From the NCBI RefSeq assembly GCF_014839805.1, contig NC_051115.1:5392600-5456599 (forward strand): a stretch of 64,000 nucleotides of DNA. Reading direction: 5' to 3'. The notes under the pieces are model-generated. The model worked only from the letters and a program-made list of their open reading frames with translations. It was not told the origin of the DNA and searched no databases. Positions 1 through 64,000 of this stretch are shown in pieces; positions within the stretch are counted from its first letter, which is position 1, and every line of letters begins with the position of its first letter. Origin of the DNA: Manduca sexta (lineage: Eukaryota; Arthropoda; Insecta; Lepidoptera; Sphingidae). The translations under genes and the position numbers were made by a program.

Positions 1-643
1 CAAAAAATGTCGTTTAAGTCAATTACCCTTTCAACCGACGATATGTATCATTAAAAGCATTACTTTTCAAAGTGGAGGGCGCTATCCGTAGGAAGAGCGA
101 AGGACCAGCGTGATTTCATCAATTGCTATGGCTCGGGAACACTACCTACTTTTATTATGATATGTTTTTTTCTGTACCCCAGACAACATAGGTATTTATT
201 AGGCTTTTTTGTGAGGGCCTGCGAGGTCACGCAGAGCCCCCATATTGTAAAAAAAAATGCCATTAAAAAGTACATGAAGGGACGGGGGTACAAATAATGG
301 ATATATAACTTTCGAGAATTAGCGTGCCTCCAAAAAGAAATGACATAAAAGGCCTGGGTATATTTTTCATGTACTGTTAATCAATTAATGTGTAAAAATG
401 TAACAAAAAACCTTATATCAAACTTTCGCATTTAATATTTAATATAAGAAGAATTGAATTCAAGCGATGGACAATTAAACAGGCCTATACCATAATGTAA
501 TTGTAGTACTGGCTGGTAAGTTTTTGTTTAATGTTTTTTTTTAGTGAAATGTCAGTTTATAAATAAATGGATTTCAAGTGAACCAACTGAATATTATTTC
601 CTGTTTTTCTAATATTCTACAGTAATAACTATAAATTTCTCAC
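1..643. other. Left-edge noncoding stretch
   Basis: AT-rich sequence with no coding signal that I can support. It is probably intron of the zinc-finger gene whose exon ends at 644 on the minus strand, because that exon ends in a splice donor pointing this way. No repeat shared with the rest of the window was recognised. Confidence 0.4.
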
Positions 644-1151
644 CACATCATGCCATGACAAATTATGTTTTGTCAAATTTGCTTCATCCATAAACCCTTT
701 GAAGCAATCTCCACATCTGTATGGGTAATTAAACCCATCTCTCCTCTCCTTAATATCTTGAACCTGCTCCTCTTTACTCAATACTTTAATATCACAGTCA
801 AATATCCTTTGAAAGTTGGTCATGTTTTCTTTAGTTTCAAAATATCGTCCTTTTTGCTTAAACCTTACGGGTTCATCATTTTTTTCTTTTTCCTCTGATT
901 CCATTTTTAAAATTCTTTTACTTTTTTTAATTTTTTCTTTATGTTTCTTTTTCTTTACTTTTGGTGGATCTACTATGTCCGTATTGATTTCTAGTTTTAT
1001 TTCTTCTTCAGGTATTACATCTGTCTCAGTTTTGACTGACGGACTGTCAGTTTTGCAGTCAAGCATGACCTCTAGTATGCTAGGTTCAGGCTCAGGGTAT
1101 TCTGTGATGTACATTTCCGATTTTTTATATGGATGTGTTTGATTTACCTGG
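644..1151 (-). CDS. C2H2 zinc-finger protein, single internal (or first coding) exon
   Basis: The minus-strand frame is open for about 170 codons. It has an acidic N-terminal half rich in E, D and P, then a lysine-rich basic stretch (about 50-70 residues in, resembling a nuclear localisation signal), and ends in one C2H2 finger: CGDCFKGFMDEANLTKH followed by H four residues later (C-x2-C-x12-H-x4-H). Straight after the finger lies a good donor (GTGAGA, 638-643), so the exon probably splices on to more fingers left of the window. Reading through instead gives a stop at 629-631 after four residues. The 5' end is ambiguous. An acceptor-like TTCCAG precedes 1151 and the frame stays open from there, but translation could also start at the ATG at 1112-1114. 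C2H2 proteins of this kind are normally nuclear DNA-binding regulators. The target is unknown. Upstream exons were not found. Confidence 0.6.
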
Positions 1152-1249
1152 AATTTTATTTTATATATGGGAGGAAATGAATAAAATAATGAACCTAGTA
1201 ATAATGATTTGCTAACAGTGGAATATATTTAATATCTGCCCTAGTGGGT

Positions 1250-1405
1250 AATGTGTGTCACATTCCGGGTTCAGCCTGTGTACTCTAAGATGCTGAATTG
1301 TGTTGACTGGTGTAATCATCTCTCATCAGCCAACACTATTTGGATTCCACAGCGCTTACCATTAGGTGTAGTGAGGTCACTATGCTACGCCTGTACTATA
1401 AAAGT
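1250..1405 (+). repeat. Rep-D interspersed repeat, degraded copy
   Basis: Matches the family seen best at 46255-46490: a GTCGCATTCCGGGTTCAGCC-like opening, then ATCATCTCTCATCAG and CTTACCATTAGGTG in the same order. Confidence 0.6.
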
Positions 1406-1474
1406 TATATTACCATATTATGTCCCGTTGCACTTTCTAGTAAAATCTTTGTATCTCTGCATCTATTTCTAAAA

Positions 1475-4440
1475 GCTGCATATTTGAGGAGTAAAGTTGA
1501 GCATATGTAGCAAAGACTTGAAGATGTGTCTGGGGGTATCTGGAAAGAAAAAATGAATTAGTTTTTTTTTTAAACTGCAAAGCATCGTTTACACTATAAC
1601 CTTGCGATATTTGATGTTAAAATCCAATGATACTTTGTAATAATTTATTTAAATTTGCTAGGCTTTTGTTGCTATTAAATATACGATTCAATTAAAAATA
1701 CGAACCGTACATCCAATAAGAAGTTGGTACGCCTCAACAAGATGATATTCCTGCATATTATATAGTTTCTGTGTGCCAAGGCATCCAAGGCAAATAGGCC
1801 GATCTTTTCTTATTGTATTCTCCATTATTTAATTTATTATTTAGATAAAAATGGGCAATATTTACAATCCAATAACATTGGAACTTTGTTTTTAAATCGG
1901 GGTTTAGGGATGCGCAATTTTTGTTGATGTCAGTTGTCACTTGCTTAGTCGATTATTAGGATCGATTCTCAATATTCTTATCCATATTTACATGGTTTGT
2001 GATAAGAATATTGTTTCGCATTGTAAAATATATTATATTATTCAATATAATGAATTAACATTAACTCCGTAAAATATTAATTTTAATTAGACTGGATGAA
2101 TAATTTGCCGTTTTCGTATTTTTATAAAATAGCGGGAATTACGAAAGTAATGTGGCTATCGGGTAACGCCGAATGTTACAACAACGCAGTCTTTTAATAC
2201 ATGTTTTCTAAAAATTGGATTTATATTAGAATTACTTTTGGGATTAGTTATAACTTATAATAATTGAATAAAACCCAATTTATAATAAACTTACACGTTT
2301 ATTTACTACTTACAGGATTCACTTTTATTTTTGTTTTTCAAATAAAAAGGCATTATTTCTACAGCCCATCGAATTTTTACATTTTTTCACTCGAACTATT
2401 TTAAATATATTTTCCTAAAAAAAGTTACGTCTAGTTTTCGTAAAAGATTCAAATTATGGCCGATTATTTCTTAAAACTCATTCGTATTTTGAGAAACAAC
2501 ATCTATATGTGTTGGGACGGGGCAGAAAAACTGAAAAAAAATATTTTTTTTTTTATTGATTTACCATTAGCTTTTTATTTATTATAAGATTTAACAAAAA
2601 TACTTTGGCAGTGATAGTATTTTGCAGGTCTAAGAACGACGAGAGTAATAATTCGAATATTACATCGAATATCAAATTATTATTTCTCAGCTTTATAGTC
2701 AGTTTCATAATTAAGGGAATTGCAAAATTAAATTCTACCTATTACAAATAAAAAGGACCGTTAATATGAATCTCCTTGGAAGAATTTAATGTGCAATTCA
2801 ATTATCTATTCTTTTTTATATTATGGCTTTCACCGTTTGTCTTTCGGTAGTTTCACCAATAACGGTTATCAAATAAAAAGCGACTAAAAAACATGTCGCC
2901 ATTTTTTTTTTAATTAACATAAATATTTAATTATAGTAATAAAAATAGCAATGGAAATCGGTCTATAGCAGAATCCACTGTAGAACATCTATAAGTACTG
3001 GGTAAGGTAGGTATGTTTAAAATACGCGGGAACCCGTTTCTGTCATCTAATAATGGTATTTTAAAATATTTCAAATTGTAGTAAGGTATTGTTGTTTCTC
3101 AAAATACGTCATTTATATTACATTAGAACTAACGGGGGAAAATATAAAAGAACAGATAATTTCAGAGATTTAAAATGTTTTGAGGTAAATTTTGGATTCC
3201 AACACGATTTTTAATAACAGAAATTAAATACAATTCTTATACTTTGTACAAATTCTTTGTTGAATAGTTCTTGAATAGTTATTGTGAGAATATAAATACG
3301 CCTAATGTAGCCATTTTATAATGATACTGAGTATATTTAAGAAGTGGGTAAAGAACTTTTGTAAATAGTACATAACTCAATGTAAAATTGAAATTAATAA
3401 AAAAGAATGTTCGTTTAAATACAAAATTACCGCTCAAAATTATCAAGTTTTAAATATAGATTTACTGAATTAAATATTGAGCTTTTAAGCCGCATACAAA
3501 AAATGTTGCCAATCCACGAATCCAAAAACTACCTCAATCAAACAAACGTTTCAAAAATACATTATAGAAATATCAGACGATTCTTACATTATTATCTTTG
3601 TATATAAATAAAATAGTATTCGTATAAAATAATTACAAAAGTTTTACAAAAATCTTATAGATGCGATACTGATGTGTGTATTATTGCTTATAAATTTCTT
3701 TTTTTAAATTAATATTGCACCTAAAGTTGGCGACGATTGATTCAAATTTAGAACATTTTCGTTCCGTGAAGTTTTTGATTAAGATTTTCGATTACTTGAG
3801 TTTCCGAAGATATCAGCAATTATTTTAAATTTAAATTCGTCATTGAAGTTGTGTAATAAATATAAAACCATACTACTATATTATATTACCAGATGAATGT
3901 AGCATTTGTATTTTGTTATTAATGGCAAGACGCATACATTCGAGACTTCTAGTGACGGCTCTGAGGTAAATTAAAAAACACGCTTGTATTTGCAAAATTA
4001 TAAGATAAATGGACACGTCAACTTTAAAACTTTCCGATTTAGACAATCACTAATAATTACCTTTTACATTTTTGCATATCGTTGAAAATTGAATACTTCA
4101 TAACATAGAGCAAACAGTATTTCAAATTGGCTCCACTCATTCAAATTTGAATCAATCGTGCCTAAAACAAATAGAAATAAGTAGAAAACGCCTTAACTAA
4201 ACATTTAGGTAGGTACAAGGTTATTATTCTAGATAGCTGTATCACTAACACACATTATTGCTTAATATTAAATACCTACGTAATAAATTCATTTATACGG
4301 ATGTTTTAAAAAAGTAATGACTAGTGTACCAAAGGTACGTTACATGGCAATACTAAACGTCTAATAAATGGCGCCAATTATTTGAATTTCGAAAGTGGTG
4401 GGGTAACACATCAATTAACTTTTTTATTGATTACTAACTT
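1475..4440. other. AT-rich noncoding stretch
   Basis: About 3 kb of AT-rich sequence with many homopolymer runs and stops in all frames. I see no exon, RNA gene or repeat family shared with the rest of the window. It could be an intron or the upstream region of the zinc-finger gene. Confidence 0.5.
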
Positions 4441-4450
4441 TTACTTTTCA

Positions 4451-4681
4451 GATGAACAGAGTACACAGATTAAAAACCCAAACACACCTCTTACTTTTCT
4501 AAAGTTATGTGTGAAAGAAAACTGAAGAAACCTGCATACCTGAGAAGTTCTCTATAGGAATTTCGAGGGTGTGTGAAGTGCGCCCATACTAGGGCAGCGT
4601 AGTGGACTAAGGCCTAATCCCTCTGGGTAATAGAGGAGGCCCGTGCCCAACACTGGAACAGTATACAATACTGGGCTATAT
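4451..4681 (+). repeat. SINE-A copy, head degraded
   Basis: Body and tail of the tRNA-derived SINE-A are recognisable (GAAACCTGCATACCTGAGAA, GTGGACTAAGGCCTAATCCC, GGAGGCCCGTGCCCAAC). The tRNA-like head with the pol III boxes is no longer readable. Confidence 0.7.
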
Positions 4682-4810
4682 TTATATGCGACACTACCAC
4701 CCATTACAACCAATAGAAACACCACACGAATTTTGAAAATTAAATCACTCCACATTTTACTAAGCTCATTAAACTGAGATTATATGTTAGTTCTCATATG
4801 CCCAGTAATC

Positions 4811-5075
4811 TATACATATTATAAAACAAAGTCCTCCAAATCTGTCTGTCTGTTTCTCAAAATATACTAAACGGATTTATGTAAAATTGTTACTAAAAAA
4901 TTTCATTTCTCGAGCAAGGTTTAGGTTAAAAGTACATTACGGTTTTTGTAAATTGACTGAAATATAACGATTACTGTTGAAGAGGTTGTAAAAACTGTCG
5001 TGGGTCGGGATTTACGCGGGAAAACTTTGTGGCACATTGATTTTCACGGGAAAACCCGCGTTTACAGATAGTTAT
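4811..5075 (+). repeat. Rep-J interspersed repeat
   Basis: Starts with ATAAAACAAAGTCCTCCAAA and carries ACTAAACGGATTTATGTAAA and GTACATTACGGTTTTTGTAA. The same order of blocks recurs at 16706, 35429 and 49903. Confidence 0.6.
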
Positions 5076-5104
5076 TAATACATTTCTTATATAAAATATG
5101 AATG

Positions 5105-5455
5105 TATGTAAGGATGTTTTATCAATGAAGCCCCATATTTTCAAACTCGCTACTACTCGCAAGGGAATCAAAACCTAAAGGGTACTTCCAGTCGACCTAG
5201 AATCTTGAAACTTGGCATGAAGCAGTGTTTTATAGCACATATAAAGAACAAATTCCAAAAACCTCTTTTTTATAACTTTGTCTTTAATTTATGCTTCTCC
5301 AGCTTTCCATATTGTAATGTTATGGATTTCATTTTGCAATAAAAATACCATAACTATGACTCGATTGTCGTGATGGGTGATCTTTTACTTATATACCTAC
5401 AGGTTTGCATGGAACCCTCGGTGCGCGAGTCCTCCTCGCACTTGGCCGGTTTTAA
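5105..5455 (+). repeat. Interspersed repeat ending in CGCACTTGGCCGG
   Basis: Contains TTGAAACTTGGCATGAAG and GCGCGAGTCCTCCTCGCACT followed by TGGCCGGTTTT. I know this ending as a common repeat in arthropod genomes. No second full copy lies in this window, so the call rests on recognition rather than internal comparison. Confidence 0.45.
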
Positions 5456-5737
5456 AAGAACTTGTATATTGTGTTACCCCACAATACTTCCAAAAGACAT
5501 AATTCTTCACGCTTGATAGTCTACGTTCAAAATCAGCTGGAGATTAAGAAAATCTCTGTAATATTAAGACCACAATATTTATTAACCGATTGACGTAGAA
5601 AACAAAAGAATTTTCAGGAAATTTGGATCACCACACGTAATAGTTTGGTCAGGAAAGGAAATGTGGTAACTAAACTAGGAATTAACGTTACGATATCTTA
5701 TTACAGATTTTTTCTGCTATAAATGTAATATTCATAT

Positions 5738-6007
5738 AGGGGCCGTTCAAGTATTACGTAACCCAGTTTAGGGGGGGGGGGGGTGTCTTGTAAAACGTTA
5801 CGATGCGTTACAGGGGCGGGAGGGGGGTCTCCAAAAAGCGTTATGTAACATTGTTTTTTTTTAATTTTAAAACAATAAAAAAGGTATTTTGCGTAAAATA
5901 ATTGTGAATATTAGAAAAAAACTTTACGAGTTACATAACTTTTGGAGCGAGGATGGGGGGTTAAAAAATCTTCAAAAATTGCGTTACGTAATACTTGAAC
6001 GGCCCCT
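5738..6007. mobile_element. MITE with AGGGGCCGTTCAAG inverted ends
   Basis: The left end AGGGGCCGTTCAAGTATTAC continues GTAAC. The right end is its inverse (GTTACGTAATACTTGAACGG, then CCCCT), giving about 25-bp terminal inverted repeats around 270 bp. A 13-bp G run (5771-5783) lies inside. A flanking TA or TTA duplication is possible but not clean. A 5'-truncated relative lies at 38905-39042. Confidence 0.7.
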
Positions 6008-6046
6008 TAAGAAAAAAATAGTCTTAAATCTGCTGGAAAACCTATT

Positions 6047-6443
6047 ACACAGGGTCATTTTGACATTGAGTTCCTAAATGAAACCACATAATGGTCTTCA
6101 CCTTTGCTGACATTTTGTCAAAAATTATCGGGTATTCTTACGAAATATCCTCGTTTTAGTTTTTTGATTTTTTCATCATTTTGTAGTTTAATACGAATAT
6201 GGCTAGCAGTGAGTGTATTTCTGACTGAATGTATGATGTTGCCGCTGTAATGAATTATCCTAGAGTAGTAGTAGTGGCATTAGGGCGCATAAAATTTAAA
6301 TTACTTTCTGTTAATATTTATTTTGTTGGAAACTTACACTTTTTTATTTTACATCTACGACTCAAGCAACTTATTGTAGTGTTATTTCCAAGTATATAAG
6401 TATGTGGTTTCATTCAGTAACGCGATGTCAAGATGACCCTGTA
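6047..6443. mobile_element. TA-flanked MITE, mariner-like termini
   Basis: The inverted ends are about 40 bp: CACAGGGTCATTTTGACAT at left and the inverse ATGTCAAGATGACCCTGTA at right, each continuing inward to a shared AATGAAACCACATA. TA flanks both ends, as expected for Tc1/mariner-type insertion. Diverged copies are at 25425-25815 and 55570-55780. Confidence 0.7.
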
Positions 6444-6834
6444 TAAATGTGTCCCCAATATTGTAACATTTCTAACCTTTCCTGATATATTGTATAACGT
6501 GTGGTGATATTACCAAAACAATCTGTTACAAAGCGAACGGAGACGCTCCTATATTGTACATGAACCAAATTATTCTAGTAAGTTTAAGGAAAATAATTCT
6601 GCAGCAATGTGTATGAGGTATCGTTCGAGGCAGATGACATTTTAAATAATATCAAATGTTAGTCGAAAACAACACGGTTTTACTCACGTATAAAAAGTAG
6701 TCGGAATCGCCGATCAGTTTCGACCTATTAAGTTAATATCAAATGTGTTTGATGCTTTTTATGTTTGCGAATGTTTGATATCGAAATAAAATGTCGGATT
6801 TTATTGTGTTTTTTAAAATTTACTACCGTTTTGA

Positions 6835-6945
6835 TTGAGGTCGGATGATCAACACCTCAGTCCTCGTGACCATGAAGGCTGCAGTCTTCGAAACGTCGGG
6901 GGAAAATTATAATATACAAAACTGGGATAAAATCCGAAAAAAATG
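6835..6945 (-). repeat. Rep-F copy
   Basis: Contains AACACCTCAGTCCTCGTGAC, CAGTCTTCGAAACGTCGGG and a run reading 'aaaactgggataaaatccg'. The same three blocks recur at 59580 and 62845. Confidence 0.6.
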
Positions 6946-7129
6946 TTTTATTACGTTTATAATAAATTATGACGCAGTATGAAGGAAGGTTAAATTTTAT
7001 GTTCAATACCTAAATATAGTCACATTATATGATAAAGCAACGTAAAAGATCTTCCAAGAAGTCATATTTAAACTGTAATGGTATGAAATAATTTTTAGTA
7101 TTGGGAATAGGGTATATTCCTACGTTTGA

Positions 7130-7450
7130 TTTTGTATATTTTCTATATGTTACAGCAAATAACACAAAAAATGGAGCCCCGTCTGTTAAAACTGCATCAA
7201 AATTGGTTAAGAAATAAGCCAGTAATTCATATTTCAAATAATGCAATGTGCGTGGTGGGGATATCGCTCCATCTCATTCTTTCACGCGCGCATAATTTCC
7301 GATGACGTCACTTGTGCATATTGCGCTTCTTTTCAAGTTTCTTGACACACCTTCTACCGAAGCTCAAAAGCTTATAACTTGTTGATTTTTAACCGGATGT
7401 TAATAATTCTTTTTGTTTAGAATTAATATGATATAAATTTTTATAAAAGA
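7130..7450 (+). repeat. Diverged repeat pair member (partner at 26150)
   Basis: Shares an ordered series of blocks with 26150-26450: a TATATGTTACAG-like start, CAAAATTGGTTAAGAAATAAGCC, a GATGACGTCAC core and CATTTT-rich 3' part. The class is unknown. It lies just beyond the 3' end of the klingon-like gene. Confidence 0.45.
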
Positions 7451-7573
7451 ACAAAATGAGTCAAATAGCCCATAACGGCTATTTTCATCATTACTTAGAA
7501 ACATTAAGACTTCATAGAGGACTCTAACATAGGGAATCGTCAACCTATTCAAACTACGCGACGTCATTTGTTA

Positions 7574-7579
7574 TTTATT
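7574..7579 (-). terminator. Candidate polyadenylation signal for the klingon-like gene
   Basis: AATAAA on the minus strand, about 240 bases past the stop codon at 7822-7824. It is the first canonical hexamer I see downstream. In AT-rich DNA this is weak evidence on its own. Confidence 0.3.
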
Positions 7580-7821
7580 TTTGAATGATATTCGATAAAA
7601 TCTATTTATGTCCAGTAAAGCTTTGTAATACTAATATTTCAGAACATCTGCCTCGAACAATCAACATGTCATATCAGCTAGGGAAACAGTCTATAAACGC
7701 TGTCACAACACTTCAAAAGCTTATAATAAAACATCATTGGTGTTACAATCGTTTTACGATTAAATTACCAAATGGTAGTATGGTAGAAAGTTTTTCGAAT
7801 GGCAACACAAGTAAGCTATTA

Positions 7822-7995
7822 TTAAATTTGGAACGCTGGTTGGCTGTGAAGGCGGGAGACGACGGCATAAATAGCTAGAACACAGGTGAGGGACGTCAGT
7901 TGGATTTTGGGCGCGGCGGAGAACATTGGGGTGAGCTCGTCCGCGTGCGCCGAGTGTGGGCCGCCTAGCGTGTGGAACTGGAAGATATCGCTGAC
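7822..7995 (-). CDS. klg-like: klg-like exon 10: C-terminal tail, probable GPI signal
   Basis: Reads VSDIFQFHTLGGPHSAHADE, then a small-residue site (FSAAPK) followed by the mainly hydrophobic LTSLTCVLAIYAVVS and stop TAA. A small-residue site before a C-terminal hydrophobic run is how GPI-anchored proteins end. A single weak transmembrane segment is the alternative. Acceptor TTCACAG. Confidence 0.8.
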   Translation of the reverse strand, partial: VSDIFQFHTLGGPHSAHADELTPMFSAAPKIQLTSLTCVLAIYAVVSRLHSQPAFQI

Positions 7996-10900
7996 CTGTG
8001 AACAAGAGGCGTAGGTTATAACTCACAAACAGTGATGTAACATTATCGCGATATGATATTAATTTAGTATTAAAATCAGTAACAGTGGCCGTCATTTTAA
8101 ATTTCTTTGTTTTAAGGCCTTTCAATATTGATATCTGAGCGTGTTTGTCTTCACAAAAGACATTCTGACTTTGGATTCGTCATATTAATCAATTTTGAAT
8201 TATATCAATTTTGAAGTCAATGCGCCCTAATACAAAAACATTCAAAATGGCGCAATTTTTTTATTTTTCATTGGATCTGTCCTTTGTGACCATTGGCACA
8301 TTGATATATCGATTTTGAAGCCAATTGGCCTTAAAACAAAGAAATTCAAAATGGCGGCCGCCTTTGTCAATTCTAACACGTGTTTTACATAATTTAGGTA
8401 CCATTGATCCATGATGAAAAAATAAATAATATCAAAATTCGTCATCATCATCAGCCTATATCTTTGTCCACTGCTGGAGATAGGTCTCCTCCAATATGCA
8501 CCATTTCACCCTGTCTTCGACCTGTCGCATCCAGTTCTTACCAGCGACAGCAGATCGTCACTCCACCTCGCTGGAGGGCGTCCTACACTACGTTCGCAAA
8601 AAAAAACAATTTTTCAATATTCGTACTAAAATAATTTTAATAATAATAATAATATCAGCCCTGTATTATATACTGTCCCACTGTTGGGCACGGGCCTCCT
8701 CTACTACTGAGAGGCAATAGGCCTTAGTCCACCACGCTGGCCAAGTGCGGTAAAATAATTTTAAGGTGTAAAATTGTATTTAATTGTATTTTCGCTCCAC
8801 CCACCTCATTCCACCCGTATCTGTTCTTGGCCTGCACGATGGCCTCGTACACAGCGGCGGGCTGCAGCCCACGCAGCTCGTGCGCCACGCGGTGCGTCAG
8901 CGCGCCGCGCGACTCCGGCGGCGGCAGCACCACGTCGTGCCACCGCCCCGGCTGCTGGAACGTCTCGTTCATCTGCGATGGAGGGGAAATTTAGGCCCGT
9001 ATCCACTGGTATTAAGGTGGTACTTATGGTGCAGGCAACCAAAACAATTCGGTGAGTCTTTGAGGATCGTAGGTACGGAAGAGACAACTGCCCGCAGGAT
9101 ACGGCTTAACATACGTTCGAATTCTGCCTAGCTTGGGATGAAGAGCGCAGCGCTATCAGATCAATTGTCGGAGACTTCTCGCTGGTAGCTGTAGTCGCTT
9201 CCATAGTTACGAGAAATTAGACTATGAAGGTTACAGTCTTCGAAATATCAGCCGAAAATTAAAATATATAAAAACCGCGTTAAAATTCGTAAAATAGTCA
9301 AAAATATGTTTTATGAAGATATTTTTTATTTAGAATGCCCTTTTGCCATCATCTGTGCAATTTCAGCTGAATATCTCACCGCCAACTGCCGGTACAGCAG
9401 CCGCAGCTCGTCCAGCGGCGGGTAGCTGTCCACGGCGAAGGCCAGCGTGTAGACGGTGTTGGAGCGCGCTAGCGGAGGCGAGGTAAAGCGCGCAGGCCCG
9501 GGCCGGCCTGACACCTCCACGTGCTGCCGCGCGCGACCCAGGCTGTTGTCCGCCACGCAGCTGCAAACAAGACAATTTAAATCATTTAAAGACTCCAAGT
9601 CCACGATAGCTAGTTGGGAATGGAGCGGTCTGTCTAGACAGATGTCTGGCGGATCAAAACCAAGCAACGACTCCTCGAAGTAAGAGCGTCGCTGCTGATA
9701 TCACACTTAAGAAAGAAATTGAGTGTCATCTATTGGTACGGCCCAATGGTCGTAGGACATCTTGACTGCGACCAGTTCCGAGTTCCGACTAATGATTTCT
9801 ACCTAGCCGAATTTCAGCCACGGCGACCAATCTCAAAGTGATCAAGTGTGGGCGCAATATACAGGTGCACTCTCTGTTCCTTCTTATAGTTCGATGAGAC
9901 GGCTTGACATGACCGGAGAGAGATCAGGCGCAGGACCAACGGCTTTACGTGCATGAGGCACGGGGGTATCACCGCCTACTTCCTGACTCCGAGCTGGGAC
10001 TGATCAATTTTTAAGATGGAAAAACCCAGTCCCTTTTTTGACCGAAATCCTATCTCAGGACCTCAGCGCGGTCATACTCGTAGAACTACGCCACCAAGGC
10101 AGTCCAATTAATATAAAGGGAAGTATAGCTAACTCGATAAGTGTGTAGGTTGAAGTAGCAATGGGCTGGCTATATATGTTGCAGAACAGATAACCGCTTG
10201 AATAAGCGTATTCTGGAATGGAGACTTCGTCTTGGCAAACGTAGCGTGGGACGCCCTCGGCCAGATGGCGGGACGAATTACACAAGAGGGCAGCGACTGG
10301 ATGCATAAAGCAGCAGACCGGGCTCTGGCGTACCTTGGGAGAGGCTTATGTAGCGACAGCGTCGCACATGGTATCACGTAGGTGCTTGGCTGAGTATTAA
10401 CTCACGTACGACACGTACCACATCAGTATATAAGCACCATTTGTACATAGAATAAACCAAATACCAGCTCGTGTTTCTTACGAGTGTCTCATTCCGTCTT
10501 GCTACTCAATTAATGGCAAAGCTTATGTCCAGCAGTGGACTGCGAAGGGCTGATGACGATGATAGTCAATCCAATATGTCCCTTACCTGTAATTGCCGAA
10601 GTCTTCAGGCTGCACATTGGCTATGAGCAGCGTGTGGTTGTTCCCCCGGGCCGACATGGTGACGCGCTCCGACGCGCTCAGAGGAAACGAGTTCTGGTAC
10701 CACGATACCTTGGAAAACATATACTATGTATAAGCGATACAATATTAATTAACGTGATTTTATGGGTTGTATTAATACAAATCTTATTTTTGAGTATGTT
10801 CTTAAGTGGAAATTTAACGTATTGAATTATACAATAAAAAAAACTTGAGCTTTCACTTGAGCGCCTGTAGTCAGCTGAGACAGCGCTTCTTAAAACAAAC

Positions 10901-13900
10901 TCGCTGTCAAAAAGTTGTGACTTGACATATCACATGAATTGTATTTTTAACAACCAGATTCTTAGCAGTAAATCACAATCTAGTCTATAAGACTAATAAG
11001 CAATACAATTCTAAGTTAATTTTCCAGGCTTTAAGCTTACTACAACTAAGAATAATGTTCTAGGCACTTTTTTAGAGTCTGGTAACATAAAAATAAACTC
11101 TTTGTTATATATAATTAGGACTAACACTATTATTTGATAATTTTAATTGTTTTTAATACGTGTTTATTAAACAGAGACCATCTTAAGATGTTGATTTTAA
11201 CCTAATAGCGTCTTAGTTGATATCGCACCTCAGAGCGAAACTGAGGACGCCATATCGTATTGGATTGGATCTATTAAAAATTGATATTTTATAAACTAGA
11301 CAATGCTCGCAAATGCGCGTGCGTGAAATATTTTTCTTGATATAAATAAAATAGTTTTATTGACAAATCTTTGGTATTTAAATTATCAAGGATCAATCTC
11401 TGCTTGAGTATTTCGAAGATACGCGAATTCGCTCACACTTGGTCAGCGTGGACTAAGGCCTAAGCCTTCTTAGTCGAGATGTCCCGAGACCAATAGGACA
11501 GTATATGATACAGGGCTGATATTATATTTGTTACCTCTGCTGGGGGATCTGCAAGCACAGTACAAAGAAGCTCAGCTCTGAATCCTTCTCCGGTGTGCAC
11601 CCAGGACCTCTCCACTGTGATCTCTGGCGGGTCTGGAAAAGTATGGAATATAATTTTTTTTTTTTTTTTTAAATAGTGTAGTAGTTAATACTTAGCGGCG
11701 ATAGCCTAGTTGGGTGTGGAACGGACTGCCGAGACGAATATCCGCAGGTTCAAATCACAAGGGCACACACCTCTGACTTCTAAAAAAAATCATGTGTGTA
11801 TTCTTTGTGAATTTATCGTTCGCTTTAACGGTGAAGGAAAACATCGTGAGGAAACCTGCACATCTGAGAAGTTCTCTATAGGAATTTCGAGGGTGTGTGA
11901 AGTCTACCAATCCGCACTACGGCGTGGTGGACTAAGGCCTAATCCCTCTCAGTAGTAGAGGAGGCCCGTGCTCAGCAGTGGGCAAGTATATAATACAGGG
12001 CTGATATTATTATTATTATTAATACTTAAACTCTAGCTCTTGGTATAAAATACAATTTTTTTCATAAAATAAGGGAGTATCTGTAGCCGAACTAGGAAGA
12101 GCCTGTTTTTTGTTCTTCAGCGATTTTTCCTGGATATATTTATCTAATAGTGACAAATTTAATAACTATTTCATTATAAAAACTCACTTGTGTACAAGTT
12201 AAATTGGAGTGTATGTGGGGTAAAATCTTTGGTGGTAGACATCTTTGTGATCCAATGTTTTGTGTTTATCAACAGTTTATGGGCAGGTGAGACGCAAACA
12301 ATGAGAATAGAGTTTGAGAAAAATCAAAAAAAAATTGATATTACTAATAGAGTTTTAGTTCGGACCCAACGAATTCGCCTCAATTTTTCCCAACGGTGTT
12401 GAAATCTCTTTTTGGGAAATCAGTTCAACGGTTCATCAGGACATCGTCAGACAGAATTACTTTCGAATTAATTAGATGTAAATATACTCACATAACGGTG
12501 AAGAAAAACATCGTGAGGAAACCTGCACATCTGAGAAGTTCTCTATAGGAATTTTGAAGGTGTGTGAAGTCTACCAATCCGCACTAGACAAGCGTGGTGG
12601 ACTAAGACCTAATCCCTCTCAGTAGTAGAGGAGGCCCGTGCTCAGCAGTGAGCAAGTATATAATACAGGGATGATATTATTATATATTATTATACTCACA
12701 AAGCACTTGCAGCTGAAACTCCGTCACCACCGGGGGGCCGACCCCATTGTCAACAGTACACGCGTACACTCCGCTGTGGTGCCGCTCCAGGCGGGAGAGC
12801 TGGAGCTGAGGACCTTCGCCCAGCCGCGTACTGCTGTCATTCTGGAAGTAAAGCTTCTTGGCATTTATTGGATGCTATTGGGCATGTTGGAGAGGAAGGA
12901 TGGGCGAGATATGTACGTGATGCATAGAGAATGAAGACGAAAGACAAAAGAGTAGTTGACTTTTCTTAAATAGATTTGAAAATGATATTCATCCAAATCT
13001 ATCGAAAAGAATTTTCAAAGCAATAATAAATGAGAAAATTTAATAATGAATTATTCACTATCAATAGACCTAGTAGTAAATATTATGATTTACCCTAATA
13101 CTAATAGTATAGCGTACCTTATCGAAATCAGATAACACACAACACTACCGCCATCTATTATTAAAAACACTAACCAGTTTGTGCCAAGTGACAGACGGCA
13201 CGGGATTGCCGGCCGCGCGACATTCGAGCACAGTGGCGCCGCCGCGGCGCGCGGTTGCATGCCGAGATTCGGGGGACGCGCGAACACTTGGAGGCACGAG
13301 CACCTCTACCGTATGCACTTGGTCTCTTGCCACTCGATCTGATATTTGACAGACGTAATCTCCTGCATCCTGGAAGAAAGAGTTTTTATATTAAGCATTT
13401 TATACGAGCATGTTTTTATTACATAGATACGTTGTCCGAGCTCAATACTGGCAAGACGAAAGCAAGGTAATTGCCCGACATTCACTTATTCAACCTCCAA
13501 ACAATGTCGCGGCTAGTCGGCTTACTAACTTTTTGTATTTATATAATTAAAATGCCTTCCTGTGATTTTAGACGATGTACAAATTATACTCCAATTGTGA
13601 ATGAACAAACGTGTCACTTCATACGTTAGTCAAAGTGTACACTATTTAACTTATTTTTTAACTAATAAATGCATTTCATTCGACTGTCGTGGCGACGGGG
13701 CGGTTGACCCTCGGGCCCACTCGGGATCACTCGGGCCATATCAATGCGAGCTGCTAGGGCTGTACATGTGACTATAGTAAATACTGCGCTGTTTTTATAT
13801 GCAATTTTGTTAGTGTATGACGCGTCTATTTGTAAATCGTCATTGGATCCCACTGCACCTTATGGTAAGTGGAGTTGACTCTAATAGAATGTCGAATGAC

Positions 13901-16900
13901 AAGACATGATAACCCCTCGGCAGTCGACACAATTATGCCGGCATGTTGGAAACGTATACACAGGCTGATCCCGGAACGCGACACAATTACGCGGGTCACT
14001 ATGGCGGGTTTTAAAGTTAAAGTTAAAGTTACGCAACAAACATGTATGATGGAATTATTCCTTTCAAAAAGTTCTAAAAAATCACTACATAGTATAAATA
14101 TATTATAGAACAAAGTCCTCCTTCGCATCGATCTGCCTGTCTAAACGCAATTAACTTAACATTTTATTTATTTATTTGAAGTACTTCTACTATAAGTTTA
14201 TAGTCATTATTAAACAAATACTTTGTATATTTGTTTCGAAAAATAAGCGCTGATAGCCTAGTTGCTTGTGGAACGGACTGCCGAGACGAATGTCCGCAGG
14301 TGCAAGTCCCAAGGGCACACACCTCTGACTTTTCTAAAAAAAATTGTGTGTATTCTTTGCGAATTATCGCTTGCTTTAACGGTGAAGGAAAACATCGTGA
14401 GGAAACCTGCATACCTGAGAAGTTCTCTATAGGAATTTCGAGGGTGTGTGAAGTCTACCAATCCGCACTACAGCGTGGTGGACTAAGGCCTAATCCCTCT
14501 CAGTAGTAGAGGAGGCCCGTGCCCAACAATGCTACAGTATATAATACAGGGCTGATGATGATGAAACAAATACTTTGTATATTTGTTTTGAAAAGTTAAA
14601 ATTGATGAAGGCGAAGGAAGATAGAGAAGTATGCCAAAATCGTGCAAAGATGCAATACATATCCTGCCTACCCCTATGGAATAGAGGCGTGATACTATGT
14701 GTGTATTTTGTCACAACACAATGAATTATAAAAACTGTAAAGTCTATAATGGTATTTAACTTTTAAAAAGGAACCTCATTTCTGTTTCAAATAAAGTAGT
14801 CAGATCCGAAAATTTATTTTAAAAGGATAATGCTTCCAATTGCCATAATAACATTAGGTGGGGGCAGGGAGGGATTTGGCGCGCGTTGTGGGGGTCATGA
14901 CCGCTCTAAGTCTAGTTTTAGTTCACAAGTCTTTTAATTATGAGTTATATAAAGCACTATTTTGTTGCTAGTAAGATATATGTTATATCCATTCGGATAG
15001 CGACCACTGTACACAAGATAAACCTCGCCATAATGGCTCACGTAAGTGTGTCGCGTTCCGAAAACAGCCTGTGTATATCCAGTTCCAACAGGCCGGCACA
15101 ATTGTGTCGACTGTCGAGGGGTGACCATCTCTCGTCATTTCTATTGCACAGTTTCAAGGTGTTGGTTTTTCTACTGTTTATTAGTCGTATCGCTTACAAT
15201 CAGACGAACGGCGGGCAGGTTCGTCATTTAAAGCAATAAAAAAAGGCTTGGAGGCAGTTATAAATCAGTTTATTTGTATTTTAAGCATAAATATTAGTTT
15301 TAATGTAAATTAGGTTGCTGTCCCTCTTAATGAGTGGTGATTTGAGATATGAGAGCATAGTTGGAATAGGTTAGATTAGGTTATAGCCAGTATAAATTAG
15401 CACATTTCATATTAATTTTACTAATCTTTGAAATTAACCTAGAGCGTTTGTTTATAATATACTAGCTTTTAACTACGAGTCCGCCCGCAAAAAAAGTATT
15501 TCTCGGTAACACTCAAGAGTAATATTATTGAAAAAAATTACCAATTAGTGAAAAAAAAATATGTAAAGTGCCACGCAGTTTGTATTGTTGTGTTTCACAT
15601 CCTCCACTACAACTCCTGTAAGCCAGGATCAGAAGTAGCACGCATTTTATGACACCGAGCGATGAAGCTCGGCGAGTCTTAGGGAAAACTAATATGTCAT
15701 TATCCCGCAACGAAATTAATCAAATAAAAAGATAGGGAGTTGGAAATGTCCTCTTCCCTCCATAGCAATGCGGGTGACAAAATAATGATCTAAGGAGGCG
15801 TTTTAACCTCAAGGATAGGGACGTTTACAACTAGATAAGCTAGTTATAAAGCACCACGGATAAAATTAAAAGAAAGAGTTCTATAACATCACACTCAACA
15901 AAAGTAAAAAAGTGGACACAAGAGTTTTATTATAACATTTCTTGCTTGAATTGTCTTAATATCTATAACAAATGACCCCCAAAACCACCCAACGCCGTCC
16001 CATCGTATAAAATTTTTCTAAGCCGTCAGAAATGCTAAACACCACCCTAAAAGCTAATTGTCCGTTGACTTACGGTAATGGCGGAGTGCTCGTTATTTTT
16101 TATAACCTCAAATACCAAGATTTCGCGCCTTTTTCATGTACGTTTGGCGGGAATTTTGTAATTTTATAACACGCTAGAATTTATGTGGGAACTTGGTAAC
16201 GTTATGTGGTGTTTTAAAGTTATTTGGTGTTATTGCTTGACTAGGATAAACAATCATTCGTTGTTCGTTGAAATATGGAAATTATTTCTTGTACATACAA
16301 TGCGGAAAGTGGGTGAACCCAATGACGTTTTACAAATAGACGCGTCATAGACTAACAAAATTGTATATAAAAACAGCGCACTATTTACTATAGTCACATA
16401 CCTGTACAGCCCTAGCAGCTCGCATTGATACGGCCCGAGCGTCGACTGCCGTGAACATCTAGTTTATTGATCTCTGGTCACCATGACAGTCGAATAAAAT
16501 GCATTTATTAGTTAAAAATAAGTTAGTAAGCGGACTAGCCGTGACAGTGGTTGGAGGTTGATTTAGTGAATGTCGGGTAATTACCTTGCTTTCGTCTTGC
16601 CAATATTTAGCTGGGACAACGTATCTATGTAATAAAAACATCTTAAGGTGCACCAGCTCCGCCTCTGCCTACCACTTCGGAAAAAAAGACGGGAGTGTAC
16701 ATTCTATACATATAAAACTAAGTCTCCAATGATCGATTTTCTCAAAATTTACTAAACGGATTTTTGTACGGTTTACTAAAAGATAGTGCCATTCTTGATG
16801 AAGGTTCAGGTTAATAGTACATTACGGTTTTATGTAAATTGAAATATAACGATTAATATTGAAGAGGTCGCGTGTTTGTAAAAAATCTCGTGGGTTTTAC

Positions 16901-19854
16901 GCGGGATAAATGTTTGACACACTGATTTTAACGAGAAGCCACGGGCATGGCTATATAAGGTTACAAATAGTTTGCAGTTTACGTACCTGCGGCCCGACGT
17001 CTGTGATCTGCAAGTTGTAACCATCAACCAGCCTGAATCTCTCGTCCCTCGTCACCATGAGGCTCGCAGCCGTGAGCACTGCAGGACCTCTCCTCCACAG
17101 CAACACCAGCGAACCTGCACAATGAATTAGCAATGAGTTTATGATTTGTTCTTTCGAAATTGAACTAGTTTTTGGATTTTATTTGGGTTTTTTATAATTT
17201 TCTATCGATTTTTCGAAGATTGTAGCTTGCGTGGTCGCGGAGCGGACTGTGATTTTATTTATTTATTGAACCAACAAAGTGAACATCATTACAGTCATAA
17301 AAAACAATACTCCAAGTTACATATGGTAGATGCCACCTCAATTATAGGTACAAATGACAAGCTTATACAGACAGCAGCCAAAAAATAAATATAATAAAAT
17401 TGAGCCAAGATTAAGAAAGAAATAATACACCATAATTGTTACTGTTAAGCTTAAAGTACAATTACATATTCTGTTCCTACCATAATTTTAGATAAAATAA
17501 ATTTAATTAGTCACATCGAATACAAGGTGAGTAGGCCTTACCGATTATCAATTTCAAGTTGATTTTAAAACTGTAAAGACTATTCGAAAATATATCAATT
17601 TAATTTTCGTCGTGCACCTACATGTTACAGTTATAATTTATTTTAAAAGGATAAATAAAAACACAAAGCAATAACTAAAGCTATTTAGAAGCCATGGTAA
17701 AATAGCTACATTATTACTATATTATCTTATGGCTTGGATAAGGTGACAGAAAGAGATGCATACTTATTCACGCATTAGAAATTTATAAGGTTGTCGCCAG
17801 TTGACGCCACTTATTTATTCTAGTAATATCTCATATGCGCGGTGACCTTCCCACGCGTATGAGATTCAACACCAATGAACTTACCCAGGTTCTGCACCTG
17901 ACATGGCAGCAGCAGTGTGTCTCCAACAACAGTCCTGAACGAATGTCCCCGAGACAGGAATCTAGGGCCGTCATCTGTAACAAACAAGGATGATGAAAAT
18001 CTTTTAATTATTTTTTGTTAACAAGCGCTAATACCTGGCATTGATATTGTTTTTTTTTTGTATTACGAGAATTTCCCGCCCTCACACCCACTACAACTCC
18101 TGGAGGATCAGCAGTGGCACGCATGACATCGAGCGGTGAAGCTCGCCGAGTCTCAGGGAACACTTGTCATTATCCCGCAACGAAATTAATCAAATACAAA
18201 GATAAGGAGGAGTTGGAAATATTAATTGTCCACTTCCCTCCATAGCAATGCGGGTGACAAAATCATGGTCTAAGGAGGCGTTGTAACCTCAAGGATAGGG
18301 ACGTTTACAACTAGATAAGCTAGTTATAAAGCACCACGGATAAAATTAAAAGAAAGAGTCCTATCACATTATTTTTTTTTTGTATTAGTCCGGAGTCTGG
18401 AATTGCGCTAGAGAGGCGATAGGCTCGCCCCCTATCACATCATGGGAAAGAACACATGAGTCGAAGAGTATTCCATGATTGCGCCTCTGCCTACCCACTT
18501 AGGAAAAAGGCGAAATATTCACCATGGCCGAATTCATTCTGCGAGGATCATCAATCTAAACATTAATAAATAAGTTTTAAAATTTGTGAATACGGCTGTC
18601 AGTTTATGGAATACAAAACTAAAGTCGGTTTTAAAGTAATATTTTTTACTTTATTCCGATCCACATTTCTCTGTCAGATGCATGCAGAAGTTTTTGAGAG
18701 ATGGTATTGTTTGAAAAACTTGGTGAAACTCAGCCCGTTCTTTAGCTGGCTTATTCAATTTTTTTAATACTAGCTTCCGCCCGCAACTTCGCCCGCGTGG
18801 ATTTCGGACTTCAAAAATGGAGGAGGTGCTCAATTTGTCGGGATATTTTTTTAATGTATGGTGGTATGCAGGTGGTGCGATTGTCCGGTTACTGTTTGAT
18901 GATGGGATCCTGGTGAAATCGAAGGAACTCCTCTAATATTAAAGGCAAACCTATAACGACTTCGGTATTTTATATAGCATAGCTGTTGTCCGCGACTTCG
19001 TCCGCATTTCCGTCGTTTTTCGTAAAAAAAAGTAGCCTATGTCCTTCCTCACGGTTCAGTGGTTTTGATGTAACAGAAAGATTAACTTTCGTATTTTAGT
19101 AGGGAAATATAATATGTCAATCTACAATACTGTTGAAAATATCGCAATACGGAACCGCACAATATTATTGTTAATAGCTGTGCCCGCGACTCTGTCAGCG
19201 TGTAATTTCTTGCTTTTAATTCTTAAAATTCTTCTTGATACTTCTTCTTGATTATACATAAGGTACACTCTAGGTGCCAAGCAAGCCGCCTGCCTGTGCG
19301 TTCGCGACCTTATATATATACAAAAATAATCCTTATAGCATGATTCAGTATTCACGCGTGATGGCTTATTATTAGCGTATTTCATGTATAACTTTGGTGT
19401 TTCTATACCGATTTCTATGATTCTTTTTTATGGAGTATTTAATAATGTTAACTTTTTTAATTAGGGATGACTGAGAGTGTTATAAACGTAAGAGTAGACA
19501 AATATAATGAGAAAGCTTCGAACTGCTAAGCTATCGGGAGTTACACGTGTTATTGTGAGTCAACCATAAAAGATAGACATATGCTGTCGTGGGATATTTT
19601 TTACATAATTTTAAGGAGATCATTTCCGTCATACATGATTTCTGTGTAGCTTTAACCATTAAGGTTGCACACGCGACGGAAGCTTAAAAAATGGAGTAAC
19701 TTCTCCCGTTTTCCCAACATTTCCCTTCACTGCTCTGCTCCTATTAATTGTAGCGTGATGAAAAGTATACTATAACCAGCACAGGAGTATGACAAATAAT
19801 TGTACCAAGTTTCGTTAAAATCCGTCGAGTAGTTTTTGTTTCTATAACGGTTAT

Positions 19855-19887
<33 letters not shown>

Positions 19888-22800
19888 AATTTTACTAATT
19901 GCATTTTTGGCATCAGTATCGATCCCTAATCACCCCCTGATAGTTATTTTGGAAATATATTTCATGTACAGAATTGACCTCTCTACAGATTTATTATAAG
20001 TATAGATATAGATAGAAGATAGATATAGATAGATAGATAATATGTTTTTATTGCTTTGAATGATGAGACGAGCTTGCCGTTCGCCTGATGGTAAGCGATA
20101 CGATCGGGAAACAGTAGAAACACTAACACCTTGAATTACAAAGTGTTTGGTATTCCACTGCACTCGCCATCCTGAGACATGAGATGTTAAGTCTCATTAT
20201 GTCCAGTAGTTACACTGGCTACAATGTCCTTTAAACCGGAACACAACAGTGACTACTTGGCGGCAGAAATAGACATTGCGGTGGTACCTACTCAGACGGA
20301 CTCTCACATATGAGAGACCTAGCACCAGTAAGTATGCACACGTTATATTGTCAATCTTTATGAAATATTGTCCGTTGCTCCGCCCGAGTGAAAGAGTTTT
20401 CCGGGATAAAAGTCCCGCTATATATTTTCCTGGGATAGGAAAAGGTCTATCGTAGTTTTTGAGTTTATCATTCAGACAGGCAAACAGATGTGGCGGGGGA
20501 TATTTTTTTAATTTTAAGAGAAACAATTCTGTCATACTTGATTGTTGAGACTGGCAAGAGATGATTACCTCTCGGTAGTCGACAATATTATGCCGGTTTG
20601 TTCGAACCGGATACACAGACTGATCTCAAACCGCATTACATGGCATTTCTTTAGTAAATTTTTCAATTCGAATACTGGCAACACTCTTATCTGTAGTTTG
20701 TACAAATCTCAACCACCTTATTTTTTTCCGCCCCAAGTTTAATCTACAAAGAAATATCTTTATTAATAAATTAATAGAAGCAGAATCAAATTTTCCTAAA
20801 TCAGTACCAGAATTATTGAAGAAGATATTTTATCGACCAATGTTCCAGTACGTGCGATCTACGATCGAAGAATTGTAATTTTTAGTTTAAAATTAGAAAA
20901 CTTGCAACATGAATAATTCTAAGAAATTGTATTTTATGTAAGACAGGCTCAATGGACTTGTTTTCAGAGCCGTAATAAATAAATAAAAAAAAATAGTTCG
21001 TGCAAGAACGTGTCGCCGCCATGTTTGATTTGTAGTTCAACTAGATTTTCATACTTACACTTTTATATATGTATAACACTATATTTAATATGAATATATT
21101 TTTTAGGCTTGTTTCGTGTAACCAAAACCAAGATAAAATGGGGGACAGATGAATCATTCACAGTTTGTGGCATGATTTCCAAATGAAATATAAATAATGT
21201 TCAGATCGTTAGTGGTACTATATACTTGACAGTGTTGTTTAAGGCGATACCTCAAGGTCCATTTTCATACATTTTGTTTCGGCTTTAATCTGGGTAACTA
21301 AACAAGTATTGGCAAGTAAAGAATTTAAATTCACGTCTAGTTAGTGATTAGTTCTCGCAGTTGAAAGAAAAACGTAAAAATAATTAATAATCATGGATAT
21401 TTCGGCCTTTAAAATTTAATATGACGAAATTTTAAAGGCAGAAATATCCATGATCCATGATTTTACATTTTTCTTTCAACTGCGAGAACTAATCACTAAC
21501 TAGACGTGAATTTAAATTCTTTACTTGCCAATACTTGTTTAGTTACCCAGATTAAAGCCGAAACAAAATGTATGAAAATGGACCTTGAGGTATCGCCTTA
21601 AAAGTCCTTATTTTCTCCCATAAACATTTATTAGTTTAAGGACCTCCAACGAAGGATACACGGCATATAATAAATACAATGTCGTAGCATTTGTACAATT
21701 AGCAATGTGACGTGCCTCTTCAATTATACAGCACGCAAATTATATATTGGTACAGCGGCAAAAATAATAATATTAGTTATTAATATTATTTAGATATATA
21801 AGTAGAAACTTAAAACAGACATGTTATGCAAAAGAGCGTCATATTCTTCACTACATAGTATAAAACAAAGTCGCTTTCTCTGTCCCTATGTGTGCTTAAA
21901 AATTTAAGACTACGCAACGGATTTTGATGCGATTTTTTTAATAGATAGAGTGATTCAAGAGGAAGGTTTATATGTACAATAATAACATCCATTAAATAGT
22001 GAAGAAATACTGTTATTTTGTTATGTTATACCCGTGCGAAGCCAGAGCGGGCCGCTATGTTTTTATATACAACGTTCACAGTTTTTCTGTAGTGTATTTA
22101 GTATCAGCATTGCACCCGTGCGAAGCCGGGGCGGGTCGCTAGTCAGTAATAAAGTTTTAAATCAAATCAGTAATTTTAGCGTTGCCAACATTTTAGTCTA
22201 TTTTATTTACTGCTTACAACTGTACTTTTACACATAACTCATCCACTACAGAAAACAAACGAAGTCAGCCGCGCGCAGTTCCGCCCCGGAGACGGTAAAT
22301 TACTTGCGCCCCGGCGGGATGTAGGGGGTTGCGGAGGGAGCTGGTTCGTTTCCGACTGTGCCGCGATAATTGCTTATTGTTGTTTTATTGTACGGATTCG
22401 GTTAGCCACGCGAAATGTGCCATTTTCCACGCTTTTTTTTGGACAAGTGTGGTGTCAAATTATGCATACATAGACCAGAGTTTATATTTTTTTCCATAGA
22501 CTCTTTTCAAGGTTCTTATGTCAAGTTAAGCTTTGTTTATTAAAGTTCAATACATTAAATGTATGTATACTGGTGATAGCCTAGTTGGTTGTGGAACGGA
22601 CTGCCGAGACGAATGTCCGCAGGTTCAAACATACCTTTGAGTTTTCTAAAATTATGTGTGTATTTATAAATGAACGCTTGCTTTCGGTGAAGGAAAACAT
22701 CGTGAGGAAACCTGCATACCTGAGAAGTTCTGAATAAGAAATTCGAGGGTGTGTAGTCTACCAATCCGCACTACAGCGTGTTGGACTAAGACCTAATCCC

Positions 22801-24220
22801 TCAGTAGTAGAGGAGGCCCGTGCAATAGTGGGACAGTATATACAGGGCTGATATTATTAACTTCCTATGTTTAAAAATCACGAGTTTTTAGTAAAAGAAT
22901 TTAATTTGATCCGAATGCAGTTAATTATTATTTTCTGTTCCTCCATTACCGATAGGAAACCGCCATCTTGACTTAATGTAAACATATGGCCGCCACAAAA
23001 TGGCGGGGGCTTACAGTTATGATTTACTAGACGTTTCTTTCATTTTGTGTTTGGATATCTAGTTATTAAAGTTTGGGAGTTTTGATAGTTTGGTATTGTT
23101 TGTCGAATAAATATATCGTGGGTATTACGAGATTTATTTACGGATATTCACAATAAACGATTATATTGTGAGTTCTTTTTTTAATTTATTTATTTTATTA
23201 TGGCTCTGGAAACAAGTCCATTGAGCCCATCTTCCATAATTATATTGTGAGTATTAGGTAGTATTGCCAGACGTCCTGTATTTAACGAGACGTCCCGTAT
23301 TTTAGGCACATTTTAAAACGTCCTGGCGGAACAGACTCTGTCCCGTAAATCGATCGATCTACGATTGACAAATACTCACGCACGCAACGTTCGCTTTTTC
23401 ACATACATATCAATACGACTCGGTTTTTAATTATGATTATAATTGTATTGATTGTTACTAATATGTTAAAACGAATATTATGTTATAACTAATTCGATCC
23501 TCGGTAAATATAAAAAATAAATAAAAATGTCACAAAATAATTTTGTCTCTTATTTGTCCCGGGTAAAAAACTGAAGTCCCGTATTTTTTGCCCATTTAAG
23601 CATCTGTCCCTTATACACTCAAAAAAAAAACTGGCAACCCTAAGAGATTTTCAATAAACGATCAAAGTACCTTTTTCTATCGGGAATGTTGAACAATCAA
23701 AACAAACTTTTTTGCCATATTTACAAATTAAATATTTTGATTGGTGTATTCTCGGGGTTAAAAGCGATGATAGCCTAGTTGATTGTGGAACGCACTACCG
23801 AGACGAATGTCCGCAGATTCAGAACCCAAACACAACTCTGACATTTATAAATTATGTGTGTATTCTTTGTGAATTATCGCTTGCTTTAACGAAGGAAAAC
23901 ATCGTAAGGAAACCTGCATACCTTGAGAAATTCTCTATTAGGAATTTTCGAGGGTGTGTGAAGTCTATCAATCCGCACTAGGCCAGCGTGGTGGACTAAG
24001 GCCTATTCCCTCTCAGTAGTAGAGGCCCGTGCCCAACAGTAGGACAATATATAATACAGGGCTGATATTATTCTCGGGATCGAATCTTTCCATGTGCCCA
24101 AAGCAAAGGTAACATCCAACGTTTTAAATTTATGGCTGACGTATTATGGCACTTACTCCTGTTGTTCTGCGCCTTCGCGGCCGCCAACACAGCCGCCAGG
24201 AGCAGCCACCAGCACTCCAT
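7822..24220 (-). CDS. klg-like: Klingon-like Ig/FN3 cell-adhesion protein, complete ten-exon coding sequence
   Basis: Joined minus-strand exons (24157-24220, 17885-17974, 16987-17114, 13175-13369, 12700-12841, 11535-11632, 10587-10708, 9380-9560, 8805-8972, 7822-7995) total 1362 bases: 453 residues and a stop. Every intron is GT-AG and every phase agrees. Order of parts: signal peptide (1-18), Ig1 (Cys in LPCQ to DAGDYVCQ), Ig2 (LECRAAGNP to GVYACTVDNG), Ig3 (AELLCTV to FGNYSCVADN), one fibronectin III domain (ending VYEAIVQAKNRYGWNEVS) and a hydrophobic C-terminal tail that fits a GPI-anchor signal. Three Ig plus one FN3 plus GPI is the layout of Drosophila Klingon, and the motif RFRLVDGYNLQITDV is typical of that group. 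Klingon acts in homophilic adhesion, photoreceptor R7 development and memory. The protein here is shorter than fly Klingon (about 540) and lacks its serine-rich insert between the two halves of FN3. The paralogue Wrapper is the alternative. The insert and intron content is repeat-rich, but the coding exons are intact. Confidence 0.88.
8440..8600 (-). pseudogene. LINE reverse-transcriptase C-terminal remnant
   Basis: The minus strand reads VGRPPARWSDDLLSLVRTG, then after a one-base shift MRQVEDRVKWCILEETYLQQ and WTKI-stop. This is the known C-terminal tail of RTE-type endonuclease/reverse-transcriptase proteins (GRPPTRW...WMRxAxDRxxWxxLxEAYVQQWT). It is frameshifted and lies in intron 9 of the klg-like gene. 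Confidence 0.7.
8638..8753 (-). repeat. SINE-A tail fragment
   Basis: Reverse orientation: an ATT-type tail, then ATATCAGCCCTGTATTATAT and CGGGCCTCCTCTACTACTGA. The head is missing. It starts about 50 bases into intron 9 of the klg-like gene. Confidence 0.8.
8805..8972 (-). CDS. klg-like: klg-like exon 9: second half of FN3
   Basis: Exactly 56 codons, phase 0 both ends, acceptor ATCGCAG, donor GTGGGT. It encodes QPGRWHDVVLPPPESRGALT, then AVYEAIVQAKNRYGWNE, the conserved G-strand end of FN3. The ATG at its first codon is an internal Met and not a start. Confidence 0.87.
9221..9297 (-). repeat. Rep-F fragment
   Basis: Shares ATGAAGGTTACAGTCTTCGA with an AAATCAG/AAAATTAAAATATATAAAAACCG-type continuation also seen at 26893 and 59580. 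Confidence 0.5.
9380..9560 (-). CDS. klg-like: klg-like exon 8: end of Ig3 and first half of FN3
   Basis: Completes the Ser of YSCVADNSLGRARQ (closing Cys of Ig3), then a linker with SGRPGPARFTSPPL and the FN3 start YTLAFAVDSYPPLDELRLLY. Very GC-rich. Acceptor TTTGCAG, donor GTGAGA, phase 0 at the end. The reading frame stays open a little past the donor (to 9326), but homology favours splicing here. Confidence 0.86.
9765..10020 (+). repeat. Rep-M interspersed repeat
   Basis: Contains CTAGCCGAATTTCAGCCACG, CTCTCTGTTCCTTCTTATAG and GACATGACCGGAGAGAGATC. The same blocks in the same order occur at 53297-53470. Confidence 0.65.
10205..10351 (+). pseudogene. LINE C-terminal remnant, 5' part
   Basis: The plus strand reads LGKRSVGRPRPDGGTNYT in one frame and SDWMHKAADRALAYLGRGL in another: the RTE-type C-terminal motif with frameshifts. 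It is interrupted at 10352 by a 169-base insert and resumes at 10521. Confidence 0.65.
10352..10520. mobile_element. Insert in LINE remnant, possible solo LTR
   Basis: The two halves of the LINE tail meet exactly at GCTTATGT, present on both sides (10344-10351 and 10521-10528). This suggests a target duplication. The insert carries TATATAAG (10427 region) and, about 20 bases later, AATAAA, which is LTR-like. The expected TG...CA ends are not clean, so the class is open. Confidence 0.4.
10521..10563 (+). pseudogene. LINE C-terminal remnant, 3' part
   Basis: Reads KAYVQQWTAKG-stop in the plus strand, the canonical last residues of RTE-type proteins, followed by GATGACGATGAT. Confidence 0.65.
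10587..10708 (-). CDS. klg-like: klg-like exon 7: Ig3 core
   Basis: Encodes VSWYQNSFPLSASERVTMSA then NNHTLLIANVQPEDFGNY. It carries the Ig3 core Trp and the D-x-G-x-Y part of the closing signature. The acceptor is TCCAAG, the donor GTAAGG, and it ends in phase 2. Confidence 0.87.
10825..11430. other. Intron 6 noncoding sequence
   Basis: AT-rich intron of the klg-like gene. No repeat shared with other parts of the window recognised here. Confidence 0.4.
11440..11526 (+). repeat. SINE-A tail remnant beside exon 6 donor
   Basis: GTCAGCGTGGACTAAGGCCT and AGTATATGATACAGGGCTGA identify it. Its ATATTATATTTG tail ends at the exon 6 splice donor (11529-11534). The element is antisense to the gene. 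Confidence 0.7.
11535..11632 (-). CDS. klg-like: klg-like exon 6: start of Ig3
   Basis: Completes a split Tyr codon, then reads PPEITVERSWVHTGEGFRAE and LLCTVLADPPAE with the first Ig3 cysteine. Acceptor TTCCAG; donor GTAACA is weaker than the others. A SINE-A remnant begins within 10 bases of this donor. Confidence 0.85.
11695..12030 (+). repeat. SINE-A, full-length copy
   Basis: Complete element: tRNA-like head with an A-box-like TAGCCTAGTTGG and, about 35 bases on, a B-box-like GGTTCAAATC, then the family body (ACGGTGAAGGAAAACATCGT, GTGTGAAGTCTACCAATCCG) and an ATT-repeat tail. A poly-T run just before it (11651-11670) is separate. Confidence 0.9.
12492..12693 (+). repeat. SINE-A, 5'-truncated, abutting exon 5 donor
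   Basis: Begins mid-body at AACGGTGAAGAAAAACATCG and runs to an ATTATTATATATTATT tail that stops at the first bases after the exon 5 splice donor (12694-12699). Antisense to the gene. Confidence 0.85.
12700..12841 (-). CDS. klg-like: klg-like exon 5: second half of Ig2
   Basis: Runs from acceptor TTCCAG to donor GTGAGT and encodes LGEGPQLQLSRLERHHSGVY then ACTVDNGVGPPVVTEFQLQV. It carries the second Ig2 cysteine and ends in phase 1. A SINE-A tail begins at the sixth or seventh base of the following intron. Confidence 0.87.
13175..13369 (-). CDS. klg-like: klg-like exon 4: end of Ig1, start of Ig2
   Basis: Exactly 65 codons, phase 0 at both ends, acceptor TTCCAG and donor GTTAGT. It opens with DAGDYVCQ (the D-x-G-x-Y-x-C signature closing Ig1), passes through TVEVLVPPSV and carries the first Ig2 cysteine in LECRAAGNPVPSVTWHKL. 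The exon is much more GC-rich than its introns. Confidence 0.88.
13387..13858 (+). repeat. Rep-I, about 470 bp
   Basis: Opens TGTTTTTATTACATAGATAC and ends GACGCGTCTATTTGTAAATC, with CGGGCCCACTCGGGATCACT inside. Other copies are at 16318-16645 (minus), 49971-50399 (plus) and 54603-55066 (minus). Confidence 0.75.
13860..14015 (-). repeat. Rep-D copy
   Basis: Reverse copy: ATGGTAAGTGGAGTTGACTC, AATAGAATGTCGAATGACAA, CACTATGGCGGGTTTTA. Confidence 0.7.
14247..14562 (+). repeat. SINE-A, full-length copy
   Basis: Head GCTGATAGCCTAGTTGCTTG with degraded B box (GTGCAAGTCCC), full body, and a GGGCTGATGATGATG tail in place of the usual ATT repeats. Confidence 0.9.
14975..15156 (+). repeat. Rep-D copy fused to a Rep-C tail
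   Basis: TATCCATTCGGATAGCGACC, then CGCGTTCCGAAAACAGCCTG and GGCCGGCACAATTGTGTCGA. At about 15157 it switches directly to the last 85 bases of Rep-C. Confidence 0.7.
15157..15242 (+). repeat. Rep-C 3' tail
   Basis: TTTCAAGGTGTTGGTTTTTC, GTCGTATCGCTTACAATCAG and TCATTTAAAGCAATAAAAAA: the Rep-C 3' end with its A-rich tail. Confidence 0.7.
15590..15890 (+). repeat. Rep-E copy
   Basis: CCACTACAACTCCTGTAAGC, ATTATCCCGCAACGAAATTA, then AACTAGATAAGCTAGTTATA, the 3' hairpin-forming block. Its 3' half is nearly identical to 18235-18366. Confidence 0.75.
15900..16315. other. Intron noncoding sequence
   Basis: Intron 3 of the klg-like gene, with nothing recognised. Confidence 0.4.
16318..16645 (-). 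repeat. Rep-I copy with internal deletion
   Basis: Both ends present in reverse (CAATGACGTTTTACAAATAG at left, CGTATCTATGTAATAAAAAC at right), but about 140 bases of the middle are missing relative to the 13387 copy. Confidence 0.75.
16650..16700 (+). repeat. SINE-B 3' fragment
   Basis: Only the GCGCCTCTGCCTACC-type end with CACTTCGG is left. Compare 24555-24595. Confidence 0.4.
16706..16965 (+). repeat. Rep-J copy
   Basis: ATAAAACTAAGTCTCCAATG, ACTAAACGGATTTTTGTACG, TACATTACGGTTTTATGTAA. Ends close to exon 3 of the klg-like gene. Confidence 0.65.
16987..17114 (-). CDS. klg-like: klg-like exon 3: Ig1 core with invariant Trp
   Basis: Encodes SLVLLWRRGPAVLTAASLMV then TRDERFRLVDGYNLQITDVG. 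The W is the conserved core Trp of the Ig fold. The acceptor is TGTGCAG and the donor GTACGT, with the exon ending in phase 0. Confidence 0.88.
17255..17870. other. Intron 2 noncoding sequence
   Basis: AT-rich intron, starting with a Rep-F-like scrap (GTAGCTTGCGTGGTCGCGGA at 17221). Nothing else recognised. Confidence 0.4.
17885..17974 (-). CDS. klg-like: klg-like exon 2: first half of Ig1
   Basis: Ninety bases from acceptor GTTACAG to donor GTAAGT. It encodes NDGPRFLSRGHSFRTVVGDT, then LLLPCQVQNL with the first Ig cysteine. Phase 1 in, phase 1 out. Confidence 0.85.
18058..18366 (+). repeat. Rep-E copy
   Basis: TTCCCGCCCTCACACCCACT, GGTGAAGCTCGCCGAGTCTC, GCAATGCGGGTGACAAAATC and AACTAGATAAGCTAGTTATA. 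The most complete intact copy. Confidence 0.8.
18372..18525 (+). repeat. SINE-B 3' part
   Basis: AGTCCGGAGTCTGGAATTGC, GGCGATAGGCTCGCCCCCTA and GCGCCTCTGCCTACCC, lacking the tRNA-like head. Confidence 0.65.
18767..20005 (+). repeat. Rep-G large copy (inverted partner at 37705)
   Basis: Starts TAGCTTCCGCCCGCAACTTC and ends at CTCTACAGATTTATTATAAG. The block 19260-20005 matches 37705-38450 in reverse orientation almost base for base, including a (CAGA)n microsatellite at 19857-19884. Extra sequence near 18840-19260 is not in the partner. Confidence 0.75.
20045..20315 (-). repeat. Rep-C, near full-length
   Basis: Reverse copy: TTATTGCTTTGAATGATGAG, GAGCTTGCCGTTCGCCTGAT, CTGGCTACAATGTCCTTTAA and GACGGACTCTCACATATGAG. 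Confidence 0.8.
20530..20640 (-). repeat. Rep-D fragment
   Basis: AGAGATGATTACCTCTCGGT, then GTCGACAATATTATGCCGGT and GGATACACAGACTGATC. Confidence 0.65.
20935..20995 (+). repeat. Short LINE-type 3' tail
   Basis: ACAGGCTCAATGGACTTGTT, then CAGAGCCGTAATAAATAAAT and A-rich end. The same tail in reverse lies at 23176-23237. Confidence 0.6.
21239..21601. mobile_element. Long-palindrome MITE flanked by TTAA
   Basis: TTAA lies at both ends (21239-21242, 21598-21601). Between them, arms of about 165 bases are almost perfect inverses: GGCGATACCTCAAGGTCCAT at left, ATGGACCTTGAGGTATCGCC at right. Only a few bases separate the arms at the centre (about 21420). TTAA duplication is the hallmark of piggyBac-type insertion, so this is a non-autonomous, hairpin-forming element. 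It lies in intron 1 of the klg-like gene. Confidence 0.9.
21858..22000 (+). repeat. Rep-J fragment
   Basis: ATAAAACAAAGTCGCTTTCT and CGCAACGGATTTTGATGCGA. Followed by two CCCGTGCGAAGCCRGRGCGG scraps (22031, 22120), the end of another common repeat. Confidence 0.5.
22255..22420. promoter_or_regulatory. CpG-rich patch in intron 1
   Basis: A short GC- and CpG-rich stretch (GCCGCGCGCAGTTCCGCCCC, GCGCCCCGGCGGGATGTAGG) in otherwise AT-rich DNA. It does not match any repeat family in this window. It might be an alternative promoter or untranslated exon of the klg-like gene. No splice or core promoter signal settles it. Confidence 0.25.
22569..22857 (+). repeat. SINE-A copy with internal deletions
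   Basis: Head GGTGATAGCCTAGTTGGTTG, B-box region AGGTTCAAACATACC, body with several small deletions, and GGGCTGATATTATT end. Confidence 0.88.
23162..23251 (-). mobile_element. Truncated LINE tail with 14-bp target duplication
   Basis: ATTATATTGTGAGT occurs at 23162-23175 and again at 23238-23251. Between them is a 62-base reverse insert, T-rich at its left and ending with a copy of GGCTCAATGGACTTGTTTCC in reverse. That is a severely 5'-truncated retroposed tail. Confidence 0.65.
23252..23642. mobile_element. Possible MITE with TTGCCAG ends
   Basis: The left end reads ATTGCCAGACGTCC and the right end, reversed, TTAGGGTTGCCAGTTTTTTT. GTCCCGTATTTT repeats inside near both ends. Target duplication not resolved. 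Confidence 0.35.
23762..24073 (+). repeat. SINE-A, near full-length
   Basis: Head GCGATGATAGCCTAGTTGAT and degraded B box (AGATTCAGAACCC), then the full body ending ATACAGGGCTGATATTATTC. It sits about 85 bases beyond (3' of) coding exon 1 of the klg-like gene, in intron 1. Confidence 0.88.
24157..24220 (-). CDS. klg-like: klg-like coding exon 1: start codon and signal peptide
   Basis: The ATG sits in a strong context (ACCATGG) and encodes MECWWLLLAAVLAAAKAQ, a textbook signal peptide, then NNR. The exon ends in phase 1 at a consensus donor (GTAAGT, 24151-24156). The exon itself probably begins at 24262, after an acceptor CTACAG, so the first 42 bases are 5' UTR. Confidence 0.85.
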
Positions 24221-24226
24221 GGTCGC

Positions 24227-24262
24227 TCAGCCAGCGCACCAGCTCGCGTCACACCGCCGCAT
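24227..24262 (-). promoter_or_regulatory. Upstream ORF in the klg-like 5' UTR
   Basis: An 11-codon ORF (MRRCDASWCAG, stop TGA) starts on the first base after the putative acceptor and stops 6 bases before the gene's real ATG. It could only be used if splicing occurs here. If so, ribosomes would have to reinitiate within 6 bases or skip the first ATG, which would lower translation. Confidence 0.4.
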
Positions 24263-24357
24263 CTGTAGACAAGAGCTGGAGTCAGAAAAGTTCTTTGGTG
24301 TTTTCAGAGTATTAGGCACGGATAGTAATAATCATAATCATATGTTAGCATATACAT

Positions 24358-24632
24358 AGACTGCCTCGGTGGCGTAGTTGTATTGCATGTCCGGTACAAT
24401 AGCGCTCTGAGGTCCTGGGTTCGAATCCCGGGTCGGGCAAAGTGATATTTGGGTTTTTCTGCTCAGTATCAGCCCGGAGTCTGGAATTTGTGCCCGATAT
24501 GGCGATAGGCTCGCCCTCTATCACATCATGGGACGGAATATACTTGGCGAAAAGTGGGTGCCCTAGTGGCGCCTCTGCATACCCCTTCGGGGATAAAATG
24601 CGTGATGTTATGTATGTATGTATGTTAGCATA
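24358..24632 (+). repeat. SINE-B, full-length tRNA-derived element
   Basis: tRNA-like head with A-box-like TGGCGTAGTTGTATTGCA and a perfect B box GGTTCGAATCC (24418-24428), then CAGCCCGGAGTCTGGAATTT, GGCGATAGGCTCGCCCTCTA, GCGCCTCTGCATACCCCTTC and a (TATG)n tail. The tRNA-like part does not fold as a functional tRNA without mismatches and has no separate terminator, so it is a SINE. Confidence 0.88.
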
Positions 24633-24894
24633 AAAATATTTTTGTGAGGGTATTTGGGACATATTTTGCTATAACAGACTGGGGCAGGTGGTGGTTGACA
24701 GACGTCCTGGTCGGTTGGTTGGTGAGATATTTATGAAAGTGTTTCTAAAAGTGTATTTGTTATTTTTTTTACCAAAGTCGCTTCAGTATCGTAATACATA
24801 ATAATCATCATAACCATAACCATAATAATCATAATCAGTTATTTGTTAAAAAGGAAAAACATAAAATAATAATGCAAAAGTCAAAGAGAGATAT

Positions 24895-25190
24895 ATATTT
24901 TTTTTTGGGTATCGGACCTCTCAGCCAACACCGGGAGAATCGACTTAGTGACTGCAGGGTCCTGGAGAAAAGTTGGGAGGGGACAGCTGGGAAGGAAGTG
25001 TAGGGGAAAGAAAAGGAGACCTCTTAGGATGGGAGGAGGGGATAAGCCTAGGAATTGTTCTCGAGCCCTTATAGGCCTCAATGTGTACTTACAACCATGA
25101 GGTATACACACTGAACTATGTGCCTAGGGCCGCGACAAATGTCCCCTTTGAGAGCATGAGGTGTGTAGACCGAGTACACAGGAACTGCCT
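24895..25190 (+). repeat. Rep-N copy
   Basis: GTATACACACTGAACTATGT, CGCGACAAATGTCCCC and AGGTGTGTAGACCGAG match, in reverse, the blocks at 63110-63250. Confidence 0.6.
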
Positions 25191-25234
25191 CGGGGGGAAG
25201 ATAAATATAAGGTACAATAGTAAATTAGGTGTTA

Positions 25235-25420
25235 ATATATTCAAAATAGCTTTTCTCTGATGCTCCACCCGTATGAAAAATATTTTTTTAAGACAAAAAG
25301 GGGCCTATAATACTCAGAAATAAAGCAGCTTCCTATTAGTGAAAAAATAATCAAAATCGGTTCAGTAGTTCCTGAGATTAGCGCGTTCTAACAAACTCTT
25401 CAGCTTTATACAGGTTCATG
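25235..25420 (+). repeat. Rep-G fragment
   Basis: CTGATGCTCCACCCGTATGA, GTTCAGTAGTTCCTGAGATT and AACTCTTCAGCTTTATA, blocks also in the 51000-51690 tandem array. Confidence 0.55.
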
Positions 25421-25424
25421 TTGA

Positions 25425-25815
25425 CTTTGCTTTACTAAATGAAACCACATACTCGTCTTCACCTTTGCTGACATTGTACCAAAAATCATCCAATAATAAT
25501 TAACATTTTCACGAAAAATCCTGGTTTTAGTTTTCAGATTTTTTGATCATTTTGTAGTTTAATGCGAATATGGCTTGTGAGTGTATTTCTGACTGAAAGT
25601 ATGTTGTTGCATCTGCAACGAATTCTCTTAGAGTAGTAGTAGTGGCAATAAGGCGCGTAAAATTAAAACAACTTTTTGTTAGTATTTATTTTGTTCGAAA
25701 CTTACATTTTTTATTTTACATCTATGGCTCAAGTAACTTATTGTAGTGTTATTTCCAAGTAGATAAGTACGTGGTTTCATTTAGTAACGCGATGTACAAA
25801 TTACCCTATATAATA
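25425..25815. mobile_element. Diverged copy of the TA-flanked MITE
   Basis: Shares AAATGAAACCACATACTCGT, TGTAGTTTAATGCGAATATG and GTGGTTTCATTTAGTAACGC with 6047-6443. The left terminus is worn. Confidence 0.7.
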
Positions 25816-26149
25816 GTATAGGATATAAAAAATATATATGTTTTATCTTTTTAAATATTTTTTCATTTACAATTTCCGAGAAACAAAACGAAAATCGAAT
25901 GCAATACACGTTCAGCCAAATCAATATCTACTCACGAAATATCCCTAGGCATTAGCAAATTAAAAAAAAAACAATGCATCATACTTGTCCAATAGAAGTC
26001 ATAAATTTTCAATAGGTTAGCGCTATAATTGGCGGGCACCCTAGCTCCGCTCGATTGATTCCAAGGGTGGTTAAGGGGAAGAATGAATTGTAAGTAGAAT
26101 TGGGATGTGCGTAATGCCTGCTCAGGATAAAGGCAGTTTGCTTTTGTAC

Positions 26150-26450
26150 ATTATTTTATATGTAACAGAAAATAATACGAAAAAGATTTTCTGCGAAGTC
26201 AGAATTCAAATTGGTTGAAAAATAAGCCTCTTATTCATATGAAATGGGTGTAAATGTTGAGTCGTGGTTTATCGTGCTGTCTTTTTCTCATGCACGCAGC
26301 ATTATGGCCGGTGACAGTCAGTGACGTCACAGTTTGCTATTACTGTCATTTGCCAGCTACACTTTCCACCAAATTTCAATATAACTTATTATTGCGTGGA
26401 TTTTGAGAAATTTCTTTCCGTTAGATGACATGCATGTATTTAAAAAGAAG
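26150..26450 (+). repeat. Diverged repeat pair member (partner at 7130)
   Basis: TATATGTAACAGAAAATAAT, CAAATTGGTTGAAAAATAAG and GTGACGTCACAGTTTG follow the order seen at 7130-7450. Confidence 0.45.
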
Positions 26451-26469
26451 TATTCAATTACCCTATTGT

Positions 26470-26605
26470 TTTTTATGGAATGACGAGACGAGTTTACCAC
26501 TGTCCTTATGGTAAGCGATATGACCGTCACTAAGCAGTAACATACGGAAATTTGTATTACAAACTGCGCGATACTCCATTACGTTCCTCATCAGACATAA
26601 GATGT
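26470..26605 (-). repeat. Rep-C fragment
   Basis: TGGAATGACGAGACGAGTTT, ATGGTAAGCGATATGACCGT and GATACTCCATTACGTTCCTC, degraded. Confidence 0.6.
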
Positions 26606-26892
26606 TACCCAGATTTTTTTATTATAATATAAAGAATAATGTATGATACAACCATTATGTTTCTGTAGAATTACGTAATTAGCGTACCGTTGTTTTTGAC
26701 TATTACTTTTCTTTGAAACATTTCAGTATTGCATGTGATATTTAACGAGCCTTGAGTTTTTATCTAAATTTATGTGTCGAATAAATCTTTATTTCTTTCA
26801 CTCTGCTTTCTTATTATTTTCATTTAAATTATAAAAAGATTAGATTCTACATAATAATTTCTTATGTTTACGCGAATGTTAGACATTGAAAT

Positions 26893-27005
26893 AAAACTGT
26901 TTTACGGATTCTATCGCGGTTTTTATATAATAATTTTCGTTTCAAAGACATTACAGCCTCTGTGGTCACGGAGCGGACTGCGTAGCCTGCAGTCTTCAAA
27001 ACTAT
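26893..27005 (+). repeat. Rep-F copy
   Basis: ACGGATTCTATCGCGGTTTT, ACAGCCTCTGTGGTCACGGA and GCAGTCTTCAAAACT. Confidence 0.6.
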
Positions 27006-27334
27006 TTTAATTGTACCAAACATAACTAAAAATTCCCGCCATTTTTATATTCGCTTTAACAGTCAATTCCGCACGGTTGCGTCGCCGAATGAAGGGAGCA
27101 GGGGTCGCACGCACTGTTTGTCTGACAAACATATTAAATTCCTCGGAATTTAACATGACTTGCTTTCATTTAACATTACTTCTAACTATGGCAGACGTCA
27201 GCTTGTTGCCAAAAGACATTAGGAGGCGTTTTAATTGATGCAACTGGGGTTCTCTATTGGTTCTTCTTTTTAACAGATATGAAATAAAGTATATGTACCT
27301 GTAAAATGTTATACATTATTTAGATTTTTTTTAT

Positions 27335-27471
27335 TACTTTGATTGACGAGACGAGCTTGCCGTTCACCTGATGGTAAGCGATACGACCGATAAGCAAAAG
27401 AAACATCATCACCTTGAATTACAAAGTATTGTTTGGTATTCCACTGCGCTCATCATCCTGAGACATGAGAT
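27335..27471 (-). repeat. Rep-C fragment fused to SINE-A
   Basis: ATTGACGAGACGAGCTTGCC to CATCCTGAGACATGAGATGT, then a direct switch at 27472 into the body of a SINE-A. Confidence 0.7.
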
Positions 27472-27700
27472 GTTTTCTAAAGTTATGTGTGTATTGTTTG
27501 TGAATTATCGCTCGCTATGGTGAAGGAAAACATCTTGAGGAAACCTGCATACTTGACAAGTTCCTTATAGCAATTTTGAGGGTGTGTATAGTCTACCCGC
27601 ACTACAGCGTGGTTGACTAAGGCCTAATCCCTCTCAGTAGAGGAGGCCCAGCAGTGGGGCAGTATATACAGGGCTGATATTATAATATATTATTTACATT
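27472..27700 (+). repeat. SINE-A, headless
   Basis: Begins TTTTCTAAAGTTATGTGTGT (mid-element) and runs to CAGGGCTGATATTATAATAT. Confidence 0.8.
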
Positions 27701-27861
27701 GTACACATTGCAGCTAACTTCACATTCGTCAACAAGTTTAGGGACGGTTCCTTGCAGCTATCTCAGTGCAACAAGATACTTTGAGGCCGACCCGTATGCG
27801 GCGAAAGCCACTGCGGGACGGCCTATATACATATACCTATATAACAGCGCTGATATCTTAT

Positions 27862-28150
27862 ATATATAAAAATGAATCCCTATTTCGCTTGGTCATGCCG
27901 TCACGCGTGAACGGCTGGACCGATTTCACAATTTTTTTGTTGTGTTTATTATTGTCAGGAGAAGGTTCTTATGAAAGAAAAAATTCAAAAAATTGCGCGG
28001 AAAATTAAAAAAGTTAAGAAAACTTAACGAAAATATTAATTTTATATAACTGTCAATTGTTTGAAATAACTGTCAGCAATTGACAATGCGCGCTGCAAAA
28101 TCATAGTTAAGACGGGACAACGTCTGTCGGGTCAGATAGTTATAATATAA
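27862..28150 (+). mobile_element. Rep-H, Helitron-like non-autonomous element
   Basis: Opens TCTTATATATATAAAAATGA after an A, and its 3' end reads GGGACAACGTCTGTCGGGTC followed by a mutated AGATAGT. Copies at 52076-52354 and 57124-57320. A TC start after A and a CTRR end before T (best at 52354) is the Helitron insertion pattern. Confidence 0.5.
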
Positions 28151-28572
28151 ATGTCTACCTGAAATCTAACTCAAATTTGAGGTTGATTTATTGATTCGCC
28201 TCTTAATATTTAATACACATAATTAGTTTTTCAACCTTTTCCAACCCTCAGTTTACGAATGCACTCAGAGGGGGCGGTAAACGCGCTCCCGCGGTTAAAC
28301 AGATTAAATTGGAGGCAAAAGTTACTGTCGGATCAAATTGGGGACGAAAAGAATTATTGACATTGAAAAATAAATAGGTATTAATGGTTTTTGGTCCCTT
28401 AGTTGTTTTTTTCTCGCCCCTTTGGCTTTTCATAGCTTCTGCTCGCGGGTCCGCGCGCCATTCATTACATCACGCCTTTGTCCCCGCAGTGATAAGCAGA
28501 GAAGAAGCTAGTGTACCTATTTTCTCATTGTATATCGTCCTATGATATAGAGGGCGAGGATATCGCCATATA

Positions 28573-28893
28573 TAATTATAATAATATCAGCCTTGTATTA
28601 TATACTGTCGTTCTGCCGCACGGACCTCCTCTACTGAGAGAGATTAGACCTTAGTCCACCACGCTGTAGTGCGGGCAGACTTCACACACCCTCAAAATTC
28701 TTAGAGAATTTCGCAGATATGCAAGTTGACTCGCGATGTTTTACTTCACCGTTAAAACAAGAGGTAATTCACAAAGTATACATAACTTTAGAAAAGTCAA
28801 AGATGAGTGAGTACACTTAGTTCCTTTTTTTTTACCTGCGATCTTTCTCCTCGGCAGTACGTTTCATTCACAACTAAGCTATCTCCGCCTATT
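28573..28893 (-). repeat. SINE-A, full-length copy
   Basis: Reverse copy from an AATATCAGCCTTGTATTATA tail to the head CACAACTAAGCTATCTCCGC. The B-box region is damaged. Confidence 0.85.
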
Positions 28894-29254
28894 GCCATAT
28901 CGGGCACTAATTCCAGATTTACGGATAATACTAAATACATAAATTCAATATGCCCACCATTTCCGGGATAAAGATTGAGTTATGTAGATTGTAACGATTT
29001 TTCAAAATCAGTCAAATAGTTTAAAAGTAATAAAAAATAATAATAATAATAATAATCTTTTAAATTCAAAATTTACTAATAGCAAGTAAATTATGCATGC
29101 TGTAGTTTACTGTAAGCAGAGACACCTAGCTATCTTCTGCCGTTATACTGCTATATGTGAAAATAATGTAATGTGTGTTCTCTGTTGTGAACTCTCAAAA
29201 TAAATATATAAGTAGTTTTTGACTTCAGTTATAAACATACAAAAAATATTATTA

Positions 29255-29315
29255 TGTATTGTTTTGTATTCTACTGCGCTCGCCATCCTGAGACGTGAGA
29301 TGTTAATATCTAAAG
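29255..29315 (-). repeat. Rep-C fragment
   Basis: TTGTTTTGTATTCTACTGCG and CATCCTGAGACGTGAGATGT only. Confidence 0.55.
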
Positions 29316-29344
29316 GCGCTGTGACATCTTGTGATGGAAATTTC

Positions 29345-29650
29345 AAATAAGACAGCGACTTATTACCAACTAGCTTTTGCTCGCGGTTTCGTCCGCATGA
29401 AGGAGTGTTCCGGGATAAAAGTCCCGCTATATATTTTCCCGGGATAGTAGCTTATAACCTCCCCAGTGTCTTATACTATCTCCATTCCAAATTTTGTTTT
29501 CTTATACCACGTCTGATGTCACGTCCCGTTCCGGATAAAAAGTATCCTATGTCCGTTTCCTGGTTCTAAGCTACCTCTCCACCAATTTTCAGCCAAATCG
29601 GTTCATCCGTTCTAGAGTTATAAATAGTGTAACTAACATCACTTTACATA
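29345..29650 (+). repeat. Rep-G copy
   Basis: Starts TTCAAATAAGACAGCGACTT, then CTAGCTTTTGCTCGCGGTTT and AAAAGTCCCGCTATATATTT. The first 35 bases match, in reverse, 38555-38597. Confidence 0.7.
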
Positions 29651-30317
29651 CTATACTGCTTAATGTATTTGATTATTAGGAACTACAATACTTTTGAGTA
29701 ATATAGGTTACTTTTGTCCTAGAATATGTTATGTTTTGTCACTTCTTATTATGTTTTATCCTTTTTTGTCTGTTTTAAGTTTTTACTTATATATCTAAAT
29801 AATATTAATAACATTTTTTTTTGCCGCTGTACCAATAAGTATATAAATTTGCATGCTGTGGTCTCCTATAATTGAAGAGGCACGTCACATTGCTAATTGT
29901 AAAAATGCTACGACGTTGTTTTTATTATATGCCGTGTATCCTTCGTTGGGGGTCCTCAAATAAAGAAATAATATAAAGAGGACTTTGAACCGTTAATCTT
30001 TTTTACGTAAGCAGAGTTTCGAACAAAAGCTATCTCGTACACAAGTTCGGTTGGGTAGCAATGTCTATTTCTACCACCAAGTAGTGCATGCACTTTTTTT
30101 GAACACATTCATTCTATATATTATTTGATAGATCGCATGTATTAACGCATAAAGACAGATGAGACAAAAAACATCTTAACAACTTGTGGGGAAATATATC
30201 GGTCATTAAATAAAACATTTTTATACGATTGCAGATAATATAATAAATAAAAATACAAATGTAAAAACAACAATAATATTCAGATTCTCTTTGTCCTTTT
30301 TTGAATATTTGAATGCA

Positions 30318-30500
30318 TTGTAGCCAGTATAACTACTGGTCATAATAAGACTTAACATCTCATGGCTCAGACGAGCGCAGTGGAATACCAAACAATACTT
30401 TGTAATTCAAGGTGTTGGTGTTTCTACTGTTTATCGGTCGTATCGCTTACCATCAGGCGGACGGCAAGCTCGTCTCGTCATTTAAAGCAATAAAAAAAAA
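30318..30500 (+). repeat. Rep-C, 5'-truncated
   Basis: TGTAGCCAGTATAACTACTG through AATTCAAGGTGTTGGTGTTT to GTCTCGTCATTTAAAGCAAT and an A-run. Confidence 0.8.
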
Positions 30501-30659
30501 ATTAAACCGGCCAGCCTGCCTCAAAAGTATGACTAACCTCTTCCCCATAAACTATTTTGTTATGTAGATTCATTTTTTCTGAGTGATAGGCACCAGTACC
30601 AAACTTGTTCGTCTCATTAAAAAGATACCATTTCTACAAATACTCTAACAATAAAAACA

Positions 30660-30900
30660 CATTTACCCTTGGACATGGTATCCTTGATAAGTCGGATACG
30701 TGCCATGCGCGTGGCGGACGCGTGTCGGCCACGTGGACGGGAAGTGTCAGAGATATTTCATGTTAAATTGTTAGGGACACGACGATCGGGCGGGGTGTTT
30801 TACAAATTTTTAATTAAACTTTGAAATCTGGCTGTTGGATAGATGTGTTCTGATGTCATGTTTTTTAACCGACTTTAATAATAATAATACATTTATTTTA
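30660..30900. other. Unique GC-moderate stretch
   Basis: ATGCGCGTGGCGGACGCGTG and neighbours stand out from the AT-rich background and match no repeat family here. Nothing coding is supported. Confidence 0.25.
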
Positions 30901-31282
30901 GAATAGTATACACCCATAGTGTTAGTAAAAAAGGAGGTTCTCAATTCGACTGTTTTATGTTTGTTACCTCAGAACTTTTGACTGGGTGAACTGATTTTGA
31001 CGATTCGTTTTTATTTAGAAACTGGTGCTTCTTGTGGTCTTATATTATTTTATTGTTGCTACATGACTTAAGAAATATTTCAGAAAACTCTTAATATTAT
31101 GTCAACTATAATGTTATCAACGTATACTGATTTGTACTAACATAAAATGTACAAAAACAATGTTTAATTTTAATTAGTCATCAACTCCAAAATTGTTAAC
31201 CAATATATGTAATGTTAAATTATTTTTAGTTTTTTAATTTCTTTACATGGCTGAGGAAGTGATGAATAAGCAAATGATGAAT

Positions 31283-31600
31283 AATATCAGCCCTCTATTA
31301 TATACTGTCCTACTCCTGCATCGGCCTCCACTACTATTGAGAGGAATTAGGCCTTAGTCCACCACGCTGGCCCAGTGCGGATTGGTAGACTTCACACACC
31401 CTCGAAAATTCCTATAGAGAATTCCTCAGGTGTACAGGTTTCCTCACTATGTTTTCCTTGACCGTTAAAGCAAGCGATAATTCACAAAAAAAACACACAT
31501 AATTTTCTTAGAAAAGTCAGAGATGTGTGCCTTTGCGATTTGAACATGCGGACATTCGTCTCGGCAGTCCGTTCCACAACCAACTAGGCTATCGCCGCTT
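31283..31600 (-). repeat. SINE-A, full-length copy
   Basis: Reverse copy, from ATAATATCAGCCCTCTATTA to the head AACCAACTAGGCTATCGCCG. The B box reads GATTTGAACATG in reverse, close to consensus. Confidence 0.9.
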
Positions 31601-31604
31601 CAAA

Positions 31605-31950
31605 ATGATGAATAATAAAATTTATTAGTCTCGTACTCCGAATGACAATCCAATATTCCTTCAAGGATAAATGCTTCATGTGTACTTCCAGCGTAAAAGA
31701 AGTAACTTAGGAGTATTGTTAAACAAATTCCAATAACGTCAAAATTCCACACCCAATAACAAGCAGCGGCTTATCACTACGAATGGCCTTTGATCCCCCG
31801 TCGCCATATTGGCATAATGTCAAACACATTCGCCCCTCATTTGAACTGTGATCTTTATGCTGTTCCCACGATGAGTAAAATTGTATGCAGTATGTCGTTT
31901 GAGTGAAATTTTGGGGTAGATCATAAAAATGTTTTATTTGGTTGTTTGTA
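31605..31950. other. Unique noncoding stretch
   Basis: No repeat or coding signal recognised. Confidence 0.35.
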
Positions 31951-31954
31951 GTGA

Positions 31955-32272
31955 CCTACTGGTGGTAGGTCATGTGAGAGTCCGCCTGGATACGTACCAC
32001 GGCAATGTCTATTTCTACCGCAACAGTGTGTAGGTACTGTTACAGTACCTACACACTGTTGTGTTGCCGTTTGCAGGACATTGTAGCCAGTGTAATTACT
32101 AGACATAATAAGACATGAACATCTCATGTCTCAGGATGGCGAGCGCAGTGGAATAACAAACAATGCTTTATAATGCAAGGTGCTGGTGTTTCTACTGATT
32201 GTGAGCGGTCGTATCGCTTACCATCAAGCGAACGGCAAGCTCGTCTCGTCATTCAAAGCAATAAACAAGGAA
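31955..32272 (+). repeat. Rep-C, near full-length, with internal palindrome
   Basis: Runs from GTCATGTGAGAGTCCGCCTG to GTCTCGTCATTCAAAGCAAT. At 32021-32061 it holds a perfect 20-base inverted repeat absent from the other copies. Confidence 0.8.
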
Positions 32273-32719
32273 ATCACTTTCACTCTCTAACTCGGTGACG
32301 AATTTGTATTGTAGTATGATTGTCGTAATAATGTCTGTATATCAGAGCATTCAATTCTGTTGGATGCAATGATAAATACGAGTGTTTTTTATTGTTGCAC
32401 AGTGGCAACCCTGGCTGTATAGTTTATTTGTCGTTGATTTGTATCTTCCTTTTCCTCTTCCATGAGTGGCTGATGTAGTTTGGGTGCCTTTAATTAAAAA
32501 CTAGCAGTATAGTGTAGTATAAGTGTTTTATTTACAGTAGAAGACACCAGCAAACAAACTTTTACAACAAATTCCATGTTTTCAATTTCATTTTTCAAAG
32601 TTTTTACGTGATGCGTGTGGAAACTACAAACATACAGCCTAACAAACTTTTTAAAGACTATTGTTTTGACTTCTGTTGCCACATAAAAACATATTAGTTT
32701 TACTTTAATATCTATAGTG

Positions 32720-32912
32720 TACGAAAAAAGTCCCCTTTTCTGTCTGTATGTTATAGATTTTCTCAAAATCTACTGAACGGATTTTTATGAAATTTCGTAT
32801 GGAGATAGTTTAAGACACTGGGAAGGTTATAGGGTTCCTATCCTGGGGAAATATATAGCGGAACTTTTATCCCCTTCACGCAAGCGAAGCCGCTAGCACA
32901 AGCTAGTTTTAT
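32720..32912 (-). repeat. Rep-G fragment
   Basis: AAATCTACTGAACGGATTTT, GGGGAAATATATAGCGGAAC and CACGCAAGCGAAGCCGCTAG in reverse orientation. Confidence 0.6.
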
Positions 32913-33206
32913 TTTAAAGAACCTTCTAAACTACAAAAATCATCCTTAAATTAAATGTCCTCATTAAAACAAATTCTTTTATACCTTTTCAACATCACAA
33001 GTTTTTAAGTTTTGTGGTTCTAATTAGAAGCATTTTAATTTCGTCACCCCTCGTGCGAAGGGCGATTTCTTTACACCCCTCAGAGTTTCTATTATTGCGT
33101 ACGTCATGCAATTCAGGGCTTTATTTTGCTAGATGGGCTTCTAGTTGGAGCATTTGCATCTATTTCCACCATGCTGTGTGCAATGTTTTAATCTGTTTTT
33201 TTTTTG

Positions 33207-33355
33207 TGTAGAGACTTTCCGCCCTCACACACCCACTACAACTCCTGTGAGGATCATCAGTGGCACGCATGACACCGAGCGGTGAAGCTCGCCGAGTCTC
33301 AGGGAACACTTGTCATTATCCCGCAACGAAATAAATCAAATAGATAGGAAGGTAA
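33207..33355 (+). repeat. Rep-E, 3'-truncated
   Basis: GAGACTTTCCGCCCTCACAC to ATCCCGCAACGAAATAAATC, stopping before the 3' hairpin block. Confidence 0.75.
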
Positions 33356-33499
33356 AGTTTTTATTGTGTAGTCTATAATGTGTAATATCAAATGTAGAAA
33401 TATTTCATCAAACAATATCGTCTTTGCTGATATTTCAGAGCAAAATTGAGATGCATATTAATACAGCGACAAGTAAACAGCGAAATAAACAAAAACACA

Positions 33500-33840
33500 A
33501 ACTTGTTATCATTTACAACCACCGCCACACGCATCCAGCGAACAATTACCTCGTCGCGTCAATCGCAAAAAAGGGTTGCTAGTTCCCACGGGTCGATTTA
33601 ATTGTAGAAAGGATTATGAGAAACGACAATAGCTATTTACTGTCAAACAAATTAGCATACAATTGAGGATTATTTTGGGGTCAACACCATCCCACGGGCC
33701 AATTAATCCGATTACCAGAGGGTAATATTATTGATTTTTTCATGTAAATGACACATATTCGCAGAGGCGGCGGAATGCGTGGTCGACGTGGGTTATTGCC
33801 TACGCCATCGCATTCCTAGGGCCCTCGCACGAAGGAAGTA
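33500..33840. promoter_or_regulatory. Unique stretch with a K50-homeodomain palindrome
   Basis: Non-repetitive in this window, with moderate GC. It contains TAATCCGATTA (33704-33714), the palindromic site preferred by dimers of Bicoid/Otd-type (lysine-50) homeodomains. It lies about 9.5 kb upstream of the klg-like start codon. An enhancer role is speculative. Confidence 0.2.
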
Positions 33841-33852
33841 CATTTTTTTTGT

Positions 33853-34010
33853 GAGACTTTCCCGCCCTCACACCCACTACAACTCCTGTGAGGATCAGCA
33901 GTAGCACGCATGACACCGAGCGGTGAAGCGTCGAGTCTCAGGGAACACTCGTCATTATCCCCCAACGGAATTAATCAAATAGATAGGAAGGAGTTGGAAA
34001 TATTAATATA
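33853..34010 (+). repeat. Rep-E, 3'-truncated
   Basis: GAGACTTTCCCGCCCTCACA to GATAGGAAGGAGTTGGAAAT. The second copy within 650 bases. Confidence 0.75.
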
Positions 34011-34024
34011 AAAATAATATATGT

Positions 34025-34205
34025 ACAGAAAATATTCTAATATGCGCATTAAAAATATACAAATAAGATGTAGAAGCAATATGAAGTATTTTACATTGAT
34101 GTTTTGCTATTTCACGGTAGATTATATAACCATAACATAAGCGTAAAAATTTTGCATGACAATCTTCCCAATGTCCGCTTTATATGTTAGAACTCTTTGC
34201 TAATA
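34025..34205 (+). repeat. Direct repeat pair member (partner at 38655)
   Basis: ATGCGCATTAAAAATATACA, AAGTATTTTACATTGATGTT and TTGCTATTTCACGGTAGATT recur in order at 38670-38850. Confidence 0.65.
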
Positions 34206-34704
34206 ATGAAATAAAAAAAAAGGGAAAAATGATTGGATATTTGTTACAAATAAACGCCAACACCGGCCACCGAGCGAACTTAGTAAACGTAGTGCGTTCG
34301 GCTAATTTCGGACGGTTTTTCGGTGTGTTGCGAGGAGTCTCGGTAATATTTTTTTTTCGCATAAAATATTTAAGCGGTACCGGCATTTCATACATGAAAC
34401 TGGTTATTAATGCTACTTTATGTGATAATTTAATCATCTTCCAATTCTTACTGTGTAAGCTTAAAAATAGATGATAATATCAGTATAGAAATTTAAAACC
34501 CTTAGAAAAGATCGGACCTTCGCGGGGTAAGTTCGGACATCGTTCTAATAACGCTTCTAATTCTAGTATGATAAGGTCCACAAAATCAAGCAGAAGCCTC
34601 AAAAATGTTAATAAGAGCGAAATCCACCTTTTTCGTTTCAATGCACATAGCGCACCCGTTCTTGATCGTAGCATCAACTGTGGTATATAAGGCGGGGCAA
34701 AAAG

Positions 34705-35137
34705 AGACAGCGTAATTCTGTCAGATCCAGAGGACGATATAACTCTGGCAATACGTAGAAAGCACGAGCTGCTTAAAAAGCTCAAACACTCAACACGACC
34801 GCTGCTCCGTCCTCGCCGTCGAGGACCTCGCCGCGTCCCCCGTCCTCCTGACCCTTCTGATAATTCCGGCCCGGACGCCGATGTAACCATGTTAGATTGT
34901 TAGGTCGTTCTTTCGCACCTCTCGCGTTTCCATAAACGTTGATGTCCCCAAAACATCTTCTCTCAGTGGCCGTCCTGAGCCGAGGTCGTGACCCTTTAGA
35001 GGGTCGCCCTCAGCATGGTCACTTAAGGGCTCGCAGTGCCTAAAGCACGCACCCGTAAGACCGGTGTGTTTGTATAAGCCGGCCCTTGCCAGGCTAACAA
35101 ACGTAAGACAGTAAAAAAAAAAAAAAAGACAGCGTAA
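34705..35137 (+). mobile_element. 5'-truncated LINE with poly-A and 11-bp target duplication
   Basis: AGACAGCGTAA flanks the insert (34705-34715, 35127-35137). The insert carries an ORF 3' end reading SDPEDDITLAIRRKHELLKK, then an Arg/Pro-rich stretch and DADVTMLDC-stop (34906), then a 3' UTR and an A-run at 35113-35127. It is an ordinary dead-on-arrival LINE insertion. The LINE clade is not certain. Confidence 0.8.
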
Positions 35138-35428
35138 CCGCCTATGTAGCTTAAACTAAAAAATAAACATAGATTCGTGGTATTTTTTTGTTATACGATC
35201 TTACCCGAACGCACCTGCAATAATATAAATTAAATTTACGTATAAAAATAATTTTAAGTGTTATAATTGTCATAATATCACGCAATGTCAACATTATAAT
35301 GGATTAGATCGTAAAGTGTAAACAGAGGAATAAAAATAAGTGGTTTATGATTTAATATAATTAGGGTAAATGCCTGTTAGACATTTACTGTTGGAAATAC
35401 CCCATTTACTCTATTATACATTATCTAT

Positions 35429-35605
35429 AAGTATTATAAAACAAAGTCCCCAAAACCTGTCAGTATGTGATCGATTTTCTCAAAATCTACTGAACGGATT
35501 TTTGTACGGTTTTACGAAAACATAGTGCAATTCTTCAGGAAGGTTAAAAGTACATTACGGTTTTAATTAAATTGACTGAAATATAACGATTACATCCGAA
35601 ACTAT
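35429..35605 (+). repeat. Rep-J copy
   Basis: ATAAAACAAAGTCCCCAAAA, TGAACGGATTTTTGTACGGT and GTACATTACGGTTTTAATTA. Confidence 0.65.
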
Positions 35606-35609
35606 ATAA

Positions 35610-36420
35610 TTAGAATTATCTCCGACTAAAAGCTATTTTGATTATATTTAGGGTAAAATTGTATGTTGACCAGTGATATTACTGAAAGCTTAATCCTGCG
35701 AAATGACTCCCGATAAGTTCCTTAGCACTATGTTTAATGGATTTCCAGTTATAACTGTATACCACGCGTCTGACATTTAAAATGAGAGTCGCAAAACTGC
35801 TGGTGCATAGAGTGGAAGAATCGCCACTATGATATGTGCAATATTTATATGTTTAAAATTATTCTATAATATATACATAATATTATTATTTTTATTCATA
35901 TGCATTTAATAAAATTATTTGTTTCACTATATATAGATGCTCCTACCTTATTTAACTCTAAGCTACCCTAAGGTCGACTGGTAAAAAATACCTCTGGCAT
36001 TAAGTCTGCCTATATACTTTTCTGTATAAATAAATATATAGTACTTAAACATAGTCATACTAAATTCTAAAATTTTACCCCTAAAACTCATTCACAATTA
36101 CCGTAATTCATTAAAACGTACATCAAACTCACACCTTTAAAAAGTGAAAATTACTATTATTTAACTGATAAAACCTAGTTATACCCCAAATTGAATTCTA
36201 TACACTTATAATAAAGTTACAATTTTATTTCCAGCTCAATGTCTTTGAAACCTAACCTTTATCAGAGAGTTATGGGGTATGTTCCCGAACAGATAGTGGA
36301 CATCACGCGATTAGTTTAATGGCGGGAAAACACGTCATTGGGGTAGAATCGTTAAATATTTATAAAACGGGGTACATTGAAAAGCAAATAATGGGTCAGA
36401 TCGATATGTTTTTATCTGAC
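35610..36420. other. Mostly unique AT-rich stretch
   Basis: Nothing coding. A scrap at 35968-36045 (GTCGACTGGTAAAAAATACC, GGCATTAAGTCTGCC, then AATAAATATA) resembles the 3' UTR end of an RTE-type LINE. Confidence 0.35.
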
Positions 36421-36429
36421 TGCTTTAAT

Positions 36430-36620
36430 GACGTGGTTGTATTGCATGCGCTAAGACAGCGCTTTATATCAGGTTCAAATTCCGAGTCGTGAAAGATTAT
36501 TTGATTTTGCTATTCAGTCCGTAGTATTGAATTCGTGTCCGATATGGCTTGCGACTTATCGTATCATGAGATGGTGAAAAGCAGGTGCCTTGGTTACGTA
36601 CGTCTTTGGGGATATATGCG
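36430..36620 (+). repeat. SINE-B, degraded copy
   Basis: GACGTGGTTGTATTGCATGC, B-box remnant GGTTCAAATTCCG and CGTGTCCGATATGG follow SINE-B order. Confidence 0.6.
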
Positions 36621-36654
36621 GGAATTCTGGGTGTATTTTATATAATAAATTAGA

Positions 36655-36745
36655 AATTGGTTGCTGGTGCTAGTATATTTATATCCACTCAAATAATGAG
36701 CACTATATACTAGGTTTAAAATCCGCCATAGTGGCACACTTAAGT
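36655..36745 (+). repeat. Rep-D fragment
   Basis: TTATATCCACTCAAATAATG, then TTAAAATCCGCCATAGTGGC. Confidence 0.5.
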
Positions 36746-36779
36746 TGTGACGTTGGCTTTTCAAACGACCAAAACCTGA

Positions 36780-36905
36780 GTTCGCCTCCTTACCATAAAG
36801 GCTGCAAAGTCCCCGAAACATCGGAAGAAAATTGTAATATAAAAACTGCCATAAAATCTAAAAAAAGAGATTTATTTCGATATTTGACATTCGCGTAAAC
36901 ATAAG
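36780..36905 (-). repeat. Rep-F copy
   Basis: AAGGCTGCAAAGTCCCCGAA, GGAAGAAAATTGTAATATAA and AAAACTGCCATAAAATC. Confidence 0.55.
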
Positions 36906-37561
36906 AAATAATGCTTTTTTGGATCATCAAACTTAACAAGTGCGCGTTAGTTACTTGTGTGTGTTAAAACGACACAAAATTAAAAAAAATGATACTTTTT
37001 ATTATTTTACCTTCCTCGTAACCTCTTTTAATTGTTTTAACTTAATTTAGTGCTTTCATGATAACATTGTAATAACGCCATCTAGCGGCGCGATTTGAAA
37101 CGTCAGATAAACTGACGTAGATTTATTGCACCAACGTCAGATCAGATAAGAAGCGGTTATTATGGAATATTTAATTTTAGACACTTTTAGTGCGAAAAAT
37201 GGTTGAAGTGGAGCTAGCAATTATATTTTAATGCATGTTTTCATTAAATAGAACTTGTATTGTAAAAACCTTTTATGTAATACTTTACAAGGAACTTGAA
37301 TAAATGAATAGGGGTGAATAGAAATGCGATATTAATAGAGAAAAAAATGTAAATGTTGAACTAACTTCACATATAAATTGACATTTATTGCTCGGTTAGT
37401 GATTTTTTTACAAAGTTTGACTACAAGTAAGTTACATTATATAATAGAAATTTCTTCGATGTATTTTTATAATTTTAATAGTTATTAACAAAGACGTTAA
37501 ACTATATAGTTAGTTATAGACCGAACACCAGGACAAAATTTTTGCTCCAAAAGTTATTAAA

Positions 37562-37671
37562 CAAAGAATACACACATGATTTTCAGAAAAGTCAGAGGTA
37601 TGCTTGGGTTTTGAACCTGCGGACATTCGTCTTGGCAGTCCGTTCCACACCCAACTAGGCTATCGCCGCTT
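37562..37671 (-). repeat. SINE-A head only
   Basis: Reverse copy of the first 110 bases: GTTTTGAACCTGCGGACATT (B box) and CACCCAACTAGGCTATCGCC (A box). Confidence 0.8.
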
Positions 37672-37704
37672 CCAAAAGTTAAGTATTACTAATCTATATA
37701 TCTT

Positions 37705-37822
37705 CTATACTTATAATAAATCTGTAGAGAGGTCAATTCTGTACATGAAATATATTTCCAAAATAACTATCAGGGGGTGATTAGGGATCGATACTGATGC
37801 CAAAAATGCAATTAGTAAAATT

Positions 37823-37863
<41 letters not shown>

Positions 37864-38597
37864 ATAACCGTTATAGAAACAAAAACTACTCGACGGATTT
37901 TAATGAAACTTGGTACAATTATTTGTCATACTCCTGTGCTGGTTATAGTATACTTTTCATCACGCTACAATTAATAGGAGCAGAGCAGTGAAGGGAAATG
38001 TTGGGAAAACGGGAGAAGTTACTCCATTTTTTAAGCTTCCGGCGCGTGTGCAACCTTAATGGTTAAAGCTACACAGAAATCATGTATGACGGAAATGTTC
38101 TCCTTAAAATTATGTAAAAAATATCCCACGATAGCATATGTCTATCTTCTATGGTTGACTCACAATAACACGTGTAACTCCCGATAGCTTAGCAGTTCGA
38201 AGCTTTCTCATTATATTTGTCTACTCTTACGTTTATAACACTCTCAGTCATCCCTAATTAAAAAAGTTGACATTATTAAATATTCCATAAAAAAGAATCA
38301 TAGAAATCGGTATAGAAACACCAAAGTTATACATGAAATACGCTAATAATAAGCCATAATGCGTGAATACTGAATCATGCTATAAGGATTATTTTTGTAT
38401 ATGTATAAGGTCGCGAACGCACAGGCAGGCGGCTTACTTGGCACCTAGAGGCTAGCGAATCACCTAGCGAGTAGCTTCGTAAAACGAACATTCTCGAACG
38501 TTCGCGACCGGCTCCATTTTTGAAGTCCGAAATCCACGCGGGCGAAGCTGCGAGCGGAAGCTAGTTGGTAATAAGTCGCTGTCTTATTTAAAATGTC
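37705..38597 (-). repeat. Rep-G large copy (inverted partner at 18767)
   Basis: ACTTATAATAAATCTGTAGA at its left through (TCTG)n at 37828-37863 to GAAGCTGCGAGCGGAAGCTA at its right. It matches 19260-20005 in reverse over about 745 bases. Confidence 0.75.
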
Positions 38598-38654
38598 CGT
38601 GTGACAAGAACAGTGTCCTTAGATATTAATACAAAATAGCAAATTTACATAATA

Positions 38655-38850
38655 TAATCCCAATATAATGTTATTATGCGCATTAAAAATGTGCAAGTCA
38701 CGATACGGTAATAAAGTATTTTACATTGATGTTTTGCTATTTCTCTGTAGATTGAGTAACCATCACAAGAGTGCAAAATTTTTGGATGACTTGTCTTGCC
38801 GATGTCCCCTCCATATATTTTTAGAACTATGATTATTAATAAAAATATCA
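38655..38850 (+). repeat. Direct repeat pair member (partner at 34025)
   Basis: ATGCGCATTAAAAATGTGCA, AAGTATTTTACATTGATGTT and TTGCTATTTCTCTGTAGATT. Confidence 0.65.
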
Positions 38851-38904
38851 GTTAATGGGTATTTACCTCCTGCATGTTCACTTACCCCACTTTACCATTT
38901 ATCT

Positions 38905-39042
38905 TTCATATAAAGCGTTATGTAACATTGTTTTTTTACTCTTAAAACAATAACAAAGGTATTTTATCGACTTTCTGGTATTTTGCGTAAAATAATTGTA
39001 AATATTTATTAACGTTACGTAATACTTGAACGGCCCCTAAGT
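38905..39042. mobile_element. Truncated copy of the AGGGGCCGTTCAAG MITE
   Basis: AAAGCGTTATGTAACATTGT and the intact right end GTTACGTAATACTTGAACGG, then CCCCT. The left terminus is gone. Confidence 0.65.
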
Positions 39043-39139
39043 GAAACAAAACAATTGGGGTAATTTTACTTATTTTGTATACTAAATGATGAATCGCATA
39101 TCTACCTAAAAACAATCTAAATAAATAAAACTATATTCT

Positions 39140-39177
39140 ACTAATATTATAAATGCGAAAGTTTGTGAGGATGGATG
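39140..39177 (+). repeat. Rep-K, left part (split by the foldback element)
   Basis: CTAATATTATAAATGCGAAA and GTTTGTGAGGATGGATG. The rest of this copy resumes at 45787 (GGATGGATGTATGTTTGTTC). Compare the unsplit order at 56276-56449. Confidence 0.75.
39169..39177. repeat. Foldback target duplication, left
   Basis: GGATGGATG, immediately outside the left terminus. Confidence 0.88.
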
Positions 39178-39475
39178 ACCTGTGTGAAGTTAGCAAGTGA
39201 GTTTAAAATATATATTTTTTTATATTGCCAAAGGATTGTACTAGGTTAGTACCGGATTGTACCGTTTTTTATTTTGTTTGTACCTTATAGGGCTAGGAGA
39301 TATGGTGTACTGAAAGTTTTGTCAATCAACGCCTTGAGTATAGTAACATAAACTCGCGGCATTTGCAAACCAAGCATCATTTTAATGATTTTATAACTGA
39401 ATGTAATGAAGGAATACGTCTCTCAGTGGTAAAATACCTCTCTAACATGGTACAATCCGAAATGAGGGAGTACAA
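39178..39475 (+). repeat. Foldback terminal inverted repeat, left
   Basis: 298 bases mirrored at 45489-45786. Holds GGATTGTAC at 39233 and 39254 (21-bp spacing), then CTTATAGGGCTAGGAGATAT and TAGTAACATAAACTCGCGGC. Its inner edge is a diverged copy of the arm unit. Confidence 0.9.
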
Positions 39476-39988
39476 CCGGCGGAAATGCACGAAATTCGTA
39501 GAAAATTATTATTTATAAATAAAGTACGGCCATTTTCAAATAAATAATCATTGTGATGATTTTATAGCTGAAAATGATTGACGAATACATCTTTCAGAGG
39601 TACAATCCCTCTCTAGCAGACGACAATCTGAAATGAGGTAGTACAAACGACGGAAATGCACGAAATTCGTAGAAAATTATTATTTATAAATAAAGTACGG
39701 CCATTTTCAAATAAATAATCATTGTGATTATTTTATAGCTGAATATGATGGACAAATACGTCTGTCAGAGGTACAATCCCTCTCTAATAGAGTACAATCC
39801 AAAATGAGGGAGTACAAACGACGGAAATGCACGAAATTCGTAGAAAATTATGATTTTTTTCCAAGTACGGCCATTTTGAAAAAAATCACCCTTGTGATGA
39901 TTTTATCGCTGAATGTGATGGATGAATATGTCTTACAGAGGTACAATCCCTCTCTAACAGAGTACAATACGAAATGAGGGAGAAAATT
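39476..39988 (-). repeat. Foldback left arm: about 3 tandem units
   Basis: Units of about 171 bases in the opposite orientation to the right arm (GGAAATGCACGAAATTCGTA at about 39480, 39651 and 39823). The array breaks in GAGGGAGAAAATTTATAAAT, where the orientation flips. Confidence 0.88.
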
Positions 39989-42900
39989 TATAAATAATAA
40001 TTTTGTACCAATTTCGTGCATTTCAGTCGTTTGTACTACCTCATTTTGGATTGTACTCTATTAGAGAGGGATTGTACCTCTGACAGACGTATTTGTCCAT
40101 CATATCCAGCTCTAAAATAATCACAATGATTATTTATTTGAAAATGGCCGTACTTTATTTATAAATAATAATTTTCTACGAAATTCGTGCATTTCCGTCG
40201 TTTGCACTCCCTCATTTCGGGTTGTACTCTATTAGAGAGGGATTGTACCTCTGAAAGAGGTATTCGTCAATCATTTTCAGCTATAAAATCATCACAATGA
40301 TTATTTATTTGAAAATGGCCGTACTTTATTTATAAATAATAATTTTCTACGAATTTCGTGCATTTCCGTCGTTTGTACTCCCTCATTTCGGATTGTACTC
40401 TGTTAGAGAGGGATTGTACCTCTGTAAGACATATTCATCCATCACATTCAGCGATAAAATCATCACAAGGGTGATTTTTTTCAAAATGGCCGTACTTGGA
40501 AAGAAATCATAATTTTCTACGAATTTCATGCATTTCCGTCGTTTGTACTACCTCATTTCAGATTGTCGTCTGTTAGAGAGGGATTGTACCTCTGAAAGAG
40601 GTATTCGTCAATCATTTTCAGCTATAAAATCATTACAATGATTATTTATTTGAAAATGGCCGTACTTTATTTATAAATAATAATTTTCTACCAATTTCGT
40701 GCATTTCCGTCGTTTGTACTCCCTCATTTCGGATTGTACTCTGTTAGAGAGGGATTGTACCTCTGAAAGACATATTCATCCATCACATTCAGCGATAAAA
40801 TCATCACAAGGGTGATTTTTTTCAAAATGGCCGTACTTGGAAAAAAATCATAATTTTCTACGAATTTCGTACATTTCCGTCGTTTGTACTCCCTCATTTC
40901 GGATTGTACTCTGTTAGAGAGGGATTGTACCTCTGAAGGACATATTCATCCATCACATTCAGCGATAAAATCATCACAAGGGTGATTTTTTTCAAAATGG
41001 CCGTACTTGGAAAAAAATCATAATTTTCTACGAATTTCGTGCATTTCCGTCGTTTGTACTCCCTCATTTTGGATTGTACTCTATTAGAGAGGGATTGTAC
41101 CTCTGACAGACGTATTTGTCCATCATATCCAGCTCTAAAATAATCACAATGATTATTTATTTGAAAATGGCCGTACTTTATTTATAAATAATAATTTTCT
41201 ACCAATTTCGTGCATTTCCGTCGTTTGTACTCCCTCATTTCGGATTGTACTCTGTTAGAGAGGGATTGTACCTCTGAAAGACATATTCATCCATCACATT
41301 CAGCGATAAAATCATCACAAGGGTGATTTTTTTCAAAATGGCCGTACTTGGAAAAAAATCATAATTTTCTACGAATTTCGTGCATTTCCGTCGTTTGTAC
41401 TCCCTCATTTTGGATTGTACTCTATTAGAGAGGGATTGTACCTCTGACAGACGTATTTGTCCATCATATCCAGCTATAAAATAATCACAATGATTATTTA
41501 TTTGAAAATGGCCGTACTTTATTTATAAATAATAATTTTCTACGAAATTCGTGCATTTCCGTCGTTTGCACTCCCTCATTTCGGGTTGTACTCTGTTAGA
41601 GAGGGATTGTACCTCTGAAAGAGGTATTCGTCAATCATTTTCAGCTATAAAATCATCACAATGATTATTTATTTGAAAATGGCCGTACTTTATTTATAAA
41701 TAATAATTTTCTACGAATTTCGTGCATTTCCGTCGTTTGTACTCCCTCATTTCGGATTGTACTCTGTTAGAGAGGGATTGTACCTCTGAAAGAGGTATTC
41801 GTTAATCATTTTCAGCTATAAAATCATCACAATGATTATTTATTTGAAAATGGCCGTGCTTTATTTATAAATAATAATTTTCTACGAATTTCGTGCATTT
41901 CCGTCGTTTGTACTCCCTCATTTCGGATTGTACTCTGTTAGAGAGGGATTGTACCTCTGAAGGACATATTCATCCATCACATTCAGCGATCAAATCATCA
42001 CAAGGGTGATTTTTTTCAAAATGGCCGTACTTGGAAAAAAATCATAATTTTCTACGAATTTCGTGCATTTCTGTCGTTTGTACTCCCTCATTTTGGATTG
42101 TACTCTATTAGAGAGGGATTGTACCTCTGACAGACGTATTTGTCCATCATATCCAGCTATAAAATAATCACAATGATTATTTATTTGAAAATGGCCGTAC
42201 TTTATTTATAAATAATAATTTTCTACGAATTTCGTGCATTTCCGTCGTTTGTACTACCTCATTTCAGATTGTCGTCTGCTAGAGAGGGATTGTACCTCTG
42301 AAAGAGGTATTTGTCAATCATTTTCAGCTATAAAATCATCACAATGATTATTTATTTGAAAATGGCCGTACTTTATTTATAAATAATAATTTTCTACCAA
42401 TTTCGTGCATTTCCGTCGTTTGTACTCCCTCATTTCGGATTGTACTCTGTTAGAGAGGGATTGTACCTCTGAAAGACATATTCATCCATCACATTCAGCG
42501 ATAAAATCATCACAAGGGTGATTTTTTTCAAAATGGCCGTACTTGGAAAAAAATCATAATTTTCTACGAATTTCGTGCATTTCCGTCGTTTGTACTCCCT
42601 CATTTCGGATTGTACTCTGTTAGAGAGGGATTGTACCTCTGAAAGACGTATTCGTTAATCATTTTCAGCTATAAAATCATCACAATGATTATTTATTTGA
42701 AAATGGCCGTGCTTTATTTATAAATAATAATTTTCTACGAATTTCGTGCATTTCCGTCGTTTGTACTCCCTCATTTCGGATTGTACTCTGTTAGAGAGAG
42801 ATTGTACCTCTGTAAGACATATTCATCCATCACATTCAGCGATAAAATCATCACAAGGGTGATTTTTTTCAAAATGGCCGTACTTGGAAAAAAATCATAA

Positions 42901-45488
42901 TTTTCTACGAATTTCGTACATTTCCGTCGTTTGTACTCCCTCATTTCGGATTGTACTCTGTTAGAGAGGGATTGTACCTCTGAAGGACATATTCATCCAT
43001 CACATTCAGCGATAAAATCATCACAAGGGTGATTTTTTTCAAAATGGCCGTACTTGGAAAAAAATCATAATTTTCTACGAATTTCGTGCATTTCCGTCGT
43101 TTGTACTCCCTCATTTTGGATTGTACTCTATTAGAGAGGGATTGTACCTCTGACAGACGTATTTGTCCATCATATCCAGCTATAAAATAATCACAATGAT
43201 TATTTATTTGAAAATGGCCGTACTTTATTTATAAATAATAATTTTCTACGAATTTCGTGCATTTCCGTCGTTTGTACTACCTCATTTCGGATTGTCGTCT
43301 GTTAGAGAGGGATTGTACCTCTGAAAGAGGTATTCGTCAATCATTTTCAGCTATAAAATCATCACAATGATTATTTATTTGAAAATGGCCGTACTTTATT
43401 TATAAATAATAATTTTCTACGAATTTCGTGCATTTCCGTCGTTTGTACTCCCTCATTTCGGATTGTACTCTGTTAGAGAGGGATTGTACCTCTGAAAGAG
43501 GTATTCGTCAATCATTTTCAGCTATAAAATCATCACAATGATTATTTATTTGAAAATGGCCGTACTTTATTTATAAATAATAATTTTCTACCAATTTCGT
43601 GCATTTCCGTCGTTTGTACTCCCTCATTTCGGATTGTACTCTGTTAGAGAGGGATTGTACCTCTGAAAGAGGTATTCGTCAATCATTTTCAGCTATAAAA
43701 TCATCACAATGATTATTTATTTGAAAATGGCCGTACTTTATTTATAAATAATAATTTTCTACCAATTTCGTGCATTTCCGTCGTTTGTACTACCCTCATT
43801 TCGTATTTTACTCTGTTAGAGAGGGATTGTACCTCTGAAAGAGGTATTCATCCATCACATTCAGCTATAAAATCATCAGAATGATTATTTATTTGAAAAT
43901 GGCCGTACTTGGAAAGAAATCATAATTTTCTACGAATTTCGTGCATTTCCGCCGGTTGTACTCCCTCATTTCGGATTGTACTCTGTTAGAGAGGGATTGT
44001 ACCTCTGAAAGAGGTATTCGTCAATCATTTTCAGCTATAAAATAATCACAATGATTATTTATTTGAAAATGGCCGTACTTTATTTATAAATAATAATTTT
44101 CTACCAATTTCGTGCATTTCCGTCGTTTGTACTCCCTCATTTCGGATTGTACTCTGTTAGAGAGGGATTGTACCTCTGAAAGACATATTCATCCATCACA
44201 TTCAGCGATAAAATCATCACAATGTTTATTTATTTCAAAATGGCCGTACTTGGAAAAATCATAATTTTCTACCAATTTCGTGCATTTCCGTCGTTTGTAC
44301 TCCCTCATTTCGGGTTGTACTCTGTTAGAGAGGGATTGTACCTCTGAAAGAGGTATTCGTCAATCATTTTCAGCTATAAAATCATCACAATGATTATTTA
44401 TTTGAAAATGGCCGTGCTTTATTTATAAATAATAATTTTCTACGAATTTCGTGCATTTCCGTCGTTTGTACTCCCTCATTTCGGATTGTACTCTGTTAGA
44501 GAGGGATTGTACCTCTGAAGGACATATTCATCCATCACATTCAGCTATAAAATCATCAGAATGATTATTTATTTGAAAATGGCCGTACTTGGAAAGAAAT
44601 CATAATTTTCTACGAATTTCGTGCATTTCCGCCGGTTGTACTCCCTCATTTCGGATTGTACTCTGTTAGAGAGGGATTGTACCTCTGAAAGAGGTATTCG
44701 TCAATCATTTTCAGCTATAAAATCATCACAATGATTATTTATTTGAAAATGGCCGTGCTTTATTTATAAATAATAATTTTCTACGAATTTCGTGCATTTC
44801 CGTCGTTTGTACTCCCTCATTTCGGATTGTACTCTGTTAGAGAGGGATTGTACCTCTGAAGGACATATTCATCCATCACATTCAGCGATCAAATCATCAC
44901 AAGGGTGATTTTTTTCAAAATGGCCGTACTTGGAAAAAAATCATAATTTTCTACGAATTTCGTGCATTTCCGTCGTTTGTACTACCTCATTTCGGATTGT
45001 CGTCTGTTAGAGAGGGATTGTACCTCTGAAAGAGGTATTCGTCAATCATTTTCAGCTATAAAATCATCACAATGATTATTTATTTGAAAATGGCCGTACT
45101 TTATTTATAAATAATAATTTTCTACGAAATTCGTGCATTTCCGTCGTTTGCACTCCCTCATTTCGGGTTGTACTCTGTTAGAGAGGGATTGTACCTCTGA
45201 AAGAGGTATTCGTCAATCATTTTCAGCTATAAAATCATCACAATGATTATTTATTTGAAAATGGCCGTACTTTATTTATAAATAATAATTTTCTACGAAT
45301 TTCGTGCATTTCCGTCGTTTGTACTCACCTCATTTCGGATTGTACTCTGTTAGAGAGGGATTGTACCTCTGTAAAGACATATTCATCCATCATTCAGCGA
45401 TAAAATCATCACAAGGGTGATTTTTTTCAAAATGGCCGTACTTGGAAAAAAATCATAATTTTCTACGAATTTCGTGCATTTCAGTCGT
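39989..45488 (+). repeat. Foldback right arm: about 32 tandem units of about 170 bp
   Basis: Each unit runs TTTCTACGAATTTCGTGCAT, CGTCGTTTGTACTCCCTCAT, GGATTGTACTCTGTTAGAGA, GGGATTGTACCTCTGAAAGA. Three main sub-types differ after that: GAGGTATTCGTCAATCATTT with CAATGATTATTTATTTG; GACATATTCATCCATCACAT with CAAGGGTGATTTTTTTC; and GACGTATTTGTCCATCATAT. A few units are hybrids (about 43830, 44170, 44510). Confidence 0.92.
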
Positions 45489-45786
45489 TTGTACTCCCTC
45501 ATTTCGGATTGTACCATGTTACAGAGATATTTTACCACTGAGAGATGTATTCCTTCATTATATTCAGTTATAAAATCATTAAAATGATGCTTGGTTTGCA
45601 AATGCCGCGAGTTTATGTTACTATACTCAAGGCGTTGATTGACAAAACTTTCAGTACACCATATCTCCTAGCCCTACAAGGTACAAACAAAATAAAAAAC
45701 GGTACAATCCGGTACTAACCTAGTACAATCCTTTGGCAATATAAAAAAAATTATATATTAAACTCACTTGCTAACTTCACACAGGT
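45489..45786 (-). repeat. Foldback terminal inverted repeat, right
   Basis: Inverse of 39178-39475 with few differences. Minus-strand GGATTGTAC at 45723-45731 lies 55 bases from the end, as at left. Confidence 0.9.
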
Positions 45787-45795
45787 GGATGGATG
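45787..45795. repeat. Foldback target duplication, right
   Basis: GGATGGATG, immediately outside the right terminus. Confidence 0.88.
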
Positions 45796-45935
45796 TATGT
45801 TTGTTCCTCGTTCACGAAAAAACTACTGAACGGATTGGGATGAAACTTTACAGTAATATTGGTTATACATCAGAATAACACATAGGCTACGATTTATAAT
45901 GATTTTGTGTAATGTAGTAATAATATTACGATACA
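45787..45935 (+). repeat. Rep-K, right part
   Basis: GGATGGATGTATGTTTGTTC, AAAAACTACTGAACGGATTG and TACATCAGAATAACACATAG, continuing the copy split at 39177. Confidence 0.75.
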
Positions 45936-46254
45936 TATCAAGTAAGTAAAAAAAAAAAGCTAATAGGTTTATAAGTTTAACAAAACACCGTCGCCAAATT
46001 TTACAATTTCTGCTCACCCTCAGTGACAAGGGTGATATATCACCGGACTTCAATAGACCAACCTAATAATAAAATTCCGTCTTAGAACTTAGACAATAAA
46101 TCCACTTGACTTTAGAAAGCGTTCGAGGGAGCAAATTCTTTAGAAACTTTTAAATGTTTGAATCTTGCTTTAGGGCGACGTCAGTTTGTAAAATAATTTG
46201 TATTGAAGTATGTCGCGCTAAAGAGTGGGCTAAGCATACATTATAAAAGGTGAA

Positions 46255-46490
46255 ACAGATTGTTGATGGTAGAATATATTATATATCCGCCCGAATAGTG
46301 ACCGTACACAAGGAGTTAAAACCCGCCATAGTGGCCCACGGTTGTCGCGTTCCGGGATCAGTGTATATTCGGTTCCAGCAGGCCGACATAATTGTGTCGA
46401 CTGCCGAGGGGTAATCATCTCTCGTCAGTCGACATTCTATTGGACCCCACTTACCATCAGGTGCAGTGGGGTCACTTTGCCTTGCACACA
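46255..46490 (+). repeat. Rep-D, best copy
   Basis: ATATATTATATATCCGCCCG, CCGCCATAGTGGCCCACGGT, GGCCGACATAATTGTGTCGA, GGGTAATCATCTCTCGTCAG and CCACTTACCATCAGGTGCAG in order. Confidence 0.8.
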
Positions 46491-46542
46491 TAAAAAAGAT
46501 ATAACTATAATTTGATAAATAAAAATAAACGTGTATTTACAT

Positions 46543-46805
46543 GTCTGTAGGTTTAAATCACAAGGGTACACACCTCTGACTTTTAAAAATCATATGTGTA
46601 TTCTTTGTGAATTATCGCTTGCTTTAACGGTGAAGGAAAAAATCGTGAGGAAACCTGCATACCTGAGAAGTTCTCTACAGGAAATTTGAGAATGTGTGAA
46701 GTCTACCCGCACTACAGCGTGGTGGACTAAGGCCTAATCCCTCTTAGTAGTAGAGGAGGTCCGTGCAGCAGTAGGACAGTATATAATACAAGGCTGATAT
46801 TATTA
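46543..46805 (+). repeat. SINE-A, A-box end missing
   Basis: Starts at the B-box region (TGTAGGTTTAAATCACAAGG) and runs to ACAAGGCTGATATTATTATT. Confidence 0.85.
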
Positions 46806-46859
46806 TTTTTCTGTTTATATATGTCCCGTATGGACTGCTAAACAATTTTAATAAAATTA

Positions 46860-47735
46860 AGTACTCTTAACCCGGCGCATTTTGTGAATTCTTGTGCCGA
46901 TCAGACCACCAGTCATCTGGTTATAAATATATAAGTACATATCATTAGTGCTTGGCACGGAGCCGGGTGATTAGAGCTGGTCTTCAAGATCCAAGCTGTC
47001 TGAGAAATTTTGAGTAAAACATTTATTTACATCACAAACTATATAAAAATAAAATACTGTAATATTTTTTAACATAGACACGTAGGAACTAATTCGCTAT
47101 TAGCCAATAATAATATAAAAATACATTAGGTACATACTCACAGCAAATATATAGTCTTAAATCGTCATTTAATATTTGAAACGTGTAAATTGTTATTTAA
47201 TAAAAAAAATGTCCACAATAAAACAGTTTAATTCATACTAACACTTTCAATACCATTAAAAATACAATCACATAACACTTTTCACTTTGTATGTTTCTTT
47301 GGTAAAATTTGTATATGATAAATTATAGATAAACATTCAGACACTTTACCCCGTAAAAATAGTCCTTTGACAATAACATGTAAAATTATATTGGAACAAA
47401 TAAGCTCAGAACAAAAAACACGTTTATTATTTTATAACGTCAATTACAATTCCTATTTTATATTCACTATTCGAGATCGCTACGTACTTATTACCCCGTA
47501 ACAGGGGTATAATCGACCGTCCACACGGACAGACAAACTACTACTAAGCGAGGTTACTAGGGGAGAAAATGAATTAGCAGAGCGGATTTCATAAAAAAAT
47601 ATGGGGTAAAAACTGCGAAGGGGTAACTCACTTTTTATCGGTTAAGGTTCGATTTATAAATACGTAAGTTTGTAGATGTTTCTGTTATAGGACCTTTTAG
47701 GTCTAATAAAATTTAAAAATATAAATATCTTATAA
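46860..47735. other. AT-rich noncoding stretch
   Basis: No repeat family or exon recognised. Confidence 0.4.
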
Positions 47736-47737
47736 TA

Positions 47738-48061
47738 GCGGCGATAGCCTAGTAGGGTGTGGAACGGACTGCCAAGACGAATGTCCGCAGGTTCAAAACT
47801 CAAACACACCTCTGACTTTTCTAAAATCATGTGTGTATCCTTTGTGAATTTATCGTTCGCTTTAACGGTGAAGGAAAACATCGTGAGGAAACCTGCGCAT
47901 CTGAGAAGTTCTCTATAGGAATTTCGAAGGTGTGTGAAGTCTACCAATCCGCACTAGGCCAGCGTGGTGGACTAAGGCCTAATCCCTCTCAGTAGTAGAG
48001 GAGGCCCGTGCTCAGCAGTGTGTCAGTGTATAATACAGGGCTGATATTATTATTATTATTA
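47738..48061 (+). repeat. SINE-A, full-length copy
   Basis: GCGGCGATAGCCTAGTAGGG head, AGGTTCAAAACTC B-box region, and a long ATT-repeat tail. Confidence 0.9.
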
Positions 48062-48064
48062 TAC

Positions 48065-48300
48065 AAATATCTTAGGTGAAGTCGTTTCCCCCCACCTGCC
48101 AGCCTGAGCTGGTTATTTCGGTTTGTACTACCTTGTCTTTATTATAAATTTTATTTCTAATTTAAAATGTCCATAGTTATATAAGTAATTTTAATAGTTG
48201 TTTAGAAATAATAATAATTATTCTTATTCATTGTTTTGACGTATTATAAGTGCAACTTTGTTCGCCTACGTGATAAATAAAGTATATTATTTTATTTTTA
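48065..48300 (+). repeat. Rep-L, LINE-like 3' tail
   Basis: CCTGCCAGCCTGAGCTGGTT, then GTGCAACTTTGTTCGCCTAC and GTGATAAATAAAGTATATTA. Other copies at 58050-58260 (plus) and 61232-61440 (minus). Confidence 0.65.
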
Positions 48301-48447
48301 TTTTATTTTTAAAACAAGTGCTCAATAATAAATCATTCTTTGGACTTATCCGTATTATTCACGTATAGTATTTTCATTGTTCTTACTAAAGTCGGTGTCT
48401 GTTAATGCATCAACTGCCGAACAGATTTGAGTGAAATTTAGCATATA

Positions 48448-49030
48448 GAGACTTTCCCGCCTTCACACCCATCACTACAAAACTAACCAGGATCAGCAGT
48501 GGCACCATCGACATATATATATACTACGTAATAGATTTGGCGTTCCCAACATTCACTGTGTTCAACTGAATTGAACTGTCATCCATTCAAACTGATTTTA
48601 GTGTGGTCAATATTGATGCTTGTGGTTGTGTACGGAGTGGCGCTCATAATATAAAAACGCGAGTCTAAGTGTAAACCTGCATTTGAATAAAAAATATTAG
48701 CTAAATAAGTAAAATTATTTGTTGTTCAAGGGAATAAATAGGTTATAACAGTGACTTTTTGGTTGCTATTTTGTTCAGATTTTGAACAAATAGTTTATAT
48801 GGTTGTATCTATAGAATATACGTCAATGAGTGGCACGAAATTGCCACCAATCGGTAAAGCTCGACGAGTCTCAGGGAACACTAATCTGTTTTTATCCCGC
48901 AACGAAATTATTGAAATAGAAAGATAGGGAAGAGTTGGAAACATTAATTGTCCACTTGTCTAATAGCAATGCGGGAGACAAAATAATGAACTAAGGAGAC
49001 ATTTTAACCTCAAGTATAAGGACGGTATCA
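48448..49030 (+). repeat. Rep-E copy split by a MITE
   Basis: GAGACTTTCCCGCCTTCACA up to CAGTGGCAC at 48505, then the family resumes at 48829 with AGTGGCACGAAATTGCC and continues to GGAGACATTTTAACCTCAAG. Confidence 0.75.
48506..48828. mobile_element. 323-bp MITE with 8-bp target duplication
   Basis: AGTGGCAC flanks it (48498-48505, 48829-48836), and removal restores Rep-E. The ends are imperfect inverses: CATCGACATATATATA at left against CATTGACGTATATTC read inward from the right. An 8-bp duplication fits hAT- or P-type transposases. Confidence 0.7.
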
Positions 49031-49329
49031 TATCCTGTATTTAATTTCGGTTACTTTTTGTCCGGGGAGCGCAAAGTGGAGCTTTTACAAAGGTCATTAC
49101 GTCGAAGCCTTGACGAACATTTTGTAATAAATATCAATAAAAAATTATCCAACCTTAATATCAATAAACAATCATGATTAATGTTACACCGAACATGGGG
49201 TAGAAATGTTGATACCCCTGAGGAATTCGCGCCCCTGAGGTAATGGGTTTGTTGGTAAAATCTACGGGGTAAATTTTTTGGGGTAAAAATGTTTTTGTTC
49301 TACCGACGTACGCGTATTCATACGTACTT

Positions 49330-49605
49330 TAATGTTGGTAGTTCTCTCATATGTGAGAGTCCGACTGAGTAGGTACCGCCGCAATGTCTAGTTCTGCCGC
49401 CAAGCAGCAGTGTGTTGTTACTGTTGTGTTCCGATTTGAAGAACATTGTAGCCAGTGTAACTACTGGACATAATAATTAACATCTCATGTCTCAGACGAG
49501 CGCAGTTGTATACCAAACACTTCGTAATTCAAGGTGTTGGTGTTTCTGCTGTTTATAGGTATCGCTGGCAAGCTCGTATCGTCATTCAAAGCAATAAAAA
49601 AATAT
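49330..49605 (+). repeat. Rep-C, near full-length
   Basis: GTTCTCTCATATGTGAGAGT at the 5' end, AACATTGTAGCCAGTGTAAC, then GTATCGTCATTCAAAGCAAT and an A-run. Confidence 0.8.
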
Positions 49606-49902
49606 TCATTTTTTGTTACAGAGAAAACATGAACCATAAAGATGTACTAGACTACTTTTCCATTCTATCATACGGTCCACGCAAAGCCGCGAGCCGAACT
49701 AGTGTGTAATGTAGGGTAAATATTACCTGATATTGATGTGAGGGAAGATATCAATCATCAGGTAATACGCAATGAGTGCGCACAATTTGTCGGTACATGA
49801 TTGATTGCCCCATTATTCTCTGATTAAAAATGGCGTATTTATCATGGGGTAACGGAGAAATATACATGCTTTGCTTTAATTAAAATACAAATTTATATAT
49901 AA

Positions 49903-50500
49903 TAGAACAAAGTCTCCAAAAGCTGTATGTATATGATCGATTTTCCCAAAATCTACTGAACGGATTTTTGCTAAGGTGTTTTTATTACATAGATACGTTG
50001 TCCGAGCCCAACACTGGCAAGACGAAAGCAAGCTAATTGCCCGACATTCACTTAGTCAACCTTCAACCACTGTCGCGGCTAGTCGGCTTACTAACTTTTT
50101 GTATTTTTATAAATGTGTTTTTAGACGATGTACAAATTATACTCCAACTGTGAATGAAAAAAACGTTTCATTTCATACGTTAGTAATAAGTATGCACTAT
50201 TTAACTTATTTTTTAACTAATAAATGCATTTTAATCGACTGTCATGGCGACGGGGCGGTCGACGCTCGGACCCGTTCGGGCACACTCGGGCCCACTCGGG
50301 CCGTATCAATGCGAGCCGCTAGGGCTGTGACTATAGTAAATAATGCGCTGTTTTTATGTGCAATTTTGTTAGTGTATGACGCGTCTATTTGTAAAACGTG
50401 ATTTTTGTACGAATTTTACTGAAAGATAGTGCAATGCCTGAGGAACGTTTAGGTAAGAACATTACGGTTTTATGTAAATTTATTGAAATATAATGATTAC
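49903..50500 (+). repeat. Rep-J copy split by Rep-I
   Basis: Left part ends ACTGAACGGATTTTTG at 49970. The right part resumes at 50400 with GATTTTTGTACGAATTTTAC and continues ACATTACGGTTTTATGTAAA. Confidence 0.75.
49971..50399 (+). mobile_element. Rep-I inserted with 8-bp duplication
   Basis: GATTTTTG is duplicated on both sides (49963-49970, 50400-50407). The element opens CTAAGGTGTTTTTATTACAT and ends GTCTATTTGTAAAACGT. It holds a 141-codon open frame over nearly its full length. That frame is broken in the other three copies, so coding is doubtful. The inverted ends are weak (GTTTTTATTACATAG versus GTTTTACAAATAG). Confidence 0.65.
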
Positions 50501-50519
50501 TGTTGGTTTCCGCATCTGT

Positions 50520-50690
50520 CTGCCTGAACACGATAAACTCAAAATCTAAACGTATTTCGATGAAACTTGGTATGGAGATTGAGACCCTAGTAAGGATATA
50601 GGGTTTTTATCCCTGAACTATATATCGGGACTTTTATCACGGAAAACTCTTGCACGCAGGCGAAGCCGCGAGCAAAAGCTAGCTATAAAT
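50520..50690 (-). repeat. Rep-G fragment, head-to-head with the next
   Basis: GGCGAAGCCGCGAGCAAAAG closes a reverse copy 12-25 bases before a forward copy starts at 50706. Confidence 0.6.
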
Positions 50691-50705
50691 TTATAAATTT
50701 ATTTA

Positions 50706-50925
50706 AAACTAGCTTTTGCCCGCGGCTCCGCCCGCGTTATAAAGTTTTTCAGGCTAAAGTTTTCCGTTATAAAAGTAGTAGTTTCCCGGGAGCCTCTCAA
50801 ACTGTCTCCATACCAAATTTCATCTTAATACGTTGGGTAGTTTTTGAGTTTAACACGTTCAGGCAGACAGATGCAGCGGGGACTTTGTTTTATAATATAT
50901 TTTTAGAACTTTTAAGAGGAATAAT
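50706..50925 (+). repeat. Rep-G fragment
   Basis: ACTAGCTTTTGCCCGCGGCT and GGTAGTTTTTGAGTTTAACA. Confidence 0.6.
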
Positions 50926-50999
50926 CCCGTCATACATCATTGTTGCATAACTTTAATCGTTTACGCAGCGCACGCAACGGAAGCTCTCAAAACTAATAA

Positions 51000-51690
51000 T
51001 TTTTCCCCGTTTTTGCAACATGTTTCATTACTGCTCCGCTCCTATTAGTCATAGCGTGATGATATATAGCCTATAGCACTCCAGGAACAAAGTGCTATCC
51101 AACACAAAAATATTTTTTTCAGTTCGATCTGATAGTTCCTGAGATTAGCCATTTCTGATCCGCTCCTATTGGTCATAGCGTGATGATACATACCCCATAG
51201 TACTCCACGAACAAAGAACTATCCAACACAAAAATATTTTTTCAGTTTGAACCGGTAGTTCCTGAGATTAGCCATTACTGCTCCGCTCCTATTGGTCATA
51301 GCGTGATGATATATAGCCTATAGCACTACACTAATAAAGAGCTATCCAACACAAAAAGAATTTTTCAGTTCGAACCGGTAGTTCCTGAGATTAGTCATTA
51401 CTGCTCCGCTCCTATTGGTCATAGCGTGATGATATATAGCCTATAGCACTACAGTAATAAAGAGCTATCCAACACAAAAATAATTTTCCAGTTCGAACCG
51501 GTAGTTCCTGAGATTAGTCATTACTGCTCCGCTCCTATTGGTCATAGCGTGATGATATATAGCCTATAGTACTCCACAAACAAAGGGCTATCCAATGCAA
51601 AAAGAATTTTTCAATTTGGACTGGTAGTTCCTGAGATTAGCGCGTTCAAACAGACAAACAAACAAACTCTTCAGCTTTATATAATAGTAT
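51000..51690 (+). repeat. 122-bp tandem array, five units
   Basis: CCGCTCCTATTGGTCATAGC recurs at about 51035, 51157, 51280, 51402 and 51525. Each unit also has TATAGCCTATAGCACT and GGTAGTTCCTGAGATTAG. The array ends in AACTCTTCAGCTTTATATAA, the usual 3' end of Rep-G, so it is an expansion inside that repeat. Confidence 0.8.
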
Positions 51691-51767
51691 AGATATCGTA
51701 TACAAAATGTTTTTAAATCGTATATTTGAAATATAAAATGCGAAATATAGTATTTTAACTAAAAACA

Positions 51768-51862
51768 CCAACTCTTTGAATTACAATTTGGTATTCCACT
51801 GCGCTCGCTAGCCTGAGACATGATATGTTAAGTCTTATTATGTCCAGTTACACTCGCTATAA
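51768..51862 (-). repeat. Rep-C fragment
   Basis: ATTTGGTATTCCACTGCGCT, GAGACATGATATGTTAAGTC and TATTATGTCCAGTTACAC. Confidence 0.65.
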
Positions 51863-52075
51863 CAGCTACATCAAAATAAACCGACTAAATGTCTCAAGTT
51901 TGAAGTAACCGAATAGTAATGTAATTCAAAGTTGTTATTTACCGACTCATCAGGCCGTCTCATTTATAAAAACGGTCATTTAAATGTTTGGGTTCTCTAG
52001 AACTGGTTTAATTAAAAAGTTCGCGTCAATTAGATAGCGCAGTGGCTCTCAAACTTTGAGGTCATATTCCATCTA

Positions 52076-52354
52076 TACATATAAAAATGAATCCCTATTT
52101 CCCTTGGTCACGCCATCACGCGTGAACGGCTGGACTGATTTCACTATTTTTTTTGTTGTGTTTGTTATGGTCAGGAGAAGGTTCTTATGAATGAAAAAGA
52201 TCAAAAAAATGCGCGGAATATTAGAAAATTAAAAAAACAACGAAAATATTAATTTTATATAACTGTCAATTATTTGAAATAACTGTCAGCGATTGACAGA
52301 ATGTGCGCTGCAAATTCATAGTTAGAACGGGACAACGTCTGTCGGGTCAGCTGG
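52076..52354 (+). mobile_element. Rep-H, Helitron-like element, best copy
   Basis: An A precedes TCTATACATATAAAAATGAA. The body has GTCACGCCATCACGCGTGAA and CTGTCAGCGATTGACAGAAT. The 3' end is GACAACGTCTGTCGGGTCAG followed by CTGG and a T, fitting the CTRR-T rule. Confidence 0.5.
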
Positions 52355-52474
52355 TCAATAGTAAAATCGGTAATTTCGGTAGACATCGGCTTATGTGTGG
52401 CCCTGGTATCGCCGAGTCCATGAGCAGCTTACCATTAGGGCGGGGTGCTAGCTGGTCTGCCTATTCTTCTTCTT

Positions 52475-52675
52475 GCGTGGATGTCCTCAATGCTGGGTCG
52501 TGACCTCCTACACGGATCATTTTATTCCGGACTATACTGCGCTAATGGTGCCGGTTCTCTGTAACGTGGATTGCTTCGTACATGTTGCTGTCAAGAGCGG
52601 AGCGGATTTGGTCCGACCAGTGCATCGGGTTTTGCCATCGAGACCTTTTACCCTGCCTATAATGGCACATAAAAA
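52475..52675 (-). pseudogene. LINE C-terminal remnant
   Basis: The minus strand reads RWQNPMHWSDQIRSALDSNM, YEAIHVTENRHH-stop, and after a shift GGHDPALR. It is a relative of 57615-57864 (same NPMxWxDQ and GHDP motifs). Confidence 0.65.
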
Positions 52676-52719
52676 AATGAGTACACACAGTGCGCCCGAA
52701 CACATAGTGTAAGCAATGT

Positions 52720-53230
52720 CATAGATTTCTCTGAAACGAAATGAAATGATTTATTTGAACCTGTCAAATGTTATACATAATTTAGATTCCGTTAATATTA
52801 ACTCTACCTGTTCGTGCAGTTCTCGCCAGAGAACGGGCAAGGACTCTGGTGCTGCTCTTTTCAAAATCAGTTTAAGCTAAAAATACATGATAAGGAGAGG
52901 AGAAAAAATACAATTGGTTTATTATTTTTGAGAGCAGTTCATTTATATGCTCGTAAAATTAAAGTTAATTAATAAGACTATTTAAAGTTTAGTACATTTT
53001 ACTTTACTAATAACAAGACCAATTTAGTCTTGGACGTGAGGACTTTAATCTAAATTAACGTACATTTAAACCAAGTCCGTGGGGTATAAACGGTTCTGTA
53101 TGCAAACGTATGTGAAGCCGCAATATCCTGAGGGATTAAATCCTGAAATAACGAATCCTTTGAACCACTTTAAACTAATAAATAAAAACTGAATTTGTTG
53201 GTATATTCTAGATGTTTGGGTTAGGTTAAG
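52720..53230. other. Noncoding stretch
   Basis: AT-rich with nothing recognised, apart from a short CTGTTCGTGCAGTTCTCG scrap of uncertain origin. Confidence 0.35.
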
Positions 53231-53296
53231 AACAGCATTTTACACGGGATTGACAACTCATTTCGTCAGCTAAGTTAGATCTCAAGAGAATGAAAA

Positions 53297-53510
53297 TCCT
53301 AGCCGAATTTCGGCTACGGCGGCTAATTTCAACGAAGATCAGCCACGCAGGAGATATTATAGTACACGAGTGTGCAATACACAAGCATTCTCTGTTCCTT
53401 CTCATAGTCCGGTGAGACATGACCGGAGAGAGATCAGCAGGACCAATGGCTTTAAATGCTTAGATCTCAAGTATTAGATAACGAAATTATTACCGGGTAC
53501 AATTCCAGAC
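53297..53510 (+). repeat. Rep-M copy
   Basis: CTAGCCGAATTTCGGCTACG, GCATTCTCTGTTCCTTCTCA and GACATGACCGGAGAGAGATC. Confidence 0.65.
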
Positions 53511-53518
53511 TCAGACCT

Positions 53519-53698
53519 GGGCCCTTATTCTGTATGATAGTGTAAACGCGTAACGCGGCCGTGTCATGTTATCTTCGAGAATTGTGCGTGGAATGGTATT
53601 CTGTAAGCCAAATTTCTATAGTCCTAAACGTGATGCGTTGTGTTACGTGCTTGTTACGGACTGTTTAAATAACGTGCGGGATAGAGAATAAGGCCCCT
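53519..53698. mobile_element. Candidate 180-bp MITE
   Basis: GGGCCCTTATTCTGTATGAT at left is mirrored by GGGATAGAGAATAAGGCCCC at right (about 17 bp, imperfect). It lies between a Rep-M copy and a LINE tail. No clear target duplication. Confidence 0.45.
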
Positions 53699-53725
53699 GA
53701 TACTAACCGAGCAACGTGGCGCGCT

Positions 53726-53775
53726 CTGGGGAGGCCTATGTTCAGCAGTGGACAGTTGTAGGCTGATGAGATACT
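53726..53775 (+). pseudogene. LINE C-terminal scrap
   Basis: GGGAGGCCTATGTTCAGCAG then TGGAC: the last few codons (EAYVQQWT-type) of an RTE-like protein. Confidence 0.45.
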
Positions 53776-54093
53776 GTGTAGAAAAACCCAATATTAGTTC
53801 ACTGAACCATGACTGAAAACATCAACAAGGTATTTGTACCGCGAGATACAACTAAGAACGAACCAATGAAATAACTGTGTATTAATTGGCGTAGCTACGT
53901 ATTTTATTAGGGGCGGGAGGGGGGTGGAGTTAACTAGCGGTAGCAAAATATCTATGCCCATATGTCACACTAACAGCGTTATATAAAATTAATAAATGTT
54001 GTTTAGCGCCATCTAGTGAAAAATTGTTGAACTCAGCAACTGTAAATGTGACAGCGGCCATTTTTTCCGATTAGTACAATACAACGTCGTTGC

Positions 54094-54212
54094 AACCTAA
54101 GAAGTTCTCTATAAAAATTTTGAGGTTATGTGAAAGCCTAATCCCTCTCAGTAGTAGAGGACGGCCGCATCCAGTAGTGGGACAATATATAGCACAGGGA
54201 TGATATGATATA
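54094..54212 (+). repeat. SINE-A, 5'-truncated
   Basis: CTAAGAAGTTCTCTATAAAA, TAATCCCTCTCAGTAGTAGA and CACAGGGATGATATGATA. Confidence 0.75.
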
Positions 54213-54602
54213 CTCGTTATTCATGGAAAATTTTAGCACAATATTAGCAGAGGTAAATAAGAACGCGATTTCATTAATGAAATGTTAAATCCGCCATATT
54301 GTCTATGGAAAATAAACGAGTGATCATAGACAAAGTTTGGGAACCGCCGAGCAGAACGGACTGTAAATGAAGTATAACCACCATTCACTATTTCGTTTGA
54401 AAAGTTTATTATAAAACTTTCATGAATAAATGGGAAATATTTTATGAAAAGACACAAAAGAAATATTTTTGGAAGATTTTAATGGTATTTAAAACGGGCA
54501 TGTTTAAGAGTCTAGTTTACGGGGTAAGTCTATTTACAGGTCATTGCATAAATTAAACCTAGTGGCGAGACTCCGCTTCGGATAAATTCCGATAAATATA
54601 TT

Positions 54603-55066
54603 TTTGGATCCAATAACGTTTTACAAACAGACGCGTCATAGACTAACAAAATTGCACATAAAAACAGCGCAGTATTTACTATAGTCACATGTACCGCCCT
54701 AGCAGCTCGCATTGATACGGCCCGAGTGGGCCCGAGTGTGCCCGAGTGGGCCCGAGCATCGACCGCCGCCTCGCCTTGACAGTCGAGTAAAATGCATTTA
54801 TTAGTTAAAAAAATAAGTTAAATAGTGTATACTTATTTCTAACATATGAAATGAAACGTTTTTTTCATTCACAGTTGGAGTATAATTTGTACATTGTCTA
54901 AAAACACAGGAAGGTATTTTATTTATATAAATACCAAAGTTAGTAAGCCGACTACCCGCGACAGTGATTGGAGGTTGACTAAGTGAATGTCGGGCAATTA
55001 CCTGCCTTGCTTTCGTCTTGCCAGTATTGAGCTCGGACAACGTATCTATGTAATAAAAACATCTTA
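54603..55066 (-). repeat. Rep-I, full-length reverse copy
   Basis: CCAATAACGTTTTACAAACA at left to GTATCTATGTAATAAAAACA at right, with GTGGGCCCGAGTGTGCCCGA inside (CGGGCCCACT repeats in reverse). Confidence 0.75.
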
Positions 55067-55069
55067 GTA

Positions 55070-55560
55070 TGGATCATTCCCAAGAAGTCGAAAACAACTA
55101 ATATTTACCGGCATTAGTTAGTTATTTCTTATTAAGTTACATTAATACTATTTTCTTGTTTGATTTTAACTATACACTACTCAATAGTTCTAATTTTATC
55201 TTAGTCCCCATTTAAGTAATTAAGTCCCCATTTAAGTAATTAACTAGTATATGAGCGCGAAAGAAACACAATCGAGTTTCATGTTTGTATATTTTATATT
55301 TTTTTATTGTTTATGATTGTAATCTGTTTTGTGTCTTAATTATCATATAAATGTTTATTTTAAATAAATAAACATTTTGTGCGCGCAGACTCCTCGAATT
55401 GTTCCGACTATGGTGTCAGGGAAGATGTGTCATGTTTTGTCGGTTGCTGCGTCGGAAGGGTTTTAGTAAAAACATATTTTGATATCGTGAAGTGAGTGAC
55501 CCGCGAATGCGGACGTACGGGGCGAAATGGTAGTTAAATTTAGTCCAAGGTCTTTAAAAA
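55070..55560. other. AT-rich noncoding stretch
   Basis: Contains a short direct duplication (AGTCCCCATTTAAGTAATTA twice near 55205-55240). Nothing else recognised. Confidence 0.35.
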
Positions 55561-55569
55561 AAGATTTAA

Positions 55570-55780
55570 GCAAATTAAACCATATACTCGTCATTACCTC
55601 TGCAATACTAAACCAAAGATCGTCAATGAATGGCGAATATTTTCACTAAAAATCTCAGTTTTACTTTTCTGATCTTACGAATATGGCGTTTGCGTGAGTG
55701 TATTACTGAAATTGTGAAGTCGATGCGACGAATTCTCTAAGAGTAGTGGCATTAGGGCGTGTAAAATTAAAATTATTTTT
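55570..55780. mobile_element. Partial copy of the TA-flanked MITE
   Basis: AAATTAAACCATATACTCGT, ATGGCGTTTGCGTGAGTGTA and GTGGCATTAGGGCGTGTAAA. Confidence 0.6.
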
Positions 55781-55794
55781 TATTGATATACTAG

Positions 55795-55880
55795 TTGTCC
55801 CGTCTTAACTATGAATTTGCAGCGCGCATTCTGTCAATCGCTGACAGTTATTTCAAACAATTGACAGTTATATAAAATTA
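55795..55880 (-). repeat. Rep-H 3' fragment
   Basis: ACTAGTTGTCCCGTCTTAAC, then CTGTCAATCGCTGACAGTTA in reverse. Confidence 0.55.
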
Positions 55881-56045
55881 ATATTTTGTTCGAAACTTAC
55901 ATTTTTTTATTTTATATCGACCACCACAGACGTTAACCATAAACAAAAGAGTGGCAAATATACGGTAGTGTAAAGTTATTTTTTTAAATTTAATTTATTT
56001 CTAATGCGTGTTATAAAACTATCATCTTTCTACACTTCTTCTCCA

Positions 56046-56263
56046 TAATAATATCAGCCCTGTATTATATACTTGCCCACTGCTGAGCACGGGCCTCCTC
56101 TACTACTGAGAGGGATTAGGCCTTAGTCCACCACGCTGGCCTAGTGCGGATTGGTAGACTTCACACACCTTCGAAATTCCTATAGAGAACTTCTCAGATG
56201 TGCAGGTTTCCTCACGATGTTTTCCTTCACCGTTAAAGCGAACGATAAATTCACAAAGAACTT
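56046..56263 (-). repeat. SINE-A, head missing
   Basis: AATAATATCAGCCCTGTATT to TTCACCGTTAAAGCGAACGA. Confidence 0.85.
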
Positions 56264-56275
56264 CTTCTCCATATT

Positions 56276-56900
56276 CTACTAATTTTATAAATGCGAAAGT
56301 TTGTGAAGATGGATGTATGGATGTAGGTATGTATATTTGTTCCTCTTTCATGAAAAAACTACGGAACGGATTTGGATGAAACTTTACAGTAATATTGGTT
56401 ATACATCAGAATAACACATAGGCTACAATTTGGAATGATTCTGTGTAATGGGTGGGTTATGTAGCGTGTTTGCAAGACGATCGCTGGACAAAAAGAATGA
56501 CGACATGGACCGGGCCAGGCAAACGCTACAGAGGAAGACCGCTTACGAGGTGGCAAGATGAGATTATCAGGACAGCGGGTCATGATTGGATACAGAAAGC
56601 TCAGATTAGAGAGCGCTGGAAATCTTTGGGGGAGGCTTTTACCCGTGGCCCCTCCACGGAAAACCCATAATAAATAAAAAATTTAATACTAAGCGTAACC
56701 TAACTTAATAAATCATAAATATTAGTAAATAAGTTATAATTTAAAAACTGTATATTAGGTAATAATAGCTTAAGTTAAAACAAAAATTCTTAACTGTTCT
56801 TATCTTTTCTAGGAATAAAAAGCTTTTTTATTTCTATTTTATTTATCTGTGTAATTTGGTCATAATATAACGATACATATCAAGTTAATCGGAAAAAAAT
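56276..56900 (+). repeat. Rep-K copy split by a LINE
   Basis: TTTTATAAATGCGAAAGTTT to GATTCTGTGTAAT (56449), resuming at 56847 with CTGTGTAATTTGGTCATAAT and ATAACGATACATATCAAG. The same sequence without interruption is at 45787-45935. Confidence 0.75.
56450..56846 (+). mobile_element. 5'-truncated LINE with 9-bp duplication
   Basis: CTGTGTAAT flanks it (56441-56449, 56847-56855). The insert reads WTKRMTTWTGPGKRYRGRPL, TRWQDEIIRTAGHDWIQKAQ, IRERWKSLGEAFT and stops at 56668-56670, then a 3' UTR with AATAAA near its end. This is the C-terminal end of an RTE-type endonuclease/reverse-transcriptase with an uninterrupted frame, so the insertion is fairly young. Confidence 0.82.
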
Positions 56901-57123
56901 TGCTAATAAATCGTTTTTCTTTCTAAACTATAACTGTGGAAATTTCATACTTCATCCGTGTTATTTTCGTTAAAAAGGTACAAAGTATTTGTTTCACGTA
57001 GTAATAAGAAATTGTTAAGTAATCTTGAAAAACCAGCGGGTGATCCTCTGAAGGTTGGAAGCGATTGGACCACCAACCTGGCTAAACATAGTGCCCCGAA
57101 GCAAGGTTATAATGATAGTCCAT

Positions 57124-57320
57124 ATATATAAAAATGAATCCCATTTCCCTTGGTCACGCCACGCGTGAACGACTGGACCGAATTCACTATTTTTTTTTTG
57201 CTGTGTTTGTTATTGTCAGGAGAAGGTTCTTATGAAAGAAAATATTCAAAAAATTGCTAATTGAAAATTTAAGAAAACTTAGTGATGGTATTAATTTTAT
57301 ATAACTGTCAATTTTTTTAA
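57124..57320 (+). mobile_element. Rep-H, 3'-truncated
   Basis: TATATATAAAAATGAATCCC, GTGAACGACTGGACCGAATT and TTATATAACTGTCAATTT. Confidence 0.5.
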
Positions 57321-57324
57321 CATC

Positions 57325-57462
57325 TTATGTCTGAAGATGGCGAGCGCAGTGGAATACTAAACAATACTTTGTAACTCAAGGTGTTGGTGTTTCTACTGTA
57401 TATGCAGTATTCAGGCGAACGGCAAGCTCGTCTCGTCAGTCATACAAAGCAATAAAAAAAAA
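57325..57462 (+). repeat. Rep-C, 5'-truncated
   Basis: ATGGCGAGCGCAGTGGAATA to GGCAAGCTCGTCTCGTCAGT and an A-run. Confidence 0.75.
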
Positions 57463-57544
57463 TACAACGATGCACTCATGGTACAATTTTGAAAGCTGCA
57501 TGTCTGATATAAAATCACGAATGCTCAAACATATAACAGAAGAA

Positions 57545-58040
57545 AGGTGGTAGGATATATTTTTATCCGCTCAGACAGCGACCGTACTTCCTTCCTTCCT
57601 TGCGTCGATTAACCTCAATGCTGAGGGTCGTGACCTTGCTGAAGAACTTTTGTTCGGACTATGTTTCGCCACCTTGTCCTATCTTCGGCGGCGCGAACGG
57701 CTCCGCAAACTGTGGTGTCTAACGTGGACCGGAACTGGTCATACCAACGCATTGGGTTTCTGCCCCGGGGTCGTTTGCCAGCCACCTTGCCAGTCAGCAG
57801 CAATTTTTCAAAATTGTCTCCACTTTTCCTGGCAATGTGGCCGAAGTATTCTAAACTTACACAAGCGACCATACACAAGGTGTTAAAAACCACCATAGTG
57901 GCACACGTGAGTCGCGTGATCTATGTATATCCTGTTCCAACATAATTGTGTCGACTGAGGGGTAATCATCTCTCGTCAGTCGACGTTCTATTGGACCTAC
58001 TTACCATCAGGTACAGTCGGGTCATTTACCATGAACATAT
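57545..58040 (+). repeat. Rep-D copy split by a LINE
   Basis: GGTAGGATATATTTTTATCC and CAGCGACCGTAC before the split (57587), then GCGACCATACACAAGGTGTT, CCACCATAGTGGCACACG and GGTAATCATCTCTCGTCAGT after it. Confidence 0.75.
57588..57864 (-). mobile_element. 5'-truncated LINE, C-terminal coding end
   Basis: Minus strand: FGHIARKSGDNFEKLLLTGK, RPRGRNPMRWYDQFRSTLD, VRAAEDRTRWRNIVRTKVLQ, QGHDPQH-stop. GCGACCGTAC (to 57587) and GCGACCATAC (57865-57874) look like a target duplication with one change. The tail is a (TTCC)n run at the left. Confidence 0.75.
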
Positions 58041-58049
58041 AGTAGAATA

Positions 58050-58260
58050 TCCTTTATTCCCGTTTTGTAAATTTCTTGCCAGCCCGAGCTAGTTTCTTTG
58101 TTTACCTTATAATCTTTCATTTATTTTATGTTCAATATAAATTGTCTTTAGGTAAATAAGCTACTTTATATAAGTAATAATTAAGTATTCTCATGTACCT
58201 TGACTTATAAACGCAACTATGTTCGCCTGCGTGATGAATAAAGCATTTTATTTTATTTTA
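58050..58260 (+). repeat. Rep-L copy
   Basis: TTGCCAGCCCGAGCTAGTTT, CGCAACTATGTTCGCCTGCG and GATGAATAAAGCATTTTATT. Confidence 0.65.
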
Positions 58261-58429
58261 AGTCACATACATTTTGATCTAGTTGGCTCTGACATCCCAA
58301 CTTTCGAACAAGATAAATACAGAATCGTTAACAGCAATCAGTCAATGTCTGTAAAATGCTGACGCTACTATTTAGATAGTGCTAGCCTTGCTGATAGATC
58401 TTTAGTGACGTAGTAGATTAGACATATAA

Positions 58430-58605
58430 GAACTTGTGGTACAATTAGTGTACACCGCCATCTCGTCGACATCAATGGAACTACGTGGAGATGGTATTGA
58501 AAAAATTGTAATGATAACGCACAACAATCACGCTAGATGGCGAGAGACGATACTGACTTGCGATAGCAGAGTTAGCGCGACGCGTAGCATGTATACCACC
58601 TTATT
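58430..58605 (+). repeat. About 170-bp repeat (inverted partner at 60885)
   Basis: CTTGTGGTACAATTAGTGTA, CGCTAGATGGCGAGAGACGA and GCGATAGCAGAGTTAGCGCG. The same blocks are inverted at 60885-61070. Confidence 0.6.
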
Positions 58606-58613
58606 CTAAACAC

Positions 58614-58937
58614 AGCAGCGATAGCCTAGTTGGTTGTGGAACGGACTGCCGAGACGAATGTTCGCAGGTTCAAATCCCAAGGACAAACACGTCTGACTTA
58701 TCTAAAAAAAAAATATGTGTGTATTCTTTGTGAATTATCGCTTGCTTTAACGGTGAAGGAAAACATCGCGAGGAAACCTGCATACCTGAGAAATTCTCTA
58801 TAGGAAATTTGAGGGTGTGTGAAGTCTACCAATCCGCACTAGGCCAGCGTGGTGGACTAAGGCCTAATCCCTCTCAGTAGTAGAGGAGGCCCGTGCCCAA
58901 CAGTGGGACAGTATATAATACAGGGCTGATATTATTT
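58614..58937 (+). repeat. SINE-A, full-length copy
   Basis: GCAGCGATAGCCTAGTTGGT with A box, AGGTTCAAATCCC with a near-perfect B box, full body, and GGGCTGATATTATTTATT end. The best preserved copy in the window. Confidence 0.92.
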
Positions 58938-59139
58938 ATTCTAAACAGATTTTCAGGTTTTGACAACCATAATCGTTGATATCTCATTCTCTCCCAGTGA
59001 CCGACCGCTTAACAACAAAATGAAAGTTTTGACAGATGCACAAATAATTTAGAGAAGAATATAAACTATATTTCATTAACGGATGTAGCAAAAAAGGTGT
59101 CCACGCGTTCGAAATTGCGATCACTTTTAAATATTTAAT

Positions 59140-59285
59140 TTATATGTGTCGCATTCCAGGATCTGTGTATATCCGGTTCCAACATAATTGTGTCGACTGA
59201 GGGGTAATCGTCTCTCATCAGTCGACATTCTATTGGAACGTACTCCATATACCATCAGGTAAGGGTCACTTTCCTTTCATGTATA
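59140..59285 (+). repeat. Rep-D fragment
   Basis: CGCATTCCAGGATCTGTGTA, CAACATAATTGTGTCGACTG and CATATACCATCAGGTAAG. Confidence 0.65.
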
Positions 59286-59424
59286 AAAAAACGAAAGTTC
59301 GAGTAAATGTTTGGATATTTGTTAATGTAAACGCGGGAATTTCTGAACGGATTGTTTTGGCGCACGGGTAAACGATGTTCTGGAATAATACGGGCTACTT
59401 ATACTGTTAATATTTATTAAAATT

Positions 59425-59505
59425 AAACTACTTTTCGGATTCTATCGCGGTTTATTATATTTTAGTTTTCTCCCGACGTTTCGAAGACTTCAAGACACTG
59501 TGAGC
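59425..59505 (+). repeat. Rep-F copy
   Basis: CGGATTCTATCGCGGTTTAT and TTTCTCCCGACGTTTCGAAG. Confidence 0.65.
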
Positions 59506-59559
59506 CCATTCTGTGTAGATAAAATTTAAAAAAAGTTGTATAGTTGTAAAATGTAGGTA

Positions 59560-59720
59560 GATATTGTAACTTTGACTTTGCGGATGAAGAACACCTCAGT
59601 CCCCCCCGTGACCACGAAGGCTGCAAAGTCTTCGAAACATCGGGAGAAAACTAAAATATAAAAAATACCACGATAGAATCCTAAAAGTAGTTTAATTTTA
59701 ATGTCTAACATTCGCGTAAT
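59560..59720 (-). repeat. Rep-F copy, inverted relative to the previous one
   Basis: GAACACCTCAGTCCCCCCCG, GTCTTCGAAACATCGGGAGA and ACGATAGAATCCTAAAAGTA. Confidence 0.65.
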
Positions 59721-60018
59721 CATAAGAAATCATTATGTTAATATTTAGTTTAAGAATTTTTGCTGTGCAACTATAAAAAAATCATAGTAAGTTATCTTAT
59801 TGTTATAGGAAAGTTCTTCCACGTACTGATCGTTGAAACTTCGCAATCACACAGCAAATCCGATTTGAAGGACTTTGCAAAACTTTTCCACACGTCTGGT
59901 CTCCGTAGTTCGTAAACAGCGTTGAAACAGATTGATTTTGCAATCCTCTTAATAAAAAATCGTTGGAATTCAATCGTATTTGGTTTTTAAACTATGGTTA
60001 TAGTAGGGTCCATTTTTT

Positions 60019-60225
60019 ATTGCTTTGAATGACGAGACGAGCTTGCCGTTCGCCTGATGGTAAAGGATACGACCGATAAACAAAAGAAACTCCAACACCT
60101 TGAATTACAAAGTGTTTGGTATTCCACTGCGCTCGCCATCCTGAGACATGAGATGTTAAGTATCATCATGTCCAGTAGTTAGCGGCTACAATGTCCTTCA
60201 AACCGAAACACAACAGTGACTACAC
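60019..60225 (-). repeat. Rep-C copy
   Basis: TTATTGCTTTGAATGACGAG, GAGCTTGCCGTTCGCCTGAT and GGCTACAATGTCCTTCAAAC. Confidence 0.8.
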
Positions 60226-60374
60226 ATTTATGTAAAATTAGTGTCGGCTTTCAAGACGGACCATAAAGAATTTTGTTTTTAATTTACGATAAAAAATATA
60301 ATAATAACATATTAAATATATATAAATAGAAAAAAAGTTGTGTAAATTTATCACGATAAATCTAAATGAATGAT

Positions 60375-60590
60375 AATCAGTTACCACTGCGTCTGATGGT
60401 AAGTGGAGTGGGGTCCAATAGAATGTCGACTGACGAGAGATGATTACCCCTCAGTCGACACAATTATGCCGGCCTGTTGTTACTGGTTATACACAGGCTG
60501 ATCCCGTAACGCGACACTTTGGCCACTATGGCGGGTTTTAACACCTTGTGTGCGATCGCTATCCGGACGGATATAAAACATATACTACCA
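60375..60590 (-). repeat. Rep-D, near complete reverse copy
   Basis: TGATGGTAAGTGGAGTGGGG, GTCGACACAATTATGCCGGC and GGCCACTATGGCGGGTTTTA. Confidence 0.8.
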
Positions 60591-60633
60591 CTAGCAAAAT
60601 TATATTAGCCACGTTGGTGTTGTGGCAGCTCTT

Positions 60634-60880
60634 ATGGCTCATACTTTGATAGTATTAAAAAAAACAACGGCCACGTTTAAATTTAACAATGCACTATACA
60701 AGGCTTATTCAACCAATAAGATACCGATAAAGATTTGTAGCGACGCGAAGGTAAACGCCACTGTAGAGGAACAGATGGTTGCGTTCCTCTACGGACGGGG
60801 AAGATCTCCAGTCAGGCAGATGTTTGTGACCGGCCGCGGCACCTCCGACGGTCCCTATTCGGAGATAGTATATATACTGC
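60634..60880 (+). CDS. Unidentified coding-like open frame (possible exon)
   Basis: An open plus-strand frame from the ATG at 60634. The best part reads KICSDAKVNATVEEQMVAFL, then YGRGRSPVRQMFVTGRGTSD and GPYSEIVYIL. It is markedly less AT-rich than its surroundings, with no low-complexity sequence and a mixed, protein-like composition. I do not recognise a family. The frame stays open to 61029, but the part after about 60885 is a repeat shared with 58430, so any real exon should end before it. No strong donor was found (GCGCGTTTCT at 60883 is weak). It could be an exon, an old retrotransposon fragment or chance. Confidence 0.3.
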
Positions 60881-60884
60881 GCGT

Positions 60885-61070
60885 TTCTAGTATTATATAT
60901 CAGACTATGACTGCACGTCGCGAAAATTCTGCTATCGCTAGTCAGAATCATTTATCGCCATCTAGTCTGATTATTGAGCATTATTTCCTAATTTTGACAA
61001 TATTAATCTTACAGTTCCAGAGATTTTGACTAGATGGCGTTATGTACACTAATTGTACCACATACTAAAA
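60885..61070 (-). repeat. About 170-bp repeat (inverted partner at 58430)
   Basis: AATTCTGCTATCGCTAGTCA, CGCCATCTAGTCTGATTATT and GTACACTAATTGTACCACAT in reverse of the partner. Confidence 0.6.
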
Positions 61071-61189
61071 CAATGTGGATTGTGTAAGCGTACATTGTAA
61101 CAAGCAAGACTGAGTGCTTTCTGTAGCAAGATTAGTTTATAAGTAGGTGAGAGTTAATTTTTAATACATTTGACGGTGAATTTTGGAAT

Positions 61190-61217
61190 ATGTCTGTGTT
61201 GGAAATGTTAATATTAT
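61190..61217 (+). CDS. Secreted peptide exon 1 (coding part)
   Basis: Nine codons and one base of hydrophobic signal-peptide start, followed by GTGAGTATTT. An AT-rich leader lies upstream. The transcription start was not identified. Confidence 0.55.
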
Positions 61218-62169
61218 GTGAGTATTTTTAAAATAAAATTAAATACTTTATTTATCACGTAGGCGAACAAAGTTGCACTTATGATACGTCAAAACAAAGC
61301 ATAAGGATAATTATTATTATTTCTAAACAACTATTCAAATTACTTATATAACTATGGACATTTTAAATTAGGGAAAAATTTAAAATAAAGACAAGGTACA
61401 AACCTAAGTAACCAGCTCGGGCTGGTAAGTAGGGGGAAATAGAAGGGTAACGCGTCGCGATCCTCACCGGCGAGGACATGAGCCCTAACCTAGCTAACCT
61501 ACCAGCCTTTCACTAGCTAGCGAGCACTAGCTTTCTTTTGCGTTTTATACAAAATAAGACAGGGGAGGGAAAAGCAACTAAATTTAGACCGAAGTGATTA
61601 CTTACTAGATTTTATGAGGGATTACTAAGGGTTCATACTGTAGGGGTATGATTGCTAGTGGTAGGATATATTTTATATCCGCCCGATAGCGACCATCTCT
61701 GACGCGAACGAAGCCGCGAGCAAAAACTATAAAATATTTATTCTATTAAATATTTCAAGAGGTAAAAAAAGTAGTCATCAAGACCCAGACTAGAGGAGGG
61801 AGATAACCCCCCTTTTCCCTCTTTTAGGTCTGCCTTTGAATATAAAAAACGAATAACATAGTACAAGTCTATTTTCCATCATCATCAGCCATATAAAGAC
61901 CACTGAACAAAGGCCTCTTCCAAAGTTTTCCAGACGGACCTGTCGAAAGCGGCCTGCATCTATCGTGTTCCTGCGACCTCTATCTTCCATCTTACTACAT
62001 ACTTTTTTGTTGGTTTTTAATTGGCATTTTGTTTACAGTGTCCCTGATGGCTCTCGTGCAGTGTGCCCCACCGGAGGAATGTGATAGGAACAACCCATTC
62101 TCGTCTGTACTTGGATTTCCACTGCAGTTCCCCATGAATATGTTGAACGGTGTCATGAAGAATCAATAA
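61190..62169 (+). CDS. Small secreted peptide, two exons, 52 residues
   Basis: Exon 1 coding part 61190-61217 (MSVLEMLIL plus one base) ends at a perfect donor GTGAGT. Exon 2 is 62039-62169, after the acceptor TTTGTTTACAG. The phases fit (T plus TG makes Leu). The joined product has a classical signal peptide (MSVLEMLILLSLMALVQC, cleavage most likely near VQC-A) and a mature part of about 34 residues: APPEECDRNNPF, then SSVLGFPLQFPMNMLNGVMK and NQ. The mature part has a single Cys and is Pro- and Met-rich. It has no dibasic site or amidation motif, so it is not a typical neuropeptide precursor. The stop codon overlaps AATAAA (62165-62170). The 820-base intron holds a Rep-L copy and a LINE remnant. 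I do not recognise the family. Confidence rests on the agreement of ATG, donor, acceptor, phase and signal peptide. Confidence 0.62.
61232..61440 (-). repeat. Rep-L reverse copy in the peptide-gene intron
   Basis: CTTTATTTATCACGTAGGCG, AACAAAGTTGCACTTATGAT and AACCAGCTCGGGCTGGTAAG. Confidence 0.65.
61875..61993 (-). pseudogene. LINE C-terminal remnant
   Basis: The minus strand reads WKIEVAGTR-stop-MQAAFDRSVWKTLEEAFVQW, the RTE-type C-terminal pattern with one stop. It lies inside the secreted-peptide intron. Confidence 0.65.
62039..62169 (+). CDS. Secreted peptide exon 2
   Basis: Completes the signal peptide (SLMALVQCA) and encodes the whole mature peptide up to TAA. The pyrimidine-rich acceptor tract (TTTTGTTGGTTTTTAATTGG, then CATTTTGTTTACAG) is good. 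Confidence 0.62.
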
Positions 62170-62170
62170 A
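62165..62170 (+). terminator. AATAAA overlapping the secreted-peptide stop codon
   Basis: CAATAAAG contains the TAA stop. If this hexamer were used the 3' UTR would be only about 15-25 bases. Another AATAAA lies at about 62230. Confidence 0.35.
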
Positions 62171-62303
62171 GATATAAATTAATTTTTCCAATCGGCTTTG
62201 TAATTTATGCAGGTTCATTTTGACGTGTTAATAAATGAAATTATATTTGTCCATAAAACAATACTATCCTAAGTTAATTTAATAATCGATGTTAAAAATA
62301 TAA

Positions 62304-62541
62304 CACTCGTATTCATAAACGTTATTTATCTAAGGACGGAGCATTGCTGTGATAACAAGTCTGTTTCTCAGCGTTGTTTATCTGATAGCCAACTAGATTC
62401 AAATCGTATCTCAATATCAACCAATCACAACGGCCCTATGTCTACGCACTCCGAAGGCTGTCATGCCGTCAGCACTGAGAAACAGACTTGTTATCACAGC
62501 AATGCCCCGTCCTTAGATAAATACGTTTATGAATATGGGCT
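62304..62541. mobile_element. MITE with about 70-bp inverted ends
   Basis: CGTATTCATAAACGTTATTT and AACAAGTCTGTTTCTCAG at left are mirrored by CTGAGAAACAGACTTGTTAT and AAATACGTTTATGAATATGG at right. The two arms enclose about 100 bases. Target duplication unclear. Confidence 0.75.
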
Positions 62542-62574
62542 TAAGTTTCAAACAAAATAAATTTAATTATGAAA

Positions 62575-62660
62575 CAATTTACGGATTTTATCGCGGTTTT
62601 CATATTATTTTTTCCCGACGTTTCGAAGACTGTAGTTTTCATGGTCACGAATTTTAATAG
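62575..62660 (+). repeat. Rep-F copy
   Basis: ACGGATTTTATCGCGGTTTT and TTTCCCGACGTTTCGAAGAC. Confidence 0.65.
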
Positions 62661-62839
62661 GGAAGATGGTTAGAAGCTTGCATAAGTGTAGGATCCTGTT
62701 CTACATTTAATTAAATCAGAACCCAAAAGACCGGCTGCCAGACTTCAAGACACTGTGAGCTCATTGTGAATAAATCGGACCGTCAACAATTAAATTTAAA
62801 AAACAAAATTGTATAATTGTAAAATGTTGGTAAATATTG

Positions 62840-62930
62840 TAACTTTGATTTTTCGGATGAGCAACACTGCATCCGCAGTGACTACGAGTGAGCCGGGAGA
62901 AACTTATAATATAAAAAACCGTAATAACAT
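62840..62930 (-). repeat. Rep-F copy, inverted
   Basis: TTTTCGGATGAGCAACACTG, GTGACTACGAGTGAGCCGGG and AAACTTATAATATAAAAAAC. Confidence 0.5.
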
Positions 62931-63109
62931 CGGTACCTCCGCCCCTGAATACCCAAAGCGATATTATATAAATAATGTATTAACAATTGATTTCAATACA
63001 CCTGTGGATCACTTTTGTGAATTGTGGTGGCAAACAAATATGTCCGCGTTCTCCAAAATAATGTTCAGGAATCATATGGTCCGCGACATAAGCGTAAATA
63101 TAAATACAT

Positions 63110-63250
63110 TTGTTGCCCCCGAGACAGTTCTTGTGCGCTTGATCTTCACACCTCGTGCCCGCACGGGGGACATTTGTCGCTCTAGGCACATAGTTCAGTG
63201 TGTACGCCTCATGGTTACCAGTACACATTGAGGCCTATAAGAAAGGACTG
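63110..63250 (-). repeat. Rep-N reverse copy
   Basis: TTGATCTTCACACCTCGTGC, GGGACATTTGTCGCTCTAGG and ATAGTTCAGTGTGTACGCCT, mirrored at 24895-25190. Confidence 0.6.
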
Positions 63251-63427
63251 CACATACTTAGGAAGGGTCCTGTCCACCCATCCATTCTTCTCTAAATTCC
63301 CTCTTTTCCCAGTTGTACCCCACAACTACTATAATTGTGCTTGTATAAAAAAATATTGTCGGATACATCACGGTCACAAGCTGTAATTATTTTTATTGAT
63401 TAAATAAACAAGCAGTCCGCCTTATAG

Positions 63428-63675
63428 CAGTGCCGGATTTAAATTTTTTATGAGTGTAGGCCATTTTATTTCCGCCGCCCCATATAGGTAGGTTTATATA
63501 TGTAGGTTTCTAAAATACTTAATTATTTTCCATTTGTTTGTATTTTGGAAGGCACTAAAGTTAAATAAACGAATGATTAATTCAATCGAGTGAGCGTCCT
63601 CTGAAATCTGCCGCCCCTAAGAGGCTGCCGCCCATAGCCCGCGGCCCATACGGCCTATTTACAAATCCAGGACTG
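63428..63675. mobile_element. hAT-type MITE
   Basis: Inverted ends CAGTGCCGGATTTAAATTTT (left) and, read inward from the right, CAGTCCTGGATTTGTAAATA. The CAGTG start is typical of hAT elements. The flanks CCTTATAG (63420-63427) and CTTTATAA (63676-63683) are a plausible, decayed 8-bp duplication. Confidence 0.65.
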
Positions 63676-63683
63676 CTTTATAA

Positions 63684-64000
63684 TAAGCAGCACCTGTCGC
63701 CAATAAAATTTCGCAGTACTTGAGGCATAGCCAAGCCCACCTACGGACTAAGAGCTTGTTTTCAGCTGAATCGGCGTTGTACAATCAAGAAAAATTTGGT
63801 TAGAAAAAATCCGTCGCATATTGTAACTTAGATATTATTTTAGCTGATGTTAATATACTGCCGTGTTAAGCGTAGAAGCGGTATGTCAGGGAAACCTTAT
63901 TTCGAGATAATCTAAGTTTTGTAAATATAGTCTTGTATGTAAAACTGAGACGGAGAAATTATTTTAAGGTTTTTAACAAGTTCTAAACAAGATACCGTAA
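63684..64000. other. Right-edge noncoding stretch
   Basis: No coding or repeat signal recognised. Confidence 0.35.

Follow-up and report, generated by a model that had tools for sequence, protein, structure and literature searches.

The locus raises the question of whether a palindromic stretch of about 6.6 kb, lying in a 64-kb window (the whole stretch of DNA that was analysed), is a transposon that inserted at this position and, if so, to which class it belongs and what mobilises it. A first-pass annotation of the sequence had described it as a 6.6-kb foldback transposon with an exact 9-bp target duplication.

Boundaries and target site duplication

The two ends of the palindrome are inverted copies of each other, with 8 mismatches in the 298 bp originally noted as mirrored and 12 mismatches when the comparison is extended to 337 bp. 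The 9-mer GGATGGATG abuts both ends, and these are its only two copies on either strand of the window. Together with the empty paralogous sites described below, these observations bear out the description of the locus as a foldback transposon with an exact target duplication. The interval first assigned to it, 39169..45795, includes both copies of the duplication; the inserted element proper extends from the left terminus at 39178 to the right terminus at 45786 (Table 1). The left arm (39178-39982, 805 bp) and the right arm (39986-45786, 5801 bp) differ in length by approximately 7:1, and the flip in unit orientation between them, previously placed at about 39990, is present but falls at 39983-39985. 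Searches of the rest of the window with blastn at an E value of 1e-3 gave no match to the element, and a scan of the window against Rfam gave no match.

Table 1. Features of the window element and of the six further two-ended copies
Feature	Position	Strand	Remarks
Left copy of the 9-bp target site duplication, GGATGGATG	39169..39177	.	flank search; empty sites
Left terminal domain, 170 bp, as a whole not unit-derived; tip ACCTGTGTGAAGTTAGC	39178..39347	+	
Subterminal paired motif GGATTGTACT-NNGTTAG-NNNN-GGATTGTACC, 56-86 from the end, common to units	39233..39263	+	
Left arm array, ~171-bp units	39348..39982	-	
Central junction, flip of unit orientation	39983..39985	.	by eye, nearly the same sequence in C22, C12 and C16
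Right arm array: 33 anchors, 32 full units of 168-171 bp, two classes and mosaics	39986..45616	+	
Right terminal domain, 170 bp, the left domain inverted	45617..45786	-	
Subterminal paired motif, right terminus	45701..45731	-	
Right copy of the 9-bp target site duplication, GGATGGATG	45787..45795	.	flank search; empty sites
Two-ended copy C24, 2290 bp			exact 9-bp duplication TACTATTGA; arms 1259/1031 bp
Two-ended copy C18, 4101 bp			exact 9-bp duplication CTCAACATG; arms 3046/1056 bp
Two-ended copy C7, 6170 bp			exact 9-bp duplication AGCAACCAC; arms 4395/1772 bp
Two-ended copy C26, 6644 bp	C26:19664865-19671508		exact 9-bp duplication CTATTCTAA; arms 2158/4455 bp (with N gap)
Two-ended copy C12, 2009 bp			exact 9-bp duplication TTCATTTGT; arms 856/1150 bp
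Two-ended copy C22, 12119 bp			exact 9-bp duplication GTAAACTCC; arms 7677/4440 bp (N gap in the longer arm)

The sequence that received the element is itself a dispersed repeat, which becomes continuous once the element and one 9-mer are taken out. This had been claimed from the window, and paralogues both there and elsewhere in the genome agree. The paralogue within the window (56271-56450) matches the joined flanks, reads AGATGGATG at the corresponding site and carries 16 extra bases just downstream. A search with the joined flanks and a single 9-mer returned 2139 candidate places in the genome, and all 40 that were scored span the joint. Fifteen paralogues were fetched and aligned. Each possesses a single 9-bp site with neither insert nor extra bases (15/15), and in 7 of the 15 the site is exactly GGATGGATG. 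Empty paralogous sites of this form support a duplication of 9 bp and argue against a chance palindrome. A duplication of 5 bp rather than 9 bp at the repetitive GGATGGATG is disfavoured, as all 15 empty sites have the length predicted for 9 bp. The second host-repeat copy in the window (56271-56908) is broken after 56450 by an insert of approximately 400 bp that resembles, by eye, the 3' end of a non-LTR retrotransposon.

Copies of the element in the genome

The same assembly, comprising 470 Mb in 4056 contigs, was searched with the terminus and gave at least 282 matches, with 40 of 221 candidates scored. A tip pattern allowing up to three mismatches was found at 109 places (54 and 55 by strand) compared with none for the reversed control. 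The tip occurs exactly 17 times in the genome, and 14 of these occurrences form seven inward-facing pairs, one of which is the window copy (C1). Among the three single exact tips, the arrays of C15 and C16 stop at a 500-N gap and the third is on C3287. On the far side of the C15 gap, at a distance of approximately 6.4 kb from that tip, there is a 249-aa alanine/proline-rich frame that is cuticle-protein-like by eye.

The six further two-ended copies, which together with the window copy are the two-ended members of group A, range from 2.0 to 12.1 kb. The check proposed by the first-pass annotation, a search for other copies with 9-bp duplications of their own, was positive for 6/6, giving exact duplications in 7/7 copies, all of different sequence. 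The flanks, compared over 15 bp per side, are likewise different in all seven copies and the ends are clean. The annotation would have abandoned the transposon had there been no such copies, or had the terminus been found only within a satellite or segmental duplication; neither holds for group A. Over 298 bp, the termini differ at 1 to 8 positions within a copy (mean 4.9) and at a mean of 7.3 positions between copies. In the C26 copy the two arms show 99.6% identity over their first 800 bp, the closest resemblance in the set of seven, and it may be noted in passing that this copy could be the youngest or could have been recently converted.

The assembly thus contains seven clean two-ended insertions with strongly different arm lengths; by comparison, the available text on Tetris bases its description on three structurally complete copies (PMC4079207). 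Such a series would allow the effect of terminal unit number on transposition, favourable or adverse, to be studied, along with the growth of foldback arms, their exchange and their transition to satellite DNA. No description of the group-A family was found in the open-licence literature searched by keyword, nor, among those papers, any with foldback elements in Lepidoptera as the title subject. In the accessible part of a paper on the monarch (PMC8848866), the mention of foldback is a reference-list entry. Exact element patterns gave 0 matches in viral and prokaryote sequence collections, which are poorly suited to this search.

Arms and repeat units

All seven two-ended copies consist purely of arm, in the form of inverted arrays of ~170-bp units with no more than 32 bp between the left and right arrays (7/7). 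Apart from the N gaps of C22 and C26 and a central stretch of ~32 bp at most, every copy is covered by arrays and termini. The two features that define the foldback class, dispersed copies each with a target duplication of their own and long terminal inverted repeats (TIRs) of direct repeats with little or no middle, were each found in 7/7 copies. The earlier statement that there is no coding middle stands, the arms adjoining directly in the window copy and in the family copies. Stop-to-stop frames of at least 110 aa, excluding frames across N gaps, were absent from six of the seven, and the C26 copy has a single such frame of 123 aa, built of array units. A coding middle is ruled out by this frame scan and by the array coverage of the seven copies.

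Arm length in the family ranges from 0.8 to 7.7 kb, although the longest arm contains an assembly gap and the gap-free maximum is 5.8 kb. The ratio between the arms varies over the seven copies from about 1.2:1 to 7:1. The unit length and the 7:1 asymmetry of the window copy had been considered unusual. This view is not supported: ratios vary within the family, and the accessible portions of published descriptions give units of 164 bp (PMC10218199) and ~220 bp (PMC4079207).

The tandem units of the window element, estimated beforehand at about 170 bp, measure 170 or 171 bp (one of 168 bp), and its 34 full units fall into two classes, X (21 units) and Y (13 units). Units of class X share a mean identity of 95.2% with one another and those of class Y 96.8%, against 87.4% for comparisons across the two classes, and units 43773, 44115 and 44454 are mosaics of X and Y. 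Exact repeats of up to 368 bp recur in the element at whole-unit intervals. Of 183 units from the seven copies, 82 had their nearest unit within their own arm, 26 in the opposite arm of that copy and 75 in a different copy. The count for the same arm (82/183) compares with a mean of 21 and a maximum of 39 in 500 label shuffles. As judged from the unit sequences, this demonstrates local homogenisation, and the pattern is that expected from unequal exchange or conversion within arms combined with older shared types.

A paired motif common to termini and units

Termini and units both carry a paired GGATTGTAC motif with a spacing of 21 bp. The terminal form of the motif (Table 1) aligns with the unit over 31 bp with 25 matches, and the terminal pair faces the other way from the units in the arm to which it belongs. 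All 64 occurrences of GGATTGTAC in the window are inside the element. The exact composite motif was counted 19 times in the window (two of them terminal) compared with 0 in 100 shuffles, for a pattern picked after viewing the sequence. Both halves at 21 bp were present at 23 unit positions of 36 anchors, and hence not in every unit. Both copies of GGATTGTAC were present in 16/16 of the family tips read, with a change to the spacer in one.

The local-alignment score between terminus and unit was above that of all 2000 shuffles and was reached by 1 of 336 real control slices. Raw 9-mer diagonals between terminus and units were equalled by 7/336 control slices. When 9-mers were required to contain four or more G/C, a collinear pair of the kind shared by terminus and units was found in 0/336 slices and at 0/5690 sliding positions; this GC-filtered test was devised after the two cruder and weaker similarity tests.

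From these data the paired GGATTGTAC motif is inferred to be a candidate transposase binding site. The available text on Galileo, a foldback-like element of Drosophila, describes a THAP-domain footprint on its first site at +63 to +80, against 56-86 for the paired motif here, and further THAP-domain binding sites in the tandem repeats of the TIRs (PMC3688188). In Tetris, by the accessible description, a 37-bp stretch, matching at about 80%, is common to the outer terminal domain and the 220-bp units (PMC4079207). For a site shared by terminus and units, Galileo is a tested precedent and Tetris an untested one.

Classification and relationship to known elements

The insertion with its 9-bp duplication, the family of copies, their all-arm structure and the shared motif were observed directly, and the element is very probably a non-autonomous cut-and-paste foldback DNA transposon, one copy of a dispersed family mobilised by a transposase made elsewhere. 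The first-pass annotation had proposed a MULE-type transposase for this role. Neither the seven two-ended copies nor 25 kb read from a sister composite showed a transposase gene, so that placement in a superfamily rests on duplication length and architecture. The Mutator superfamily is characterised by target duplications of ~9-11 bp, and 9 bp was found in 7/7 copies; Rehavkus is characterised by minisatellite or satellite units at or in the termini, a position occupied here by the 170-bp units. On these two grounds, a transposase of the Mutator/Rehavkus type probably acts in trans.

FB of Drosophila melanogaster has long inverted arms of direct repeats, a 9-bp duplication and units of ~31 bp. 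The present element has the same inverted direct-repeat arms and duplication length, but a unit of 170/171 bp. A transposase from outside the Mutator superfamily, with the foldback form reached independently as in Galileo (P superfamily), is unlikely though not negligible; Galileo makes a target duplication of 7 bp, whereas 9 bp was found in 7/7 copies here. The absence of a transposase from the seven copies and the 25-kb sister stretch is compatible with such an origin, and foldback forms are thought, in the available text on Tetris, to arise in different superfamilies (PMC4079207). A Mutator/Rehavkus-type transposase, on the other hand, accords with Table 1 of PMC6446971, which gives 9 bp for Rehavkus and for several MULE groups. 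According to the accessible part of a 2026 survey of arthropod MULEs, Lepidoptera include 88 species with such elements, of which 75 have a complete one in Table 1 of the survey (PMC13359780); should the host be lepidopteran, a helper of this type would thus be plausible.

In unit size the nearest elements are Rehavkus-1_TC and Tetris, not Drosophila FB, and by its 9-bp duplication, satellite-sized units in inverted termini and lack of coding capacity the family is also closest to these two, as compared by description from the accessible portions of the papers cited. Rehavkus-1_TC of Tribolium castaneum, a Mutator-related DNA transposon of 9.5 kb, carries 164-bp TCsat23 units in its inverted termini, mostly five and eight in a row (PMC10218199). 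Runs in Tribolium reach at most nine consecutive monomers (PMC10218199), unlike the 32 full units of the right arm here. Rehavkus is further described as having a transposase with a PHD finger and a minisatellite before the 3' TIR (PMC6446971), whereas no transposase was seen in the seven copies and arrays are present in both arms. Tetris of Drosophila virilis is a non-autonomous foldback element with ~220-bp units in long TIRs, duplications of 8-10 bp and units that also feed satellite arrays (PMC4079207). It differs in possessing an inner domain in its TIRs and a middle domain between them, both absent here, where the arms meet within 32 bp, and in having TIRs of up to 1,735 bp, compared by description with gap-free arms of up to 5.8 kb (PMC4079207).

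Proposed mechanism and variation of the arms

A transposase made elsewhere would recognise the conserved terminal ~100 bp, comprising the tip ACCTGTGTGAAG and the 21-bp-spaced GGATTGTAC pair, join both ends and insert the element through a 9-bp staggered cut. Because the 170-bp unit that makes up the arms carries the terminal motif, additional binding sites would probably be numerous in each arm. Arm length would change through unequal exchange and conversion from unit to unit, and an exchange involving both inverted arms could turn the middle with respect to the ends. A more speculative extension, which we regard as doubtful, is that the whole element acts as an expandable array of transposase sites, in which arms of ~0.8 to at least 5.8 kb recombine and the centre flips, and from which escaped units seed the palindromic satellite composites of group B described below.

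The sequence across the junction is, by eye, near-identical in C1, C22, C12 and C16 (reversed in C12 and C16) and different in C24, C18, C7 and C26. The shared junction suggests that a single founder probably gave rise to copies of very different arm length, the others having another centre. When C1 and C22, which have the common junction in the same orientation, were compared, six terminal sites were swapped between left and right, none matched side by side and one separated the copies. A tree of 16 tips paired C1_R with C22_L (support 0.88) and C1_L with C22_R (0.39), and the signal fades beyond 298 bp. Exchange between inverted arms that inverts the centre, or conversion of the ends, would explain the swap, although one pair of copies and six sites are suggestive only.

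It is very unlikely that the arms are assembly artefacts, that is, collapsed or expanded repeats. Four group-A loci (C15, C16, C22 and C26) do have a 500-N gap in or at the edge of the array, rendering array lengths there unreliable, but the window copy, C24, C18, C7 and C12 contain no N, and termini and duplications are independent of array length.

Sister groups and satellite composites

Two groups of relatives differ from group A in their surroundings. Group C comprises six relatives of 1.2 kb with common flanks, on both sides in five and on one side in the sixth, and with no duplication found. Common flanks of this kind indicate that group C copies were probably spread inside another dispersed repeat. 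Group B, with the tip ACCTGTTTGAAG or one close to it, is represented by three copies that were read, and in 3/3 the sequence flanking one tip recurs beside the other in inverted form and not as a direct duplication, which makes group B a composite palindromic repeat. The inverted flanks match over at least 970 bp at 98.6% in C2; C4 and C24 show ~455 bp of match at 95%, which in the latter resumes after an offset. Around C24:10291788, arrays of 148-bp units lie on either side of the 170-bp arrays, and the composite formed by the two kinds of array and the inverted flanks was followed over C24:10281572-10306571. An extra minus-strand tip lies ~7 kb past the pair in this composite, and a similar spacing is seen on C3.

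For group A, a satellite array or segmental duplication merely resembling a transposon is scarcely credible, since its units do form long arrays but the seven copies are cleanly bounded, lie in different flanks and carry 9-bp duplications, and 15/15 paralogous sites of the window copy are empty; a satellite-only reading is contradicted by these duplications and empty sites, and stands for group B, with termini buried in a palindromic composite (3/3 read) amid 148-bp arrays, and for group C, with six copies in one set of flanks and no duplication. Group B led nowhere as a source of transposase: in the 25-kb stretch, a scan for frames of at least 120 aa met only arrays, array frames and a gap, with no non-array frame, few group-B copies having been read.

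Other features of the window

Six of the 64 listed frames of the window had no Pfam match above the cut-off. In a scan of ten window frames, nine had no Pfam match at E 0.01. The tenth, a stop-to-stop frame of 199 aa on the minus strand (629-1228), matched a C2H2 zinc finger weakly, scoring below the cut-off of Pfam. A tandem array that has no blastn match to the element occupies 51026-51641 and consists of five copies of a 123-bp unit.
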